Source of the DNA: a bacterium
GTDB taxonomy: Bacteria; Elusimicrobiota; Elusimicrobia; UBA1565; UBA9628
Assembly (NCBI GenBank): GCA_021799485.1
Contig: JAJZAK010000002.1
Span: 62,001-126,000, forward strand
Length of the DNA stretch: 64,000 bases
Direction: 5' to 3'
The translations under genes were made by a program, and so were the position numbers. The notes below the pieces were generated by a model, which saw nothing but the letters and a program-made list of their open reading frames with translations, was not told the origin of the DNA and searched no databases. Below are positions 1-64,000 of the stretch, one piece after another (position 1 is the first letter of the stretch; the number at the start of each line of letters is the position of its first letter).

Positions 1-366
1 TGGCTCCAGGCGGATTCGGCCGCCGGCATCCTTATCTCCGCGGGCATCATCTTCACCGCCTTCTGGCTCCTGCGCGACTCGACGAGCATCCTCCTGGAGA
101 GCGCGCCTCCTCATCTTGACATCGACGAAATTCGCGCCGCTCTCGCCGCGATTCCCGGCGTCCAAGAGGTCCACGACCTGCATCTTTGGTCGCTGTCCCC
201 CGGATACGAATTCATGAGCGGCCACATCGTCGCCGAAAAGAACGCCGACCGGGACGCGCTTCTCGACGCCGCGCGCCGGGATCTCACGGAGCGGTTCGGT
301 CTTTCGCATGTGACGATCCAAGTGGAGGGAACGGTCGCCGAGCGCTCCGGAGACAGAAAAATGTAA
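1..366 (+). CDS. CDF-family divalent metal cation exporter, C-terminal part
   Basis: The open frame runs in from the window edge without a start and ends at TAA 364-366, giving 121 residues. It begins in a final transmembrane helix and continues into a cytoplasmic domain with VHDLHLWSLSPG, a hallmark of CzcD-like cation diffusion facilitators, whose C-terminal ferredoxin-like domain senses or binds metal. Known members export Zn, Co or Cd by proton antiport from the inner membrane. The N-terminal helices with the metal-binding Asp/His residues lie outside the window, so substrate cannot be judged. The ORF track missed it because it lacks an in-window start. Confidence 0.9.
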   Translation, partial: WLQADSAAGILISAGIIFTAFWLLRDSTSILLESAPPHLDIDEIRAALAAIPGVQEVHDLHLWSLSPGYEFMSGHIVAEKNADRDALLDAARRDLTERFGLSHVTIQVEGTVAERSGDRKM

Positions 367-378
367 AATGAAAACTTC

Positions 379-666
379 ATGCATTCCCTTCTCCATTTTT
401 TCGCGGCGCTCGCCAGCGGCTTTCTCGGCATCGGCTTCATCCTAACGCCCCTTTTGGAGGGCCCGCTTAATTCCTGGGATCCTTTCGTCGCCCTGCGCCT
501 CGCGGTCGCGAGAAAGGCCGCTCAGCGCATCCCCCTGAGAAGTTCCGTGGAAGACCTCCTGCTCGATATCGAATCCTCGCGAAAATTCGGATTGGGAATG
601 AGCCCGCGTGGCGGATCCGCCGCTTTCGAACGCCCCGCTGCGCCAGCGATTTCCGCCGTCGATTAA
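379..666 (+). CDS. small hypothetical protein upstream of the acyltransferase gene
   Basis: A 95-residue frame sits between the CDF gene and the acyltransferase gene. The first 65 or so codons have the G/C-rich third positions of neighbouring genes; the last 30 look less natural. The N-terminus (residues 1-30) is hydrophobic and could be one membrane segment or a signal anchor. Its TAA is followed directly by the TTG start of the next gene, as expected for coupled translation. I do not recognise the family. A long antisense ORF covers it, so a non-coding reading remains possible. Confidence 0.4.
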   Translation: MHSLLHFFAALASGFLGIGFILTPLLEGPLNSWDPFVALRLAVARKAAQRIPLRSSVEDLLLDIESSRKFGLGMSPRGGSAAFERPAAPAISAVD

Positions 667-1614
667 TTGAACCCCCTTCTCTCCCTTTTCCTGCGCGCCG
701 TCCTGGGCGTTGCGGGCGGCGCGGTGACGATTCTCCCGCGCCGCATCGAGTTGCGTCTTGGAGCCGCGATAGGCTCGGGGGCTCGACGCCTCGACCGCAA
801 ACGCCGCCCGATCGCCGAGGAAAACATGCGCCGCTGCCTCCCCGAGCTTTCGCCCGAGGAGCGCGCCGCCCTCCTGAGGGAGAACTACGCCCATTACGGC
901 ACCTTGGCCCTTGAAATTCTCCATCTCTTCTCCCCTTTCCGAGGCCATTACGCCGCCTATGTGCGCCGCAACTACCAGCTCCACGGCTACGAGCATTGGA
1001 AAAAGGCCCATGATCGGGGGCGCGGAGTGCTCTTCATTTCGGCGCACCTCGCCAACTGGGAATTCATGGTCGCCGGTCCAGCCCAACAGGGAGTCGCCCC
1101 GCTGACGATGGCGACGCGGCATTTGAAGCCCGAGTGGCTCCATCGAAAGATCGTCGGAACCCGGAAGTCCTGCGGCGTGCGCTCGACCTACGGCGCTCGG
1201 GTCATGGGCGTCGTCGCGAAGGCTCTCAAGAACGGCGAATCCGTGGGCTTCGTCCTCGACCAGTATGAGTCCTCCCAGGCGGCGGTCCCGTCCCGGTTTT
1301 TCACCGCCACGGTCGCGACGCTGGGCATCGTCGGAGTCCTGGCCCTGCGCTTCAAGCCCGCCGTCATTCCCGTGCGCCAGGAGCGCGGTCCGGATGGGGT
1401 GATCCATATCACGATTGAACCCGAAATCGACTATTCCACCCTGCCGCAAACGCCTGCTGCCCTGACCCAGGAGTTCGTCTCCCGCGTGGAGGGCTGGATT
1501 CGCCGCAGGCCGCAGGAATGGCTCTGGGTCCACCGCCGATTCAAAAACGCCGTTTGGGATTCGATCAACCATCAACCGGGACCCCCTCAGACGACCGGAA
1601 GCGTCCTATGTTGA
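667..1614 (+). CDS. lipid A biosynthesis (LpxL/HtrB-type) acyltransferase
   Basis: A 315-residue protein of the LpxL/LpxM lysophospholipid-acyltransferase superfamily, which transfers an acyl chain from acyl-ACP to a lipid A precursor at the inner membrane. The catalytic HX4(D/E) motif is visible as HLANWE near residue 123, followed by the usual downstream block with FVLDQY and a C-terminal WLWVHRRFK, which resembles the WxWxHRRWK ending typical of the family. The TTG start immediately follows the previous stop. The Nudix gene overlaps its end by 7 bp. It could instead acylate another lipid, but an outer membrane is likely either way. Confidence 0.9.
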   Translation: MNPLLSLFLRAVLGVAGGAVTILPRRIELRLGAAIGSGARRLDRKRRPIAEENMRRCLPELSPEERAALLRENYAHYGTLALEILHLFSPFRGHYAAYVRRNYQLHGYEHWKKAHDRGRGVLFISAHLANWEFMVAGPAQQGVAPLTMATRHLKPEWLHRKIVGTRKSCGVRSTYGARVMGVVAKALKNGESVGFVLDQYESSQAAVPSRFFTATVATLGIVGVLALRFKPAVIPVRQERGPDGVIHITIEPEIDYSTLPQTPAALTQEFVSRVEGWIRRRPQEWLWVHRRFKNAVWDSINHQPGPPQTTGSVLC

Positions 1615-2075
1615 GGCCTGCCCGCCGCCGTCACCTTGTCGCGACCGGCTACATCGTGCGCGACGGCAAGACCCTTCTCCTTTGGCACAAGAAACTCGGC
1701 ATGTGGCTCCCGCCCGGCGGCCATCTCGACACTGACGAGCTTCCCCACGAGGCGCTGCTACGGGAAATCAAGGAAGAAACGGGCTATGAGGCGGCCATCC
1801 TGGCGCCGCGACGGCTCCGGTCAAAAAGCCCGGGCGTCAGCTTCCTTCCGGCGCCGTTTCATATCCAGCTCGAGGAAATCCCTTCGCATCCCCAACATCT
1901 CGATCTCATCTATGTCTGTCGGCCTATCAATGGGCGCCTCAAAATCAGCCCCAGGGAGCATGGAGATCGGCGATGGCACGACTTGGAGGATCTCAAAGGA
2001 AGCCATGTGCGCCAGGAGGTCCGAGTCACCGCCAGCCTCGCCATCCGGCTCGCCAAAAGCTGGGCGCCTCTTTAA
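1608..2075 (+). CDS. Nudix hydrolase
   Basis: A 155-residue Nudix protein. I chose ATG 1608, which overlaps the upstream stop by 7 bp, over the longer track start at 1518 that would lie inside the acyltransferase. The Nudix box GX5EX7REUXEEXGU is clear as GGHLDTDELPHEALLREI followed by KEETGYEA (residues about 43-67). The N-terminal TGYIVRDGKTLLLWHKK is the usual first beta strand pair. The family cleaves nucleoside diphosphates linked to another group; nothing here fixes the substrate. Confidence 0.9.
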   Translation: MLRPARRRHLVATGYIVRDGKTLLLWHKKLGMWLPPGGHLDTDELPHEALLREIKEETGYEAAILAPRRLRSKSPGVSFLPAPFHIQLEEIPSHPQHLDLIYVCRPINGRLKISPREHGDRRWHDLEDLKGSHVRQEVRVTASLAIRLAKSWAPL

Positions 2076-2080
2076 GGCGG

Positions 2081-2086
2081 TACAAT
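2081..2086 (+). promoter_or_regulatory. possible -10 box upstream of the type III PKS gene
   Basis: TACAAT lies 21 nt before ATG 2108. I see no convincing -35 hexamer at 16-18 bp, so this is a weak candidate for an internal promoter in the chain. Confidence 0.25.
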
Positions 2087-2107
2087 AAGGCCGTCGGCCG
2101 GTCTTCC

Positions 2108-3172
2108 ATGAAGCAACCGAAAATTCTCGCCGCCGCCACGGCATTGCCCGCGCGCCGCTACACCCAGCAGGAGATCCTCGAAGCCTGCGCCGAGGCTTTC
2201 CCGGATCTCATGCGCCGCCCCGCCCATCGAGACATCTTCGAGAACGCGGGCGTCTTCGAGCGCTACCTGGCGGAACCGCTTCCGTTTTATCTTGAAGGCC
2301 ATGACTTCGAGACGCGCAATAACGCCCACATCAGGCACGCCCTCGCGCTCGCGCGCGCGGCCCTGCGTTCCTGCGCGGACCGCGCCGGCCGCTCCTTGGA
2401 CGTCCTATCCCATCTCCTCTCCGTGACCACGACGGGACTCGCCACGCCGAGCATCGAGGCCCGGCTTGCCCAGGAGATGTCGCTTCCTCGCGCCATGGAG
2501 CGCACCCCCATCTTCGGCGCGGGATGCGCGGGGGGCGCCGTGGGGCTGGCGCGGGCGGCCGCGTTCCTGCGCGGACGGCCGGAAGCCGTCGCCGCCGTCC
2601 TCTCGGCCGAACTCTGCAGCCTCTGCTTCGACCCGGCGGAACCGACGCTCCTCAAGATCGTATCCGCCGCCCTTTTCGGAGACGGCGCCGCGGCGGTCCT
2701 TCTCGCGGGCCCCGACGCCGAAGCCGGACAACCCGTAGCGGAGATCCTCGCCTCCGCGAGTTTTCTCATTCCCGACTCCCTGCACGTCATGGGCTGGGAT
2801 TTCACGGAGCGGGGCATGCGTCTTCTGCTCTCCCCAGACGCCCCGCGCATCGTCGAGCAGAGCGCGCGTCAAGCCGTGGAGCCGTTCCTCAAGAGCCAGG
2901 GCCTCGGCCTCCGGGATGTCGATCTATTCCTCCTGCACCCCGGAAGCCTTAAGATCCTTGAGTCCTTCGAAAAGGCGCTCGGGCTTTCTCCCGAGCACAC
3001 CCGTCTCAGCCGCGACAGCCTGCGGCGCTACGGCAACATCTCCTCGGCCTCCGTCCTCTTCATTCTCGAAGAGGCGCTCCGGACACGGCGTCCCAAGGCG
3101 GGCTCGACCGCGCTTTTGGCGGCCATGGGACCTGGGTTTTCATGCGAAATGAGCCTCCTGCGCCTTCTCTGA
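2108..3172 (+). CDS. type III polyketide synthase (chalcone/stilbene synthase family)
   Basis: A 354-residue thiolase-fold enzyme. Start ATG 2108 is used; the track start at 1973 lies inside the Nudix gene. The Cys-His-Asn triad of type III PKS/KAS III enzymes is visible: Cys in GAGCAGG, His in LLHPGS and Asn in YGNISSASV, with the GPGF loop in MGPGFSCEM near the end. Bacterial members condense malonyl-CoA units onto an acyl-CoA starter to give alkylresorcinols, alkylpyrones or similar phenolic lipids. No methyltransferase or oxidase partner sits beside it, so the product is open. Its stop overlaps the next ATG (TGATG). Confidence 0.92.
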   Translation: MKQPKILAAATALPARRYTQQEILEACAEAFPDLMRRPAHRDIFENAGVFERYLAEPLPFYLEGHDFETRNNAHIRHALALARAALRSCADRAGRSLDVLSHLLSVTTTGLATPSIEARLAQEMSLPRAMERTPIFGAGCAGGAVGLARAAAFLRGRPEAVAAVLSAELCSLCFDPAEPTLLKIVSAALFGDGAAAVLLAGPDAEAGQPVAEILASASFLIPDSLHVMGWDFTERGMRLLLSPDAPRIVEQSARQAVEPFLKSQGLGLRDVDLFLLHPGSLKILESFEKALGLSPEHTRLSRDSLRRYGNISSASVLFILEEALRTRRPKAGSTALLAAMGPGFSCEMSLLRLL

Positions 3173-4002
3173 TGCTGCTGGGGCTTCATCTTCCGACCCG
3201 CTTTGGCTATGAGCGGGCCTTCGAGGACGCCAAACGCCTCGGCTGCCGTTCCCTTCAAATCTTCATCCGCCGCCCCGGGGCGTCCCTAGAGGGCCCCGGT
3301 GCGCCCCTAGGAAGCCGCGACGGCGGCATCGAATCCCTTCTCGTCCACCGCCGTTTCGCCCCCGCCCCTGGCTCAAGCGACGACGACTGGCGACGACGGG
3401 CGGTGGAAAAGCTGGGCCAAGAGCTCAAAGCCGCACGAGAACTCGGCGCCGACGCCTTCATCCTGCATCTAGGCGCCTTCAGTCCGGGGTCCGACTTTGG
3501 GACGGGGCTAAGCCTCGCCTTGGAGAGCTTGGCCCAGGCGGCGTCCCAAGTCCAGAACTGTCCCGCGATCGCCATTGAAAATGTCCCAGGCGGCGGTAGG
3601 CGCATGGGAAGCTCCTTTGAGGAGCTGGCGCGCTGTCAAGAGGCGGCTCCCGCCGGGCTCTCCCCATTGGGATACTGCCTTGATACGGCCCATGCCTGGG
3701 GAGCTGGCGAGCCCCTTTCGACTCCCGAAGGCATGCTCGCTTGGATCGAAAGAGCCGAGAGCCTTTTAGGCAGAGAAAACCTTCTCGCCTTTCATTTAAA
3801 CGACAGCCGCGCCGCCCTTGGCTCCCGCCGCGACGATCACATCCGCTGGGGAGGCGGCCATTTGGGCCTTGGAGGCCTGCGCGCGCTCCTCTCCCTTCCT
3901 CAATTCGCGCGGACTCCGGGCATTCTGGAGGTGGACGGCCCGCTGGAGGATCGCGGCCGGTCTCTCCAAGAAGCCGAAAACCTCCTTAAATCCCCAGCTT
4001 GA
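3172..4002 (+). CDS. nfo: deoxyribonuclease IV (apurinic/apyrimidinic endonuclease)
   Basis: A 276-residue TIM-barrel AP endonuclease of the Nfo/EndoIV family, which incises DNA 5' of abasic sites in base excision repair. Zinc-ligand signatures are visible in order: LHLGAFSPG, AIENVPGGG, YCLDTAHAWGAG and FHLNDSRAALGSRRDDHI with GGGHLGLGG. ATG 3172 shares one base with the PKS stop (TGATG); the upstream in-frame ATG at 3142 is less likely. It is translationally coupled to an unrelated polyketide synthase. It ends 17 bp into the convergent REC-MBL gene. Confidence 0.93.
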   Translation: MLLGLHLPTRFGYERAFEDAKRLGCRSLQIFIRRPGASLEGPGAPLGSRDGGIESLLVHRRFAPAPGSSDDDWRRRAVEKLGQELKAARELGADAFILHLGAFSPGSDFGTGLSLALESLAQAASQVQNCPAIAIENVPGGGRRMGSSFEELARCQEAAPAGLSPLGYCLDTAHAWGAGEPLSTPEGMLAWIERAESLLGRENLLAFHLNDSRAALGSRRDDHIRWGGGHLGLGGLRALLSLPQFARTPGILEVDGPLEDRGRSLQEAENLLKSPA

Positions 4003-5242
4003 GGCCGCATCGGGCGAAGGCCAGACCCAGCGGATATTTTTTCGTACGAGCCTTTGCTCCCGCATCCATGGCGTAGCGGTCCAAATCCTCATCGGAGCGG
4101 CTGGCGTCATGGTGAAAAACAAGAAGCTTGCCGATGCCATGCTTGCCAGCGAACTCCACGGCGTCGAGAGCGCTCGAGTGTCCGCTCATCTTGAGCGAGA
4201 GATGCTCCGTCGTCGCGTGCGCGCCGTCGTGGATGAGAAAGTCCGCCCCCTCGCAGGATCGCGCGAGCTTGTCGTCGTAATCCTCGAAGGCCGTCGCCCC
4301 CTCGCCGTAGAGCTCGCTGTCGGGGCAATAGACGAGTTTTTTCCCACGAGCCTTGAGGGAAAATCCCAACGTCTGCCCGGGGTGATTCGTGTAGAAGGCG
4401 GCCAAGGCGACGCCGGGGAGCACCTCGTATCGCTCTTCCTTCATTTCATAGATCTCGACCGACGCTCCAATCGGCCCCGTCGAAGATAAGGACGCCGCCG
4501 CCTCAACCTGCGAAGCGAGCGTGCGATCCGGGTCCTTGGGCGCCCCGAGGCGGACGTTCGTGCCGGGCGGGAGGCGGGCGAGGAAGGCTCCAAGGCCCTC
4601 GACGTGGTCGCGGTGAAAATGGCTCAAAAATAGCCATATCTCGTGGGGCGTTCCGCGGCGCGCGAGCTCTTCGCCGCAGTCGAGGATGCCGCTTCCCGCG
4701 TCAAAAATGAAAAAACTCCCCTCCCACTCGACCGAGACGCAGGAACTGCGGGAACCGTAGCGCGTGGAGCCCTGCGCCGCTCCCGGCCCGCGGCAGCCCC
4801 AAACCGAGAGGCTCAGTTCCGGGCGCTCGGACTCCGGAATCTCTGGGATCGTTCCCGCTTGAAGGCTGAGCGCCCCCGACATGACCTCATCCACCAACTT
4901 CGGAAAGGCCGCCGGATCAAAAGGCTTTTCGATAAAAAAATCGGCTCCGCAGCGGTGGGCGCGCAGGCGGTCGGCCTCGTAGGACTTCCCCGAGACGACG
5001 ATCACCTTGCAGGCTCTCAAGGAAGCATTGCCCTTGATGCGATGGCAGAGCGTGAGCCCGTCTTCCCCGGGCATGAGGATGTCGAGGATGACGAGTTCGG
5101 GTTTGAGCTCGGCGATCGCGGCGAGGACGCTCGCGTCGCCACGGGCGAAAGAATCGACCTCGTAGCCGGCTTGGGTAAGAAGGCTCTTCGCGAGCTCCCC
5201 AGCGATTTGATCGTCTTCGACGACGACGGCCCTGCGCGGCAT
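3986..5242 (-). CDS. response-regulator receiver domain fused to a metallo-beta-lactamase-fold hydrolase
   Basis: A 418-residue two-domain protein. Residues 1-125 form a CheY-like receiver: acidic pair VEDD, phosphoacceptor Asp in LVILDILMPGEDG, Thr/Ser-like VVSGKS and Lys in EKPF. From about residue 147 a metallo-beta-lactamase-fold hydrolase follows, with FIFDAGSG, the metal motif SHFHRDHVEGLG (HXHXDH) and later FLIHDGAH and LLVFHHDA. The hydrolase part resembles the cyclic-phosphodiesterase/PhnP-like branch. Phosphorylation may gate the hydrolase. No histidine kinase is adjacent. Confidence 0.88.
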   Translation of the reverse strand: MPRRAVVVEDDQIAGELAKSLLTQAGYEVDSFARGDASVLAAIAELKPELVILDILMPGEDGLTLCHRIKGNASLRACKVIVVSGKSYEADRLRAHRCGADFFIEKPFDPAAFPKLVDEVMSGALSLQAGTIPEIPESERPELSLSVWGCRGPGAAQGSTRYGSRSSCVSVEWEGSFFIFDAGSGILDCGEELARRGTPHEIWLFLSHFHRDHVEGLGAFLARLPPGTNVRLGAPKDPDRTLASQVEAAASLSSTGPIGASVEIYEMKEERYEVLPGVALAAFYTNHPGQTLGFSLKARGKKLVYCPDSELYGEGATAFEDYDDKLARSCEGADFLIHDGAHATTEHLSLKMSGHSSALDAVEFAGKHGIGKLLVFHHDASRSDEDLDRYAMDAGAKARTKKYPLGLAFARCGLKLGI

Positions 5243-5313
5243 ACGTTCGGCTTACATTCCCAATTTTAAGAGGACGGGACATTAAAGCCTGAAATTGTCT
5301 ACGCTTGCAAGTG

Positions 5314-5943
5314 ATGATCTCGAAACTCGGCCGTCTGGATTTAAGGGTGCTCGCCGGAAGCCTGCGGGGCAGGACGCTGTCCTCTCCCGCGACGCCGTGG
5401 CTGAGGCCCTTGAGCGGCAGGATCAAGAAGTCCCTCTTCGACATTTTAACTCCCCGCCTCCCTGGAGCCGCCTTCCTCGATCTATTCTCCGGTTCGGGCG
5501 CGATTGGGATCGAAGCGCTCTCTCGCGGCGCGCGCGTCGCCGTCTTCGTCGAAAAGGAGCGGGAGGCGATCGATGTCATCAAGCTCAACCTAACGAAGCT
5601 GGGTCTCGTTGATCGCGCCAAGGCCCTTATAGGCGACGCCACGGCAGACCCCTCCTGGATCGTCCACCGGTCGGGTGTCGCGCAATTCAACATCGTCTTC
5701 ATGGGCCCGCCCTACAAGGACCGCGAGGGTAGGCCCTTATCCCTCGGAAACATCGCCCTGGCGGCCCTGGCTGGCTCGTCTCTGCTGGCGACCGGGGGAA
5801 TCGCCGTCGTTCAGCACCACCTCAGGGATCATCTTCTCGCGCCGCCCGGGCTCACGCTCGCGCGTGAGGAAAAATACGGCGACACCCTGCTCAGCTTCTT
5901 TAAGTCCGAAGACGGAAAGTCGAAGACGGGAGGCGCAAACTAA
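5314..5943 (+). CDS. rsmD: 16S rRNA (guanine(966)-N2)-methyltransferase, RsmD-like
   Basis: A Rossmann-fold SAM methyltransferase of about 209 residues that matches RsmD, the enzyme that N2-methylates G966 of 16S rRNA during 30S assembly. Seen: LRVLAGSLRGRTL at the N-terminus, KKSLFDIL, SAM-binding motif FLDLFSGSGAIGIEALSRGA and FVEKE. The catalytic motif that is normally DPPY reads GPPY (FMGPPYKD). ATG 5314 is chosen; in-frame GTG 5311 and TTG 5305 are alternatives. Divergent from the REC-MBL gene. Confidence 0.87.
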   Translation: MISKLGRLDLRVLAGSLRGRTLSSPATPWLRPLSGRIKKSLFDILTPRLPGAAFLDLFSGSGAIGIEALSRGARVAVFVEKEREAIDVIKLNLTKLGLVDRAKALIGDATADPSWIVHRSGVAQFNIVFMGPPYKDREGRPLSLGNIALAALAGSSLLATGGIAVVQHHLRDHLLAPPGLTLAREEKYGDTLLSFFKSEDGKSKTGGAN

Positions 5944-5986
5944 ACGACGGGAGATGGGCGCCGCCTAACAGGCAGCTTCCTCCTTT

Positions 5987-6865
5987 TTATTGCTCTCCCA
6001 CCGCGCGGTTCTTCCCGGAGCGCTTGGCTCGGTAAAGGTTCTCGTCGGCTCGGGCTAGAAGCTCCGCCGCCTGGGCGCCGTCCTGGCCGTCATACGTGGC
6101 CGTCCCGACGCTCACCGTGACGAGCGCTCCCGACCCTCCGATCGCGCGATGGATGCGTTCGGCCACTTGGGCCGCCACCTCGCGTCCCGCGCCGGGCATC
6201 ACCACCATGAACTCGTCGCCGCCATAGCGGCCCAGGATGTCCCGATCTCGAATGCTGGTCGAGATCGATTCCACCGCCTCCCGGATCACGCGGTCGCCGA
6301 AGAGATGGCCGTGAGTGTCGTTGATCCGCTTGAAGTCGTCGATGTCGAGCATGACGACGGAGAGAGGCGACTTCTCGGTCAGCGCTTTCTGCAGCTCGAG
6401 TTCGAGAATCTCCTGCATGTAGCCGTGGCTGAACGCCCCGGTGAGGGCGTCGGTCACTGACTTCAAATGCAGGTCCTTCACGCGGGCGTCAAGCACCCGG
6501 TTGCGCACGCGCTGGCGTTCGGACCGGAGCCCGAGCACATAGCCGAAGAGGACGAACGAGAAAGCCGTCCCGGTGCCCATGTAGACGTAAAAGAGGGCGT
6601 TGTATTCCAGCTCGTGGCGCATCCAAAGGAGCTTCAGGATCGGCTCCGCCAGATAGTAGCGCATGAGAAAGGCTCCCACCGGCGAGCCAAGGCCCAAGAG
6701 AAAGCCGATCGCCGGGTAGAGGACATAGTGCGGAAGACCAGGCCCTCCGCGCACCGCCTCGGCATCGGTCTTGCGGCGGTTCCAGACCGGTATATTCAAA
6801 AGAGGTACCGAAACATGGCGAAGAATCGCTCGAAGGCGCGATGGGTCCATCCGCGCAGCCGCCAT
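5987..6865 (-). CDS. membrane-associated diguanylate cyclase (GGDEF)
   Basis: A protein of up to 292 residues. Two or three hydrophobic segments span about residues 45-125, followed by a short helix and a GGDEF domain (residues 135-285) with TDALTGAFSHGYM, DIDDFKRINDTHGH, RYGGDEF and ADENLYRAKRSGKN. An RXXD inhibitory site (RDRD) lies exactly five residues before GGDEF, so product-inhibited synthesis of cyclic di-GMP is expected. The ATG at 6865 overlaps the upstream phospholipase gene by 70 bp; TTG 6799, which overlaps that gene's stop by 4 bp (TTGA), is a credible alternative start. Confidence 0.9.
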   Translation of the reverse strand: MAAARMDPSRLRAILRHVSVPLLNIPVWNRRKTDAEAVRGGPGLPHYVLYPAIGFLLGLGSPVGAFLMRYYLAEPILKLLWMRHELEYNALFYVYMGTGTAFSFVLFGYVLGLRSERQRVRNRVLDARVKDLHLKSVTDALTGAFSHGYMQEILELELQKALTEKSPLSVVMLDIDDFKRINDTHGHLFGDRVIREAVESISTSIRDRDILGRYGGDEFMVVMPGAGREVAAQVAERIHRAIGGSGALVTVSVGTATYDGQDGAQAAELLARADENLYRAKRSGKNRAVGEQ

Positions 6866-8007
6866 TTTTCCCGAGTGATCTCAGCCGAGCGGCCGATGTC
6901 CCCCTCGATGAGCTCGGCGACTCGCGAGGCGAAATCCGCGTCGAGAACGTGGAGGTTGATCTCGAGGTTGTGGCGGAGGCTGCGGTGGTCGATGTTGTAG
7001 GACCCGATCGCCGTCCACAGCCGGTCGACGACAGCGACCTTCGAGTGCAGGATGGGGCCCTTCCACTCAAAAAGCCTCACCCCGCGGCGCAGCAGCGCCC
7101 CATAGCCAGCGCGCGAGGCATACCAAACCGGCGGGACGTCGGACGCGCCGGGAACGAGGATTCGCACCGACACCCCGCGCTTCGCCGCCGAGGCGAGCGC
7201 CCGACGGAACCTCTGATCGGGAAGGAAATAAGCATGGGCGAGCAGCACCTCTTTTCGCGCGGAGCGGATCGCGGCCAGGTAGCTCGATCGGATATGGTAG
7301 CGGTGGAGGATTTCCTGGTTCGCCGCGGGCCAGACGTAGGAATTCCCGGCCGGCGACGGAACGGGCGCCAAGTCGCAGGAACGCCCCGTCTCGCGGGTCC
7401 AGACCTCTCGAAAAAGGGCGTCGATCTCCCTCGCCGCGCGTCCCTCGACCTTGACGTGAGCGTCGCGCCAGCCCTGCCCTCCTTCCGAAGCTGGCGCATG
7501 CTCATCCGAGATATTGAGGCTTCCCGCGAAGGCGATGCGCCCGTCGACGACCAAAAGCTTGCGGTGGTCTCTCCGCCCCCAGGCGCCGCGGGAACGCCAT
7601 GGCGAAACCGGATGATACTCCAGAAGCTGGACGCCGCTGTTGCGAAGGCGCGTGACCATCACGGACGAAAGGCCGCGCGATCCCAAGGAATCGTAGATAA
7701 GCCTTACCCTCGCGCCTTTCGCCTTGGCGCAGAGGGCCTCGCAGAAGCGCCAGCCGGTCTTGTCGCTTGCGAGGCGGTAGGTCTCAAGATGCACCGTCTC
7801 GCGAGCGGCCGCGATCGCCTGGAGCATTTCCCCGAACGCCTGTCCACCGCTTCCGTAGAGCTCCAGGCGATTTCCCGGCAGGTAGCGGTCCCCGTAGCGG
7901 AGCGGGAGCGTTCCGGGTCCAGTCCACCAGGCCGCCTGGCCGCCGGAAGGCAGGAGATGTTGGGGCTCATCCGCCGGAAGCGGGGCATCTTCGAAGATGT
8001 TTCTCAT
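6796..8007 (-). CDS. phospholipase D-family cardiolipin synthase-like protein
   Basis: A protein of about 403 residues with two HKD motifs: HRKLLVVDGRIAFAGSLNI and LHSKVAVVDRLWTAIGSYNI. This arrangement is that of cardiolipin synthases of the Cls/ClsB type, which join phosphatidyl groups at the inner membrane. No N-terminal membrane helices are evident, so it resembles ClsB more than ClsA. ATG 8007 is preferred over 8040 because a good minus-strand promoter (-10 at 8019-8024) would start transcription downstream of 8040. The diguanylate cyclase gene follows with overlap. Confidence 0.9.
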   Translation of the reverse strand: MRNIFEDAPLPADEPQHLLPSGGQAAWWTGPGTLPLRYGDRYLPGNRLELYGSGGQAFGEMLQAIAAARETVHLETYRLASDKTGWRFCEALCAKAKGARVRLIYDSLGSRGLSSVMVTRLRNSGVQLLEYHPVSPWRSRGAWGRRDHRKLLVVDGRIAFAGSLNISDEHAPASEGGQGWRDAHVKVEGRAAREIDALFREVWTRETGRSCDLAPVPSPAGNSYVWPAANQEILHRYHIRSSYLAAIRSARKEVLLAHAYFLPDQRFRRALASAAKRGVSVRILVPGASDVPPVWYASRAGYGALLRRGVRLFEWKGPILHSKVAVVDRLWTAIGSYNIDHRSLRHNLEINLHVLDADFASRVAELIEGDIGRSAEITREKWRLRGWTHRAFERFFAMFRYLF

Positions 8008-8018
8008 CGAGCGCAATG

Positions 8019-8047
8019 AGTATAGAGGGTTGTCTTTCAACTTGCAA
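8019..8047 (-). promoter_or_regulatory. minus-strand promoter of the cardiolipin synthase-like gene
   Basis: Reading the minus strand, TTGCAA (8047-8042), a 17-bp spacer and TATACT (8024-8019) make a good sigma70-like promoter. The start codon at 8007 lies about 11 nt after the -10 box, so the leader would be only a few nucleotides. Confidence 0.6.
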
Positions 8048-8069
8048 CCGGTTCCGGGATTTTTTTAGG

Positions 8070-8075
8070 TATACT
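8070..8075 (+). promoter_or_regulatory. -10 box for the first APC permease gene
   Basis: TATACT ends 8 nt before ATG 8084, implying a leaderless or nearly leaderless mRNA. The only -35-like hexamer, TTGCAA at 8042-8047, is 22 bp away, too far for a standard sigma70 promoter, so another -35 contact or an activator would be needed. Confidence 0.4.
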
Positions 8076-8083
8076 GGCCCTTC

Positions 8084-9571
8084 ATGCGGCAGCTCTTGGC
8101 GCGAAAGCCTCTCGCCCGGATCATGAAGGAGGCGGTGGGCGGTTCGGACGGCCACACGCTCCACCGCGTCCTAAGCCTCGGCCAGCTCACCGCTTTGGGG
8201 ATCGGCGCCATCATCGGCGCCGGCATCTTCGTTCTGACGGGGGTCGGCGCCCATGACAAGGCCGGCCCCGCCCTCATCCTTTCCTTCGTGGTCTCGGGCA
8301 CAGCCTGCATCTTCGCGGGGCTCTGCTACGCGGAGCTCGCGGCCATGCTCCCCGTCGCGGGCTCGGCCTATACCTACGCCTACGCCACGCTGGGCGAAAT
8401 GGCGGCCTGGATCATCGGCTGGAACCTGATCTTCGAATATACCTTCGCGGCGGCGAGCGTCGCCCACGGATGGTCCCACTACCTTCAGGATTTCCTCGGC
8501 ATCTTCGGCCTCAAGCTTCCTTACCTCATCACGAACGCGCCCTTCGACTTCAGCCCGGAGACGGGACGGCTTCTCGCGACGGGGACCATGTTCGACTTTC
8601 CGGCGATCGCGATCGCCGTGCTTCTCTCGGCGCTCCTGGTCGTCGGCATCAAGGAGAGCACGCGCGTCAACGCCGCCGTCGTCGCCCTCAAGGTCTTGAT
8701 CGTCCTTTTCATCATCGCCGTGGGGGCCTTCTACGTCAAGCCTTCCAACTGGGTTCCCTTCGCGCCCTTCGGCTACGGAGGCCTGAGCCTTGGCGGCCAT
8801 GTCGTGTTTGGCCGTACGGGCCCAGGAGGAGACCCCGTGGGGATGTTGGCGGGCGCGGCCGTTATTTTCTTCGCCTACATCGGCTTTGACGCGCTCTCGA
8901 CCCAGGCCGAGGAGGCGGAAAATCCCCAGCGCGACGTCCCGTTGAGCATCCTTTTCTCGCTTCTCATCTGCACGGTCCTCTACATCGCGGTCACGGCCGT
9001 GCTGACCGGCATGGTGCCCTATGACCAGATCGACATCGACGCTCCCGTCTCCGCCGCCTTCAAGCAGATCGGGCTGCCCTGGGCGCAGTTTCTGGTTTCG
9101 ATCGGGGCTTTGGCGGGGCTCACGTCGGTGAGCTTGGTCATGATCTTGGGACAGTCAAGAATCTTCATGTCGATGGCCAGGGACGGTCTTCTTCCGCGCT
9201 TTTTCAGCGCGATCCATCCGAAGTTCCGCACGCCTTGGAAATCAACGATCCTCACCGGCTCCGTCGTCGCGATCCTGGCGGGACTTATTCCGCTCCGGGT
9301 CCTGGCCGAGCTCGTCAACATCGGAACGCTTCTCGCCTTCGCGATCGTCTGCCTGGGCCTCCTTGTCCTGCGAAAATCCGACCCCGGTCATCCCCGCCCT
9401 TTCCGATGTCCCTGGGTGCCTCTCGTACCGACCCTGGGCATTCTCTCCTGCCTCGTACTCATGTTCTCACTACCCGCCGCGACATGGTTGCGGCTATTGG
9501 TCTGGATTGTGATCGGCCTCATGGTCTATGCCCTCTACGGCCGCTCCCACAGCGCGCTACGCGCCCATTAA
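8084..9571 (+). CDS. APC-superfamily amino acid permease (CAT-like)
   Basis: A 495-residue inner-membrane transporter with about 13 hydrophobic segments. It opens with the APC signature GIGAIIGAGIFVLTG (helix 1) and has FFAYIGFDALSTQAEEAENP in the helix 6 region, the hallmark of CAT/YfnA-type amino acid permeases. The N-terminal stretch before helix 1 is cytoplasmic and basic. It is the first of three consecutive, mutually diverged APC genes, separated by 12 bp from the next. Substrate is not readable; CAT-like members often carry cationic or branched amino acids by proton symport. Confidence 0.9.
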   Translation: MRQLLARKPLARIMKEAVGGSDGHTLHRVLSLGQLTALGIGAIIGAGIFVLTGVGAHDKAGPALILSFVVSGTACIFAGLCYAELAAMLPVAGSAYTYAYATLGEMAAWIIGWNLIFEYTFAAASVAHGWSHYLQDFLGIFGLKLPYLITNAPFDFSPETGRLLATGTMFDFPAIAIAVLLSALLVVGIKESTRVNAAVVALKVLIVLFIIAVGAFYVKPSNWVPFAPFGYGGLSLGGHVVFGRTGPGGDPVGMLAGAAVIFFAYIGFDALSTQAEEAENPQRDVPLSILFSLLICTVLYIAVTAVLTGMVPYDQIDIDAPVSAAFKQIGLPWAQFLVSIGALAGLTSVSLVMILGQSRIFMSMARDGLLPRFFSAIHPKFRTPWKSTILTGSVVAILAGLIPLRVLAELVNIGTLLAFAIVCLGLLVLRKSDPGHPRPFRCPWVPLVPTLGILSCLVLMFSLPAATWLRLLVWIVIGLMVYALYGRSHSALRAH

Positions 9572-9583
9572 TCCGCCCACACG

Positions 9584-10987
9584 GTGATCACTCTCAAGCG
9601 CGAACTGACGCTCTTCGACGCCGTCATGCTCGTCATGGGCTCGATGATCGGCTCGGCGGTCTTCATCGTGAGCGCCGACATCGGCCGCGCCGCGGGCTCG
9701 CCCGGACGCCTGCTCGCTCTCTGGGCTCTCGCGGGCGCGATGACGGTCGCCGCGGCCGCAAGCTACGGAGATCTCGCCGCCATGATCCCCGAAGCCGGAG
9801 GGCAATACGCCTATCTTCGCCGGGCCTATGGGCCGCTGGCGGGATTCCTCTACGGTTGGACTCTCTTTCTCGTCATCCAGAGCGGCACCATCGCCGCCGT
9901 CTCCGTCGCCTTCGCGAAATTCGCGGCGGTGCTGTTCCCTGCGGTGTCGGAGGATCGCATGCTCTGGTCGGCCGGGCGGCTTTCCATCTCCGCCTCCCAA
10001 ATCCTCGCCGCGGCCGTCATCTTGATCCTCACCGCCGTGAACGCCCACGGCATCCGCGCCGGCAAATGGGTCCAGAACGTCCTCACCTCCATCAAGGTCC
10101 TCTCGATCGCCGTGGTGGTTCTGCTCGTTCTGGGCTTCGGGAGGAACTCCCAGGCCATCCGCATGAACCTCGCCCATTGGTGGACCCCGCCTTTTCCATC
10201 CTCCCACGCCGAGCCCGCGCTCCAGTCCCTGGCCAAGCTCGGCGCGGCGATGGTGGGCGCTCTCTTCGCCTTTGACGCTTGGAACAACGTCACCTTCACG
10301 GCCGCTGAAGTCCGAAACCCCGAACGCGACGTGCCGCGCGGACTCCTTATAGGGACGAGCCTCGTGGTGATTCTCTATGTCCTCATGAATCTTTCGTATT
10401 TATCGGTCCTCCCATTATGGGGGCATCCAGATGCCGCGACGGCCTTCGGGCGCGGCATCCAATTCGCCTCGTCGGACCGCGTCGCGACCGCCGCCGTTTC
10501 CGCGGTGTTAGGAAAGCCCGCCGAGATCCTCATGGCCCTCCTCATTCTCACGAGCTGCCTGGGTTGCGCCAACGGCATGATCCTCTCCGGTGCTCGCGTG
10601 AGCTACGCCATGGCGCGGCACGGCGTCTTTTTCAAGGCGGCCGGCCGTCTCAACGCCTCATCGGCGCCCGGGGCGGCGCTCGCGATGCAGGGAACATGGA
10701 CCGCGCTTCTTTGCCTTTCGGGGACATACCTAGCCCTCCTCGATTATGTGATCTTCGCGACTCTCGTCTTCTATATCCTGACCGTCGCGGGTCTTCTCCT
10801 GCTTCGCAAACGCGGGGGTGGGGCGGCGCCAAGGCCGCGAGGTCATTCCTGGGTGCAATGGAGCTACCTCTTTTGCGCCCTTCCGCTCGCGATCGACATC
10901 CTCGTGGAAAAGCCCTCCCACGCGGGTCCCGGTCTCGCGATCGTCCTTTCCGGCATCCCGGTCTATTATCTATGGCGCCGAAAATGA
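9584..10987 (+). CDS. APC-superfamily amino acid permease
   Basis: A 467-residue permease starting at GTG 9584. It has about 12 hydrophobic segments; helix 1 contains MVMGSMIGSAVFIVSADIG and helix 6 reads FAFDAWNNVTFTAAEVRNPERDVP, which resembles the LAT/serine-threonine exchanger branch (SteT-like) more than the CAT branch of the preceding gene. Its stop overlaps the next gene's start (ATGA at 10984-10987). Likely co-transcribed with both other permeases. Confidence 0.88.
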   Translation: MITLKRELTLFDAVMLVMGSMIGSAVFIVSADIGRAAGSPGRLLALWALAGAMTVAAAASYGDLAAMIPEAGGQYAYLRRAYGPLAGFLYGWTLFLVIQSGTIAAVSVAFAKFAAVLFPAVSEDRMLWSAGRLSISASQILAAAVILILTAVNAHGIRAGKWVQNVLTSIKVLSIAVVVLLVLGFGRNSQAIRMNLAHWWTPPFPSSHAEPALQSLAKLGAAMVGALFAFDAWNNVTFTAAEVRNPERDVPRGLLIGTSLVVILYVLMNLSYLSVLPLWGHPDAATAFGRGIQFASSDRVATAAVSAVLGKPAEILMALLILTSCLGCANGMILSGARVSYAMARHGVFFKAAGRLNASSAPGAALAMQGTWTALLCLSGTYLALLDYVIFATLVFYILTVAGLLLLRKRGGGAAPRPRGHSWVQWSYLFCALPLAIDILVEKPSHAGPGLAIVLSGIPVYYLWRRK

Positions 10988-12264
10988 CCCCGCACACGGA
11001 ACGGGCGCTCGGCTTCTGGGATCTGCTCTCGATCGGCCTCAACGCCATCGTGGGATCGAGCATTTTCCTGTTCCCGGGAATGCTCGCGGCCCAGATGGGG
11101 CCTGCCTCGACCTTGGCCTTCGCCTGGACGGGCCTTCTCCTCATCGGGGTCGGGCTTTGCTACGCTGAAGCATCCTCGCATTACAAGGAGCCAGGAGGCG
11201 CCTACCTTTACGCGCGCGATGCCTTCGGAGAATGGACGGGGTTTTCCGTGGGATGGCTCTCCTGGGTCGTTCAGGTCCTAAGCTGGGCAGCGGTCGCGAA
11301 CGCCATCGCCGTTTATCTGGGGACGATCGAACCCAACTGGGGAGGCCCCCGACATGTCAAGGCCGTCGCCGCCGCGGCGGTCGTCGGGCTCGGACTTCTC
11401 AATTTCCGCGGCGTCAAGCTCGGAGCCTGGGCCTCGGACTTCTTCACCGCCGCGAAGCTCGTTCCCCTGGCGGTCTTTCTCGCCGCAGGGCTCTGGAAGA
11501 TCAAGCGGCAAGCCTTCGTCCCATTCGCTCCCCAGGGCCTCAAACCACTGGCCCGAGCCTCCTTCCTCGTCTACTTCGCCTACCAGGGCTTCGAATCAAT
11601 CCCCGTCCCGTCGGGAGAAGCTAAGTCGCCGGGCCGCAACGTCCCCCTGGCCGTCGTCTTATCGCTCGTCTTCTCGGCGATGCTCTACACGGCGATCCAG
11701 GCGGTCGCCGTGGGAGTCGACCCGGCCCTCGCGGGCTCGACAACCCCCCTGGCGGACGCCGCGCGCATCGTCCTGGGCCCGCGCGGGGCCCTTCTTTTGG
11801 CTGCGGGAGCGGTCCTTTCGACCTTCGGCTACAACGCCGGGAGCGCGCTCGTGACGCCCCGCTACCTCCTGGCTCTTTCGGAGGACGGCCACATTCCGAA
11901 GTGGTTCGCCCACATCCATCCGCGCTATCACACCCCCTTCCGCGCCATCCTCGCGACCGCCGCGACGACGCTCGTCCTCGCGCTTTTCTTCGACTTCGAG
12001 AAGCTCGTCGGCGCTTCGAATGTCGTCGTCAGCGCCCAATACCTGGCGACCTGCCTCGCCGTCCCTGTTCTGCGCCGAAAGAAGCTCCCGGCCCCGGGCG
12101 CCTTCAGGCTGCCGGGAAGCTTCTTGATACCCGCCGCGGGAGCGCTGGCCGTGTTGTGGCTTGGTTCACAAGCGGCTCCCCGGGAATATCTGGGATCGAT
12201 CTATCTTTTGGCGGCAGGCCTGCTTCTTAAAACGCTGACCGGCAAGAAACGGCGCGAGTCGTAA
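10984..12264 (+). CDS. APC-superfamily amino acid permease
   Basis: A 426-residue permease. The track ORF begins far upstream inside the previous gene; ATG 10984, in the ATGA overlap, or ATG 10972 is realistic. Helix 1 carries GLNAIVGSSIFLFPG and helix 6 FLVYFAYQGFESIPVPSGEA. About 12 membrane segments are visible. Its last 64 bp overlap tail-to-tail with the gene for a branched-chain-type binding lipoprotein on the other strand. Confidence 0.88.
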   Translation: MTPHTERALGFWDLLSIGLNAIVGSSIFLFPGMLAAQMGPASTLAFAWTGLLLIGVGLCYAEASSHYKEPGGAYLYARDAFGEWTGFSVGWLSWVVQVLSWAAVANAIAVYLGTIEPNWGGPRHVKAVAAAAVVGLGLLNFRGVKLGAWASDFFTAAKLVPLAVFLAAGLWKIKRQAFVPFAPQGLKPLARASFLVYFAYQGFESIPVPSGEAKSPGRNVPLAVVLSLVFSAMLYTAIQAVAVGVDPALAGSTTPLADAARIVLGPRGALLLAAGAVLSTFGYNAGSALVTPRYLLALSEDGHIPKWFAHIHPRYHTPFRAILATAATTLVLALFFDFEKLVGASNVVVSAQYLATCLAVPVLRRKKLPAPGAFRLPGSFLIPAAGALAVLWLGSQAAPREYLGSIYLLAAGLLLKTLTGKKRRES

Positions 12265-13376
12265 TCAGCGCGCGCCATCGAAAGCGCGCGGGAACGGGCG
12301 TTGCCGATCGCGTCGAAGCTGACCGCCCCCAAAAGCCCGCGGTAGCGGATCTTGTGCAGGGCCAAGAGCAGGCCCGAACGGCTCGGTCCCGACTGCTTGA
12401 GAGCCTCGATGACGATTTCAGCCGCCTCATAGGCAAAAGGCGCGAAAGGGCCCAGACCCTTAAGCCCTTCCCAGGCAGTCGAGGAGCTCTCCGAGGCAAC
12501 GCGTCTTGAGCCGCGGGGCGGCGCGCCCAGCGTCGTCACATAGGCGCCCTGCGAGGCCGGACCCGCGATGTCGAAGAACTCCGGGGTATTGGCTCCGTCT
12601 CCCGAGATAAAAGGCGCCCCCCAGCCGCCGTCTCGCATCGCCCGGACGAGGAGCGCCGCCTCGGGGTAGATGCCGCTGAAATACACCGCCTGCGCTCCGG
12701 TTTTCCGGAGCGCCGCCGCCTCCCCGGCGAAATCCCTTTGGCCGACGGCGAATGACTCCCGCCCGACCACTCGACCGCCTAGCTCCTCGAAGGTTTTGCG
12801 GAAACTCTTCGCGAGCCCCATTCCATAGGCCGAGAGGTCGTAGGCAAGGGCCACGCGTCTCTTTTTAAGCCGTTCATAGACGAACCGCGCCGCGAAAGCC
12901 CCTTGAACGTCGTCCGTCGGCACCACCCGGAAGACGACGCGAGGCCCAGGCCAGCCGGGGTTCGACTGCTGGAGCGTTACGGCGGGATTGGTCGCCGCGG
13001 GCGTGATCATCGGGATGCCGGCCGTGGCGTAGACCCGGGAGCTTTCAAGGGCGCAATCCGAGGTGTAGGGACCGATGACGGCGAGAAAGCCTGGCTCCGA
13101 GACGATCAGCTGGGCGACGTTGGCCGCCTCGCGCGGCGAGCCACGGTCATCGAAGGCTACGACTTCGAGCTTGCGCGGGAGGGCCTTGGCCCGGTTCGCC
13201 TCGTCGACGGCCAGTTGGACAGCCTTGAGAATCCCCCGGCCTTCGCTCGCCATGTCCCCCGTCAAGGGCACCGCCACCGCGATATCGATGGGCCGGGGAC
13301 CTCTGCGACAGGAGGCCGCCGAGAAGCAAACCATCAGAACCGCCGGAAGCAGTACTTTTTTCGGCAAGCGCCCCAT
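12201..13376 (-). CDS. lipoprotein of the branched-chain amino acid binding-protein family (LivK-like)
   Basis: A 391-residue type I periplasmic-binding-fold protein. ATG 13376 gives a clean signal peptide with lipobox SAASC, so it should be a lipidated, membrane-tethered protein. Motifs of the Peripla_BP_6/LivK family include VAVPLTGDMASEG, VIGPYTSDCAL, PMITPAATNP and GDGANTPEFF. Members bind amino acids, amides or urea and hand them to LivHMGF-type ABC transporters or act as sensors. No ABC permease or ATPase genes are in the window, so it may be an orphan binding protein acting with the neighbouring permease genes or elsewhere. Confidence 0.88.
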   Translation of the reverse strand: MGRLPKKVLLPAVLMVCFSAASCRRGPRPIDIAVAVPLTGDMASEGRGILKAVQLAVDEANRAKALPRKLEVVAFDDRGSPREAANVAQLIVSEPGFLAVIGPYTSDCALESSRVYATAGIPMITPAATNPAVTLQQSNPGWPGPRVVFRVVPTDDVQGAFAARFVYERLKKRRVALAYDLSAYGMGLAKSFRKTFEELGGRVVGRESFAVGQRDFAGEAAALRKTGAQAVYFSGIYPEAALLVRAMRDGGWGAPFISGDGANTPEFFDIAGPASQGAYVTTLGAPPRGSRRVASESSSTAWEGLKGLGPFAPFAYEAAEIVIEALKQSGPSRSGLLLALHKIRYRGLLGAVSFDAIGNARSRALSMARADYDSRRFLPVSVLRSRPAAKR

Positions 13377-13386
13377 GACAAACTCG

Positions 13387-13416
13387 AATATACCCTTCAA
13401 TCGTATTCTTTTGCAA
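13387..13416 (-). promoter_or_regulatory. minus-strand promoter of the binding-lipoprotein gene
   Basis: On the minus strand TTGCAA (13416-13411), an 18-bp spacer and TATATT (13392-13387) precede ATG 13376 by only 10 nt, again a very short leader. The spacing supports ATG 13376 over the in-frame ATG at 13400. Confidence 0.55.
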
Positions 13417-13425
13417 CCGGCATTC

Positions 13426-13434
13426 TGGTATAAT
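13426..13434 (+). promoter_or_regulatory. extended -10 promoter for the hopanoid operon
   Basis: TGGTATAAT is a perfect extended -10 element (TGnTATAAT). Transcription from about 13441 would leave a leader of roughly 50 nt before shc. It lies back-to-back with the promoter of the binding-lipoprotein gene. Confidence 0.6.
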
Positions 13435-13490
13435 AGGCCTTCGTAAGCGTCCGAAGAATCATTCCTTACTTTCTCTTGCTTTTAATTTAA

Positions 13491-15560
13491 ATGCTCAAGA
13501 ACTTTGTCAATTCCTGGCTTCCGCCGACATCTCCTCTGACGAAGCCGAAAGGATGGGCGACCAATCTCCGTCCCGGGAAATCCGCGAGCCATCATCGCGC
13601 CTCCGACGGTCCCGCTTCCGCCTTGGCCGCCGCCATCTTGAAGGCTCAGGAGGCGCTGCTGGGCTTCCAGAACTCCAAGGAGGGCTACTGGTGCGGCCCG
13701 CTCAAAGCCGACACGACCATCGCCTCGGACACGATCATGTTGCTTCATTTCCTCGGTCGCGGCCATTCCGTCAAGGTCCGCAGGCTCGCCAATCATATCC
13801 TCAAGGAGCAGCTTCCGGATGGCGGCTGGCCCATCTTCCGCAACGGTCCCTCGGATATCTCGGCGACCGTCAAGGCTTATTGGGCCCTCAAGTTCGCGGG
13901 GCACAAGCCGGAAGAGCCGGCCCTCGAACGCGCAAGGCGTCGCATCGAGGCCTTGGGAGGCATCCATAAGGCGAACACCTACACCAAGTTCTACATGGCC
14001 CTCTTCGGCCAGTACGACTGGCGCGGCGTCCCGACCATTCCCCCAGAACTCATGCTGTTTCCCAAGTGGTTCTACTTCAACATCTACGCCATGTCGTCCT
14101 GGACCCGGGCTATCGTCGTCCCCCTAAGCATCGTCTGGGCCTTCCAACCCCTCATTTCCTGCCCTCCCCAGGCCGCGTTAGACGAACTATTCCCGGACGA
14201 CCGTCGGCATGTGTCCCTCAAGGAGGCGATGCCCCCGCATGGCGTTTTCTCCTGGACGAGTTTCTTTCTTCTCTGGGATAACGGACTCAAGGCCCTTGAG
14301 GGCCGCGGCGGCCACTGGCTGCGGGTCTGGTCCCTCAGGCTCGCCGAAGATTGGATCCTGCGGCGCCTGGCCGAGTCGGACGGCCTGGGCGCCATCTACC
14401 CCGGCATCATCAACACCATCATGGCGATGAAATGCCTGGGCTACGCCGACACCGACCCCCGGCTCCTCTCCCAGATCCAGATCTTGGAACAGCTCGAACT
14501 CTCGGACGGCGACCACCATCTTGAGTATCAGCCCTGCCATTCTCCCGTCTGGGACACCGCCATCTCGATCATCGCGCTCGCGGAGTCGGGCCTGCCGCGC
14601 AACCATCCGGCCCTCGTCTCCTCGGCGAATTGGCTTATCTCCAAGGAAATCAAGATCGAGGGCGACTGGAAGGTCGGCAACCCCAAGGCGCTTCCCGGCG
14701 GATGGGCCTTCGAGTTCAACAATTCCCACTACCCCGATATCGACGACACCGCGATGGTCATGCTGGCGCTTCGGCATGTGGATCTTCCGGAGGAGGATGC
14801 GCTCGCCCGAGAGAAGGCCTGCCTAAGGGGGCTCAACTGGCTCCTGTCCATGCGCTCCTCCGTCGGGGGCTGGGCGGCCTTCGATAAGGACAACACCAAG
14901 GCCATCCTCACCAAGATCCCCTTCGCGGATCACAACGCGATGATCGACCCGCCGTCGGCGGACGTCACCGCGCGGGTGCTTGAGTTTTTGGGCTACGTCG
15001 GCTATGACACCAGCTACCACGTGACGGCTGCCGCCGTCCGCTTCCTGCGCCGCGAGCAAGAGGAGGACGGATCCTGGTTCGGCCGCTGGGGAGTCAACTA
15101 TATCTACGGAACTTGGCAGGTCCTGCGGGGCCTTGCCGCCGTCGGCGAGGATATGTCCGCCCCTTACGTCCAAAAGGCGGTCTCCTGGCTCAAATCGGTT
15201 CAGCAAAAGGACGGCGGCTGGGGCGAGACCTGCTCCACTTACGAGGATCCATCGCACAAAGGACGGGGACCGTCCACGCCCTCCCAGACCGCTTGGGCGG
15301 TGATGGCCCTCATAGCCGCGGGCGTTCGCGACGAGTCCGTCGAACGCGGCATCCGCCACCTCATCGAAACGCAGTCTCCGGACGGGACCTGGGACGAAAC
15401 CGAGTTCACCGGGACAGGTTTTCCCAAGGTGTTCTACCTCGAATACACCATGTACCGTCAATATTTCCCGCTTCACGCCCTGGGCCTTTACCAAAAGGCC
15501 CAGGGCGCCGGCCAGCCGTCCGAAGCGCCGCCGCATGTCGGCGTCAGGGTGCCGGCGTGA
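13491..15560 (+). CDS. shc: squalene-hopene cyclase
   Basis: A 689-residue terpene cyclase that converts squalene to hopene and hopanol at the inner membrane. The catalytic protonation motif DXDD is present in YPDIDDTAMVML, and several QW repeats are visible, for example QEEDGSWFGRWGVNYIYGTW, QQKDGGWGE and SPDGTWDE. Length is in the normal range (630-720). It opens the hopanoid operon and is followed after 29 bp by hpnH. No obvious Shine-Dalgarno sequence precedes the ATG, which sits in an A/T-rich stretch. Confidence 0.96.
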   Translation: MLKNFVNSWLPPTSPLTKPKGWATNLRPGKSASHHRASDGPASALAAAILKAQEALLGFQNSKEGYWCGPLKADTTIASDTIMLLHFLGRGHSVKVRRLANHILKEQLPDGGWPIFRNGPSDISATVKAYWALKFAGHKPEEPALERARRRIEALGGIHKANTYTKFYMALFGQYDWRGVPTIPPELMLFPKWFYFNIYAMSSWTRAIVVPLSIVWAFQPLISCPPQAALDELFPDDRRHVSLKEAMPPHGVFSWTSFFLLWDNGLKALEGRGGHWLRVWSLRLAEDWILRRLAESDGLGAIYPGIINTIMAMKCLGYADTDPRLLSQIQILEQLELSDGDHHLEYQPCHSPVWDTAISIIALAESGLPRNHPALVSSANWLISKEIKIEGDWKVGNPKALPGGWAFEFNNSHYPDIDDTAMVMLALRHVDLPEEDALAREKACLRGLNWLLSMRSSVGGWAAFDKDNTKAILTKIPFADHNAMIDPPSADVTARVLEFLGYVGYDTSYHVTAAAVRFLRREQEEDGSWFGRWGVNYIYGTWQVLRGLAAVGEDMSAPYVQKAVSWLKSVQQKDGGWGETCSTYEDPSHKGRGPSTPSQTAWAVMALIAAGVRDESVERGIRHLIETQSPDGTWDETEFTGTGFPKVFYLEYTMYRQYFPLHALGLYQKAQGAGQPSEAPPHVGVRVPA

Positions 15561-15589
15561 GCGCGACGAACCATCCCTAAGGAGATTCC

Positions 15590-16717
15590 ATGCCAGCCCC
15601 ATTTTCAATGAAGCTGTCCCTCTTCCGCTATATTCTCTCGCGCAAGCTCAAGGGCGTCAAGAGATACCCGTTGGTCCTCCAGCTCGAGCCTCTTTTCGCC
15701 TGCAACCTCGAGTGCGCGGGCTGCGGGAAAATCCAGTATCCAACCGATATCTTGCGCAAGCGCCTTACGCCCGAAGAATGCTGGACCGCGGCCGAGGAAT
15801 GCGGCGCCCCCGTCGTCACGGTCGCGGGCGGCGAGCCCCTCGTCCATCCGGAGATCGACCGCATCGTCCAGGGACTTGTCGAACGCAAGCGCTACGTCTA
15901 CATGTGCTCCAACGCGATCCTCCTGGAAAAGAACCTCCACCGCTTCAAGCCGGACCCCCATCTGATCCTCAGCATCCATCTCGACGGCCGCGAGCCGACC
16001 CACGACCGGGCGGTCTGCCGCAAGGGGGTCTACCGCACCGCCGTCGAATCGATCAAGACCGCGAAGGCGAAAGGCTTCCAGGTCATGACGAACAGCACCA
16101 TCTTCAGCGGCGAAGACCCGGCCGAGTTCCGGCAGTTCTTCTCCGAGTGCGCGGCGATGGGCATCGACGGCATGATGATCTCCCCCGGCTACGCCTACGA
16201 GAAAGCCCCCCAGCAAGACATTTTCCTCAAGACGGAGGAAACCAAGAAGTGGTTCAAGGATGCTCTCGGCGATTGGCGCCAACAGGGCTGGGATTTCAAC
16301 CACAGCCCCTTTTACCTGGATTTCCTAGAGGGCAAGCGCGACTATGAGTGCACGCCCTGGGGCATCCCATTGCGCAACGTCTTTGGCTGGCAGAAGCCCT
16401 GCTACCTCCTCGCGGACGGGGGCTATGCCAAGAGTTACGCGGAGCTTCTTGCGACGACCGAGTGGCACCGCTTCGGCCGCGCCTCCGGGAACCCCAAATG
16501 CGCCCAGTGCATGACCCACGTGGGCTACGAGCCGAGCGCGGTTGAAGACAGCTTCTCGAGCCTGCCCAAATTCTTCGAGCTTCTGCGCGACGTCGCGAGC
16601 ACGGCGCGCCTCGCGCGCACGGCCCACGCGCGGCAGACCAAGTCTTACGAAACTCTCGTCGCCGAATACAATTCGAGGGAATCTCCCGAGGCGAAGCCGG
16701 TGCCGAGCGCCAGCTGA
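15590..16717 (+). CDS. hpnH: adenosyl-hopene transferase HpnH (radical SAM)
   Basis: A 375-residue radical SAM enzyme with the cluster motif CNLECAGC (CX3CX2C) near residue 40, followed by VTVAGGEPLVHPEI. HpnH adds the 5'-deoxyadenosyl moiety to hopene, the first step to C35 hopanoids. A Shine-Dalgarno AAGGAG lies 7 nt before the ATG. The stop shares one base with the hpnA start. Extra cysteines near CAQCMTH at about residue 305 fit the C-terminal region of the family. Confidence 0.95.
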   Translation: MPAPFSMKLSLFRYILSRKLKGVKRYPLVLQLEPLFACNLECAGCGKIQYPTDILRKRLTPEECWTAAEECGAPVVTVAGGEPLVHPEIDRIVQGLVERKRYVYMCSNAILLEKNLHRFKPDPHLILSIHLDGREPTHDRAVCRKGVYRTAVESIKTAKAKGFQVMTNSTIFSGEDPAEFRQFFSECAAMGIDGMMISPGYAYEKAPQQDIFLKTEETKKWFKDALGDWRQQGWDFNHSPFYLDFLEGKRDYECTPWGIPLRNVFGWQKPCYLLADGGYAKSYAELLATTEWHRFGRASGNPKCAQCMTHVGYEPSAVEDSFSSLPKFFELLRDVASTARLARTAHARQTKSYETLVAEYNSRESPEAKPVPSAS

Positions 16718-17751
16718 TGGACGCCGCCTTCGTCACCGGCGCCACGGGCTTCGTCGGCGCCAACCTCGTCCGGATTCTCCTCGCGGAAGGGTTCTTGGTC
16801 CGGGTTCTGGCGCGCCCCGGCTCACCCCGCGGAAACTTGAAGGATCTTCCCGTCGAGATTCACGAAGGCGACTTGTTTTCGGTCGACGTCCTCAAGGGGG
16901 CTCTTCGGGGAGTCCGCTTCGCCTTCCATGTGGCGGCCGACTACCGCATTTGGACGCCCGATCCTTCGCAGCTTTATCAAACGAACATCGAAGGGACCCG
17001 CAATGTCCTTGAGGCGGCGGCCGCCGCGGGCGCCGAAAGGATTATCCACTGTTCGAGCGTCGCCGCCGTGCGGCCGATCCATGGCAAGCCCGCCGATGAG
17101 ACATCCCTCTACGCCTCGGAACGAGACGTGATCGGGCACTACAAGAAATCGAAATACCTGGCCGAGATCGAGGCGTTGAAATTGGCGGCTCGGGGGCTTC
17201 CCATCGTCGTCGTCAACCCCTCGGCTCCCATCGGACCCTATGACGCCAAGCCCACCCCGACGGGCCGCATCGTCGTCGATTTTCTCAATGGCCGAATTCC
17301 CTCCTATATCGACACGGGCCTCAACATCGTAGGCGTTCAGGACGCGGCCCGCGGGCATTTGCTGGCCGCCCTCAAGGGCCGCGTCGGGGAACGCTATATC
17401 CTGGGAGGCGAGAACCTGCGTCTCAAGGATCTCTTCGATATTTTAAGCGAGGAAACGGACGTCCCCGCACCGCGCTTCAAGACTCCTTACGCGGCGGCCT
17501 ACGCCTTCGCCTGCCTGGACACCGCCCGGGCCAAGCTCTTCGGCGCGGAGCCGCTCGCGCCCATCGACGCGGTGCGAATGGCCAGGCACTATATGTGGTT
17601 CGATTCTTCCAAGGCCGCCCGAGAGCTCGGCTTCAAGAGCCGCCCCGCGCGCGAGGCGCTGGCCGCGGCGGCGCGATGGTTTTTCGAGAACGGCTACATT
17701 AAAAAGCCCTTGCGGCTCAAAGGCCGCATCCAGGATCCAGTCGCCGCATGA
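16717..17751 (+). CDS. hpnA: hopanoid-associated NAD-dependent epimerase/dehydratase HpnA
   Basis: A 344-residue extended short-chain dehydrogenase. The NAD-binding GATGFVGANL is at residues 6-15, and the catalytic Tyr-Lys pair is in HYKKSKYLAE (YXXXK). HpnA proteins occur in hopanoid clusters and are linked to modifying the sugar-derived side chain. Start overlaps the hpnH stop and its own stop overlaps the hpnG start by 4 bp, so all three are translationally coupled. Confidence 0.93.
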   Translation: MDAAFVTGATGFVGANLVRILLAEGFLVRVLARPGSPRGNLKDLPVEIHEGDLFSVDVLKGALRGVRFAFHVAADYRIWTPDPSQLYQTNIEGTRNVLEAAAAAGAERIIHCSSVAAVRPIHGKPADETSLYASERDVIGHYKKSKYLAEIEALKLAARGLPIVVVNPSAPIGPYDAKPTPTGRIVVDFLNGRIPSYIDTGLNIVGVQDAARGHLLAALKGRVGERYILGGENLRLKDLFDILSEETDVPAPRFKTPYAAAYAFACLDTARAKLFGAEPLAPIDAVRMARHYMWFDSSKAARELGFKSRPAREALAAAARWFFENGYIKKPLRLKGRIQDPVAA

Positions 17752-18455
17752 GCATCCAGATGGCTCCCGCCAAGCCCCTTGTCCTGTGCGCGGCCACTTC
17801 CTGGGAGGCAAGACCCCTCGCCAAGGGCCTGGGACTTGCTCCATCGCCGTCCGGCGCCGGGAGATGGGAAGGGACGCCGGGAGGCCATGCCGTCATTCTG
17901 CTCCAGACGGGGATGGGCGCGCGACAAGCGGCCCTGTCCCTCTCGCGACAATTCAAGCCTCATGAGTCCGTCGACATCCTCTCGACCGGCTTCGCGGGCG
18001 CGCTGCGCCGCGATCTCGAACCTGGCCATCTGATTTTGGACATTCCGGACTCCGATCTCGCGGCACGGGCGCTCTCTTGCGCCCAACGCCTGCGCCTCGA
18101 CGCGAGCCTGGGGGCGACCGCCGATTCAGACTCGGTCGTCGCGACCCCGGAGGAGAAGCTTCGCCTCGGGAGAGCGACGGGCGCCCTGGCGGTCGACATG
18201 GAAACGAAGGCTCTCAAGACCTGGGCCCGGGAGCGCCACCTCTCCGCCTGGGCCATCCGCGCCGTTCTGGACCGCGTCGAGGACGTCCTCCCCCCCTCGG
18301 CGCCCGAGGAACGAAGCTCGAAGGCCCTTATCGGCTACGCGGTTTCCCACATACGATTTTTGCGCTCGATGCCCGCCCTCGCCGCGAATCGGCGCAGGGC
18401 GATCGCCTCGCTGACGATGTTTTTCAACGCCTTTCTTCCAGAACTATGCCGATGA
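17748..18455 (+). CDS. hpnG: hopanoid-associated phosphorylase/nucleosidase HpnG
   Basis: A 235-residue member of the nucleoside phosphorylase/MTA-SAH nucleosidase superfamily. Seen are ILLQTGMGARQA, STGFAGALRRDLEPGHL and VDMETKAL, equivalent to the ribose-binding MEXE block of the superfamily. HpnG removes adenine from adenosylhopane to give ribosyl- or phosphoribosylhopane, following HpnH. Position between hpnA and ispA with 4-bp overlaps on both sides supports the role. Confidence 0.9.
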   Translation: MSIQMAPAKPLVLCAATSWEARPLAKGLGLAPSPSGAGRWEGTPGGHAVILLQTGMGARQAALSLSRQFKPHESVDILSTGFAGALRRDLEPGHLILDIPDSDLAARALSCAQRLRLDASLGATADSDSVVATPEEKLRLGRATGALAVDMETKALKTWARERHLSAWAIRAVLDRVEDVLPPSAPEERSSKALIGYAVSHIRFLRSMPALAANRRRAIASLTMFFNAFLPELCR

Positions 18456-19381
18456 AGCTCTCTGTTGCCTCGCCGATCGATCTTGCCGCTGTCTTCGAGC
18501 AAGGCCGGCGGCTCGTCGAGCGCACGCTCGACGAGATGCTTTCCCCGTCACTCGACATCCCGACCAAGATTCTCGATGCCATGCGCTATTCGATCTTCGC
18601 CGGCGGCAAGCGCCTGCGTCCGACCCTTGTTTACGCCTCGGCCGAGGCTTTAGGGTTGGCGGCGGCGAAAGCCTCCTCGGCCGCCGCGGCCTTCGAAATG
18701 ATCCACACCTACTCCCTCATCCACGACGACCTCCCGGCCATGGACGACGACGACCTGCGCCGAGGCAAGCCCACGAATCACAAGGTTTTCGGAGAAGGCA
18801 TCGCGATCTTGGCGGGAGACGCTCTTTTGACCCTCGCCTTCGAGGCTCTGGGAAGAGCCTCCCTCGATTGCTCGCTGCCGTCGAAGGCGTGCGCCGAGCT
18901 CATCATGAGCGCGGCCGATGCCGCGGGTTTCAAAGGGATGGTCGGAGGGCAAGCCGCCGACCTGGATGCCGAGGGCTGGCGGCGCAAAAATCACGGCTTC
19001 CGGGCGGGACGAGTGTTGGAATATATCCATCGGCATAAGACCGCGGCCCTTATCCGCGCGAGCGTCGAGGCGGGGGCCATCCTCGCGGGCGCGCGCCCCG
19101 CCCTCCGGCGGGCCCTCAAGCGCTACGGCGACGCGATCGGGCTCGCCTTCCAGATCGCGGACGACATTTTGGATGTGACGGCGAACGCCGCGACGCTCGG
19201 CAAGCGCGGCTCGGACCGAGACAACGACAAGCTGACCTATGCCTCTCTCTACGGCGTCGAATCCGCCCGACGCCGGGCGCTGGCATGCGTGCGCGAGGCT
19301 CATGCGGCTCTTAAGCCCCTGGGCCCGCGCGCGCCCGCGCTTCATGCCATCGCGGACTTCATCCTCTCGAGGGATCGGTGA
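18452..19381 (+). CDS. ispA: polyprenyl (geranyl/farnesyl) diphosphate synthase
   Basis: A protein of about 309 residues. The track start lies inside hpnG; ATG 18452 in the ATGA overlap, or ATG 18446, is realistic. The first aspartate-rich motif is HDDLPAMDDDDLRRGKPTNH and the second ADDILDV, typical of short-chain trans-prenyl synthases of the IspA type that make FPP from IPP and DMAPP. FPP is the squalene precursor, so the gene supplies the operon's own cyclase. GRVLEYIHRHKTAALIRAS is the expected mid-protein block. Confidence 0.93.
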   Translation: MKLSVASPIDLAAVFEQGRRLVERTLDEMLSPSLDIPTKILDAMRYSIFAGGKRLRPTLVYASAEALGLAAAKASSAAAAFEMIHTYSLIHDDLPAMDDDDLRRGKPTNHKVFGEGIAILAGDALLTLAFEALGRASLDCSLPSKACAELIMSAADAAGFKGMVGGQAADLDAEGWRRKNHGFRAGRVLEYIHRHKTAALIRASVEAGAILAGARPALRRALKRYGDAIGLAFQIADDILDVTANAATLGKRGSDRDNDKLTYASLYGVESARRRALACVREAHAALKPLGPRAPALHAIADFILSRDR

Positions 19382-19388
19382 TCAAGAC

Positions 19389-21356
19389 ATGAACGACGAA
19401 AAAAACGGACAGACCCAGCAGCTTCCTCATGAAAACGGCCAAGCGCCCTACCCGCGCCTCTCCGCGATCGACGGCCCCGCGGACCTGCGCCGAGTATCTT
19501 TCCACGAGCTTCCCGAGGTCTCCGCCGAGCTCCGGCGCTACATCATCGACACGATCTCTCAGTTGGGCGGCCATTTCGGATCGAGCCTCGGCGCGGCCGA
19601 CATCGCGGTGGCCCTCCACTACGTCTTCGACACGCCCAAAGACAAGCTTGTCTGGGACACCGGGCACCAGAGCTACGGACACAAAATTCTCACGGGCCGC
19701 CGCGAGGCGATGAAGCGCATCCGACAATACGGCGGCATCTCGGGATTCCTGAGGCGCGACGAGAGCCCCTACGACGCCTTTGGGGGCGGCCACGCCTCCA
19801 CCGCCATCTCCGCGGCGCTGGGCATGGCCGCGGCGCGGGACTTGAAGGGCGAGAAGAACAAGGTCGTCGCCATCGTCTCCGACGGCTGCCTCACGGGCGG
19901 AGAATCCTTCGAGGGGCTCCAAAACGCCGGCATGCTCCAATCGGACATTCTCGTGGTCCTCAATGACAACCAGATGTTCATCTCCCACACGGTCGGAGCC
20001 TTGACGGCCTTCTTCGCCAAGCTCCTCACCCTCGGCGCGGTTCGAAACGCCGAGCGCGGCGTCGAAAAGTTTCTCGCGCGCTTTAAGGTGTATGGGGCGA
20101 CCGTTCTGCGCATCGCCAAGCGCGCCAAGGTTCTTCTCTTCCCGGGCATGCTTTTCGAGGAAATGGGATTCGCCTATTTCGGCCCCATCGACGGGCACGA
20201 CGTCGGCCGATTGGTCAAGGTCCTCAACCACATCAAAACCTTGAAGGGTCCGGTCCTCCTCCACTGCATCACGAAGAAGGGAAAGGGCTACGCCCCGGCG
20301 GAAAAGGACCCGATCAAATGGCATGGCCCGGGGAAATTCGACGCCGCGACAGGACAGTTCCTCAAGGCGCCGTCCACGAAGCCCCAGCCGCCTTCCTACA
20401 CCGCCGCCTTCTCGAAGGCGCTCCTCAAGCAGGCCGACGCGGACCCCCGCGTGGTCGCGGTCACGGCCGCGATGCCCGAGGGCACGGGCTTAGACGCCTT
20501 CCGCGACCGGTTCCCCAGGCGCTACTACGACGTGGGCTTGGCGGAGCAGCACGCGGTCACCTTCGCGGGAGGCCTCGCCTGCGAGGGCTACCGCCCGGTG
20601 GTCGCGATCTACTCGACCTTCCTTCAAAGGGGCTACGATCAGATCGAACACGACATTTGCCTGCAGAACCTCCCCGTCACTTTCTGCCTCGACCGCGCGG
20701 GGTTGGTCGGCGAGGATGGCCCGACCCATCACGGGGTTTTCGACTACGTCTACCTTCGCATGCTTCCCGGCATGACGATCATGGCGCCGGCGGATGAAAA
20801 CGAGCTCCAACACATGCTCAAGACCGCCCTCACGATCCCGGGGCCGGCGAGCCTTCGCTACCCCCGCGGCAACGCCATCGGCGTCGCGGTCGACCCCGAG
20901 GCGAAGATTCTCCCCGTGGGAAAGGGCGTGCGCTTGAAAAGCGGATCGGACGTCACGATCGCCGCGATCGGCTCTCGAGTCCACCCGGCCATCGAGGCGG
21001 CCCAGGCTCTCGAGGACCAAGGTATCTCCGCCGGCGTCCTTAACATGCGCTTCGTCAAACCCATCGACCGGGAGCTTCTCCTCGAAGCCTTGAAGATCAC
21101 GCCTCTCCTCGTCACCGTCGAGGATGGCGTCCTCGCCGGGGGCTTCGGCAGCGCGGTGCTCGAGGCGATCGAGAACGCCCCGGCCAAGGTCCTACGCCTG
21201 GGGATCCCCGACCGCTTCGTCGAACACGGAGCCCAGGGCATCCTTTACGATTCGGTCGGCCTCTCCGCCGCCAAGATCGCGGAGCGCGTGGCCTCCTGGA
21301 CGAAATCGGAAAAGGCGAACAATGAAGCGCGCGCCGCGTCGGCCGCCGAATTATAG
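19389..21356 (+). CDS. dxs: 1-deoxy-D-xylulose-5-phosphate synthase
   Basis: A 655-residue thiamine-dependent enzyme, first step of the MEP isoprenoid pathway (pyruvate plus glyceraldehyde 3-phosphate to DXP). ATG 19389 replaces the track start within ispA. Family blocks seen: QLGGHFGSSLGAADI, WDTGHQSYGHKIL, YFGPIDGHD, GLAEQHAVTFAGGLACEGYR and GEDGPTHHGVFDYVYLR. The thiamine motif GDG-X(25-30)-N reads SDG (VSDGCLTGGESFEGLQNAG) with NDN downstream. The first 30 residues are polar and variable. Confidence 0.95.
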   Translation: MNDEKNGQTQQLPHENGQAPYPRLSAIDGPADLRRVSFHELPEVSAELRRYIIDTISQLGGHFGSSLGAADIAVALHYVFDTPKDKLVWDTGHQSYGHKILTGRREAMKRIRQYGGISGFLRRDESPYDAFGGGHASTAISAALGMAAARDLKGEKNKVVAIVSDGCLTGGESFEGLQNAGMLQSDILVVLNDNQMFISHTVGALTAFFAKLLTLGAVRNAERGVEKFLARFKVYGATVLRIAKRAKVLLFPGMLFEEMGFAYFGPIDGHDVGRLVKVLNHIKTLKGPVLLHCITKKGKGYAPAEKDPIKWHGPGKFDAATGQFLKAPSTKPQPPSYTAAFSKALLKQADADPRVVAVTAAMPEGTGLDAFRDRFPRRYYDVGLAEQHAVTFAGGLACEGYRPVVAIYSTFLQRGYDQIEHDICLQNLPVTFCLDRAGLVGEDGPTHHGVFDYVYLRMLPGMTIMAPADENELQHMLKTALTIPGPASLRYPRGNAIGVAVDPEAKILPVGKGVRLKSGSDVTIAAIGSRVHPAIEAAQALEDQGISAGVLNMRFVKPIDRELLLEALKITPLLVTVEDGVLAGGFGSAVLEAIENAPAKVLRLGIPDRFVEHGAQGILYDSVGLSAAKIAERVASWTKSEKANNEARAASAAEL

Positions 21357-21365
21357 GAAAACGCC

Positions 21366-22355
21366 ATGCGTCAACCCTCCATCTCCATCGAAAAGCTCAT
21401 CCTCGCGCATCCACGCGGCTTCTGCGCGGGCGTCGTGCGAGCCATCGACGTCGTCGAGAGGGCTCTCGAGGTCTGCGGCGGCAAGGTTTACGTTCGCCAC
21501 GAGATCATCCACAATCGCCACGTGGTCGAGGGCCTGCGCAAGAAAGGGGCTATCTTCGTCGAGGATCTCTCCGAGGTTCCCTCCGGCTCCTGGGTTGTTT
21601 TTTCGGCCCACGGCGTCGGTCCCCAGGTCGTTCGCGAGGCCTCCGAGAGGCACCTTCACTCCATCGACGCCACCTGCCCCCTCGTGACGAAAGTTCATCT
21701 GGAGGCGATCGCGCTCGCCAAGCGCGGCTACACGATTCTCCTCATCGGCCACGCGGACCACGTCGAGACGATCGGAACGATGAGCGAGGCGCCGGAGGCG
21801 ATGAAGCTCGTCTCCAGCGTCGAGGATGCGGAGCGGGTCGCCGTGCCGAATCCCGAGAAAGTCGCTTACCTCACCCAGACGACCCTTTCTTTGGACGACA
21901 CCCAGGGAATCGTCCAAGTCCTAAGACGTCGTTTCCCCAAGCTCCACGGCCCCGCCAAAGACGACATCTGCTACGCGACACAGAATCGTCAGAACGCGGT
22001 CAAGGAACTCGCCCCGCACGTCGATCTGATCCTCGTTCTCGGGGCGCCCAACAGTTCGAATTCCCTGCGCCTGTGCGAGGTGGCCAAATCCCAGGGCCTC
22101 CCCTCCTACCTTATCGAGCGGGCCTCCGATATCAAGGACGAGTGGCTTTCCGGCAAGAAAGTCGTGGGGCTCTCCGCCGGCGCCTCGGCCCCCGAGATCC
22201 TGGTCCAGGAAGTCGTTCGAATCTTCAAGGACCGTTACGGCGTGCGCGAGGTGACGGAACTCGAGACGATCAAGGAAGACATGGTCTTTTCTCTTCCTTA
22301 CAAGCTAAGCCTGATGCTGGAAAACCCCGGGTCCCCCGCCGCCCCGAAAACCTAA
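21366..22355 (+). CDS. ispH: 4-hydroxy-3-methylbut-2-enyl diphosphate reductase
   Basis: A 329-residue IspH/LytB protein, last step of the MEP pathway, giving IPP and DMAPP. The three iron-sulfur cysteines are in PRGFCAGVVRAID, DATCPLVTKVH and DDICYATQNRQ, and TQTTLS and GAPNSSNSLRL are present. It lies 9 bp after dxs, placing the first and last MEP enzymes side by side at the end of a hopanoid operon. Requires an electron donor such as ferredoxin or flavodoxin. Confidence 0.96.
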   Translation: MRQPSISIEKLILAHPRGFCAGVVRAIDVVERALEVCGGKVYVRHEIIHNRHVVEGLRKKGAIFVEDLSEVPSGSWVVFSAHGVGPQVVREASERHLHSIDATCPLVTKVHLEAIALAKRGYTILLIGHADHVETIGTMSEAPEAMKLVSSVEDAERVAVPNPEKVAYLTQTTLSLDDTQGIVQVLRRRFPKLHGPAKDDICYATQNRQNAVKELAPHVDLILVLGAPNSSNSLRLCEVAKSQGLPSYLIERASDIKDEWLSGKKVVGLSAGASAPEILVQEVVRIFKDRYGVREVTELETIKEDMVFSLPYKLSLMLENPGSPAAPKT

Positions 22356-22360
22356 ACGCC

Positions 22361-22561
22361 ATGCCGACTCGCGAGGGGAAGTGGCTCCAGCCGACCTACG
22401 ATTCGATGGCGGTCTTCGAAAAGGATTTTCCCGTGCTTGAGTTGCCGGGCCTTGACGTCATCTGCCCCGGCTGCAAGAAGCCGGTCAAGCTCGCGAGGAA
22501 ATCACCTCAAGGCCGCATCGCCGGCTGGTGCCGCCGCTGCAACCGCGGCGTGATGCCCTAG
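22361..22561 (+). CDS. small zinc-ribbon protein at the end of the isoprenoid operon
   Basis: A 66-residue frame starting 5 bp after the ispH stop; the track carries it only as the tail of a longer shadow ORF. Two CXXC pairs are clear: ICPGCKKPVKLARK and GWCRRCNRG, with basic spacing, a classic zinc ribbon. No family is recognised. Its position suggests co-translation with ispH. It ends 16 bp before the convergent outer-membrane gene. Confidence 0.65.
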   Translation: MPTREGKWLQPTYDSMAVFEKDFPVLELPGLDVICPGCKKPVKLARKSPQGRIAGWCRRCNRGVMP

Positions 22562-22577
22562 CCGGAACCCCGGGCCG

Positions 22578-23585
22578 TCAAAAGCTCCAGCCCACGCCCA
22601 GGGAGTAGAAGCCCAGCGTTCCGATCCCCAAGCGTGGATCGTAAAGCTCGTAGAAACCGTTGACGCGCAGGCGCCCGACATAAACAAAGGCGCCGGCCGT
22701 ATAGGCGTCCGAATCAGGGTACTCCACGACGAAACTCGTGTGGGTGTAGGAGATATAAGGCTCGATTCCATCCGGGAAGCTCGCCTTCATTTTGCCGTTG
22801 ACGCTCAAGTCAGGGAAGCCGTTGGCCACCGCTCCCGCGCCTTCGATTTCGAGCAGCGGGGCGGGAGCGGCGGCGAGCTCGGAAAGATTCTTGTCGTAAA
22901 GCGTCTTCGTGACTCGGGCTCCCAGCCAGAACCAGCCCCAGGACACGGCCGCGAGGCCGTGAAGATCGGTTTGGACGAGGGTTAGCGGGCTCGGACGGCT
23001 CTGGAGCCCGGGCAAGAGGGCGTCGGTCTGGGCGCCCGAAAGCTCGAAGTCCTCCAAGTGCCTCGTCACCGTGACCCCGGCGCCCAAATCCTCGCCCATG
23101 CGTCTTGCCTCCTTCTCTTGGGGGCCTCCCTTGTCGCCCCCGGAGCCGACGCCGCTTGCAGCGGCGCCGCCCAGGCTCAAAGCGGCGTCCAATCCCGCGA
23201 ACTCGTTTTCGTAGCCGTGCTGCTTGGGAGTCGATCCCAGGGTCAGCCCAAGACCGTCCTTGGGCTTGTCATAGCCCATCCGCAGCGCCCAACTGTTGTA
23301 TCCTCCATTCGAGTAGTCGGATTGATAGAAGCGATAAGACGGCGTTAGATGGAACGCGCCGCCGAAGTCCGCATAGACGTCGGTTTCCCGGTAATGCTCG
23401 GCGCCGAGCCTCTCCTGGCCCGCGACGTCGAAAAAGGCCCAGGAGGCTCCCGTAATCGTCGAGAGGGAGATGACGAGCGCGGCGAAGCTTCCCAGTCTGA
23501 GGTTCGTAGGTCGATAGTGTAGCGAACTTCGAGGGCGCCGATGCTCGTTATCGATGCCCGAAGCGGGCAAAGCCGCCGCGGCCAA
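22578..23585 (-). CDS. outer-membrane beta-barrel-like protein, family unknown
   Basis: A frame of up to 335 residues without a good ATG; the track start is TTG 23585. A hydrophobic signal-like segment (FAALVISLSTITGASWAFF) is followed by alternating aromatic strands such as YADFGGAFHLTPSYRFYQSD, WALRMGYDKP and FVYVGRLRVNGFYELYD. It ends in LGVGWSF, a C-terminal aromatic residue as in outer-membrane barrels. A Gly/Ala-rich, charged loop occupies about residues 145-170. It overlaps the upstream secreted Pro-rich gene by 38 bp, suggesting coupling. No function is assigned. Confidence 0.7.
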   Translation of the reverse strand: MAAAALPASGIDNEHRRPRSSLHYRPTNLRLGSFAALVISLSTITGASWAFFDVAGQERLGAEHYRETDVYADFGGAFHLTPSYRFYQSDYSNGGYNSWALRMGYDKPKDGLGLTLGSTPKQHGYENEFAGLDAALSLGGAAASGVGSGGDKGGPQEKEARRMGEDLGAGVTVTRHLEDFELSGAQTDALLPGLQSRPSPLTLVQTDLHGLAAVSWGWFWLGARVTKTLYDKNLSELAAAPAPLLEIEGAGAVANGFPDLSVNGKMKASFPDGIEPYISYTHTSFVVEYPDSDAYTAGAFVYVGRLRVNGFYELYDPRLGIGTLGFYSLGVGWSF

Positions 23586-24294
23586 GCACGCGCTCGCGCA
23601 TCGACTCCCGCATCATCGCCTCCGCGATGCCGCCGCTGGAATGCCCCCGGACATTGAAACTAGCGGACCCGAAAAGCCGCGCCCATAGAGGCGGCGCAGC
23701 CTTGATGCCTTGTGCCTTATCGTCCTGGCCGCTTTGATCGCGGCCGGCCTCGTCATGCCGTCCCGGCGCGTCGTGGCGGCCGGGGCTTCCAGGGCGCGGG
23801 GAGGATGGATCCGGCGGATCCGGGAGAGACGGCAGTTTCGTCGGCACGGGGGCCGGTGGCGCCAAAGGCGCGGGGGGGTCCGGCGGGGCCGGGAGCTTCG
23901 GTTGCGGCGTGGGAACCGGCTCTGGGATTTGAGCTGGCGCCGCATCCGTCGGAGCTGGAGCGACAGACGATTCATGGGTTAACGGGGCCGGAAAAACTTG
24001 CAGGACCTGAGCGCCGATGACAGGAAGGGACCCCGTCAAAGCGTCGGCTCCAAAGAGAGAAGCCCCCCAAGCCGCGATCGCCTCCGCCGCCGCGACGGAT
24101 AACGGCTTGGAAGGCTGCTGGGGTTTTGCCGTCGCTCCCGCAAGGCTCCCAAGCGCCGCGATCAGGCTGGAGGGAGGCGCTGCCGAAGCCGACCGAAGCA
24201 AGGGAGTCGCCACCGGAGACGCTCCCCCCAATAAAACAGCCGCGACCAGAATCCATCGCGGCGCGCCGCCGTTCGTTCGATGTTGTCGTAGCAT
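23548..24294 (-). CDS. secreted proline-rich protein
   Basis: A 248-residue protein with an N-terminal signal-like segment (WILVAAVLLGGASPVATPLL), an Ala-rich stretch, then a proline-rich spacer at about residues 118-175 (KLPAPPDPPAPLAPPAP, PSLPDPPDPSSPRPG) and a charged His/Asp/Gly stretch. The last 50 residues are basic and without Pro. Pro-rich spacers of this kind span the periplasm or cell wall layer in envelope proteins. Together with the downstream barrel gene it may form an envelope-spanning pair. The start codon lies inside a perfect 9-bp inverted repeat. Confidence 0.65.
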   Translation of the reverse strand: MLRQHRTNGGAPRWILVAAVLLGGASPVATPLLRSASAAPPSSLIAALGSLAGATAKPQQPSKPLSVAAAEAIAAWGASLFGADALTGSLPVIGAQVLQVFPAPLTHESSVAPAPTDAAPAQIPEPVPTPQPKLPAPPDPPAPLAPPAPVPTKLPSLPDPPDPSSPRPGSPGRHDAPGRHDEAGRDQSGQDDKAQGIKAAPPLWARLFGSASFNVRGHSSGGIAEAMMRESMRERVLGRGGFARFGHR

Positions 24295-24315
24295 GGTTGC
24301 GTGGCGACCATGCTA
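24289..24315. repeat. 9-bp perfect inverted repeat over the start of the Pro-rich gene
   Basis: TAGCATGGT (24289-24297) and ACCATGCTA (24307-24315) are perfect arms around a 9-nt loop. The start codon of the Pro-rich gene (24294-24292) is inside one arm, so an mRNA hairpin or a bound repressor could limit translation or transcription. Confidence 0.6.
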
Positions 24316-24406
24316 TGTTGGCTTTTTAACGTTACGGCGCTATTGAATCGGTGTTAAGCGTTTGTTGCGCCGCCTACTGATCGCAGGAGCGGCGGGCGAT
24401 TCGATC

Positions 24407-25360
24407 TTACTGAGATTCCGATTGGTGAACGCTGACCGCAATCGGCTTTACGCCCTCGGGCGAGGCGATGTGCCGCCCTTTGAGGGCCTGGGCCACGGTA
24501 TGGCCCAGCTCGCTTAGGTTCTCGATCACGGTCACGCCGCAATCCCTCAAGGCCTTGGCTTTCGCGGGGTAAGCGCCGGAACCTCCCTCGATGATGGCTC
24601 CCGCGTGCCCCATGCGCCGTCCCGGCGGGGCGGTTCGGCCCGCGATGAAGGAAAAAACCGGCTTCGTCATCTTCGTCTTAAAAAAACCCGCGGCCTCCTC
24701 CTCGGCCGAACCCCCGATCTCGCCGATGAGGACGACGGCCGAGGTCTTGGGGTCCTTCTCAAAGAGGTCGAGCAGCTCGACAAAGCTCGTCCCGATGATG
24801 GGGTCGCCGCCGACCCCGATCACCGTCGACTGACCGAAGCCTTGCTGGGAGAGTTGGTGAACCGCCTCATAAGTCAAGGTCCCTGAGCGGGAGATGACGC
24901 CGATGGGTCCCGGCCTATGGATCGCGGCAGGCATGATGCCGGCCTTGGCCTCTCCCGGCGTGATCACCCCGGGGCAGTTGGGTCCGATCAGATGGACGTT
25001 GCGTCCGGCCGCGCGCGCGCGGCCGAGGGCCGCCTTGACGCGCGCCATGTCGAGGACGGGGATGCCCTCCGTGATGACGATCACGAGATCGATTCCGGCG
25101 TCGAGCGCCTCCATCGCGGCGTCCTTCGCCCCCGGAGCGGGGACAAAAATGAGCGAGACGTCGGCTTGGGTCCTCGCGACGGCCTCGGCAACCGTGTCAA
25201 AGACAGGAAGGCCGAGATGCGTCGTTCCCCCCCGGCCGGGCGTCACGCCGGAGACCAAGGGCGTGCCGTATTCAAGGCATTTCTGGGCATGGAACGTGCC
25301 GGCGGATCCAGTCAGTCCCTGGACAACGATGCGGGATTGGCGGCCAAGGAGTATCGCCAT
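24407..25360 (-). CDS. sucD: succinyl-CoA synthetase alpha subunit
   Basis: A 317-residue CoA-binding subunit of succinyl-CoA ligase. Visible are QGLTGSAGTFHAQKCLEYGT, GPNCPGVITPGEAKAGIMP, ISRSGTLTYEAVHQL, GVGGDPIIGTSF and the phosphohistidine region GHAGAIIEGGSGAY. Start follows SD AAAGGA and lies 3 bp after sucC. Interconverts succinyl-CoA and succinate with NTP formation. Confidence 0.96.
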   Translation of the reverse strand: MAILLGRQSRIVVQGLTGSAGTFHAQKCLEYGTPLVSGVTPGRGGTTHLGLPVFDTVAEAVARTQADVSLIFVPAPGAKDAAMEALDAGIDLVIVITEGIPVLDMARVKAALGRARAAGRNVHLIGPNCPGVITPGEAKAGIMPAAIHRPGPIGVISRSGTLTYEAVHQLSQQGFGQSTVIGVGGDPIIGTSFVELLDLFEKDPKTSAVVLIGEIGGSAEEEAAGFFKTKMTKPVFSFIAGRTAPPGRRMGHAGAIIEGGSGAYPAKAKALRDCGVTVIENLSELGHTVAQALKGRHIASPEGVKPIAVSVHQSESQ

Positions 25361-25363
25361 GAT

Positions 25364-26527
25364 TTATGATCCTTTCGCGAGCTCGACGATCTTTTTCGCC
25401 GCGTCCCAGAGCCCGTCCGCGGGAACGAGGCCCAGCCCTGAATTGGAAAGCATCTTCTTAGCCTCCTCCACGTTCGTCCCCTCGAGACGCACGACGAGAG
25501 GAATCTTGAGCTTGACGCGAGCCATCGCCTTCAAGAGGCCCGCGGCGATCATGTCGCATTTGACGATCCCGCCAAAGATGTTGACCAAAATCCCCCTGAC
25601 CTTGGAGTCGCGCAGGATGATACGAAAAGCTTCGATGACCCGCTTCTCGTCGGCCGACCCGCCGACGTCGAGGAAGTTCGCCGGACGCCCCCCCGCGAGC
25701 GCGATCGTGTCCATGGTCGCCATCGCGAGTCCCGCGCCGTTGACCAGGCAGCCGATGTCGCCGTCTAGGCCGATATAGGAGAGCCCAGCCTTCTTGGCTT
25801 CCCGCTCGGCCGCGCTGGCCTCGGGGTCAGCCTTCTTCTGGTAATCAGCGTGGCGGTAAAGCGCGTTATCGTCCAGCACCACCTTCGCGTCAAGGGCGGC
25901 CAGGCCCTTGGGCGTGAGCGCCAGAGGATTGACCTCAAGCAGGCTTAAATCGAGCTCGCAGAAAAGCTTCGCGCAGGACTTGGCGAAGGAGACGAAGGCC
26001 GGGATGCGGTCAACAGACAAGCCCAGGAAAAAACCCAGGCGACGGGCCTTAAAGTCCGGCAGGCCCGCGTCGGGATCGAAGGAGAGCTTGAGGATCGCCT
26101 CGGGGCTTTCCTGCGCCGTCGATTCAATCTCAACGCCGCCCTGAGAGGAGACGATCACGGCCGCCATGCCTTCGCGCCGGTCGACGACGATCGAGAAATA
26201 GAACTCCTTCTCGATCTTGGCCGCGGATTCGACCAACACCTCGCGAATCGTGAGGGCGGCGCCGCCCGTCTGATGCGTCTTGAGTTTGAGCCCCAACAGG
26301 CCTTTGAGGGCGACCTTGGCCTCGGCGGGGCTTTTGACGATCTTGACGCCGCCGGCCTTGCCGCGCCCGCCCGCCAGAACCTGCGCCTTCAGGACCCAGG
26401 GGCCCTTTCCGGCGCGCTTCAAGGCCGGCGTGATATCCTGGAGCCGCCGCACAACACCGCCCTGAAGGGGCGTGGGAATGCCGCGGCCTTGAAGGAGAGA
26501 TTTCGCCTCATATTCAAGAAGCTTCAC
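25364..26527 (-). CDS. sucC: succinyl-CoA synthetase beta subunit
   Basis: A 387-residue ATP-grasp subunit starting at GTG 26527 behind an AAGGAAAG sequence. Seen: LLEYEAKSLLQGRGIPTP, VLKAQVLAGGRGKAGGVKI, LLEVNPLAL, FLDVGGSADEKRV and NIFGGIVKCDMIAAGL, all diagnostic of SucC. Partner of the following sucD. Confidence 0.96.
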   Translation of the reverse strand: MKLLEYEAKSLLQGRGIPTPLQGGVVRRLQDITPALKRAGKGPWVLKAQVLAGGRGKAGGVKIVKSPAEAKVALKGLLGLKLKTHQTGGAALTIREVLVESAAKIEKEFYFSIVVDRREGMAAVIVSSQGGVEIESTAQESPEAILKLSFDPDAGLPDFKARRLGFFLGLSVDRIPAFVSFAKSCAKLFCELDLSLLEVNPLALTPKGLAALDAKVVLDDNALYRHADYQKKADPEASAAEREAKKAGLSYIGLDGDIGCLVNGAGLAMATMDTIALAGGRPANFLDVGGSADEKRVIEAFRIILRDSKVRGILVNIFGGIVKCDMIAAGLLKAMARVKLKIPLVVRLEGTNVEEAKKMLSNSGLGLVPADGLWDAAKKIVELAKGS

Positions 26528-26544
26528 CCGGGCGCTTTCCTTTT

Positions 26545-27726
26545 TTATCTCTGCGACATCGGCAAGTAGGCCCTGGGCTCAGGGCCGTCATAGATGGACG
26601 CCGGACGGAATATGCGATTCTTCTCCCAGTATTCCAGGACATGCGCGGTCCAGCCCGCCACCCGGGCGATCGCGAAGATGGGCGTGAAGAGGTCCGTCGC
26701 GATTCCGATCTGGTGGTACACGATGCCGGAGTAAAGGTCCACGTTGGGGAAGATGCCCTGCTTTCCCTTGCGGGCGATCATCACGGCTTCAAGCCTGTCG
26801 GTGATGTCGAAGAAACGCGAGAACTTCGTCTTCTCGGAAAGGCGCCGGGCGTATTCCTTGAGGATTCGGGCGCGCGGATCGTAGTTCTTGTAGACGCGAT
26901 GGCCGAACCCCGAGATCTTGATCTTCTTGGCGAGCGCGTCGTCGACGAAGGCCTCGACTTGCGTGGCGTCCCCGATTTGGAGGAGCATTTTAAGCACCTC
27001 CTCGTTGGCGCCCCCGTGCAGCGGCCCCTTCAAGGCGCCCACGCCCGAGGCGACCGCCGAGTAAAGGTCGGAGAGGGTCGAGGCCGTGACGAGCGCCGCG
27101 AACGTCGACGCGTTCATTTCATGGTCGAGATGCAGGATGAGCGCCATGTCCATGATGCGGGCCGTCGCCTCGTCGGGCTCCTTGCCGAAAAGCATATAGA
27201 GGAAGTTGGCCGCGTGGCCGAGCTTCGGATTGGGCTCGACCGGCTTCTGATTCTGGCGCAGGCGGTGAAAGGTCGCCATGACCGTGGGAAACCGCGCCGT
27301 GATCGCGATCGCGCGGTGGAGATTCGCCTCAGGCGAGCGCTCGGGGTTCTGATCGAAGGAGGACAAAAGGGAGGTCATCGTCCTCAGCACGTCCATCGGC
27401 TGGGCGGTATGGGGGAGCATCGAGATGAAGTCGACCGCCTGCTGGGGCAGAGCCCGGTTGCGGCGCAGTTCCGCTTTCAGGGCGTCAAGTTCGTCTTGTT
27501 TGGGAAGCCGGCCATGCCAAAGAAGGAAAGCCGTCTCCTCGAAGGTGGAAGCGCTCGCCAAGTCCTCGATGGGGTAGCCCATGTAGTAGAGCTTCCCCTG
27601 CGTGCCGTCGATCCGGCAAAGCTTGCTTTTCGCGACGGGGACTCCCTCGAGTCCCGCGGAGTAAGCCGCCGTTGCCTCGGCCTTTTCCGTCTGCTGCGAT
27701 TCCTCCAATCCTATCTTAGCCGCCAT
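26545..27726 (-). CDS. gltA: citrate synthase
   Basis: A 393-residue citrate synthase. ATG 27726 sits behind a very strong Shine-Dalgarno (TAAGGAGGGGG); the track start at 27852 lies inside the CBS gene. Motifs: HLDHEMNASTFAALVTAST, GPLHGGANEEVLKML (catalytic His), GFGHRVYKNYDPRA (catalytic His) and NVDLYSGIVYHQIG (catalytic Asp). Size and sequence fit the short dimeric type rather than the NADH-regulated proteobacterial hexamer, which carries an extra N-terminal domain. Confidence 0.95.
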   Translation of the reverse strand: MAAKIGLEESQQTEKAEATAAYSAGLEGVPVAKSKLCRIDGTQGKLYYMGYPIEDLASASTFEETAFLLWHGRLPKQDELDALKAELRRNRALPQQAVDFISMLPHTAQPMDVLRTMTSLLSSFDQNPERSPEANLHRAIAITARFPTVMATFHRLRQNQKPVEPNPKLGHAANFLYMLFGKEPDEATARIMDMALILHLDHEMNASTFAALVTASTLSDLYSAVASGVGALKGPLHGGANEEVLKMLLQIGDATQVEAFVDDALAKKIKISGFGHRVYKNYDPRARILKEYARRLSEKTKFSRFFDITDRLEAVMIARKGKQGIFPNVDLYSGIVYHQIGIATDLFTPIFAIARVAGWTAHVLEYWEKNRIFRPASIYDGPEPRAYLPMSQR

Positions 27727-27737
27727 GGTCCCCCTCC

Positions 27738-28259
27738 TTATCTGCATAAATATTTCAATAGATCCCGCGCCGACACGACCCCCATTCCTCCCTTGGAGAG
27801 CTTGACGGCGATGTGCAGGTGCGCGCTCAAGGCCATCCGGTTGAAGGCCCACGCGAGCTCGTCCGTATCGTTAAGACATCCCGAGTCGGACCAGACAAGG
27901 CTCCTGAGTTTCGTGCGGGCCAAATCCGTTTTCGCAAGCGGGGCGTGATAGAGGATCTCCCGCTCGGAGATCATCCCCAAATACCTCCCGTCCTTCTCGA
28001 TGAGAACGCAGCCGATTTTGTGATGGCGCATCCGCTCGATCGCCGCCAGGGCCGAATCGTCCGGACCCAGGGACACGGCGTGCCGTGGGGACAAGTCGCC
28101 CACGGCTCCTTCAATGATCCTTTTTTCGATCCCGGTCCTAGGCTTGAGTTCCTCGACGCGCGCGAGGGCCGCGCCGCAGGAGTCGCACTCGTCCGTCCCA
28201 AGAATGTTCTCGTGCCCGCAGTCGGGGCACTCCGTGCTCCGCCTCACGAGACGACCCAT
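27738..28259 (-). CDS. zinc-ribbon/CBS-domain protein
   Basis: A 173-residue protein. Residues 9-33 form a zinc ribbon with CPDCGHENILGTDECDSCGA (two CXXC pairs). Residues about 55-170 contain a CBS pair (PRHAVSLGPDDSALAAIERM, HHKIGCVLIEKDGRYLGMIS and a degenerate second copy ending GVVSARDLLKYL). CBS pairs bind adenine nucleotides, so this could be an energy sensor. It overlaps korB by 16 bp and is 11 bp from gltA, inside the TCA operon. Confidence 0.85.
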   Translation of the reverse strand: MGRLVRRSTECPDCGHENILGTDECDSCGAALARVEELKPRTGIEKRIIEGAVGDLSPRHAVSLGPDDSALAAIERMRHHKIGCVLIEKDGRYLGMISEREILYHAPLAKTDLARTKLRSLVWSDSGCLNDTDELAWAFNRMALSAHLHIAVKLSKGGMGVVSARDLLKYLCR

Positions 28260-29293
28260 GTCTCACCCTCCGCTCCCCGCAAAAGCGCCGTCAAATCGGC
28301 GGGCCGGGCCTGGCGGGCCGCGGCGACCTGGCCTTCGATCAAATCCTCAAGCGTCGGCCGCTCGACCGCCCTGAAGACCCCTTGGGGAACCGGAAAATCC
28401 GGGCGCCCGATGTTGGCCAGAAGATGCGCGAGAGCCGTCGATGGGGCCTTTTCGTCATGGACGAGAAGATCGGCGGGGGGCTTGCCGGAATCGAACTCCA
28501 CGATCTCGGGGTCGAGCCCCTTGAGCCGAAGGCCCTTGTTCTTGTCCTTGCCGAATATCATGGGCTTGCCGTGTTCGAGGAACAGGTTGTGCTCCTCGCG
28601 GGTCGACTTCTCGGAGACGTCGGCCCAAGCGCCGTCGTTGAAGACGATGCAGTTCTGGAGAATTTCCACGAAGGACGAACCCTTATGCCGCGCCGCCCGT
28701 TCCAGGACATGCCCCAGGGAGGCAAGATCCGTGTCGATCGCCCTCGCGACGAAGGTGGCCTCGGCCGCGAGAGCGAGACTTAAGGGATTGATCGGGTAAT
28801 CCACGGAGCCGAAAGGCGTGGACTTCGTCTTCTTGCCGACCTCGGACGTCGGCGAGGTCTGCCCTTTCGTGAGCCCATAGATCTTATTGTTGAAAAGCAG
28901 GATTTTCAGATCGACGTTGCGGCGCAGGGCGTGAATAAGATGGTTCCCCCCGATCGAAAGCCCGTCTCCATCGCCCGTCACGACCCAGACCATGAGCTCG
29001 GGGCGGCTCGCCTTAAGTCCCGTCGCGAAGGTCGGCGCCCGGCCGTGGATCGTGTGCATCCCGAAGGTGTTCATGTAGTACGGGAATCGGGAGGAGCATC
29101 CAATTCCCGATATGAAGACATGGTTTTCACGGGAAAGGCCCAGCGAAGGAAGAAGTTTTTGGACCGTGGCCAGAATCGCATAGTCTCCGCAGCCAGGGCA
29201 CCAGCGGACCATTTGGTCCGAAACGAAGTCCTTGCGCGCCAGGACGGGCTTGGCCGGGGCTCCGGCTGGCGTCGACGGGATGGTCTCAGCCAC
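28244..29293 (-). CDS. korB: 2-oxoacid:ferredoxin oxidoreductase, beta subunit
   Basis: About 349 residues from GTG 29293, which overlaps the korA stop by 8 bp; the track start at 29386 would lie deep in korA. Thiamine-binding blocks: WCPGCGDYAIL, TGDGDGLSIGGNHL and LLFNNKIYGLTKGQTSPTS. IGCSSRFPYYMNTFG is typical. With KorA it oxidatively decarboxylates a 2-oxoacid, probably 2-oxoglutarate given sucCD and gltA next door, and reduces ferredoxin; it may run in reverse. Confidence 0.93.
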   Translation of the reverse strand: MAETIPSTPAGAPAKPVLARKDFVSDQMVRWCPGCGDYAILATVQKLLPSLGLSRENHVFISGIGCSSRFPYYMNTFGMHTIHGRAPTFATGLKASRPELMVWVVTGDGDGLSIGGNHLIHALRRNVDLKILLFNNKIYGLTKGQTSPTSEVGKKTKSTPFGSVDYPINPLSLALAAEATFVARAIDTDLASLGHVLERAARHKGSSFVEILQNCIVFNDGAWADVSEKSTREEHNLFLEHGKPMIFGKDKNKGLRLKGLDPEIVEFDSGKPPADLLVHDEKAPSTALAHLLANIGRPDFPVPQGVFRAVERPTLEDLIEGQVAAARQARPADLTALLRGAEGETWVVS

Positions 29294-31169
29294 GAGCGCC
29301 TCCGTTATTAAGAATATCCTCGACCGCCTCCTCCACATCGGCGGCCTTGAGCGGCTGGCCGCGCACGCAGTTAAAGCCCTTGGCATCGACGAGGTAGCGC
29401 GAGCGTATCATTTTGACAAGCTGGCCCAGATTGATCTCGGGGACGAGGACGCGCTCGAAACATCCCAGGATTTCGCCTAGGTCGGGCGGAAGAGGATTAA
29501 GATAGCGCAGATGCAGGCTCGAAACGGACAGGCCTTGGGCCTGGCAGCGCCGCACGGCTTGGGTGATGGAGCCGTAAGTGCTGCCCCAGCCGACGACCAG
29601 AAGCTTGCCGGAAGAAGGGCCCTGAATCTGGGATTTAGGGATCTCCCGGGCGACCTGGGCGACCTTGGCGGCGCGCAGCCGCGTCATGCGCTCGTGATTG
29701 TCGGGGTCGTAGCTGACGTTCCCCGTGACGTCCGCCTTCTCGATCCCGCCGATGCGATGTTCGTAGCCGGCATTCCCCGGAGAGACCCAGGGCCGGGCCA
29801 GTGTCTCGGAGTCGCGCGCGTAGGGCTTGAAGCGGTCCGCGGACGGGATCGGCGGACGGCTGAAGCGCGGCAGCTCTCCCATCCCCGGAATGCGCCAGGG
29901 CTCGGAGCCGTTGGCCAGATAGCCGTCGGAAAGGAGAACGACCGGGGTCATATATTTAACCGCGATGCGGAATGCCTCAAGAACCATGCCGAAGCAGTCG
30001 GCGGGAGTCGCGGACGCCAGGACCGGCACCGGACACTCGCCGTGCCGGCCGTAGAGGGCCTGCAGCAGATCCGCCTGTTCGGTCTTGGTCGGCATTCCCG
30101 TCGAGGGGCCGCTGCGCTGGACGTCGAGGATCACGAGCGGAAGCTCGAGCATGACCGCGTAGCCGATCGCCTCGGACTTCAGGGCGAGCCCGGGGCCGCT
30201 CGTCCCCGTCGCGCCGAGCTTGCCTCCGAAGGAAGCGCCGATCGCGGAGCCGATCGCGGCGATCTCGTCTTCGGCCTGGAAGGTGCGGACGCCGAAATTC
30301 TTATGTTTGGAGAGTTCATGGAGCACGTCCGAGGCCGGGGTGATGGGGTAGGAGCCGTACCAAAGCTCGATCCCCGACAGGACGGATGCCGCGACCATGC
30401 CCAAGGCGGCGGCCTCGTTTCCCGTGATGTTGCGATAAATTCCTGGAGAGAGCGCCGCCTTCTTGACCGTGTAATGGGCGTTGAAAATCTCGGTTGTCTC
30501 GGCGTAGGCGTTGCCGGCCTTGAGAGCCCGCTGGTTCGCCTCGACCAGGACGGCGGACTTCTTGAATTTCTCCGCGATCCAACGCAGGGTGGGATCAAGC
30601 GGACGATCAAAGAGCCAGTACATCATCCCCAGGGCGAAGAAATTCTTCGAGCGCTCGGCCTGAACCTTGGTGAGATCGAGGCCCTGCAAGGCCAGACCCG
30701 TAAGCCTGGAAAGCTCCACCCGGAGCACGCGGTATCCGGAAAGCGACCCATCCTTGAGCGGATCCGCGGCGCAAGCCGCCTTCGCGAGATTCTGGGGGGT
30801 GAAGGAATCCGTGTTGACGATGAGAAAACCGCCCGGCTTCAAATCCTTGAGATTCCCCTTGAGGGCGGCGGGGTTCATGGCGACCAGGACATCCGGGGCG
30901 TCGCCGGGGGTCAGGATGTCGCCGCCTCCAAAGTGGATCTGGAAGCCGCTGATGCCGGGAAGCGTGCCTGCCGGCGCCCGGATCTCGGCGGGATAGTCGG
31001 GGAGGGTCGAGAGGTCGTTTCCGGCGATCGCCGTCGTACGGGTGAACTGCATGCCGGTGAGCTGGATGCCGTCGCCGGAATCCCCGGCGAATCGAATCGT
31101 GGCTTCCTCGATCTCCTGGAGCTTGTCGGGTTTCTTGGAGGACTCGGGCATCTTGGTCGCGTCGGACAT
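29286..31169 (-). CDS. korA: 2-oxoacid:ferredoxin oxidoreductase, fused gamma-alpha subunit
   Basis: A 627-residue protein with the gamma domain first (RFAGDSGDGIQLTGMQFTR through about residue 200) and the pyrimidine-binding alpha domain after about residue 240 (WYGSYPITPASDVLHEL, FQAEDEIAAIGSAIGASFGG, TGTSGPGLALKSEAIGYAV, QRSGPSTGMPTKTEQADL). This fused layout is that of KorA-type enzymes. ATG 31169 shares one base with the stop of the CBS gene. Confidence 0.94.
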   Translation of the reverse strand: MSDATKMPESSKKPDKLQEIEEATIRFAGDSGDGIQLTGMQFTRTTAIAGNDLSTLPDYPAEIRAPAGTLPGISGFQIHFGGGDILTPGDAPDVLVAMNPAALKGNLKDLKPGGFLIVNTDSFTPQNLAKAACAADPLKDGSLSGYRVLRVELSRLTGLALQGLDLTKVQAERSKNFFALGMMYWLFDRPLDPTLRWIAEKFKKSAVLVEANQRALKAGNAYAETTEIFNAHYTVKKAALSPGIYRNITGNEAAALGMVAASVLSGIELWYGSYPITPASDVLHELSKHKNFGVRTFQAEDEIAAIGSAIGASFGGKLGATGTSGPGLALKSEAIGYAVMLELPLVILDVQRSGPSTGMPTKTEQADLLQALYGRHGECPVPVLASATPADCFGMVLEAFRIAVKYMTPVVLLSDGYLANGSEPWRIPGMGELPRFSRPPIPSADRFKPYARDSETLARPWVSPGNAGYEHRIGGIEKADVTGNVSYDPDNHERMTRLRAAKVAQVAREIPKSQIQGPSSGKLLVVGWGSTYGSITQAVRRCQAQGLSVSSLHLRYLNPLPPDLGEILGCFERVLVPEINLGQLVKMIRSRYLVDAKGFNCVRGQPLKAADVEEAVEDILNNGGARG

Positions 31170-31630
31170 TACGCTCCCTCCACGTGCTCGGTGACCCTGG
31201 TGTCTGGAGGACGGTTGACGACCGCCGCCGGGAAGTGGTCGGCCAGATAAGCGATCAGTCCGGAAACCGTCAGCAAGGCCGCCGGTCGTCCCGCCTTGTC
31301 GACGAGCGGGAGATTGCGCACGCCGTGCTCCTGCATGATCTCCACCGCCCGGCCAATCGGATCGTCGAGACGGACCGTGATGGGCTTGGCGGTCATAAAC
31401 TCGGCGACGGGCCGGGAAAGCTTGGCCGTCGCCGCCACCTTCATCAGATAATCCCTTTCCGTGAAGATTCCCACGAGCTTTTTCCCCTTGACGACAAGGG
31501 CGCAGTGGACATGCCCCTGGCGCATGCCCTTGAGGACATCAGCGAGGGAGGACTTGTCTTCGACGCAGAGAAGCTTGTGCTGAGCCGCCGCCGCGACCTT
31601 CTCGCTGAGGGCCTCGGTTTTAATCGACAT
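31169..31630 (-). CDS. CBS-domain protein, first gene of the TCA operon
   Basis: A 153-residue protein made almost wholly of a CBS pair: CVEDKSSLADVLKGMRQG, HCALVVKGKKLVGIFTERD, then VRLDDPIGRAVEIMQEHGVR and LPLVDKAGRPAALLTVSGLI. ATG 31630 is chosen because the promoter -10 box (31647-31652) lies between it and the track ATG at 31648. Probably a nucleotide-sensing regulator of the Kor complex or operon; function inferred from context only. Confidence 0.88.
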   Translation of the reverse strand: MSIKTEALSEKVAAAAQHKLLCVEDKSSLADVLKGMRQGHVHCALVVKGKKLVGIFTERDYLMKVAATAKLSRPVAEFMTAKPITVRLDDPIGRAVEIMQEHGVRNLPLVDKAGRPAALLTVSGLIAYLADHFPAAVVNRPPDTRVTEHVEGA

Positions 31631-31646
31631 GGCGGGGATGTAAATC

Positions 31647-31676
31647 ACTATACAACTCCTGCGAGGCGGCCTTCAA
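31647..31676 (-). promoter_or_regulatory. promoter of the kor-gltA-sucCD operon
   Basis: On the minus strand TTGAAG (31676-31671), 18-bp spacer, TATAGT (31652-31647). The ATG at 31630 is about 16 nt further, so the leader is about 10 nt. The insertion sequence begins 9 bp beyond the -35 box. Confidence 0.55.
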
Positions 31677-31685
31677 GGGAACGCA

Positions 31686-31787
31686 TCAACTCACGTAAGA
31701 TGTCCCCGAACATGAGCCCGTCAACTCACCTAAGATGTCCCCCAACGGCGCGATATAGCGCTGTTTTGGGGGACATGAGAGATGAGT
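31686..31787. repeat. cluster of three transposase-binding-like repeats at the left end
   Basis: Two direct copies (31686-31710 and 31721-31745) and one inverted copy (about 31766-31787) of a 22-25-bp motif with ATGTCCCC at its core. The inverted copy overlaps the transposase start codon, so the transposase could repress its own gene. Confidence 0.6.
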
Positions 31788-33065
31788 CCATCGGCGAGGA
31801 GGGAGTACGTGAGTCGAATGCAGGTGTTGTATCGGCAAGCAAGAAGACGCCGCGAGAAGGGACGGCTTCTCAACCAAGTCTGCGAGACGCTGGGGCGCAG
31901 CCGGAGACAAGCCAAACGTCTCATGCGGCATCCGGCGTGGCCGGAGCGGCCGTTTCGCCGCCGGGAGCCGGTCTATCCCGAGCGGTTGGTGCGTATTCTC
32001 GAATCGGTGTGGGAAGCGACGCAGCGGGCCTGGTCGGTGAGGCTCAAAGCAGCCCTGCCCTTGTGGATGCCGTGGATCAAGAAGCGCTGGGCGCTCAGCA
32101 CGGAGGAGGAGCGTTTGCTCCTGGCGATGAGCCCGGCCACGATCGACCGGAGGCTGGCGGCCCATCGCAACGCCGTTCGGCGCCGCGTCTATGGCAGGAC
32201 CAAGCCGGGACATTGGCTGATGCGCACGATCCCGATACAGACCGAATGGAACGTCCGGGAAGTCGGCTGGGTCGAGGCGGACACGGTCAGCCACGCCGGA
32301 GGCTCGGCGGCGGGAGTCTTCGCCTCGACCTTAAGCGAGGTCGAATTGTTCTCGGGCTGGGTGGAGCTGGAGGCGACCTTGGGCAAGGGAGCCCGGGACG
32401 TGGCCGCCGCGGCCGATCGCCTCAAGGCGGACATGCCATTCCAACAGAAGGGGATGGACACGGACTGCGGCGAGGAGTTCATCAACTACGCCATGGAGAC
32501 CTGGTGCCGGGACAACCATGTGAGGCGCTTGCGCAGCCGGCCCTACAAGAAGGACGACCAGGCCCATATCGAGCAGAAGAACGGCACGCATGTCCGGCGC
32601 CTCATCGGCTGGGATCGCTACGACACCCAGGAGGCGGTCGACGCCCTCAACGACCTCTACCGCAACGAATGGCGTCTCTTGACGAACCTCTTTCTGCCCT
32701 CGGTCAAGCTTCAGCGCAAGCTGCGGGTCGCCTCGCGGATCAAGCGGCTCTATCACGAGGCCCAGACGCCCCTGGATCGTCTCTGGGAGTCGGGGCAGGG
32801 ACATCGGGAGAAGCTCTTGGATCTGCGCCGCCGGAGGCTTCGTCTCGACCCCTTCGAGCTGGCCCGCGCCGTGGAGAGCAAGCTCCAGCGGATATGGAGC
32901 CTGGCTTCCCGCAGCCCCAGCGCGGCCGCGCCACGCGCCTCAACCAAACGATGGCCCTCACCTTCCGAGTATGCCCCGCCGCCCCTGTTTGTCCCGCATT
33001 CGAACTGCGACATCAAGAGGCTGCGGGCCATGCATTGGCGAGACCGCTGCTTGGGGACGAACTGA
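31782..33065 (+). CDS. DDE transposase with integrase (rve) core
   Basis: A 427-residue transposase. The N-terminal 130 residues are a helix-turn-helix region (LLNQVCETLGRSRRQAKRLM). The catalytic triad fits D-D-X35-E: Asp167 in EADTVSH, Asp228 in GMDTDCGEEF and Glu264 in AHIEQKNGTH. The C-terminal third is basic. The fold is the retroviral-integrase type; the exact IS family needs a database comparison. The reading frame is intact, so the element may still be active. Confidence 0.9.
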   Translation: MSPSARREYVSRMQVLYRQARRRREKGRLLNQVCETLGRSRRQAKRLMRHPAWPERPFRRREPVYPERLVRILESVWEATQRAWSVRLKAALPLWMPWIKKRWALSTEEERLLLAMSPATIDRRLAAHRNAVRRRVYGRTKPGHWLMRTIPIQTEWNVREVGWVEADTVSHAGGSAAGVFASTLSEVELFSGWVELEATLGKGARDVAAAADRLKADMPFQQKGMDTDCGEEFINYAMETWCRDNHVRRLRSRPYKKDDQAHIEQKNGTHVRRLIGWDRYDTQEAVDALNDLYRNEWRLLTNLFLPSVKLQRKLRVASRIKRLYHEAQTPLDRLWESGQGHREKLLDLRRRRLRLDPFELARAVESKLQRIWSLASRSPSAAAPRASTKRWPSPSEYAPPPLFVPHSNCDIKRLRAMHWRDRCLGTN

Positions 33066-33298
33066 GGACATGATCCACTTTGTCCACAGCCGTCAACAGA
33101 AAGAAAAAGTCGACAAAAAGAAAGAGAACGGCCGATGACGGCTATTTCGGGGACATTTTTAGATGAGTTGACACGGGGAAAGTCGCCGCCCGAATCCTCA
33201 AGCAAGGCTGCTCTTGCCAGGCTGTGATTGGAGAGGGTCAAAGAGGCGGGTTATCGTGCCCCACGCACCGCGCACGAACCACCACGATGGCCGACGAT

Positions 33299-33514
33299 CT
33301 AAGTGGCGTTCTCGACAATTGTCCACCAGCCGGCTTCCACGCGATGGCGCCGGCAGCTTTCGCAAACGTCAATCCGCCCGTCAGGCCCGGAATAGGATTC
33401 CACAGCCGCCGTCGGCCCGCCCACCGTATCGGAGCAAACGCCGAAGACGCGCTCCTTGCACTTGCCCTCAACCTTCTCCTTCATTCCGACCAACGTCTTC
33501 TTTTTGAGTTGCAT
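33299..33514 (-). CDS. small cysteine-containing protein, unknown
   Basis: A 71-residue frame starting ATG 33514 behind a good Shine-Dalgarno (GAGGAGG, about 9 nt upstream). It has four cysteines: GKCKERVFGVCSD and DVCESCRRHRVEAGWW. The pattern suggests a small zinc-binding fold. The plus-strand ORF over the same DNA lacks such features. No relatives are recognised. It is isolated between the IS and an A/T-rich promoter region. Confidence 0.6.
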   Translation of the reverse strand: MQLKKKTLVGMKEKVEGKCKERVFGVCSDTVGGPTAAVESYSGPDGRIDVCESCRRHRVEAGWWTIVENAT

Positions 33515-33662
33515 TTGGTTGCGCCTCCTCTACTACTTATACTGATTTATACAGTTGAAACGCGTAGTTTTGAGTGGAGACGATTCCCTATATTCCTAAT
33601 TCATGATTCACGAATTGCGAATCTCAATTCCTTCTCAAGAACAGCGAAAGGGCCTGCTAATT
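33515..33662. other. A/T-rich non-coding stretch
   Basis: No supported gene. The composition drops sharply compared with the surrounding DNA, and short inverted repeats such as GATTC..GAATC occur. It leads into the palindrome and promoter at 33663-33719, so it looks like a regulatory or recently acquired segment. Confidence 0.5.
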
Positions 33663-33692
33663 ACAAATTAGTAGGCTTACCTACTAATTTGT
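33663..33692. promoter_or_regulatory. perfect 13-bp palindrome, probable operator
   Basis: Arms ACAAATTAGTAGG and CCTACTAATTTGT flank a 4-nt CTTA centre with no mismatch. The right arm shares its last T with the first base of the -35 box TTGACA, so a dimeric repressor bound here would block RNA polymerase. There is no T-run after it, so it is not a terminator. Confidence 0.75.
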
Positions 33693-33719
33693 TGACACGG
33701 CGGGACCTCCTGCTACAAT
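33692..33719 (+). promoter_or_regulatory. near-consensus sigma70 promoter giving a leaderless transcript
   Basis: TTGACA (33692-33697), 16-bp spacer, TACAAT (33714-33719). The ATG at 33726 is 7 nt after the -10 box, which is where transcription should begin. Confidence 0.75.
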
Positions 33720-33725
33720 AAGCCC

Positions 33726-34937
33726 ATGAAGCTCTATTTAAGGCCGATGACCCGGCAGCTCCTGGAGCGCCTCCGCGAGCCCCAGCGGCTCCTGCAAATC
33801 CTGGTCGGCCCGCGGCAGGTGGGGAAGACAACGGCAATCGCCCAAGCGGCTCAACTGCTGCGCCGCGCGGGCTTCTCCATCGTCTCGGCCAACGCCGACG
33901 CGCTGGCCTCTCCTCCCCGGGCCTGGATCGCCGAGCACTGGCGCAAGGCCGCCGCCCTGGCGAAATCGGGCAAGCCCGCCCTGCTCGCCTTCGACGAGCT
34001 TCAAAAAATCCCCGGCTGGAGCGAGATCGTCAAGAAAGAGTTCGACGCCGGCCAGCGGCTGCGCCCCTCGCAAAGGCCCCGCGTCGTGATCTCGGGCTCC
34101 TCGGCGCTGATGGTGGAGAAAGGGCTCACGGAAAGCCTCGCCGGCCGCTTCGAGCTCATACGCTTTCCCCATTGGGGCCTGGCCGAGGAATCCGGCGCCT
34201 TCCGCGTCGGGCTTGACCGCCACGTCGCCTTCGGCGGCTATCCCAGGCTGCGCGAGTTCGCCCCGGACGGCGAGCGCTTCCTCGAATACGTGCGCGACTC
34301 CATTATCGAGCCCGTGATCGGCAAGGACATCCTCCTCCTGCACCCCGTGGACAAGCCGGTCCTTCTTGGGCGGCTCTTCGAGTTCGCCTGCCATCATCCC
34401 GCGGAGATCGTGTCCCTCCAGAAGATGCTCGGCCAATTGACCGAGCAAGGCAACGTCACGACGATCGCGAACTACCTCGACCTGCTCTCCAAGGCCTTCC
34501 TGATCTCCCCTCTCCAGAAATACAGCCCGGAGATCCTGCGCGTGCGCTCGTCGAGCCCGAAATTGATCGTCCTCGCGCAGGCGCTGATCGCCGCGGTCCA
34601 AGGCCGCACGGCCGCGGACCTCACCAAGGACCGCGAGCGTTACGGGCGCTGGGCCAAGAACGCGGTCGGCGCGCACCTCCTAAGATCCGGGTTTGAAGTC
34701 TTCTATTGGCGCGACCGCGACGAGGAAATAGACTTCATCGCGCGGCGCCGCGGGACCGTCTGCGCCATCGAGGTCACGGTCTCCGCCAAAAAGCGCGGCG
34801 CCGCCCCGCTTCGGCGCTTGGCGACGCGGCTTGGCATCTCAAAGACCCTCGTCGTCGGCCCGGGCGGCGTCGACCTGGGCGATTTCCTCAAGACGGACCC
34901 CGCCTCCCGGATGAACGATGCGAATCAAAAGCGGTGA
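33726..34937 (+). CDS. AAA-type ATPase with DUF4143 C-terminal domain
   Basis: A 403-residue protein. Walker A is GPRQVGKTT (about residues 28-36), Walker B LLAFDELQKIP, sensor-like VISGSSALM. The C-terminal third holds the DUF4143 region, ending with a nuclease-like block FYWRDRDEEIDFIARRRG..CAIEVTVS that resembles a PD-(D/E)XK core (D-X-E). Such stand-alone ATPases are common in bacteria and archaea, often near mobile or defence genes; their function is not settled. Own palindrome-controlled promoter. Confidence 0.88.
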   Translation: MKLYLRPMTRQLLERLREPQRLLQILVGPRQVGKTTAIAQAAQLLRRAGFSIVSANADALASPPRAWIAEHWRKAAALAKSGKPALLAFDELQKIPGWSEIVKKEFDAGQRLRPSQRPRVVISGSSALMVEKGLTESLAGRFELIRFPHWGLAEESGAFRVGLDRHVAFGGYPRLREFAPDGERFLEYVRDSIIEPVIGKDILLLHPVDKPVLLGRLFEFACHHPAEIVSLQKMLGQLTEQGNVTTIANYLDLLSKAFLISPLQKYSPEILRVRSSSPKLIVLAQALIAAVQGRTAADLTKDRERYGRWAKNAVGAHLLRSGFEVFYWRDRDEEIDFIARRRGTVCAIEVTVSAKKRGAAPLRRLATRLGISKTLVVGPGGVDLGDFLKTDPASRMNDANQKR

Positions 34938-35088
34938 CGGGGCCGCTCAAAAGCGGCACAGGGTCGCCGGAAACCCAAACAAGCGGCGCTTTCGAGGCTC
35001 AGACCGACCGGACATTATGAAGGTCAGGGTCAAAATTTAAGAACGGCCAACGGGACCTCGTCCTGAAACACCCGCTCAGCCGGAGAAA

Positions 35089-35331
35089 ATGAAAATCGCC
35101 ACCCCGGGCGGGGGTGGCGGCATTGACCACAGAGAACATTGCGGGGGCAAGAGATACGGGCATCAATATTCGCATCTGCCCGAACTGACGCTCGATCTCT
35201 CGACCAAGGGCAAAGGCCGCTGGCCCTTCGGCTGGGAGGTCCTGCGCGAGCTCAAGTATCCGGCCGACTATCCCTTTCCGCCCAAGCCGCCCCCGGCCGG
35301 CCCCTGCGGCTGGGGCGGGGCCCGGTATTGA
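35089..35331 (+). pseudogene. possible 3' remnant of a gene
   Basis: An 80-residue frame whose second half (from about HLPELTLDLSTKGKGRWPFG) has the G/C-rich third positions of genuine genes, while its start lies inside a hairpin. It may be the tail of a truncated gene. No family recognised. Confidence 0.3.
35092..35119 (-). terminator. probable rho-independent terminator of the abiE operon
   Basis: CGCCACCCC (35097-35105) and GGGGTGGCG (35111-35119) form a 9-bp stem with a 5-nt loop. Read on the minus strand the stem is followed by ATTTTCATTTTC, a reasonable U-tract. It is about 245 bp beyond the abiEii stop. Confidence 0.5.
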
Positions 35332-35364
35332 CCTGGCTCGTCTGAGGTGGGCGGCGCTGCTTAG

Positions 35365-36411
35365 TCAGCGGCTTGCGTTCACCTGGCGCTCGATTTCGGC
35401 AATCACGGCCAGGATATCGTCTAGCGACGGCGGAGTTCCGAAGATCATTTCCCGCATCTTCGCGTAGTCCTCCTCCAGTTCCTTCTTGCGGGACGGCGGC
35501 GGAACGAGCCTGAGGCTGCCTGGAACCGCTTCATCATACTTCGCGGCCGCGGCTCGGAAGAAGACTGTCTTATGTTCCACGACGCTCTTGAGCAGCCCCA
35601 GGTCGCCGAGAGCCTTCTTCCCGACGCCTTTCTCGTAGAGCTTCATGACGTCGTAGTAATGCCTGGATTGGCGCGGCAGGAGGGGCTTCCCTGAAGGTCG
35701 ATGGTAGCAGACGTGCAGAATCGTGGCCTTCTCCCAGAATGTCCGTTCGGGAGAGAGGGCTTTCACTTCGCAGGAGGGATTCTTAAACGGCTTCGGAACG
35801 GCTTGCGCGGCGTAGGAAGTGACCGTCGCCTGCTGTGCGGGCCATTGATCTCCCCGCGCGCCAAGCTCGAGCCGGACCACGGGCAGTTGATATCTGGCCA
35901 TGGATTCGTCTCGTTCGCCGACCCCGGCGGGGTAGTGGAACAATAAGGTCTGCGCGTCAGGATCGTCCTGGGCGAGTTCGAGTCGCCAGGTCTTCTGCGA
36001 CTGGGCCGTCCCAAGGGCTGCGGCAAAGGCGCTCCGGAGTTTAGGCAAGTACCGATCCCGGATCATCTCCCTACAGGCATCGGATAGCCCTTCCAGACGT
36101 TTCGATTCCTGCTGCCTGCTCCGAGCCTTCGAGGGATCGTTGTCGCCTCCGAATCCCAGTGCGCTCCGGTCGAAGGAAAGATCGACATCTTCCGAAAATC
36201 GGTCGATGGCCTCGTAGACCTTGGAGAGGCTCGTTCCTCCCTTGAAAACAAGCCCCGCGGGAGAATTTTCCAGGTTGAAGATGCGTTTGAGCGTCCAGCA
36301 GACCCAAAAATCCTTCTCTACCAGGGATGGGCGCATGTCCCTGCGCTTGGCGGATGCGGTGCCGAAGAGCTCGGAGCGGTCGCTCGCGGGAAGACGCGCT
36401 ATGTCATCCAT
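35365..36411 (-). CDS. AbiEii-family nucleotidyltransferase toxin
   Basis: A 348-residue protein from ATG 36411, which overlaps the antitoxin gene by 8 bp. The family signature is clear: VEKDFWVCWTLKRIF, LVFKGGTSLSKVYEAIDRF and SEDVDLSF, giving the nucleotidyltransferase GG(T)S and D-X-D residues. Known AbiEii toxins are type IV TA components that add nucleotides to tRNA and cause growth arrest, giving phage protection. Ends 270 bp before a terminator-like hairpin. Confidence 0.9.
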   Translation of the reverse strand: MDDIARLPASDRSELFGTASAKRRDMRPSLVEKDFWVCWTLKRIFNLENSPAGLVFKGGTSLSKVYEAIDRFSEDVDLSFDRSALGFGGDNDPSKARSRQQESKRLEGLSDACREMIRDRYLPKLRSAFAAALGTAQSQKTWRLELAQDDPDAQTLLFHYPAGVGERDESMARYQLPVVRLELGARGDQWPAQQATVTSYAAQAVPKPFKNPSCEVKALSPERTFWEKATILHVCYHRPSGKPLLPRQSRHYYDVMKLYEKGVGKKALGDLGLLKSVVEHKTVFFRAAAAKYDEAVPGSLRLVPPPSRKKELEEDYAKMREMIFGTPPSLDDILAVIAEIERQVNASR

Positions 36412-37006
36412 TGCAGACCTTGCGTACCGCATCGGCGATCCAGCCGGTGACGTACCACAAGTCCTTGAGGAGCTTGCGTTTGTCCTCAGCTGGAAGCCTC
36501 TTACGCAAATGCGCCACGGTATCCTCCCGTATGGAGTCTTTGCCCATATGGTGAAGCGCTTGGAAGACCATGGCGCTTGTCGGACTGCCTAGGGGAAGGT
36601 CCCTGGGTGAGACGTGCTTCATGGTGAACACGCTGCCGCCCACGCGGATGTTCCTGGACTTGCCGTCAGTGAGGTAAACCGGTTTCGCGGGAACCTGGGT
36701 TGAGAGGCCGAGCCAGTTCGCAGCCACCGCGCCGGACGGGACGACGCGGCTGCCGGTCTTCCTGGCGATGGCCTGGGCGACTGCATCCATGTCCGGGGAG
36801 ACTTCGATACCCAAAGTTGGGTTCAGCTTGGGGATATGATACAGCCCCTGGCCGAGACGCTTGACGGCCTTGTGCGCGGCCAGCCGTGATAAGGCTTGGT
36901 CGACCGCCGCGCGAGAGCCAAGGTCGAGGAAATCCTTGCTGGCGTGGACCTTCCCCGCGCCAAGCCTGCGCATGCGGGCCAAGACCTTCTTCTGGATGGA
37001 ATCCAT
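36404..37006 (-). CDS. AbiEi/DUF6088-type antitoxin and regulator
   Basis: A 200-residue protein with an N-terminal winged-helix-like region (IQKKVLARMRRLGAGKVH, AVDQALSRLAAHKAVKRLGQGLYHIP) and a C-terminal domain typical of DUF6088/AbiEi proteins. These neutralise AbiEii and repress their own promoter. A perfect 9-bp-arm palindrome 12 bp upstream of the start is the likely operator. Confidence 0.85.
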   Translation of the reverse strand: MDSIQKKVLARMRRLGAGKVHASKDFLDLGSRAAVDQALSRLAAHKAVKRLGQGLYHIPKLNPTLGIEVSPDMDAVAQAIARKTGSRVVPSGAVAANWLGLSTQVPAKPVYLTDGKSRNIRVGGSVFTMKHVSPRDLPLGSPTSAMVFQALHHMGKDSIREDTVAHLRKRLPAEDKRKLLKDLWYVTGWIADAVRKVCNG

Positions 37007-37017
37007 GGCGTTTATTG

Positions 37018-37046
37018 TGTCAGAAAAGGATATACTATTTCTGACA
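37018..37046. promoter_or_regulatory. palindromic operator of the abiE operon
   Basis: TGTCAGAAA (37018-37026) and TTTCTGACA (37038-37046) are perfect arms 11 bp apart, immediately before the antitoxin start at 37006. A/T-rich -10-like sequence lies inside the spacer, so binding should block transcription. Confidence 0.7.
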
Positions 37047-37072
37047 AAAAATCAAGGGTTGAGAAGCAAAAA

Positions 37073-37103
37073 TGGCACAGTAGTTTGGCACAGCTTGGCA
37101 CAG
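37073..37103. repeat. three short direct repeats
   Basis: TGGCACAG occurs at 37073-37080, 37086-37093 and 37096-37103, between the abiE operator and the broken SEC-C gene. Purpose unknown. Confidence 0.5.
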
Positions 37104-37142
37104 TATCGCCTTACTGCAAGCGTAGAATTGCATCCTCCAAGG

Positions 37143-38101
37143 TCACCACAGATGGAGCGCAGCTGGTAGCGCCGGAGGAGTTGCCACGCCGCAGCACCGC
37201 TTGTATTTTTTCCCGCTTCCGCAGGGGCAGAGATCGTTCCGGCCGACCTTGGCAATCATATCGGCTTTGTTGAGGCTGCGGTCTGCAACTTGGACTGCGG
37301 TAAAACTGGTGCCGGCACAGCCAATACCACACGCACTCGATGCGGTCGTTCCTTGGTCCGCCCGGTTTCCGGGATGATGGCGAAATCGACGGCTGGCATG
37401 ATGCCCACGGTTTTCATGCTGACGACGAGCAGGTCCTCGCAGAACGTGAGCATGTTCTCCACGTACGTCGTCATGTCGTGGGCTATTCCAGTGCGCGGTT
37501 GATCATTGCGCTTCCAGGACGGGACGTAGAAGTTTCTGGTCGCCTCATCGAACTCGAAGTTATGGACGTGCAGGTGTCCTGATCTGCCGTCCGGGTGCTC
37601 AGCGGCGTTACGTTTATATATAAGCTCGCGAATCCATTCTTCCTGGTCCGCCTTGATCAACTGGGCAAGATGATGGTCCTGACCAAAGCGCTTGCCGCAC
37701 CATTTGATAATGTCGTCGTACCTAGGCCCGTTGAACTCCTTGTCGAAGAATATTTTGAACAAGCCAGCCGCGTCGCGCAGTACGTCATTCGCATTGGTGA
37801 GGAACTGTTCGACGTCGCGCTCTAAATCAAGCACATGCAAAACCGTGATGGCGTGGGGCTGGGTCTCAAATCCCTTGGCTTTCACCTCGGCGACGACAGC
37901 GTCCACGGCGGCCGTCAAACGCTTTGCAATGACATCGCAGGTGACGAGGCGGGGATAGAGTTTGCCGAAGTGCTCGACAACCTGGTCCTTCCGCTCCTTG
38001 GGTATCGTGCAGAAACCAAGCAGCTCGCTCGACTAAAGAATGAGCCGCGTCATGATCTCGTACGATTCCGGGCCGCCTATTTTCTTGATCTGAAACATCA
38101 T
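37143..38101 (-). pseudogene. broken gene with C-terminal SEC-C zinc motif
   Basis: Read from ATG 38101 the frame codes MMFQIKKIGGPESYEIMT and stops at an in-frame TAG (38035-38033); the same frame continues with SSELLGFCTIPKERKDQ and on through the 220-residue track ORF, rich in residues typical of a helical domain. A TGA at 37258 ends that frame, but the neighbouring frame carries [19 protein letters not shown], a textbook SEC-C motif, down to TGA 37143. One extra base in a TTTT run near 37295 would join them. Thus one nonsense change and one frameshift interrupt a gene for a roughly 318-residue SEC-C protein of unknown role. Confidence 0.75.
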
Positions 38102-38123
38102 TGTGGTCAATAAAGTGATCGCA

Positions 38124-38207
38124 TCAATGTGGTGATTTTCGGATGAGAGCGACAATGCCTTTGAGTCCAGGGCGCTCCGGCAATTTCCGTCGCTGCCTGA
38201 TGCTCAT
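38124..38207 (-). CDS. 27-codon ORF coupled to the second RhuM gene
   Basis: ATG 38207 overlaps the RhuM stop (ATGA). It codes MSIRQRRKLPERPGLKG and nine further residues. Basic and short; it might be a real coupled micro-protein or chance. Listed because every other junction in this operon shows the same overlap style. Confidence 0.3.
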   Translation of the reverse strand: MSIRQRRKLPERPGLKGIVALIRKSPH

Positions 38208-39259
38208 TGCGCCCCGCGGTTCTTCTTGCGCCTGAGTTCCTTTGCGGGCTTGCTTTCCAGCTGCTTGGCGACCTGGTCGAAGTCTTCGTCTGGCATGGCG
38301 GCTTCCTGGGCCAGCCTTTTCTTCTCGAACTGATCGTATCGCTCCAACGCGAGCTTTTGGGCGACTTCCATGGAAACCTTGCCGGGGTGTTCCAGGATCT
38401 GCCGTTCGTTGAATTTCAGGAAGGCGTCGAGTCTTTCCCTCCAATCCTTCATGTAGAGCGGTTGCCGGCGCTCGGCTTGCGTTTCGGCATAATCGAGGTA
38501 CATGGTGACGATGCGATTCAAGTCTCGAATTTCCTTCTCGTTGAGGTAGTTCTTGGCGATGGTGACATCTTGCCGACGAACCTTTGCGCCCTTCCAGCTT
38601 GTCAAACCCATGTTCGGCTTCTCCGTGTCTGCGCGTTGCGAGATGATCTCGGCGGCGGTATAACCTGTAACCGCCCAGTGGAGTTTGTTCTGGACGATCT
38701 GGAAGAACTCCTGAGTCGCCGGAGCGGCCGGATCGTAGTCGATGGCCAGCTTGTAGATGTCGCGAAGCTTCTGGTAGAAGCGCTTCTCGGAGGCTCGAAT
38801 CTCCCGTATGCGCTCGAGGAGCTCATCGAAATAGTCGGTCCCCAGGGTCCGGCCCTCCTTGAGGCGCTCGTCGTCCATCGTGAAGCCTTTGACGAGGTAT
38901 TCCCGCAGCCGCTCGGTCGCCCATTTGCGAAACTGGGTGCCGCGGTGCGAACGCACCCGATAGCCGACGGATAGGATAACGTCCAGATTGTAAAACGAGG
39001 TGGTGTACTTTTTGCCGTCCGCGGCAGTTGTTAAGTAACTCTTAATAACTGGCTCGGAGTCCAGCTCGCCCTCCTGGAAGATGTTTCGGATATGCATGCT
39101 GATATTCGGGATACTCGTCTGGAATAGCTCGGCCATCAGGGCCTGGGTCAGCCAGACGGTATTGTCCTCGAGACGGACCTGAATGCGGCTCTTGCCGTCC
39201 TCGGACTGGTAAATCAGTATCTCAGACTTGCTACCCGGCTTGCCTTGAGGATCGCTCAT
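38204..39259 (-). CDS. RhuM-family protein
   Basis: A 351-residue protein of the RhuM family, first described as virulence proteins and often found beside type I restriction genes. The N-terminal DNA-binding-like region NTVWLTQALMAELF..HIRNIFQEGEL and the core [20 protein letters not shown] and GTQFRKWATERLREYLVKGF are clear; residues 170-250 hold a second helical domain. Unlike its paralogue at 43775-44806 it lacks a Fic motif. Start overlaps the upstream gene by 4 bp (ATGA). Confidence 0.88.
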   Translation of the reverse strand: MSDPQGKPGSKSEILIYQSEDGKSRIQVRLEDNTVWLTQALMAELFQTSIPNISMHIRNIFQEGELDSEPVIKSYLTTAADGKKYTTSFYNLDVILSVGYRVRSHRGTQFRKWATERLREYLVKGFTMDDERLKEGRTLGTDYFDELLERIREIRASEKRFYQKLRDIYKLAIDYDPAAPATQEFFQIVQNKLHWAVTGYTAAEIISQRADTEKPNMGLTSWKGAKVRRQDVTIAKNYLNEKEIRDLNRIVTMYLDYAETQAERRQPLYMKDWRERLDAFLKFNERQILEHPGKVSMEVAQKLALERYDQFEKKRLAQEAAMPDEDFDQVAKQLESKPAKELRRKKNRGAQ

Positions 39260-39873
39260 CGTCTGCGCCGCCCGAGCGCCTTGTTGGCCGCGGCCAAATC
39301 GAAGGCCTCGGGATCGAAGTCATCCCCGACCCAATCGACCATCTCATCGTGCTGCTCGTGCTTGGGGTCGCGCAGCGCGGCAAGCAAGTCTTCGTAGCCG
39401 CCGATCCCGCCGCAATCCTCCGGCGGGCAGGCCCCCGCGCCGGCCAGGCACTCGGGCCCCTTGAACGCGGGAGTCGCGGGCGTGATGGCCTCTACCTTGA
39501 CCTCATGCCCCCAGCTGTCGCCCATGTCGTACTCGTAGTAGAACTTGGAGCCGGTTTTCCGCGCGATGTCCCAAAGCATGAAATTCCGCTCGTCCTTGAC
39601 GTCGTCCCAATCCGGCATCCGCGGCGCGATGCGCGTCTTGCCGACGTGGAACATGTGCAGATGGCTGTTGCTCCAGCCCATGACGTACTGGATGGCCCGA
39701 TGGAGGCTTCCCAGGTTCGTGTCGCCGGGCACGAGGACCCGCCGCCAGACCGGCGGCTCCGCGCCTACCAGCGTGATCTTGAGCTGGTAGACCTTGGCCG
39801 CGGCCTCGTCTAACTCCTTCTTGACCTCGTTGGGGACCCAGCCACGATTCAGAAACTGTTCAATGTTTTTCAT
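39256..39873 (-). CDS. plasmid pRiA4b ORF-3 family protein
   Basis: About 205 residues from ATG 39873 (TTG 39882 possible). Family blocks: VYQLKITLVGAEPPVWRRV, LHRAIQYVMGWSNSHLHMF, FYYEYDMGDSWGHEVKVE, CLAGAGACPPEDCGGIGGY. This family is widespread on plasmids and in mobile regions; no biochemical role is firmly known. It sits between a broken gene and a RhuM gene in the restriction operon. Confidence 0.9.
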   Translation of the reverse strand: MKNIEQFLNRGWVPNEVKKELDEAAAKVYQLKITLVGAEPPVWRRVLVPGDTNLGSLHRAIQYVMGWSNSHLHMFHVGKTRIAPRMPDWDDVKDERNFMLWDIARKTGSKFYYEYDMGDSWGHEVKVEAITPATPAFKGPECLAGAGACPPEDCGGIGGYEDLLAALRDPKHEQHDEMVDWVGDDFDPEAFDLAAANKALGRRRR

Positions 39874-39878
39874 CGTGT

Positions 39879-40622
39879 TCAAAGCTCCTCAGAAACTTTC
39901 TGGAGTTTCGCCTGCATATCGCTCGAAAAGCACTGCGGGGCGACGAGTTGGAGTGCCTTAAGCATGCCGACTCCCACCTGAGAAGCGGTCTTCAATGTCG
40001 CAACGATCATATCCGCATTGGCCGTCAGGTAGCTGACTTCAAAATGACTTTCGTTTTCTGCCTCTGTTATCTTTAGCGATCCGCTGAGCGCCCGCTCGTT
40101 TGGATGCGCGCCCCAGTCGATAGTCCCGTCATAGAGAACTCGAAAGACCTTTGCTAACGCGGCATCCTTGCCTTCCAGGAATGCCTGGATATCTTGAATC
40201 TTAAAATTGGCCTTCACGGCTTTACGGGTCTCGTCGCTGTCATGGCGGAACATCCAGGTCCTGCCCAAGTCCGGCTTGTGGTGAATGTAAAATCCATACA
40301 GCGAATATTCGAGAACGCTTCTGAGAAGGCAGTGAGCCTCGGAGAGTTGCGTGTTAGCGGCCAATTGGACGGTGGCCAGGAACGCGGAATGTGCCTTGAG
40401 GAACAGAAGCAATGGAAACAAGGATCTGTTGTTGTCCATATTTCGATGAACGGCACGGAATATGGCGTCAATGTCAATCAGTCTCTGGAATGATTCCCGT
40501 CGATTGACAAAAGTGGCATAGGCATTCCCGCGTGCCTGCTCAAAGAAATCCGTTATAGGGTCTTACCCCCAGCCTTCGGGCGGAATCGGGGCGGCCGCAT
40601 TTCTAGGTTTGGTCATATTCAT
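39879..40622 (-). pseudogene. helical protein gene interrupted by an in-frame TAA
   Basis: The track shows 186 residues from an internal ATG. Upstream in the same frame the sequence keeps coding character (DPITDFFEQARGNAYATF and on) back to a TAA at 40565-40563, beyond which MNMTKPRNAAAPIPPEGWG leads to ATG 40622, only 3 bp after the hsdR stop. The natural gene therefore starts at 40622 and is cut by one nonsense codon at position 20. The protein looks all-helical, similar in style to DUF5677-like proteins; internal initiation could still give a shorter product. Confidence 0.65.
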
Positions 40623-40625
40623 CTG

Positions 40626-43774
<3,149 letters not shown>

Positions 43775-43778
<4 letters not shown>

Positions 43779-44806
43779 TGATCGTTATCCTCTAAGAAAT
43801 TCAGTATGAGTCGAACCAGCATTTCCTTTTGCGCCGGTTCGCTTTCGGCTACGAGGAGCGCCAGCGCGGCCACCGCATGATTGGTCAGCCGCGCCGCCGC
43901 ATCCGACTCTCGCCAAAGGCCGTTGCGGCGGAGGTATTCCAGGAACAAGAGAGTTCCGATACGCTTGTTGCCGTCGGTGAATGGATGATCCTTGACGAGA
44001 AAATAGAGCAGATGCGCCGCCCGCTCCTGGGCGGTGGGATAAAGCGGCTTACCGTCAAAGGTCTGTTCAATCGTCGCGAGAATAGCGCCGAACTGATTCG
44101 AACGTTCCAGAGCGAAGAGTTCAGAGGTCTCGCCGCGAGAAGCGAGATGCTCGCGCAGCTGACTGACGGCTTCTCGCGCTTCGGAGAGAGTGAAAGAAGT
44201 TTTCGGAGAAACCGGCTTTCTTGGCGAGGCGGGTAGGCGGTTCTCGTCGTATTCTAACAGAAGGCGCCAAGCGGCGGCATAGCGCGCGATGAGGTCTAGG
44301 ACGCCTCGCCCTTGTTCGCTTACCAGCTGATGCGCCGACAAGGTTCGCGAAAGAAGCGCCAAAGCGCTTTCTATTTCCGCGAGTCCCTTCTCCCCGAGCC
44401 GGCGCTCGTTGAGCGCGTAGCCGCGCAAGAGATGATTTTTAAGAACTTGGCTTGCCCAAATGCGGAATTGCGTTCCGCGCTTGGAATTGACCCGGTAGCC
44501 GACCGAAAGGATCATATCCAAGTTATAGGATTCTACAATGTAAGTTTTGCCATCCACCGCAGTATGTGCAAATTTTGCACATGCTGAATTTCGCTCAAGC
44601 TCTTTTTCCTTGAAGATATTGCGGATGTGTTTGGTGACTACAGAGCGTTCACGTCCAAAAAGCTTGGCCATCTGATCTTGGGTGAGCCAAACAGTGTCAT
44701 TCTCCAAATGAACGTCGATCTGAATGTCGCCATTCGGCGCTCGATATAAAACAATTTCTCCTCCCGGAAAAGGAGAAACGGGCTGTTTAAATGTTTTTCG
44801 TTTCAT
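43775..44806 (-). CDS. RhuM-Fic fusion protein
   Basis: A 343-residue protein from ATG 44806. The N-terminal half is RhuM-like ([59 protein letters not shown]). The C-terminal half is a Fic domain with an intact active-site motif [15 protein letters not shown] (HXFXDGNKR), so it should transfer AMP or another group from a nucleotide to a protein. It is inserted between the SIR2 gene and hsdR; its 5' flank carries a vestigial hsdR start. Confidence 0.9.
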
Positions 44807-44810
44807 GAAA

Positions 44811-44858
44811 TTACCCCTGAACTTCCTCGACCTCGGGTTCGGTGAATACAAGACTCAT
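44811..44858 (-). pseudogene. vestigial duplicate of the hsdR 5' end
   Basis: From ATG 44858, overlapping the SIR2 stop as ATGA, the frame reads MSLVFTEPEVEEVQG then TAA. The true HsdR begins [15 protein letters not shown], and the DNA is also alike (TTCCTCGACCTCGG in both, plus strand). It looks like the original hsdR start left behind when the RhuM-Fic gene entered. Confidence 0.7.
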
Positions 44859-46150
44859 GAGATGCCCGTTTTAAGAAAGTTTATAGTTTGAGTTGGTTCG
44901 GCGCAGACTCCTTCCATCCCGCCGCAAAAAACAGCCACGGGGCAGTTTTTATCCCCATACAAAAACTCAAACTGGCCGTTCTTCAAGGTTTCCGGCAATT
45001 TCAACCAGTTCTTCTCGCACCGATGCTGGGGATCTCGAAAGCGTAAATTACCGACGCGAAGAGTCTGCGCTAGTCTGCGCGGCCATTCATCGATTCTTCG
45101 TGCAAGAGTGCGCCTGGGACAGTCGGAATCCACCACCAAGACAGGGGGCCGTCTCTTGCGTCTTGCATACAGCATGGTTTTGAGCGCATTATTGACGTGC
45201 TCGTCCCCGAAGCCGTAGCCGCAGATCAGGATGGCGTCGGCTTCATGGACGTGCCGAGGCAACGTGCTGTAAAAAGTCAGGAAAGGATCTTGCTGGATTT
45301 GCTCCAGCTTCCAGCGACCGGCGACAAGGGTCGTCTGAAGCATTCTTTTGTTGTCGGTTGCGGTTGTCAGCAGGACATAGGAACGCACGGCGACATCGGC
45401 GAGGTCCCTCTTCCAGACGATTCTCCATCCAAATTCAGGGCTATCGGCGTGATTGTTTCCCTGTTCGAGATGGTGGTGGACGCTTCCATGGAGATGATAA
45501 ATGAAGCGCCAAGCCGTGTGCCGATGAATCTCACTTGGCGCAAAATGACCGTCGGACAAGGACGAGAATGAGAAGCCTGTAAAGAAATCAGGGAGAGCGC
45601 TATAGGCCGCCGTATCGTAGTTGAGACTATAAATTCCGAGGTCGAATTCCTGGTCGAGTTTCTGAAAGAACCTCTTGTAAGTCTTGAAGGCTTCCGACTC
45701 GGCATCCAGCTTTTGGCACGCTTGCCGCATGTGCGCGGCCAATTTTTTAAAGATCGTTTGAAGCTGGCCCGAAACTTTGACGAAGTGGCAGGTCCCATCC
45801 GCGTCTTTCTGGCTCTTCTCGAAGTTGACGTCTTTAAATACATCGGCCCGGCGCAGCCATTGGAAGACGGGATCCCCACAGTTATTTGGAATAATCCCGT
45901 TCATGAGAGCGTGCATGTCACCGAGAAAATCCTCGTAATTGGACTTAAAATGCTCCCGCGAAAGCGGCGGCGCGGCATCGTAATAGTTCTCCCGATTTTT
46001 TCTCAGACGGCAATAATAATTCACGGCCCTGTTTTCGTCCGCCCATTCGCACGCCCAGTCGCCGACCTTTTTATCCAACTCCATCGCCGAGGGCATTCCC
46101 AGGCCGATGGAACTGCCGGCCCCTAACAACACCAATAGCTTCTTTTTCAC
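44855..46150 (-). CDS. SIR2-like (NAD-binding) protein
   Basis: A 431-residue protein from GTG 46150, overlapping the hsdS stop by 4 bp; the track start is upstream in hsdS. SIR2-fold blocks: LVLLGAGSSIGLGMPSA (dinucleotide loop), GIYSLNYDTAAY (Asn), FIYHLHGSVHHH (catalytic-type His) and ILICGYGFGDEHVNNAL. SIR2 domains in phage-defence systems act as NAD+-depleting effectors; others deacylate. The acylated-lysine zinc finger of deacylases is not evident, which favours an NADase-like role. Located between hsdS and hsdR. Confidence 0.87.
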   Translation of the reverse strand: MKKKLLVLLGAGSSIGLGMPSAMELDKKVGDWACEWADENRAVNYYCRLRKNRENYYDAAPPLSREHFKSNYEDFLGDMHALMNGIIPNNCGDPVFQWLRRADVFKDVNFEKSQKDADGTCHFVKVSGQLQTIFKKLAAHMRQACQKLDAESEAFKTYKRFFQKLDQEFDLGIYSLNYDTAAYSALPDFFTGFSFSSLSDGHFAPSEIHRHTAWRFIYHLHGSVHHHLEQGNNHADSPEFGWRIVWKRDLADVAVRSYVLLTTATDNKRMLQTTLVAGRWKLEQIQQDPFLTFYSTLPRHVHEADAILICGYGFGDEHVNNALKTMLYARRKRRPPVLVVDSDCPRRTLARRIDEWPRRLAQTLRVGNLRFRDPQHRCEKNWLKLPETLKNGQFEFLYGDKNCPVAVFCGGMEGVCAEPTQTINFLKTGIS

Positions 46151-47352
46151 GCCCGCAGCTCCCCCGAAATCAATTTCGGCAACAACGCGTCGCGGATGGC
46201 GGCGAGGGTACGGGCACATTTCTCGTTATTCTCGATAGCTTGGTCGATGGGATAAACCGTATGCTCGAATTTCTGGATAAGATTTGTGGGTGGGATGATG
46301 AGCCTGATTTGCTGGAAATCGTTCTTACGAATTGACCCGAAAACCGTTCCTTCCGCTTCAAAACGTCCGAACACTTCTTCAAGCGTCTGCATCCTGTAGA
46401 ACGTGTAAGATCGACTGCCTGTTTTGTGACGGACCGCTGCCACGCCGCGTCCAATTGAGCATTTCACGGCGGCCATATTGATGTCCCCCACAGGGGCACG
46501 AACACTAACGAGCGTGTCACCGGGACACGCTAAGCGAGTTGGAGCTGTGCAGAAAATGCGATTCGTCGGATATCGAGGCCCAAAGTCAGCGCAACCTTGA
46601 AAAAAAGGCAGACCTTTGCCTTCTTCGTTGTAGGTATTGCCCGGTGGTGATTGTCCCATTATCAGCTCAAAGTCGTCACTGAACGCCCCAGCCTTCCAAC
46701 CCTGCGGAATGCCGCTACTAACTGAGTTGACGAACCAGGACTTAAAGATCGCCCGAGCCATGGCTTCCAGCGTCCCGTTCATTCGGCGGTTCAGCTCGAT
46801 CTTGTCGTCGAGGGAGCCTAGGATGTCGGCGATGGCGCGTTGCTTGGAAAGAGGGGGAAAGGCGACTTCAATGTTTTCGAGATCGCGTTTGGTTACATGC
46901 CCCAATCCTGTCGTTTGCTTATTGCGCGCGATACCAATGAAGTTGGGTTTTAGGTACTTCAGCAGATAATAGAAAAATGCCAGCTCCACATCTGCGATTG
47001 GCATCACTCGAAAGGAATGCTGATTTAGCCAACCGTCGGAGCCTCGCCACCAGAAGACGTCAATGGAGGTTTCAGGCTGTCCAGACCATGAGAACAGAAG
47101 ATCACCCGCTCTAACGTGAACCGACTCGTCAAAGGTTTGCTCTGTGAACTTCGTTTGACCGGAAATCCCTCTCTTGATTTCAGCGATCTTTATAATGGGC
47201 TTGCCATATGGGCTAAACTGGATATCACGGAAGGCAAGGCCATTCACCCATTGGGCCAGTGAGTACAATGCTCGGCGCGTCCAATGCTCCGGGAACACTG
47301 GATGATACAGCCAGTTTTTTGTTCCAGCAGACTCCGCCGCTTCACTCTGCAC
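46147..47352 (-). CDS. hsdS: type I restriction enzyme S (specificity) subunit
   Basis: About 401 residues from GTG 47352, overlapping the preceding gene by 11 bp (ATG 47400 is the track start). Two target-recognition domains, each followed by the conserved helix: PLSKQRAIADILGSLDDKIELNRRMN in the middle and FEHTVYPIDQAIENNEKCARTL at the end, plus SELPKLISGELR-like ending LLPKLISGEL. TRDs set the two half-sites of the methylation target; they cannot be predicted here. Confidence 0.94.
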   Translation of the reverse strand: MQSEAAESAGTKNWLYHPVFPEHWTRRALYSLAQWVNGLAFRDIQFSPYGKPIIKIAEIKRGISGQTKFTEQTFDESVHVRAGDLLFSWSGQPETSIDVFWWRGSDGWLNQHSFRVMPIADVELAFFYYLLKYLKPNFIGIARNKQTTGLGHVTKRDLENIEVAFPPLSKQRAIADILGSLDDKIELNRRMNGTLEAMARAIFKSWFVNSVSSGIPQGWKAGAFSDDFELIMGQSPPGNTYNEEGKGLPFFQGCADFGPRYPTNRIFCTAPTRLACPGDTLVSVRAPVGDINMAAVKCSIGRGVAAVRHKTGSRSYTFYRMQTLEEVFGRFEAEGTVFGSIRKNDFQQIRLIIPPTNLIQKFEHTVYPIDQAIENNEKCARTLAAIRDALLPKLISGELRA

Positions 47353-48349
47353 GGCTGATCTTCTTTGGCGCTGAATGGTAAATGCGACCAGCTGCGGCAT
47401 CCAATCCCCTTATCGGCAGCGGCTTTAATCCTGCCCCAGGGGCTAGACTTTCCCTGACTTGCATCGAATTAAAAATGGACGAGACATCCTTGGCATATGG
47501 ATTTGGGATGAAAATAAAATCATGCCCCAGGATGTCTCGTCTTGTCTCAAAAATGTTGGCTGCGGAGTAAAGGACTCCGGCGATTCCGCTATTCTCCGGT
47601 TTGGTGAAGTGCGCGATCGGCGCTCCCAGTTTTATTTTTCCGATTTGTTGAAAGCCAACACCGATTGGGTCATGGGATTGGGGATCCAGCTGTAAAAACT
47701 GATCCCCCATCCCGAAAAGCATTCGAACAATGAACGGCGGCTGCCAAGTTTGAGGAACACTCTGTCCCCAAGCCCAAACGGAGTCTTGCAGCTGCCCGTT
47801 CAGCGCCCGCCAGCCGTTGAGCGCGATAACGTATATGTCTTCAGCTTGAACGATTCCGTCCCTCTGCTTTTTCTGAAAACCATTGATCTTGAGGGAAATC
47901 GCAGTTGCCAATCGCTGCATGGTCTGATTTTCAAAAGCGCTATTGAGGCCGCTCTCAAAATCATCTCCGGGCGGCGGCACTTTGTTGTGCTCCACCGTCG
48001 GCTCCCCGCAAGCGACGGCTTCGATCCATATTTTCTGGCCGTGCTTCTCGAAATTAAAATCCGGCTGACCGCTCTTGCCGCGATTTAAAGCGATGCCCGC
48101 GGTGGCAAAGGCTTTGGGCAAATAGAGCTCCCAAAATCGTTCATGGAAGTGCGCCTTGCAATCCCCATCAAACACCGCTTCCAGCAGATCATTGTCTTTG
48201 GAATGCTGCTTCAGCTCTTGCCACCATGTGCGGACAGCTTCAATTTGTCCCGGCAAATAATTTCTGTCTTCCGGCGGCGCTTCATTCCGGCAAATCCAAC
48301 GATACAGCTCATCGTTGGTTGGAAGGCTCATTTCACTTTCACCCGCCAT
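47342..48349 (-). CDS. unknown protein, possible PD-(D/E)XK fold, in the hsd operon
   Basis: A 335-residue protein with no confident family. Residues about 95-120 read GKSGQPDFNFEKHGQKIWIEAVACGEP, which resembles a PD-(D/E)XK nuclease core except that the Lys position is not conventional (E-A-V). The rest looks like a single globular domain. It lies between the ORF6N gene and hsdS, overlapping hsdS. A 25-codon ORF bridges from ORF6N to its start. Possibly a nuclease or specificity partner; unproven. Confidence 0.7.
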   Translation of the reverse strand: MAGESEMSLPTNDELYRWICRNEAPPEDRNYLPGQIEAVRTWWQELKQHSKDNDLLEAVFDGDCKAHFHERFWELYLPKAFATAGIALNRGKSGQPDFNFEKHGQKIWIEAVACGEPTVEHNKVPPPGDDFESGLNSAFENQTMQRLATAISLKINGFQKKQRDGIVQAEDIYVIALNGWRALNGQLQDSVWAWGQSVPQTWQPPFIVRMLFGMGDQFLQLDPQSHDPIGVGFQQIGKIKLGAPIAHFTKPENSGIAGVLYSAANIFETRRDILGHDFIFIPNPYAKDVSSIFNSMQVRESLAPGAGLKPLPIRGLDAAAGRIYHSAPKKISRAE

Positions 48350-48416
48350 GCCGACGCCCCTTCGCTGCGGCGCTCTCGACCCGCTCCTCGATGAACCGCT
48401 CGTCGGACGCCTTCAT
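48339..48416 (-). CDS. 25-codon coupled ORF or frameshifted N-terminus
   Basis: ATG 48416 overlaps the ORF6N stop as ATGA and codes [20 protein letters not shown] followed by five residues, stopping 11 nt past the start of the next gene. Codon use looks genuine. If one G of a GGGG run (about 48355) were absent it would fuse in frame with the next protein (...AAAKGVGMAGESEM), so it may be that protein's true N-terminus. Confidence 0.5.
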   Translation of the reverse strand: MKASDERFIEERVESAAAKGRRHGG

Positions 48417-49000
48417 GGGCGGTCCTCGCGGAGGAACCCGATTGGTCGAGGCTTCGGCTCCGGCAACGGCGGCGGATCGAGGATATCCATAACACGCCTG
48501 AGTATGTCCACGATGATGGTCTCATGGACATCCAGACGCTTCTTGAGCTCCCTTTCAAGCGCCGCGAGTTTAGGAGCCAAGTTCCGCGATTCGGCCAGCG
48601 TCGCGCGGATGCGCACGAACGCCCTCACCACGAATAGGCTCATCTGAACGGCCCGTGGGCTGCTGAGGATATTGGCCGCCATGACCGCCCCGTGCTCGGT
48701 GAAGGCATACGGCAAGGTTCGCCTGCCGCCGCGCCCTTTCTTTGACATCGCAAATTGCGATGTCAAACGTCCGAGCTCTCCAGGCGCAAGCCTGAACATG
48801 AAATCCTCGGGGAAACGATCCCGGTTTCGCTTAACCGCCTCGTTGAGTCGAAAGGTGGGGATTCCATAAATCCGTGCCAAGTCCGCGTCCAGCATGACTT
48901 TCCGGCCGCGAATCTCATGGATGAGGGTGTCAATGCGCGCCAATTCGGGAGACGGCGACTCCCGAATTGAAACCTCGCAAATCTTTTTGTTAGACGCCAT
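48413..49000 (-). CDS. ORF6N-domain protein
   Basis: A 195-residue protein from ATG 49000, overlapping hsdM by 11 bp. The ORF6N domain is clear: [30 protein letters not shown], and [22 protein letters not shown]6N/KilA-N-like domains are DNA-binding or phage-antirepressor related and common in mobile DNA. A coiled region follows at about residues 140-170. Between hsdM and the unknown gene it breaks the usual hsdMSR order. Confidence 0.88.
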
Positions 49001-50558
49001 AGCCGACCTTCTTAAGGTTCTCTCGGATGGCCGATTCCAGCTTGGCGGACTCGGCGAATTGCTCCTTGAGCTGGGCCGTGAGCCGTTCCATCTTTTTGTC
49101 GAAGGGCTCGCCGTCATCCTCGGCTTGCTCGGCCCCGACGTAGCGCCCCGGGGTCAAGACGTGCCCGTGTCGGCGCAGCTCGTCAAGCGGGACGCTCTTG
49201 CAGAAGCCGGGGACATCCTCGAATTTCTTCTTGGCGTCCTTGTCTCCCCGCCAAGCATGGTAGGTGTCCGCGATCCTGCGGATGTCGTCGTCCGTAAGCT
49301 CGCGGTGGACGCGGTCTACCATGGTTCCCAGCTTGCGAGCGTCGATGAAGAGAATCTGGCTCCTTCGGTCGCGGAACCGGCCGTTTTTCTTGTCGCGGGC
49401 CACGAACCACAAACATACCGGGATCTGGGTCGAGTAGAAGAGCTGACCGGGCATGGCCACCATGCAGTCCACGAGGTCGGCTTCGATGATGGCCTTGCGG
49501 ATTTCGCCCTCTCCCGAGGTGTTCGAGGACATTGAGCCGTTCGCCATGACGAAGCCGGCGATACCCGCGGGAGCGAGATGATGGATGAAGTGCTGAATCC
49601 AGGCGAAGTTCGCGTTGCCAGCCGGCGGTACTCCGAATTTCCAGCGTTTGTCTTCGCGCAACAGCTCGCCTTTCCAGTCGCTGTCGTTGAAAGGAGGGTT
49701 TGCGAGTACGAAATCCGCCTTGAGATCGGGATGAACGTCGCGATGGAACGAATCGGCGTGCTCCGGCCCTAGGTTCGCGTCGATGCCTCGAATGGCCAGG
49801 TTCATCTTGGCCAGCCGCCAAGTCGTGTGATTGGACTCCTGGCCGTAGACGCTGATGTCGCCCACCCGGCCGCCGTGCTCTTCGATGAATTTTTCGCTCT
49901 GAATAAACATCCCGCCAGAGCCGCAGCAGGGATCGTAGACGCGGCCCTTGTAGGGAGAGAGCATCTCGACCAGAAGGCGAACCACGCAGCGCGGCGTGTA
50001 GAACTGCCCGCCCTTCTTGCCCTCGGCGCTGGCGAATTCCCCCAGAAAATACTCGTAGACGCGCCCAAGGATGTCCTTGGATCGGTTCTCCTTGTCGCCG
50101 AGGCCGATCGTGCCGATCAGGTCGATCAACTCGCCGAGGCGCTGCTTGTCGAGCGCCGGGCGGGCGTAATCCTTGGGCAAGACGCCCTTAAGCGTCTTGT
50201 TGTCGCGCTCGATAGCGACCATGGCATCGTCGATGAGCTTGCCGATCGATACTTGCTTGGCCTTGCCTTGGAGAAAGGGCCAGCGGGCGTCCTTTGGAAC
50301 CCAGAAGATGTTCTCGGCCCGATACTCGTCCGGGTCCTCGGGGTTGGCCCCGCCCGATTTGTCGGCTGCGAGCTTGGCGTGCATCTCCTCGAAAGCGTCC
50401 GAGATGTACTTGAGGAAGATGAGGCCGAGCACCACATGCTTGTACTCGGCAGCGTCCATGTTGTTGCGGAGCTTGTCGGCGGCCTGCCAGAGCTTCTCCT
50501 CGAAACCGAGGGTGGCTCCGTTGCCGTTCCCTTTGATCATGCTCTTGTTCTTGGGCAT
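48990..50558 (-). CDS. hsdM: type I restriction enzyme M (methyltransferase) subunit
   Basis: A 522-residue N6-adenine methyltransferase subunit. N-terminal HsdM domain ([25 protein letters not shown]), SAM motif [11 protein letters not shown], and catalytic NPPF ([11 protein letters not shown]). C-terminal region ends with a coiled stretch binding HsdS. ATG 50558 lies 1 bp after the small HTH gene's stop. Confidence 0.96.
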
Positions 50559-50559
50559 C

Positions 50560-50748
50560 TCAGACTCGCTGGTATTTCTTGCCTTTGGCCTTCAGAACTT
50601 CATTCCGCAGAAAGAACCAGGCTTCGTGGCCGCCGAGCTGACCCCAGGGCTTAAGTTTGCCTTGCGCAATCCAGGAATAGATGGTCGGCCTGGTAATTTC
50701 TAGCAACCGACAGGCTTCTTGAGTGCTGACGATGTCTTCCGGTCGCAT
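50560..50748 (-). CDS. small helix-turn-helix (excisionase/MerR-like) protein
   Basis: A 62-residue protein with [20 protein letters not shown], a helix-turn-helix of the excisionase/AlpA type, followed by a wing ([17 protein letters not shown]). It heads the restriction operon, 1 bp from hsdM, and could regulate the operon or act with the divergently transcribed tyrosine recombinase. Confidence 0.85.
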
Positions 50749-50842
50749 AGTGGGATATTCAACAAAAGTTTTACATATAGGTCAAAAATATAAGATGGAA
50801 TTACCTTGCTTTCTCGGCGAAACGAAGGTATGAGTGTCCTCA
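50749..50842. promoter_or_regulatory. divergent A/T-rich promoter region
   Basis: A 94-bp A/T-rich gap between the HTH gene (minus) and the recombinase gene (plus). TTGACC on the minus strand and TAAGAT on the plus strand are possible elements, but no unambiguous pair with standard spacing stands out. Confidence 0.35.
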
Positions 50843-51742
50843 ATGGCTGCCGAGGATTCGCTCGTTGAATTTTCAAAATACTTGGAGCGCGAGATGGCGG
50901 CAGCGCGGGCGACCGTGGACGGCTACCGTTGTTCAGTCCGCGGCTTCCTGCGCCATCTGGCCGGGCGGGGCTTGCAGCCAGCCGACGCCTCGGCGAGAGA
51001 TATTTCGGATTATTTGGGAGCCCAGGCGGCGCGGGGACTCAAGCCTGCGTCAGTCTTTAGCATCGGGATGGCCATCCGCGCCTTCTATCGGTTCATGGCC
51101 GCCAAGGGCTACGCTTCATCCAACCCGAGCCAAGAAGTCGCGCTCCCCAAATTCCGCTCCCGCGTGCCCGATCCGCTGACCGAGGAGGAGGTGGCCGCGC
51201 TGCTTTCTTGCCCGGGCGGGCGCTACGTCCAGGTCCGCGACTCGGCGATTCTTGAACTCCTCTATTGCGGGCTGCGGATCAGCGAGGCGCTCGGCCTCGA
51301 AGAGGGGCAAATCCATCTCAAGGACGGCTACCTGCGGGTCATCGGCAAAGGGACGAAGGCGCGGCTGGTCCCGATCGGCGGGCGGGCCCGCGACGCCCTC
51401 GCCCGGCATCTTGAGGCCCGGAGCGCGCGGTTTGGGAACGCTCCGGGCCCCTTATTTCTTTCCCATCGCGGGCGGAAACTGTCGCGGGGAGCCTTTTGGC
51501 ACCGGCTGAGGCAACGCGCGAAAAGCGCCGGAATCCGCAAGCCCGTCCACCCGCACCTTCTGCGCCATTCTTTCGCGAGCCACCTCCTTTGCCGCGGGGC
51601 GGACCTCAAATCCTTGCAGGCAATGTTGGGCCACCAAAGCCTCTCCACGACCGCGATCTACCTGCACTTAAATCCCGGCCGGCTCATCGAAGTCTGCCGC
51701 GCCGCCCACAGCGCGGTCTCCGTCGGGCCGTCAGCAGTTTAA
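50843..51742 (+). CDS. tyrosine recombinase (XerC/D type)
   Basis: A 299-residue integrase. N-terminal SAM-like core-binding domain, then catalytic domain with Arg in YCGLRISEALGL, Lys in VIGKGTKARLVPI, HLLRHSFASHLL (H-X-X-R), LGHQSLSTTAIYLHL (His and nucleophile Tyr). All catalytic residues present. Without a clear att site beside it, it may be a resolvase for the element or a second integrase. A strong hairpin terminator lies about 100 bp downstream. Confidence 0.92.
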   Translation: MAAEDSLVEFSKYLEREMAAARATVDGYRCSVRGFLRHLAGRGLQPADASARDISDYLGAQAARGLKPASVFSIGMAIRAFYRFMAAKGYASSNPSQEVALPKFRSRVPDPLTEEEVAALLSCPGGRYVQVRDSAILELLYCGLRISEALGLEEGQIHLKDGYLRVIGKGTKARLVPIGGRARDALARHLEARSARFGNAPGPLFLSHRGRKLSRGAFWHRLRQRAKSAGIRKPVHPHLLRHSFASHLLCRGADLKSLQAMLGHQSLSTTAIYLHLNPGRLIEVCRAAHSAVSVGPSAV

Positions 51743-51838
51743 ACGGATTATGGACACGGCCCAGGGGATGGCGTAATCTATGATCATGCCCGCAAACGAA
51801 ATTCAGTCGTAACGCCTTAAGCGCTATCGAACGAGTCG

Positions 51839-51886
51839 AGGCGCTGTCTTTCCGGCCCGCGCGGCCGGGGAGGCGGCGCCTTTTTT
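51839..51886 (+). terminator. rho-independent terminator after the tyrosine recombinase
   Basis: AGGCGC (51839-51844) pairs with GCGCCT (51876-51881) and an inner CCGGCC..GGCCGG stem lies within; TTTTTT follows at 51881-51886. Confidence 0.6.
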
Positions 51887-51920
51887 GTCGGGCAAGGATA
51901 AAGATGAGGAGGACGATGCG

Positions 51921-52182
51921 ATGCGCAGCGTGAAATTCGCAGGACCCGCCGAACCCTTCAGGACCCGGGACTTCTGGCTCGCCGCGGCCCTGCTCGCCTC
52001 GGGCCAAAAGCTCGACACCCTGGATTGGCGAGACGGCCGCGCCTATTTCGTTTTCCAAGATCCCGGCCGCCTGCGAGCGGGCGGCCGAGGCCTATTGGCG
52101 CGGGGAACTGCGCGTCGCGGCCAAGGGCTTCGCGGACTCCCTGCGGACCCTCAAGGACCGACTTTACGGATCGCGGCCATGA
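51921..52182 (+). pseudogene. DUF5659-like small gene with a frameshift
   Basis: ATG 51921 follows AGGAGG. The frame codes MRSVKFAGPAEPFRTRDFW and on to AYFVFQDP; the natural continuation ACERAAEAYWRGELRVAAKG then lies in another frame and ends SRP at TGA 52180-52182, overlapping the primase ATG by 4 bp. The pattern (short TRDFWLAAALLASG head, VFxDP, CE..YW.GE..V.A..F.D..RTLKDRL tail) fits DUF5659 proteins. A one- or two-base change near 52059-52070 makes the track fuse its first half to the primase. Confidence 0.65.
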
Positions 52183-54212
52183 GCCTGGGTCGCGCGCTGG
52201 CCCTCGTCGACCGGGGATGGGCGGTGTTTCCCGTCGCGCCCGATTCCAAGCGGCCGCTGACCTCGAACGGCTTTAAGGACGCGAGCAAGGACAAGGCAAA
52301 AATCAATCAGTGGTGGTCCCGCGAGCCCGCGCCCAACATCGGCGTAGCCACGGGCGAGGTTTCCGGCATCGGGGTCATCGACGTCGACGTCAAAAACGGC
52401 GTGGACGGCAATCGGTCTCTTAAGTCGCTGGGCTACCTGCCGCCGACCTTGACCGCACGGACCCCCAGCGGAGGCTTTCACCTCTATTTCCGCATCTCGG
52501 AGCCGCTTTCCTCCCGCATCGGCCTTCTTCCCGGCGTGGATTTCAAGTGCTCGGGCAGCTACGTTCTCGCGCCGGGCTCCCGAATCGGCGGTAGGGATTA
52601 CGAATGGATCAACGCCCAGGCCGGCCTCGCCTGCCTGCCCGCGGCCGTGTCGTCCCTGGTCAAAAGCGGCGCTCGCGGCGCTTCCGGCAATCCGACGACT
52701 CCGCCGGTTCAAGGCGTGATTCCCGCGGGCGGCCGAAACATCGCCCTGGCGAGCCTCGCCGGCGTCATGCGCAGGAAGGGGATGGAGGCCGATGAGATAT
52801 CCGCCGCGCTCAAGGCCGTCAACGCCAAGCGCTGCAGCCCGGCCCTTCCGGAGGCCGAGGTGGAAAGAGTCGCGACGAGCATTTCGAGATACCCCGCCGC
52901 GCAAGCGCTCAGCGCCGACAGCGTCGCCCATCCGAACCCCGCCGGAGACGGCGCTCTTATTGAGGAAGAAGAGCCCATGCCTCCGGGCTTTACCGACGAC
53001 GCCCTGGCCCTGGAGTTCACCGCCCGCTACGCCAAGGACTGGCGCTACGTGGCGAACTGGGGCTGCTGGCTTTTGTGGAGCGGCAAGCGCTGGGCCAAGG
53101 AAACGACGCTCAAGGCCTTTGATCTCGTCCGCCGGGTGTGCCGCGCCGCCGCCGCGCGCTGCCAAAAGCCCAAGATCGCGGCCAAGGTCGCCTCGGCTCC
53201 CACGGTCGCGGCCGTCGAGAAATTGGCCCGCTCCGACCGCGCTCACGCGGCCACGGCCGAGCAATGGGATTCGCAACTCGGGCTTCTCAACACCCAGGGC
53301 AGCGTGGTCGACCTTCAAACCGGAGAAATCAGACCGCATAAGCGCGAGGATTACTTCACCAAGATCGCCAGCGCCGCGATCACCCAGGCCGTCCTGGACG
53401 CGGAGCTCTCGAGCCTCTGCCCGAGTTGGCTGCGCTTTCTCTCCGACATAACCGCCGGGGACGAGGAGTTCCAGAGGTATTTGGCCCGCTTGGCCGGCTA
53501 CTGCCTGACCGGCGAAACCGGCGAGCACGCCCTGGGATTTCTCTACGGCACCGGGGCCAACGGCAAATCGGTTTTCCTCAACACCCTGGCCGCGGTCTGG
53601 GGCGACTACGCGATGACGGCGGCGATGGACACGTTTTTGGAAACCAAGAACGACCGCCATCCGACGGACCTGGCGGGGCTGCGCGGGGCCAGGCTCGTCG
53701 TTTCCATCGAGGTGGAAAAGGGCCGGCGCTGGGCCGAGTCTAAGATCAAGAGCATGACGGGCGGGGATACCATCTCGGCGCGCTTCATGCGCCAGGACTT
53801 CTTCGAGTACAAGCCGCAGTTCAAGCTCCTCAAGGACCTCGGAAAGAAACTGCTTGCGGAGCGCGACGGGATTTTGAGATGGGCCGTCGAGGGCTGCCTG
53901 GAGTGGCGGCGCGTGGGCCTCAGGCCGCCGCCCTGCGTGGTCTCGGCCACGGAGGAGTATTTCGAGGCCGAGGACGGCCTGGGCCGCTGGATCGCGGAGG
54001 CCTGCGTCGCGGATTTAAGCGCGAAGGCCAAGACCACGGAGCTCTTCGCCTCGTGGAAGCAATGGGCCGAGCGCGCGGGCGAGTTCCCCGGTTCCCTGAA
54101 GAGCTTCTCCCAAACGCTCTCCAAGCGCGGCTTCCGCAAGCTGCCGGGCAGGCACGCGGCCTTCATCGGCCTGGCCTTGGCCGAGGGCGAGCGGCAGGAG
54201 GATATGTTGTGA
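52179..54212 (+). CDS. P4-type primase-polymerase/SF3 helicase
   Basis: A 677-residue replication protein; ATG 52179 is in an ATGA overlap. Residues 1-180 form a bifunctional primase-polymerase domain (GWAVFPVAPDSKRPLT, GVIDVDVKNG, TPSGGFHLYFR). A D5/P4-family N-terminal region follows (WGCWLLWSGKRW, QLGLLNTQGSVVDLQTGE) and then the SF3 helicase with Walker A FLYGTGANGKSVFLN and B-type LVVSIEVEKG. It probably starts replication of the mobile element after excision. Confidence 0.93.
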   Translation: MSLGRALALVDRGWAVFPVAPDSKRPLTSNGFKDASKDKAKINQWWSREPAPNIGVATGEVSGIGVIDVDVKNGVDGNRSLKSLGYLPPTLTARTPSGGFHLYFRISEPLSSRIGLLPGVDFKCSGSYVLAPGSRIGGRDYEWINAQAGLACLPAAVSSLVKSGARGASGNPTTPPVQGVIPAGGRNIALASLAGVMRRKGMEADEISAALKAVNAKRCSPALPEAEVERVATSISRYPAAQALSADSVAHPNPAGDGALIEEEEPMPPGFTDDALALEFTARYAKDWRYVANWGCWLLWSGKRWAKETTLKAFDLVRRVCRAAAARCQKPKIAAKVASAPTVAAVEKLARSDRAHAATAEQWDSQLGLLNTQGSVVDLQTGEIRPHKREDYFTKIASAAITQAVLDAELSSLCPSWLRFLSDITAGDEEFQRYLARLAGYCLTGETGEHALGFLYGTGANGKSVFLNTLAAVWGDYAMTAAMDTFLETKNDRHPTDLAGLRGARLVVSIEVEKGRRWAESKIKSMTGGDTISARFMRQDFFEYKPQFKLLKDLGKKLLAERDGILRWAVEGCLEWRRVGLRPPPCVVSATEEYFEAEDGLGRWIAEACVADLSAKAKTTELFASWKQWAERAGEFPGSLKSFSQTLSKRGFRKLPGRHAAFIGLALAEGERQEDML

Positions 54213-54766
54213 GAAACCCTCTCTTTCTTGCCGGAGCCCGCAGGGATGTCAGGGATTCCTCGTTATGGACGTTGATACGCGTGACGCGCGCGCCCGACGT
54301 GCCAAAGGCGCGCATCCATGACATCCCTGCAAGAAGAGGCGGCGCGGCGGCTATTTTGCGTCGGGACGATGGATTCGGCGTCCAAATAAGCCGGAGACGC
54401 GGCTTGTCCGCGATGGGCTCCCGTCGAGCCTCGACCGGCGGGGAGGCGCGAAAGGGCTCAAAAAGGCACCTGGGCGGCCCGAAAGGCGACGGTTCGAGGG
54501 CGGCTGCGACGGGAGAGCCGCGGGCCGGCACGCGCGGCCGGAGGCGCAGAACGCCGCAGCACGGCGCAGCGCCCAGTGGACACAATGCCCCATTATGTCC
54601 AGCTCCGCCCGTCGGGAAAAGCGCGGCAAGGCGGGCCGGAGAAAAGCGTAAAAATGAGGCCCTCAAAGCCGCAAGCTCCCTTTTTACGCAATTTGCGTCG
54701 GTTTCAGTCCCAGCTCCGGACGCGCCGAGTCCTCGGCCCCTAAAACCAGCAAAGGAGAAATGACCC
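54209..54766. other. 554-bp interval without a convincing gene
   Basis: A GTG at 54209 overlaps the primase stop and opens a 184-codon frame, but its Arg/Gly/Pro-rich make-up is unlike a folded protein. The segment includes a 12-bp inverted repeat (54240-54330) and a simple GC-rich tail. It may hold an RNA, origin-like DNA or a low-complexity protein; I cannot tell. Confidence 0.4.
54240..54330. repeat. 12-bp perfect inverted repeat just after the primase gene
   Basis: GCAGGGATGTCA (54240-54251) and TGACATCCCTGC (54319-54330), 67 bp apart. Could be a replication or recombination site, or an RNA stem. Confidence 0.6.
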
Positions 54767-55087
54767 ATGGACAACAATAGCGGCGTGCTCGTGAACATTC
54801 TGCGCGACAATCCCTCCAGGCTCTCGGACCATGATCTTCTGTTTTTGGACTACATGATCCACAATGCCTGGAAGAACAAGCGCGACGGCGGCGTGGTGCG
54901 ATTTCCGCCCTTCAGCTTCGAGTTCCTGGCCGAACTCCATCTCCTCATCAAGCGGGAGATGTACCGCCGCTGCTTCAGGCACTTGATCACGGACGAGCTC
55001 GACGCGCACAGCTCGTTTCTGGACCAGCAGAGGCGCACGGTCGCGGTGGGCTTTGCCGGGCGCATCGAAGGCATTCCTCGTGATTAA
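54767..55087 (+). CDS. hypothetical protein of the mobile element
   Basis: A 106-residue protein starting ATG 54767 behind AAAGGAG. Visible: LRDNPSRLSDHDLLFLDYMI, WKNKRDGGVVRFPPFSFEF and LIKREMYRRCFRHLITDEL. Helical, no family recognised. It overlaps the next small gene. Confidence 0.6.
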   Translation: MDNNSGVLVNILRDNPSRLSDHDLLFLDYMIHNAWKNKRDGGVVRFPPFSFEFLAELHLLIKREMYRRCFRHLITDELDAHSSFLDQQRRTVAVGFAGRIEGIPRD

Positions 55088-55301
55088 GTCGCCCCAGAGC
55101 CCTCAGGAGCGGCCGGACGCGCTCGGGGGAAGGGAAAGGCGGCTGCTCGCCAAGTACCCGCTGCATATTTGCCTCATGGTCAAGGCCGCGGCGAAAGCGC
55201 TCGATGAGGGGCGGGCCGAGATTCGGGACGGGGTTTTAGTCCTTCGCCCGACGGAAGATTCATCCAAGAAAGGACTGGATTTCGGGGCGAACACCTTGTA
55301 A
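55080..55301 (+). CDS. small hypothetical protein before the serine recombinase
   Basis: A 73-residue frame; GTG 55080, overlapping the previous stop by 8 bp, is more plausible than the track TTG 55053. Sequence includes RERRLLAKYPLHICLMVKAA and AEIRDGVLVLRP. No family recognised. 30 bp before the recombinase gene. Confidence 0.5.
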   Translation: MIKSPQSPQERPDALGGRERRLLAKYPLHICLMVKAAAKALDEGRAEIRDGVLVLRPTEDSSKKGLDFGANTL

Positions 55302-55331
55302 GTTCATGATGTCCGGAGGATAGGCGACCGC

Positions 55332-57089
55332 ATGTTTTTCAAGGCGAGGCAGGAAGAAGAGGCGGGAAAGGAAGTGGCCCAGCGGGGCGTGATCTACGCC
55401 CGCTATTCTTCCGACATGCAGGAGACCTCGGAGTCGATCGAGGTGCAGCTGAAGGAGTGCGAGAAATACGCCCTTGAGCACAACGTCGTTCTCGTCAGGG
55501 AGCCCTTCATCGACCGGGCCCAGACGGGAACCTCCACCCAAAACCGAAAGGCCTACCAAGAGCTCCTCGGCCTGGCCCAGACCCCGGAACGCGACTTCGA
55601 CGTGATCCTCACTTTCCACACCTCGCGCTGGGGACGTGGCATCGAGAGCGAGATCGACGAGTATCTCATCGAGAAGTGCGGAGTCAAGATCATCTCGGTG
55701 AGCCAGCCGTTCACGGCCAGCGACGCGATCGAGTCCGTTTTCATGAAGGGCATCATCCACAAGATCGACGCCTATTACTCGATGCAGACGAGCAAGTACA
55801 CGCATGCCTATCAGTCCGCAAACGCGCGCAACGGGTTCAAGAACGGCGGCTGCGCGCCCGACGGCTACCTCATCGAGCCCGTCTCCACCGGCAAGCGCGA
55901 CAAGCACGGCAAGGAGAAGATGAAGGCGCGGCTTGCGCTCGATACGAGCCCGGGCAAATTCGACCTCACCGACCAGCCCCGGCATAAGCTGCCGGAATTC
56001 GCATTCATGAACGCCTATCAGGGTCGGGGCTTGCGTTGGCTGGCCAAGGAGGTTTATCGCTTGGGGTGGCGATGCCGCTACACGAGCGAGCAAATCTCCG
56101 CCAGCACGATCCGGATGTGGCTCATCAATCCGGCGTACACGGGCTACATGATTTGGAACCGCGTGAAGTTCATGAGGAAAAACGGCAAGCGGGTGAATCG
56201 GCCCAATCCGATCAGCAAGTGGGTCTACTCGGAGCAGGCCGCGCATCCCGCCATCGTCTCGAAGGACCTGTTCGAGGCGGTGGCTGATAAATTTATGCGG
56301 AGGCTGGGACGGGGCAAGGGCAGGCCTCGCGCCGATGGCGTGAACGGCGACAGTCCCAGAGGCAGCGTCCGCTATTTGGTCAGCGGTCTCATGGAGTGCG
56401 GTCTTTGCGGAGCCAGTTACGTGGCGGGCCAGAACAAGCGCCAGGACAAGAACGCCGTGCAGGTCTACATGTCGTGCAACACCAAGATGCGATATGGGAA
56501 GAAGAAGTGCCCCAGCGTCAACATCAACCTGGCGTCGGCCGAGGGCGCGGTCATGGACGCCGTGCTCAACCGCCTTCTCAACGAGGCCGAGATCAAGCAG
56601 TTCATCGAGGCCTTCAACGAATACATTCAGGAGGACACCGGCCAACTGGGCGATGAGGTCGCGGCCGTGGTAAAGCAGAAAGCCAAGCTCGAGCGCGAGG
56701 TCGCCAACATCAAGCGGGCGATCCTGGACGGAGCGGACTCGGTCCTATTCGCCAGGGAGCTTCAGGAGCGCAAGAAGACGTTGGACGAGCTGCAGCCCAA
56801 ACTCGCGCTCATCGAGGGAGCCGGAGCGATCCCCAAGCTCGAGTACGATCCCACCAAGCTCGGGTTCTGGACGGCCAGTCTTCGGGAGTTCATCGCGAAG
56901 GCCGAGTTTGACCAGCGGCGGGAGCTGGTGCGGCGCTTCGTCAAGAAGGTCGTCGTGCGCCCCGACAAGACGGCCCTAATGACTTGGGACCTCCCCGCCG
57001 TCGCCGGCTTCTTCGACGGTGAGGAGGTCCCAGGCGGAACCCTCGACTTGAGGGTATTGAGGTTAAATGGTTGCGGGGGCTGGATTTGA
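55332..57089 (+). CDS. large serine recombinase
   Basis: A 585-residue site-specific recombinase. Resolvase domain at residues about 18-170: VIYARYSSDMQ carries the nucleophilic Ser, FIDRAQTGTSTQNR and LTFHTSRWGRG are the conserved Arg blocks. Recombinase domain follows (NGFKNGGCAPDGYLIEP, TIRMWLINPAYTGYMIWNR) and a zinc ribbon (MECGLCGASYVAG, SCNTKM..KKKCP), then a coiled coil at about 450-500. Its last 22 bp, coding CGGWI, are the 3' end of tRNA-fMet on the other strand, so it sits at the element boundary. Confidence 0.94.
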   Translation: MFFKARQEEEAGKEVAQRGVIYARYSSDMQETSESIEVQLKECEKYALEHNVVLVREPFIDRAQTGTSTQNRKAYQELLGLAQTPERDFDVILTFHTSRWGRGIESEIDEYLIEKCGVKIISVSQPFTASDAIESVFMKGIIHKIDAYYSMQTSKYTHAYQSANARNGFKNGGCAPDGYLIEPVSTGKRDKHGKEKMKARLALDTSPGKFDLTDQPRHKLPEFAFMNAYQGRGLRWLAKEVYRLGWRCRYTSEQISASTIRMWLINPAYTGYMIWNRVKFMRKNGKRVNRPNPISKWVYSEQAAHPAIVSKDLFEAVADKFMRRLGRGKGRPRADGVNGDSPRGSVRYLVSGLMECGLCGASYVAGQNKRQDKNAVQVYMSCNTKMRYGKKKCPSVNINLASAEGAVMDAVLNRLLNEAEIKQFIEAFNEYIQEDTGQLGDEVAAVVKQKAKLEREVANIKRAILDGADSVLFARELQERKKTLDELQPKLALIEGAGAIPKLEYDPTKLGFWTASLREFIAKAEFDQRRELVRRFVKKVVVRPDKTALMTWDLPAVAGFFDGEEVPGGTLDLRVLRLNGCGGWI

Positions 57090-57144
57090 ACCAGCGACCT
57101 CAAGGTTATGAGCCTTGCGAGCTACCGGGCTGCTCTACCCCGCG
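57068..57144 (-). tRNA. initiator tRNA-Met (anticodon CAT)
   Basis: 77-nt cloverleaf with CCA encoded. Acceptor CGCGGGG/CCCCGCA leaves the C1-A72 mismatch that marks initiator tRNA. D stem GAGC/GCTC, anticodon loop CTCATAA in stem CAAGG/CCTTG, T arm GCTGG TTCAAAT CCAGC. The third pair of the anticodon stem is A-U where most initiators have G-C. Its 3' end is shared with the end of the serine recombinase gene. Confidence 0.97.
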
Positions 57145-57227
57145 CTGTTATCATAGCAAAAGCCGGGGCGAAAAACACGGGACTTTGGCACGGTTTTCGG
57201 GGGGAAGGTCGCGCTTCGCTCCCCGCC

Positions 57228-58202
57228 CTACCGCGGGTTCGCGGTCCGCCGAACCTTGGAAGCGGCCGACGACGACGCGCCGCCGCCCAGCGCTTGGTCA
57301 AGCATCGCCCCAAGGCGCACGCCCGCCATCTCGAGGCGCCGGTAGACGATCGGCCGCATCCGGGCCTGGTAGTCTTGGCCCATCGTCCCGCCGTCCGCGT
57401 CGTAGGCGGGATAGATCGCGTTCTTGGCGATCGCGAAGCTCTCCATCGCCGCGCTTGAGGCCATGTCCCCTTCGCTCCAGCTCCCCACGTCCTTGCCCGC
57501 GATGTCCGCCTCGAGTTGCCGGGCGAGCGCTTTGACGTCCGTGTTTTGCGCCTCGGACCTGGTCTCGATGAGATCGTCCCAGACGTAGTGCAGCTTCATC
57601 GGGGCGCCATTGAGGGTGACCGCCTCCTCATTGCCGCCGTAATCGCTCCGCCCATCCGGCAGCATCCTTTCGGCGCAGTGGAGCGGCTGATGGGAGTCGC
57701 CGACGAAATGAACGAGGAACATGAGAGCCCTCCGCCGGTCCCGCGCCGCCGCCGACGAGTCGGAAAGCGTCTTAAGGTCGGCGCCGATCTGGCCCGCCAC
57801 GCAGTCCTGGCCCGCCGAGGGAGAATTGGGATTGTATTGCGAGGCCGTGCGCGTGCAATAAGAGGAAAGGTCGGAGACCGAGGGATCGTCGGACACCGGA
57901 ATGTTGATGAAATGCCAGGCGGACGTCGTCCTGTCCGGAGACAACGTGCCGATTCCCGGGCAGACGAAGGAAGTCTTCGCGTCGCGCAGCTCATCGGCGC
58001 AGCTCGCGATTTGATCGAGCGTCGTCCGACCGATGAGGGCGGAGAGGGCCCGCTGAGCCGCCGGGCTCATCCGGCTCTGGGCGATCAACGCTATCACGGC
58101 ATGGCCTTCGGGTCCCCAAGCCGCGGCCGGCCCCGCCATTCCCGACGCCAACGCCGCGAGAAAGGCGGCAGCCAAGGCGAGCCTTCGACCGCGACGCCCC
58201 AT
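57228..58202 (-). CDS. S1/P1-type nuclease, secreted
   Basis: A 324-residue protein with a signal peptide (LALAAAFLAALASGMAGPAAA) whose cleavage leaves Trp at the mature N-terminus (WGPEGHAVIALIA), the first zinc ligand of S1/P1 nucleases. Other ligands: AWHFINIP, FLVHFVGDSHQPLHC and GGNE..LHYVWDDLI. The family degrades single-stranded DNA/RNA and 3'-nucleotides in the periplasm or outside, supplying phosphate and nucleosides. Confidence 0.94.
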   Translation of the reverse strand: MGRRGRRLALAAAFLAALASGMAGPAAAWGPEGHAVIALIAQSRMSPAAQRALSALIGRTTLDQIASCADELRDAKTSFVCPGIGTLSPDRTTSAWHFINIPVSDDPSVSDLSSYCTRTASQYNPNSPSAGQDCVAGQIGADLKTLSDSSAAARDRRRALMFLVHFVGDSHQPLHCAERMLPDGRSDYGGNEEAVTLNGAPMKLHYVWDDLIETRSEAQNTDVKALARQLEADIAGKDVGSWSEGDMASSAAMESFAIAKNAIYPAYDADGGTMGQDYQARMRPIVYRRLEMAGVRLGAMLDQALGGGASSSAASKVRRTANPR

Positions 58203-58393
58203 ATCCCTTTCCCTCCCTTCTTTCCGCTCCCCGCTTTCGGCCGGACGAGGATGAGTCTAACATAAAGGCCGGTCTTGTCAATGCCGCCGCTGCCGCCTGC
58301 TGCCGCCGCGCGGCGAATTTTTGTATTGATTTTTCCGCCAAGACCCCTTAAGGTTCTATTCAAGTACGCGCACGCGAGCGCGGGAGGCCATCC

Positions 58394-58615
58394 GTGGAAA
58401 CCGTCTATTCCAGCGGCGTCATGCAAGGCGGCATCGTCGACGCCTTGCTCGTCCATCCCTACTGGTATTTCTTCCTCATCGCGATTCTGGCGGCCGCCGG
58501 CGTCATATGCTTCCTTCGCTGCGCGGGCTTGATCAAAAGCTGCCCCCTCTGGCCCATGCCTTTCCTCAAAGGCCCCGCCTCGGCCCGGAATCCAAGAATA
58601 GACCCTTCCGCCTAA
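58394..58615 (+). CDS. small membrane protein, unknown
   Basis: A 73-residue frame from GTG 58394, with GGGAGG 7 nt upstream. One clear membrane helix (YWYFFLIAILAAAGVICFL) followed by a short Pro-rich cytoplasmic tail. No family recognised. Moderate evidence only. Confidence 0.45.
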   Translation: METVYSSGVMQGGIVDALLVHPYWYFFLIAILAAAGVICFLRCAGLIKSCPLWPMPFLKGPASARNPRIDPSA

Positions 58616-58645
58616 GCGCCCTCGCGCTGTCTTGTTCCAAGAAAC

Positions 58646-58654
58646 TGATATACT
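58646..58654 (+). promoter_or_regulatory. extended -10 box giving a leaderless transcript
   Basis: TGATATACT (TGnTATACT) ends 6 nt before ATG 58661, the place where transcription should start. Confidence 0.6.
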
Positions 58655-58660
58655 CCCGTC

Positions 58661-59107
58661 ATGGCCGCTTATTACAAGAAACGCCGCCGCAACCAGGGAC
58701 CCAACAAGAACGAGGCGAAGGTCGCCCGCGCGCATAGGGCCGAAAGCTCCGCGCGGATGGCCGGAGTCCTGGGGGCGCGCTTCCCCTCCATCAAGCGCCT
58801 GACGATCCATCTGACATTCCTCGACCGGCAGCGCGCCCTCGAGGAGAAAGACCTCTCGATGAGCCCCCAGGAGGCCGCCACCTTTTCGCTCCCGTGCCCG
58901 GGGCGCTGCGGGCGCGGGCATTTCGATATCGCCGCCAAGATCGCCGAAGCCGTCACGGGGCGGCTCCCCCTTTTCGAGTTCAGCCTTCCCTGCGCGGAAC
59001 CCTTCTACAGCGCCAAGGCCGAGCCCTGCGGCTGCGATTTGAAGGGCCGCATGCAGATTGATTATTTCCCGGCTGCCGCCGATGTCGCCGGGGCCGAATC
59101 GTCGTAA
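58661..59107 (+). CDS. conserved-looking hypothetical protein
   Basis: A 148-residue basic protein: lysine/arginine-rich start (MAAYYKKRRRNQGPNKNEA), then RFPSIKRLTIHLTFLDRQR, and a cysteine-bearing section SLPCPGRCGRGHFDI and AEPCGCDLKGRMQI. The four to five cysteines could bind metal, and the basic N-terminus nucleic acid. No family recognised. Own promoter, convergent with the OPT transporter gene. Confidence 0.7.
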   Translation: MAAYYKKRRRNQGPNKNEAKVARAHRAESSARMAGVLGARFPSIKRLTIHLTFLDRQRALEEKDLSMSPQEAATFSLPCPGRCGRGHFDIAAKIAEAVTGRLPLFEFSLPCAEPFYSAKAEPCGCDLKGRMQIDYFPAAADVAGAESS

Positions 59108-59114
59108 GGCGCCG

Positions 59115-60992
59115 TCAGCGCAGGGCCGTCGTCTCGAGGATGATCAGCACGATCCCGATGATCGAGCCGCCGGCGATTCCCCCCGCGCAGAGCGTCTCCT
59201 GGTTTTCCACGAAGGCGCGGTAGGCCAGGCTTTTCGGATCCTTTAAAAACTCGCCGCAAAGCCAGAAGAAGAAAGCCCCCAAGAACATCGCCAACGAATC
59301 CGAGAAAGGAAGGACGAAGGCGAGGCCGAGGCCCACCGGCGAGAGCGGGATGCGGCCGCGAGTCTTGATGTTGGCGACCTCCAGGGCGATCCCCAGGACC
59401 GCGCCGACAAGGATCGCGAGCCTCGCCGTCGGATGGAGAAAATGGAGCCCCTTCGTGAGCACTTCGGCGACCGCGCGCCAGACCTGGGCGGAGGGCATCG
59501 GGAGCTTGTCCGACATCAGCAGCGAGAGATCCCCATGAATCATGAGATTGAACACGGGAACCGAAACCGCCGTCCCGGCGAGAATCCCCAGGACGTGCCC
59601 GAGCGCCTGATGCCGGGGTTTGCCGCCCAGCATGTAGCCCGGCTTGATGTCCATGAGGAGATTCGAGGCGGAGGATGAGACCTCGCTCGTGATGCAGGCG
59701 GTCATGAGATTCGTCGTGACGTTCCCGGGAGCGAGCCCGCTGTAGGTGAGCTGCGTGAGCTTCCCCAGCGCGCCCACGGGCGTGATCGAGGTGAGCCCGG
59801 TCGAGTTGACGGCGATGAGGGTAAAAACGAAGACGAGCGGGACGGAGATGGCCCCCAGCCACCACGAGATCCCGAAGAACTCATGGCCCGCCCAGACGGT
59901 GATGGCCCCGATGACGGGGATGCCGGCGAAGGAGATCCAGAGAGGAAGCTCCACGTCGCCCAGGACGTCCTCCGCGCGAGCGCGGCCGCCGTCGAGAACC
60001 TTGCGCAGCGATTCGACGATGACGGCGGGCTTGGAGAGAAAGGAAGCCAGGGAGGCCGTGGTCATCATCGCGACGCCGCCCCAGAGCGCCCACATCGTGA
60101 TGTTCTTGAAGCCCGTGCCGTGGATGACGCCCGCCTTGATGAGCGGCGGCGCGAGAAGCCCGTAATTGACGATCGCGCCGACGAGCAAGGAAACTCCCGT
60201 CTTGATCCCCATGATCCCGCCGGCCGCGACCATCACGATCGAGCTGTCGAATTGAATGGTGAGGTTTTGCAGCGGAATGCCGAGAATCTCGGGCGTCCAC
60301 CAGCGGTAAACAAAGCCGTCCCAAAAAGCGGGCAGCCGCGCCCACTTGAGATGCAGGGCCGACATCACCTTGCCGTCGCGCATCGTCTCGATGACGGCCG
60401 AGAGCCCGGCTCCGATCGCGAGCAGCTTCGCCTTGAACATCCCCTCCGCTCCTTCCCCCTCATGGAGATGGCTCATGACCACCCCCGCGGCGAAGCCCTC
60501 GGGAAAAGGCAATTGCTCGTCGTTGATGAAGCGCTTCTTAAGGGGAAAAGCGAAAAGCACGCCCAGGACGCCCAAAAGCGCCATCCAGATCATCGTGTGC
60601 TGCCACGGGACCGTGCGGTTCGTCACGACCATGTAGGCCGCCAGCGACGAGACGAGGGGCGAGGTGACGTAGCCGGCGCTCGTCGCGATCGACTGCATGG
60701 CGTTGTTTTCAAGCAGCGTCATCTCGCTGCCCAGGCGAAGCTTGGAGAGGATCTTGAACAACGCGAAGGAAAGGATGACCGAGGAGATGCCCACCCCGAG
60801 CGTCCAGCCGGTGCGGATGCCGACATAAAGGTTCGTCAGGCAGAGAGCCCCGCCCAGGAACATCCCGGTCAGGGCGGAGCGCGCGGTGAGCTGGGGCATG
60901 TCGCCCCGGTAGACGCTCTCGCGCCACCAGCGGTCCTTCTCGGCCAGGCTCCACGTGCGCACCTGCTCGGGCGTCAGTTCGTGGATGGCCAT
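59115..60992 (-). CDS. OPT-family oligopeptide transporter
   Basis: A 625-residue transporter with about 15 hydrophobic segments. OPT features include the early NLYVGIRTGWTLGVGISS and FPEGFAAGVVMSHLHEG, and SSSASNLLMDIKPGYMLGG late. Bacterial OPT proteins import di- to oligopeptides or metal-siderophore complexes with protons. The N-terminus begins with a cytoplasmic stretch (ELTPEQVRTWSLAEKDRWW). Confidence 0.9.
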   Translation of the reverse strand: MAIHELTPEQVRTWSLAEKDRWWRESVYRGDMPQLTARSALTGMFLGGALCLTNLYVGIRTGWTLGVGISSVILSFALFKILSKLRLGSEMTLLENNAMQSIATSAGYVTSPLVSSLAAYMVVTNRTVPWQHTMIWMALLGVLGVLFAFPLKKRFINDEQLPFPEGFAAGVVMSHLHEGEGAEGMFKAKLLAIGAGLSAVIETMRDGKVMSALHLKWARLPAFWDGFVYRWWTPEILGIPLQNLTIQFDSSIVMVAAGGIMGIKTGVSLLVGAIVNYGLLAPPLIKAGVIHGTGFKNITMWALWGGVAMMTTASLASFLSKPAVIVESLRKVLDGGRARAEDVLGDVELPLWISFAGIPVIGAITVWAGHEFFGISWWLGAISVPLVFVFTLIAVNSTGLTSITPVGALGKLTQLTYSGLAPGNVTTNLMTACITSEVSSSASNLLMDIKPGYMLGGKPRHQALGHVLGILAGTAVSVPVFNLMIHGDLSLLMSDKLPMPSAQVWRAVAEVLTKGLHFLHPTARLAILVGAVLGIALEVANIKTRGRIPLSPVGLGLAFVLPFSDSLAMFLGAFFFWLCGEFLKDPKSLAYRAFVENQETLCAGGIAGGSIIGIVLIILETTALR

Positions 60993-61014
60993 GATTGGGC
61001 GGGGCGCGCCGCCT

Positions 61015-61020
61015 ATTATA
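61015..61020 (-). promoter_or_regulatory. -10 box of the OPT transporter gene
   Basis: TATAAT on the minus strand, 22 nt before ATG 60992 and directly after the stop of the porin-like gene. No good -35 hexamer seen. Confidence 0.45.
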
Positions 61021-61025
61021 CCCTT

Positions 61026-62333
61026 CTAGAAAAACTGGATGATGTCGACGCTGAACGTGTATTGATCCCGTCGGGTCCCGTCGTCGTACGGGGTCGGCCC
61101 ATTAAAGGCGCGCTCGTAGCGCAGCTCGGGGCGGATTTCGGTCAGGGCCGTCAAGTCATGCGTCACGCCGACCGTCCAGCTCGCGTACTGCGTCGCGAAG
61201 CCGGTCCGCTCGCCGTCCACGTCGTCAAGCCAATCGTTGCGAACCGACAAAAAATCCTTCGATCCGAGCTTGTACTCCGTGTAGTTGACCGCCCCCCACT
61301 CGCGCGACATGCCGGGCAAGGGAGCGCCGCAGCCTCCGCCGCCGAAGGCGGTGACCGGCCCGAAATTGCAGGTTCCCCCCAGCACCGCGTCCCACTGGTC
61401 CATGTAGTAGCCTTCCGTTTCGGTGAAAAAATCCCTCGTGAATCGGTGGCTCCAGGTCATGTTGAATTCCTGGAGATTGTCGTGGTTGGCCGTGAACTTC
61501 CCGTTGTTGAAGGAGGTCGCGCCGCCCCATAGGGAATTATCGTCGTCCGGCGAGACCCAACGGAGCAAGGCCTGTCCCGTCGGCTGCGCCGCGGGAGCCC
61601 AGGGCGCGATGTCGCCCCCGGCGTTGACGCCCAAGAGAGTCGACCAGTGATCATTGAGCTTCGTTTGGATGGTGACGCCGGTCTGGGTGTACTCATCAAA
61701 AGTAAACATCAAGGAATGCGTGTAAAGAAGATTGGAAGGAGCCGTTTGCGCCTCGATATCCGCCGGCGAAATGTAGCGGCCTATCGTGACGATCGACCCT
61801 TCTCCGACGGCCGGCAGATAGAGCTGGGCGTTGGCGATGAGCGGGTCGAAACCATAAAGCTTGTTCTCCTCCAGCAGCTGCTGGCTGAAATAGCCTTGGG
61901 CCGTGGTATAGCGATAATCCATGCCATAGAGGCCGGTGAAATTGAACCCCCAGTCAAAATGATCCGTTTGAACCGTGTCCGGCGCCCGCATGACCTGAAG
62001 CACCGCCTGGTCGAGCTGGACGGAGTTGGGAACGATGTCGTAGGACATCGGCTGGTTGGAGCGCTTCGAGCTGCTGGCGTTGTATCCGACGTCCGCCCAG
62101 CCGGAAATGGAGATTTGATGGCTTTGGAGCCAATCCGAATGCCGCCAAAGAAAGTCGTTGAGGGGCGAATTCGGGGCGGAGCTCGAGACTCCGATCGTCG
62201 GACCCAAGTATTCCGTCTGGGGGAAAATGGAATCGTAGGGAGCCGGCAGCGCCCGGGGGCTGGCGCCGGCCTCCTGGGCGCGGGCCGCATTCGGAGCCGC
62301 CCACATCAGCAAGAAGGCCGCCCAAAACGGCAT
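61026..62333 (-). CDS. porin-like outer-membrane barrel protein (OmpL/BBP2-like)
   Basis: A 435-residue protein. ATG 62333 shares one base with the kdpC stop (TGATG) and gives a signal peptide ending ANAARAQ. Many alternating aromatic strands follow (SISGWADVGYNASSS, FDWGFNFTGLYGMDYRY, EFNMTWSHRFTRDFF) and the protein ends in IIQFF, an outer-membrane C-terminal Phe. It matches the putative beta-barrel porin-2 style. Coupling to kdp suggests a link to potassium or osmotic stress. Confidence 0.85.
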   Translation of the reverse strand: MPFWAAFLLMWAAPNAARAQEAGASPRALPAPYDSIFPQTEYLGPTIGVSSSAPNSPLNDFLWRHSDWLQSHQISISGWADVGYNASSSKRSNQPMSYDIVPNSVQLDQAVLQVMRAPDTVQTDHFDWGFNFTGLYGMDYRYTTAQGYFSQQLLEENKLYGFDPLIANAQLYLPAVGEGSIVTIGRYISPADIEAQTAPSNLLYTHSLMFTFDEYTQTGVTIQTKLNDHWSTLLGVNAGGDIAPWAPAAQPTGQALLRWVSPDDDNSLWGGATSFNNGKFTANHDNLQEFNMTWSHRFTRDFFTETEGYYMDQWDAVLGGTCNFGPVTAFGGGGCGAPLPGMSREWGAVNYTEYKLGSKDFLSVRNDWLDDVDGERTGFATQYASWTVGVTHDLTALTEIRPELRYERAFNGPTPYDDGTRRDQYTFSVDIIQFF

Positions 62334-62920
62334 CAGCGCGCTCCTGGCCGCCCCAAACCATCGAGGTCGAGATTCAACTCCAAAACGTTGACGCCGGGCT
62401 CCCCCAAAACGCCCCAAAACCGGCCGCGCGTGTGCCGCCCGACGGCCGCCATGACGTCGGCGAGCCTTAGTCCGCGAGCCGCCGCCACGCGGAACGCTTG
62501 GTAACGAGCCGCCGCGAGGCTGATCTCGGGATCAAGCCCGCTTCCCGAAGCGGTGACCATGTCCACGGGAACGGGAGAACGATGGGCGGGATCGGCTCGC
62601 CTCAATGCCTGGACGCGCTCCGCGACGGCCTTGAGCAGGCCGGGGTTCGTCGGCCCCAGATTGGAGCCCGCGGACGAACCCGCGTTATAGGGCGGAACCG
62701 TCGCGGAGGGGCGGCCCCAGAAATAGCGCGGGCTCGCGAACGGCTGCCCGATCAACGCGGAGCCGACCACTTTCCCTTGGCGCCACAGAAGGCTGCCGTC
62801 GGCCCGGCGCGGGAAAAGGACGCGGGCCAATCCCGTGATCGCGAGGGGGTAGACGAGCCCCGTCAAAAGGCTCAACGCCATGACGGAACGAATCGCGATC
62901 AACGCCTGCCGCGGATACAT
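62333..62920 (-). CDS. kdpC: potassium-transporting ATPase KdpC subunit
   Basis: A 195-residue KdpC: one N-terminal membrane helix ([20 protein letters not shown]), then [20 protein letters not shown] and the C-terminal block [20 protein letters not shown]. KdpC stabilises the KdpFABC P-type potassium pump used at low external potassium. Starts just after the kdpB stop. Confidence 0.95.
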
Positions 62921-62921
62921 G

Positions 62922-64000
62922 TCAGGCCCTATGCAATCCGACGAGAATCATGTCGATGAGCTTGATGCCGGCGAAGGGCGCGAGGACGCCGCCCAAGCCA
63001 TAGATCAGAACATGGTCCCTCAGGAGCCTGCTTGCCGGGACGGCGCGGTATTTTACCCCGTGCAAGGCCAGCGGCAGGAGAAAGAGGATGATGAGGGCGT
63101 TAAAGATCACGGCCGAGAGGATCGCGCTTTCGGGCGTCGCTAGGCGCATGATGTTGAGGGCCTTTAAGGCCGGGTAGGTCGTCGCGAACGCCGCGGGGAT
63201 GATGGCGAAATACTTCGAGACGTCGTTGGCGACGCTGAAGGTCGTCAGCGCCCCGCGGGTGATCAGAAGCTGCTTTCCAATCTCCACGATCTCAATCAAT
63301 TTGGTGGGATTGGAATCGAGGTCCACCATATTGCCCGCTTCCTTGGCGGCCTGCGTCCCCTGGTTCATCGCCACCGCGACGTCCGCCTGGGCGAGAGCCG
63401 GGGCATCGTTGGTCCCGTCCCCGGCCATGGCGACGAGCCGCCCCTCCTTCTGGGTCTCCCGGATGAGGCTCAGCTTCGCCTCGGGCGTCGCCTCGGCGAG
63501 GAAGTCGTCCACCCCGGCTTCCGCCGCGATCGCCGCGGCCGTCATCGGATTGTCCCCCGTGATCATGACGGTCTTGATTCCCATGCGCCGCAGTTCGGCG
63601 AAGCGCTCGCGGATGCCGCCCTTGACGATATCCTTAAGATACACGACGCCCAGGACCTGGCCGCGGTCGGCGACGGCCAGCGGCGTCCCCCCCTCTTTGG
63701 AGATCCGTTCGACCGCGGCCCGGACCTCCGCGGGAAAGATCCCGCCCTGGCCTTTCACATAGGCTTCCACCGCATCGGCGGCGCCCTTGCGGATCTGCCG
63801 GCCGTCGCGGAGATCGACGCCGCTCATGCGCGTCTGGGCGGTGAAGGGGACGAAACGAGCCCCCAGCTCGTGGACGTTCCTTTGGCGCAAACCGTAGCGC
63901 TCCTTCGCCAGCACCACGATGCTGCGGCCTTCCGGCGTCTCGTCGGAAAGAGACGAAAGCTGGGCCGCGTCGGCCAAAGACTCCAGGGAAACACCCTCCG
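62922..64000 (-). CDS. kdpB: potassium-transporting ATPase KdpB subunit, C-terminal part
   Basis: About 360 residues; the N-terminal half, including the phosphorylated DKTGT, lies beyond the window edge, so the track start at 63977 is not real. Visible P-type ATPase blocks: [40 protein letters not shown], and [20 protein letters not shown], characteristic of KdpB. It is the catalytic subunit of the Kdp potassium pump. Followed directly by kdpC and a porin-like gene. Confidence 0.95.

What the first reader, a model, noticed from the sequence alone, without database searches (positions are those of the whole stretch)
33663..33726. Perfect palindrome fused to a consensus promoter with a leaderless ATPase gene
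A 13-bp-arm palindrome without mismatch touches the -35 box of TTGACA-N16-TACAAT, and the ATG lies at the expected +1. This is a compact repressor switch for a DUF4143 ATPase of unknown role, with no regulator gene next to it; the ATPase itself or a distant factor may bind.
Basis: partly seen in the sequence, partly recalled or inferred. Interest (0 to 1): 0.6.

Follow-up and report, generated by a model that had tools for sequence, protein, structure and literature searches.

The report
Self-read operator of a DUF4143 ATPase
A candidate anti-phage gene in an uncultured Elusimicrobiota bacterium very probably switches itself off by binding a DNA palindrome in its own promoter, and related genes carry different palindromes that change together with the DNA-reading helix of each protein.

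Summary
A perfect 13-bp-arm palindrome (33663-33692) shares one base with the -35 of TTGACA-N16-TACAAT, and ATG 33726 is the seventh base after the -10. It is not chance. In 341 Elusimicrobiota genomes, all 14 intact close relatives of the ATPase (57-100% identity) carry TTAGTAGG-N4-CCTACTAA there, almost always with the operator core ending 4-5 bp before the -35, and usually with the start codon 6-8 nt after the -10.

Best explanation: autoregulation. The ATPase (AAA_14-DUF4143; PADLOC candidate PDC-S01) has a confidently predicted AAA+ / winged-helix / nuclease-like fold. More distant subfamilies carry different palindromes at their promoters, commonest TTACTCA-N6-TGAGTAA, shared between Elusimicrobiota and Bacteroidota. 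Paralogues in one genome each keep their own subfamily's operator. Operator type tracks the recognition helix, partly confirmed by a prediction written down before testing. No other gene is conserved beside the ATPase.

Still inferred: actual binding, the direction (repression), and the trigger that relieves it. One problem remains: the same palindrome also lies upstream of four PDC-M21 operons and one AbiE operon, mostly in genomes without an intact cognate ATPase. Those may be relics, or a second reader may exist.

The parts
33663..33692 (.). Palindromic operator ACAAATTAGTAGG-CTTA-CCTACTAATTTGT (class A)
   Evidence: conserved in all 14 intact close relatives
33692..33697 (+). -35 element TTGACA, shares its first base with the palindrome
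   Evidence: same geometry in relatives
33714..33719 (+). -10 element TACAAT, preceded by TG (extended -10)
   Evidence: ends 6 nt before the ATG
33726..34937 (+). AAA_14-DUF4143 ATPase, 403 aa, PADLOC phage-defence candidate PDC-S01; probable leaderless mRNA
   Evidence: AlphaFold2 model pLDDT 93.5, pTM 0.92
33807..33833 (+). Walker A GPRQVGKTT (residues 28-36); Walker B aspartate/glutamate are D90-E91
   Evidence: G28, R30, G33, K34, D90, E91 invariant in 61 sequences
34356..34571 (+). Winged helix-turn-helix within DUF4143 (residues 211-282)
   Evidence: Helices 211-223, 231-237, 244-256 and strands 260-265, 279-282 in the model
34455..34493 (+). Predicted DNA-recognition helix (residues 244-256), whose sequence follows operator class
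34611..34856 (+). C-terminal nuclease-like (PD-(D/E)xK type) domain: D336 and E349 invariant, position 351 is T here instead of the usual K
   Evidence: weak match to YraN-type models

Best explanation
The gene is a one-protein autoregulatory unit. The ATPase carries a winged helix-turn-helix in its DUF4143 part; two copies bind the two half-sites of the palindrome at 33663-33692. The operator core ends 4 bp before the -35 and its outermost base is the first base of the -35, so bound protein should keep sigma-70 RNA polymerase off the promoter. The promoter is otherwise strong and the mRNA starts at or next to the ATG, so unbound DNA gives fast expression. Amount of protein, and probably its ATP state or assembly on a foreign trigger (it is a phage-defence candidate), sets the switch. 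Shown: palindrome, promoter geometry, conservation, predicted fold, co-variation of operator with recognition helix. Inferred: binding by the ATPase, dimeric binding, repression rather than activation, and the trigger.
For: (1) All 14 intact close relatives carry the palindrome at the same place. (2) Across 83 DUF4143 loci, 58% have a palindrome of at least 9/10 arm matches within 130 bp upstream, against 4.7% in dinucleotide shuffles and 14% of 42 window genes; perfect 10-bp arms 39% against 0.1% and 5%. (3) Other subfamilies have other operators at their promoters: TTACTCA-N6-TGAGTAA, CTATTCAG-N4-CTGAACAA, TTATCCGAGC-N4-GCTCGGATAA. In one clade the A/T flanks and promoter are as in the window and only the core differs (ACAAATTACTCAAT..ATTGAGTAATTTGTTGACA). 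(4) Genomes with several members keep a separate operator per member: G220 and G187 (A and C), G232 (A and E), G113 (A and D). (5) The TTACTCA operator is shared by paraphyletic clades in two phyla whose proteins are only about 40% identical. (6) At similar identity outside the HTH (0.43 and 0.40), same-operator pairs are 75% identical in the recognition segment and different-operator pairs 48%; residue 244, first in the recognition helix, is the column best explained by operator class (0.96; next 0.75). (7) A prediction written first: in fresh Bacteroidales genomes S245 goes with TGCGTAA and V/T245 with TGAGTAA. The single new S245 and the single new V245 protein fit; among T245 (with T244) five more distant proteins fit and one was mixed. 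Small residues in general (S or A) went with TGCGTAA in 7 of 7 of the closest clade, against 1 of 5 with V/T (old and new together; the A245 cases were not predicted). (8) Best fold matches are Orc1/Cdc6 initiators bound to DNA, which join AAA+ to a DNA-binding winged helix. (9) No conserved neighbour that could encode another regulator.
Against: No binding or expression data. Palindrome A also lies upstream of four PDC-M21 operons, one AbiE operon and two sites without a clear partner; most of those genomes lack an intact class-A ATPase. Residue 244 is not decisive in all phyla: Bacteroidota with V244 use TTGAGAAT, TTGAACA or TGAGTAA, and two proteins with the same nine recognition residues (L209, L210) have different upstream repeats. 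Operator class and protein are both inherited, so much of the correlation is shared ancestry. 16 of 83 rows have no assigned operator class. Fold matches are of modest TM-score (0.3-0.4).
Confidence: 0.8

Rival explanations
1. A separate regulator, coded elsewhere in the genome or island, reads the palindrome and controls several defence genes with it, the ATPase among them.
For: The same palindrome stands upstream of four of 13 PDC-M21 operons (L034, L035, L067, L068) and an AbiEi/AbiEii operon (L044), largely in genomes with no intact class-A ATPase; the four PDC-M21 sites have only one arm mismatch each, with varying centres.
Against: Nine of 13 PDC-M21 operons lack the site and nearly all visibly have their own palindrome on the promoter. 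13 of 14 genomes with a class-A ATPase have no second site. Operators differ between ATPase paralogues of one genome and follow the ATPase's recognition helix. One PDC-M21 site shares its left flank with an ATPase site (L036 and L067), and L046 and L048 show the palindrome surviving partial loss of the ATPase, so the odd sites may be relics.
Confidence: 0.12
2. The site is an activator site: the ATPase, or a CRP/FNR-type protein, bound just upstream of the -35 recruits polymerase.
For: The site lies upstream of, and barely overlaps, the -35 (centre about -48), a place activators use.
Against: The promoter already matches the consensus at 11-12 of 12 positions in many members, which is unusual for an activated promoter. 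In other clades the operator lies over the -10 or between -35 and -10 (core_end_to_-35 of -36 or -26), where bound protein would block polymerase.
Confidence: 0.06
3. The palindrome is a mobile-element end or insertion target (IS605/PATE type), and the ATPase is cargo.
For: It recurs upstream of unrelated defence genes in islands with about 600-bp repeats. PATEs are palindrome-bearing elements (PMC3119063).
Against: Single copy per genome, no partner palindrome downstream, rigid promoter spacing, and sequence change that follows the protein's recognition helix.
Confidence: 0.02

Closest known systems
AbiEi antitoxin of type IV toxin-antitoxin (AbiE) systems
   Same: DNA-binding protein of a phage-defence locus that negatively autoregulates its promoter by binding inverted repeats (abstracts of PMC7319586, PMC3985639)
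   Different: AbiEi is a separate antitoxin gene; here the wHTH is part of a single AAA+ / nuclease-like protein with no partner gene. No sequence relation was found.
BrxR / CapW (WYL) repressors of BREX and CBASS loci
   Same: DNA-binding regulators of defence loci (PMC9122601, PMC9122589, PMC9122588)
   Different: Separate regulator genes with WYL domains; here regulator and effector would be one protein
Archaeal Orc1/Cdc6 initiators
   Same: AAA+ domain joined to a DNA-binding winged helix; best Foldseek hits, 2qby chains A and B
   Different: Only 9-13% identity and TM about 0.33; replication role, no nuclease-like domain, origin boxes rather than a promoter operator
PADLOC phage-defence candidate PDC-S01 (AAA_14-DUF4143 proteins)
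   Same: The window protein matches PDLC04791 over residues 4-393 at E 2.2e-128
   Different: No regulatory operator for the family was found in the library searched; defence activity is only a candidate assignment

Membership tests
AAA_14-DUF4143 ATPase (PF13173, PF13635; PADLOC PDC-S01) | AAA_14 and DUF4143 domains above Pfam cut-offs | tested here: met
   65.8 and 88.2 bits; PDC-S01 426 bits
AAA_14-DUF4143 ATPase (PF13173, PF13635; PADLOC PDC-S01) | Intact Walker A and B | tested here: met
   G28, G33, K34, D90, E91 invariant
AAA_14-DUF4143 ATPase (PF13173, PF13635; PADLOC PDC-S01) | Anti-phage activity | not testable with these tools
   Needs phage challenge
Autoregulated DNA-binding protein (works like) | DNA-binding domain in the encoded protein | tested here: met
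   wHTH at 211-282 in a pLDDT 93.5 model; predicted, not measured
Autoregulated DNA-binding protein (works like) | Conserved operator at its own promoter that co-varies with the recognition helix | tested here: met
Autoregulated DNA-binding protein (works like) | Binding and repression measured | not testable with these tools
   Needs gel shift and reporter
PD-(D/E)xK nuclease | Acidic residues and catalytic lysine | tested here: not met
   D336 and E349 invariant; position 351 is K in only 4 of 16 class-A rows, T in the window protein
IS605/PATE element | Near-terminal palindromes at both ends, multi-copy | tested here: not met
   One copy per genome; no downstream partner
Type IV AbiE toxin-antitoxin | AbiEi plus AbiEii gene pair | tested here: not met
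   Single gene; the AbiE pair at 35365-37006 is a separate converging locus with its own palindrome

The most novel reading that the evidence does not exclude
PDC-S01 ATPases are Orc1/Cdc6-like initiators of a defence reaction that use the promoter palindrome as both operator and nucleation site: the resting protein sits on its own operator, and a phage signal moves it to other DNA, which at once activates the protein and derepresses its gene. The recognition helix and operator would form a naturally diversified, readable protein-DNA code.
Probability: 0.15. Interest if true: 0.85.

Novelty: new variant of a known kind. Interest (0 to 1): 0.58.

Why it matters
DUF4143 ATPases are numerous (11 matches in this genome) and of unknown role. 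If they read their own promoters, each gene carries the DNA ligand of its protein next to it, which gives an immediate handle for assays and a first function for the domain. The families form a natural series of operator-specificity changes on one scaffold, useful for learning how a winged helix changes specificity. It would also suggest a simple way to keep a one-gene defence candidate quiet until needed.

Tried and rejected
PATE/IS605 palindromes: considered from memory, read in PMC3119063 and PMC4853749, rejected (no second palindrome, single copy, promoter-locked). RNA hairpin: rejected for class A because the palindrome lies upstream of the -35 and is not transcribed from this promoter. 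Several pattern hits in family f21 share the segment PTRMPIVQKFVEDYVGKK (read as a DnaK-like coding stretch from memory) and were set aside as coding. A first regex for gene starts missed many rows, corrected. L101 was labelled class A by the loose threshold and re-labelled unassigned; L011 was re-labelled class A from its sequence. A scan of viral contigs for the 26-bp form found nothing. PDB sequence search gave only generic P-loop hits. Papers: DUF4143 occurs in one paper of the library (on Argonaute in Thermus), which I did not open.

Full report
OBSERVATION. The palindrome ACAAATTAGTAGG-CTTA-CCTACTAATTTGT lies at 33663-33692 with 13-bp perfect arms. Its last base opens TTGACA (33692-33697); a 16-bp spacer leads to TACAAT (33714-33719) and ATG is at 33726. 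The core occurs once in the window and once in the genome.

THE GENE. The 403-aa product has AAA_14 and DUF4143 and matches PADLOC's phage-defence candidate PDC-S01 at E 2.2e-128. The surroundings are defence-like: an AbiEii/AbiEi pair at 35365-37006 and a RhuM protein (PDC-S05) at 38204-39259. An AlphaFold2 model from an alignment of 61 family members has pLDDT 93.5 and pTM 0.92. It shows an AAA+ domain, a winged helix-turn-helix (helices 211-223, 231-237, 244-256; wing strands 260-265, 279-282) and a C-terminal alpha/beta domain with invariant D336 and E349. Foldseek's first hits are Orc1/Cdc6 initiators bound to origin DNA; other origin-recognition subunits, DnaA, RuvB and NLR immune receptors follow, all at modest TM-score.

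CONSERVATION. A scan of 341 Elusimicrobiota genomes with the 18-mer (at most 1 mismatch) hit 45 genomes. By my count 24 of the sites also carry the A/T outer arms. Of these, 14 stand before an intact class-A ATPase, two before truncated ATPases (L046, L048), one 122 bp before a more distant ATPase that has its own operator nearer its start (L032), four before PDC-M21 operons, one before AbiEi/AbiEii, and two have no clear partner. The protein search shows a clear gap: 14 proteins at 479 bits or more, then none above 333 bits. All 14 have the palindrome. Two relatives outside the phylum or unplaced (L011, L013) have a symmetric variant, TTAGTAGA-N4-TCTATCA, together with two changed recognition-helix residues (T246V, A248S).

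GEOMETRY. In class A the core usually ends 4-5 bp before the -35 and the start codon usually follows the -10 by 6-8 nt. One TTACTCA clade has the same geometry. In others the operator's centre is the -10 itself, or the operator lies between -35 and -10. The last two positions suit repression by occlusion directly; the first suits it by its contact with the -35.

CO-VARIATION. Of 83 loci, 58% have a palindrome of 9/10 or better in 130 bp upstream (4.7% in shuffles, 14% for window genes). Subfamilies have different operators. On a tree of 79 proteins class A is one clade (100/100) and the TTACTCA operator is spread over several clades in two phyla, which makes it the likely older form; the direction is inferred. 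Same-operator pairs are 75% identical in the recognition segment and different-operator pairs 48%, at similar identity elsewhere; residue 244 is the best-explained column of the protein. I then wrote down a prediction for residue 245 in Bacteroidales and tested new genomes. It held for the one new S245 and the one new V245 protein and for five more distant T245 proteins, with one mixed T245 case; A245, not predicted, behaved like S245. The same data also show limits: V244 in Bacteroidota goes with several other repeats, and L209 and L210 share recognition residues but not upstream repeats. The code is therefore not one residue.

ALTERNATIVES. A separate regulator is the main rival because of the PDC-M21 and AbiE sites. 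Nine of 13 PDC-M21 operons lack the site, and nearly all show their own palindrome at the promoter. A shared left flank between an ATPase site and a PDC-M21 site (L036, L067), and two truncated ATPases that kept the palindrome, suggest island rearrangement leaving operators behind. This is not proved; the sites are well preserved, and regulation of a neighbour in trans is possible, notably in G151, which has both. No gene family is conserved beside class-A ATPases except between near relatives (flanks are short in some loci).

LITERATURE. In the library searched, DUF4143 occurs in one paper and COG1373 with ATPase in six of other topics; none was found on an operator for the family. AbiEi autoregulation and WYL repressors of defence loci are the closest functional parallels (abstracts only).

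VERDICT. Real, conserved and best explained as autoregulation by the ATPase's own winged helix. Binding, repression and trigger are inferred.

Noticed in passing
window 37018-37046: A different inverted repeat, TGTCAGAAA-N11-TTTCTGACA, just upstream of the AbiEi (DUF6088)/AbiEii operon (36404-37006, 35365-36432, minus strand): probably that operon's own operator.
   Followed up: no
L034, L035, L067, L068 and L150-L162: PDC-M21 operons (HTH protein plus AbiEii-like nucleotidyltransferase) have their own palindrome (type ATATTGCATATTGCAATATGCAATAT) over the promoter; four of 13 also have the class-A palindrome upstream.
   Followed up: partly
L073 (7140-7769 and elsewhere), L075, L076, L077: About 600-bp repeats lie between candidate defence genes in family f8 genomes, separating PDC-M21, PDC-S01, RhuM and other units; they may drive gene exchange in these islands.
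   Followed up: partly
L046 1495-1940; L048 1501-2021: Class-A palindrome retained next to ATPase genes that have lost much of their coding sequence.
   Followed up: partly
window ATPase residue 351 (34776-34778): The lysine expected of a PD-(D/E)xK site is replaced by T, G or S in 12 of 16 class-A proteins, while most TTACTCA-class proteins keep K (34 of 44): the nuclease-like domain of class A may be inactive.
   Followed up: partly
L004 upstream of its ATPase (G000:C12): A distant DUF4143 paralogue in the same genome has a 16-bp-arm palindrome TTCCTGAAAAAAAGTC.. enclosing a TTGACT -35.
   Followed up: no
L167, L168, L170, L181: Another DUF4143 subfamily shares an upstream inverted repeat of its own, TCAACCA-N5-TGGTTGA (one mismatch in L181).
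   Followed up: no
L043 1491-1528: A class-A palindrome extended to 17-bp arms without an ATPase, about 300 bp upstream of a ParDE-like pair.
   Followed up: no
window 31782-33065: ORF with a weak integrase-core (rve) match upstream of the ATPase: likely a transposase.
   Followed up: no
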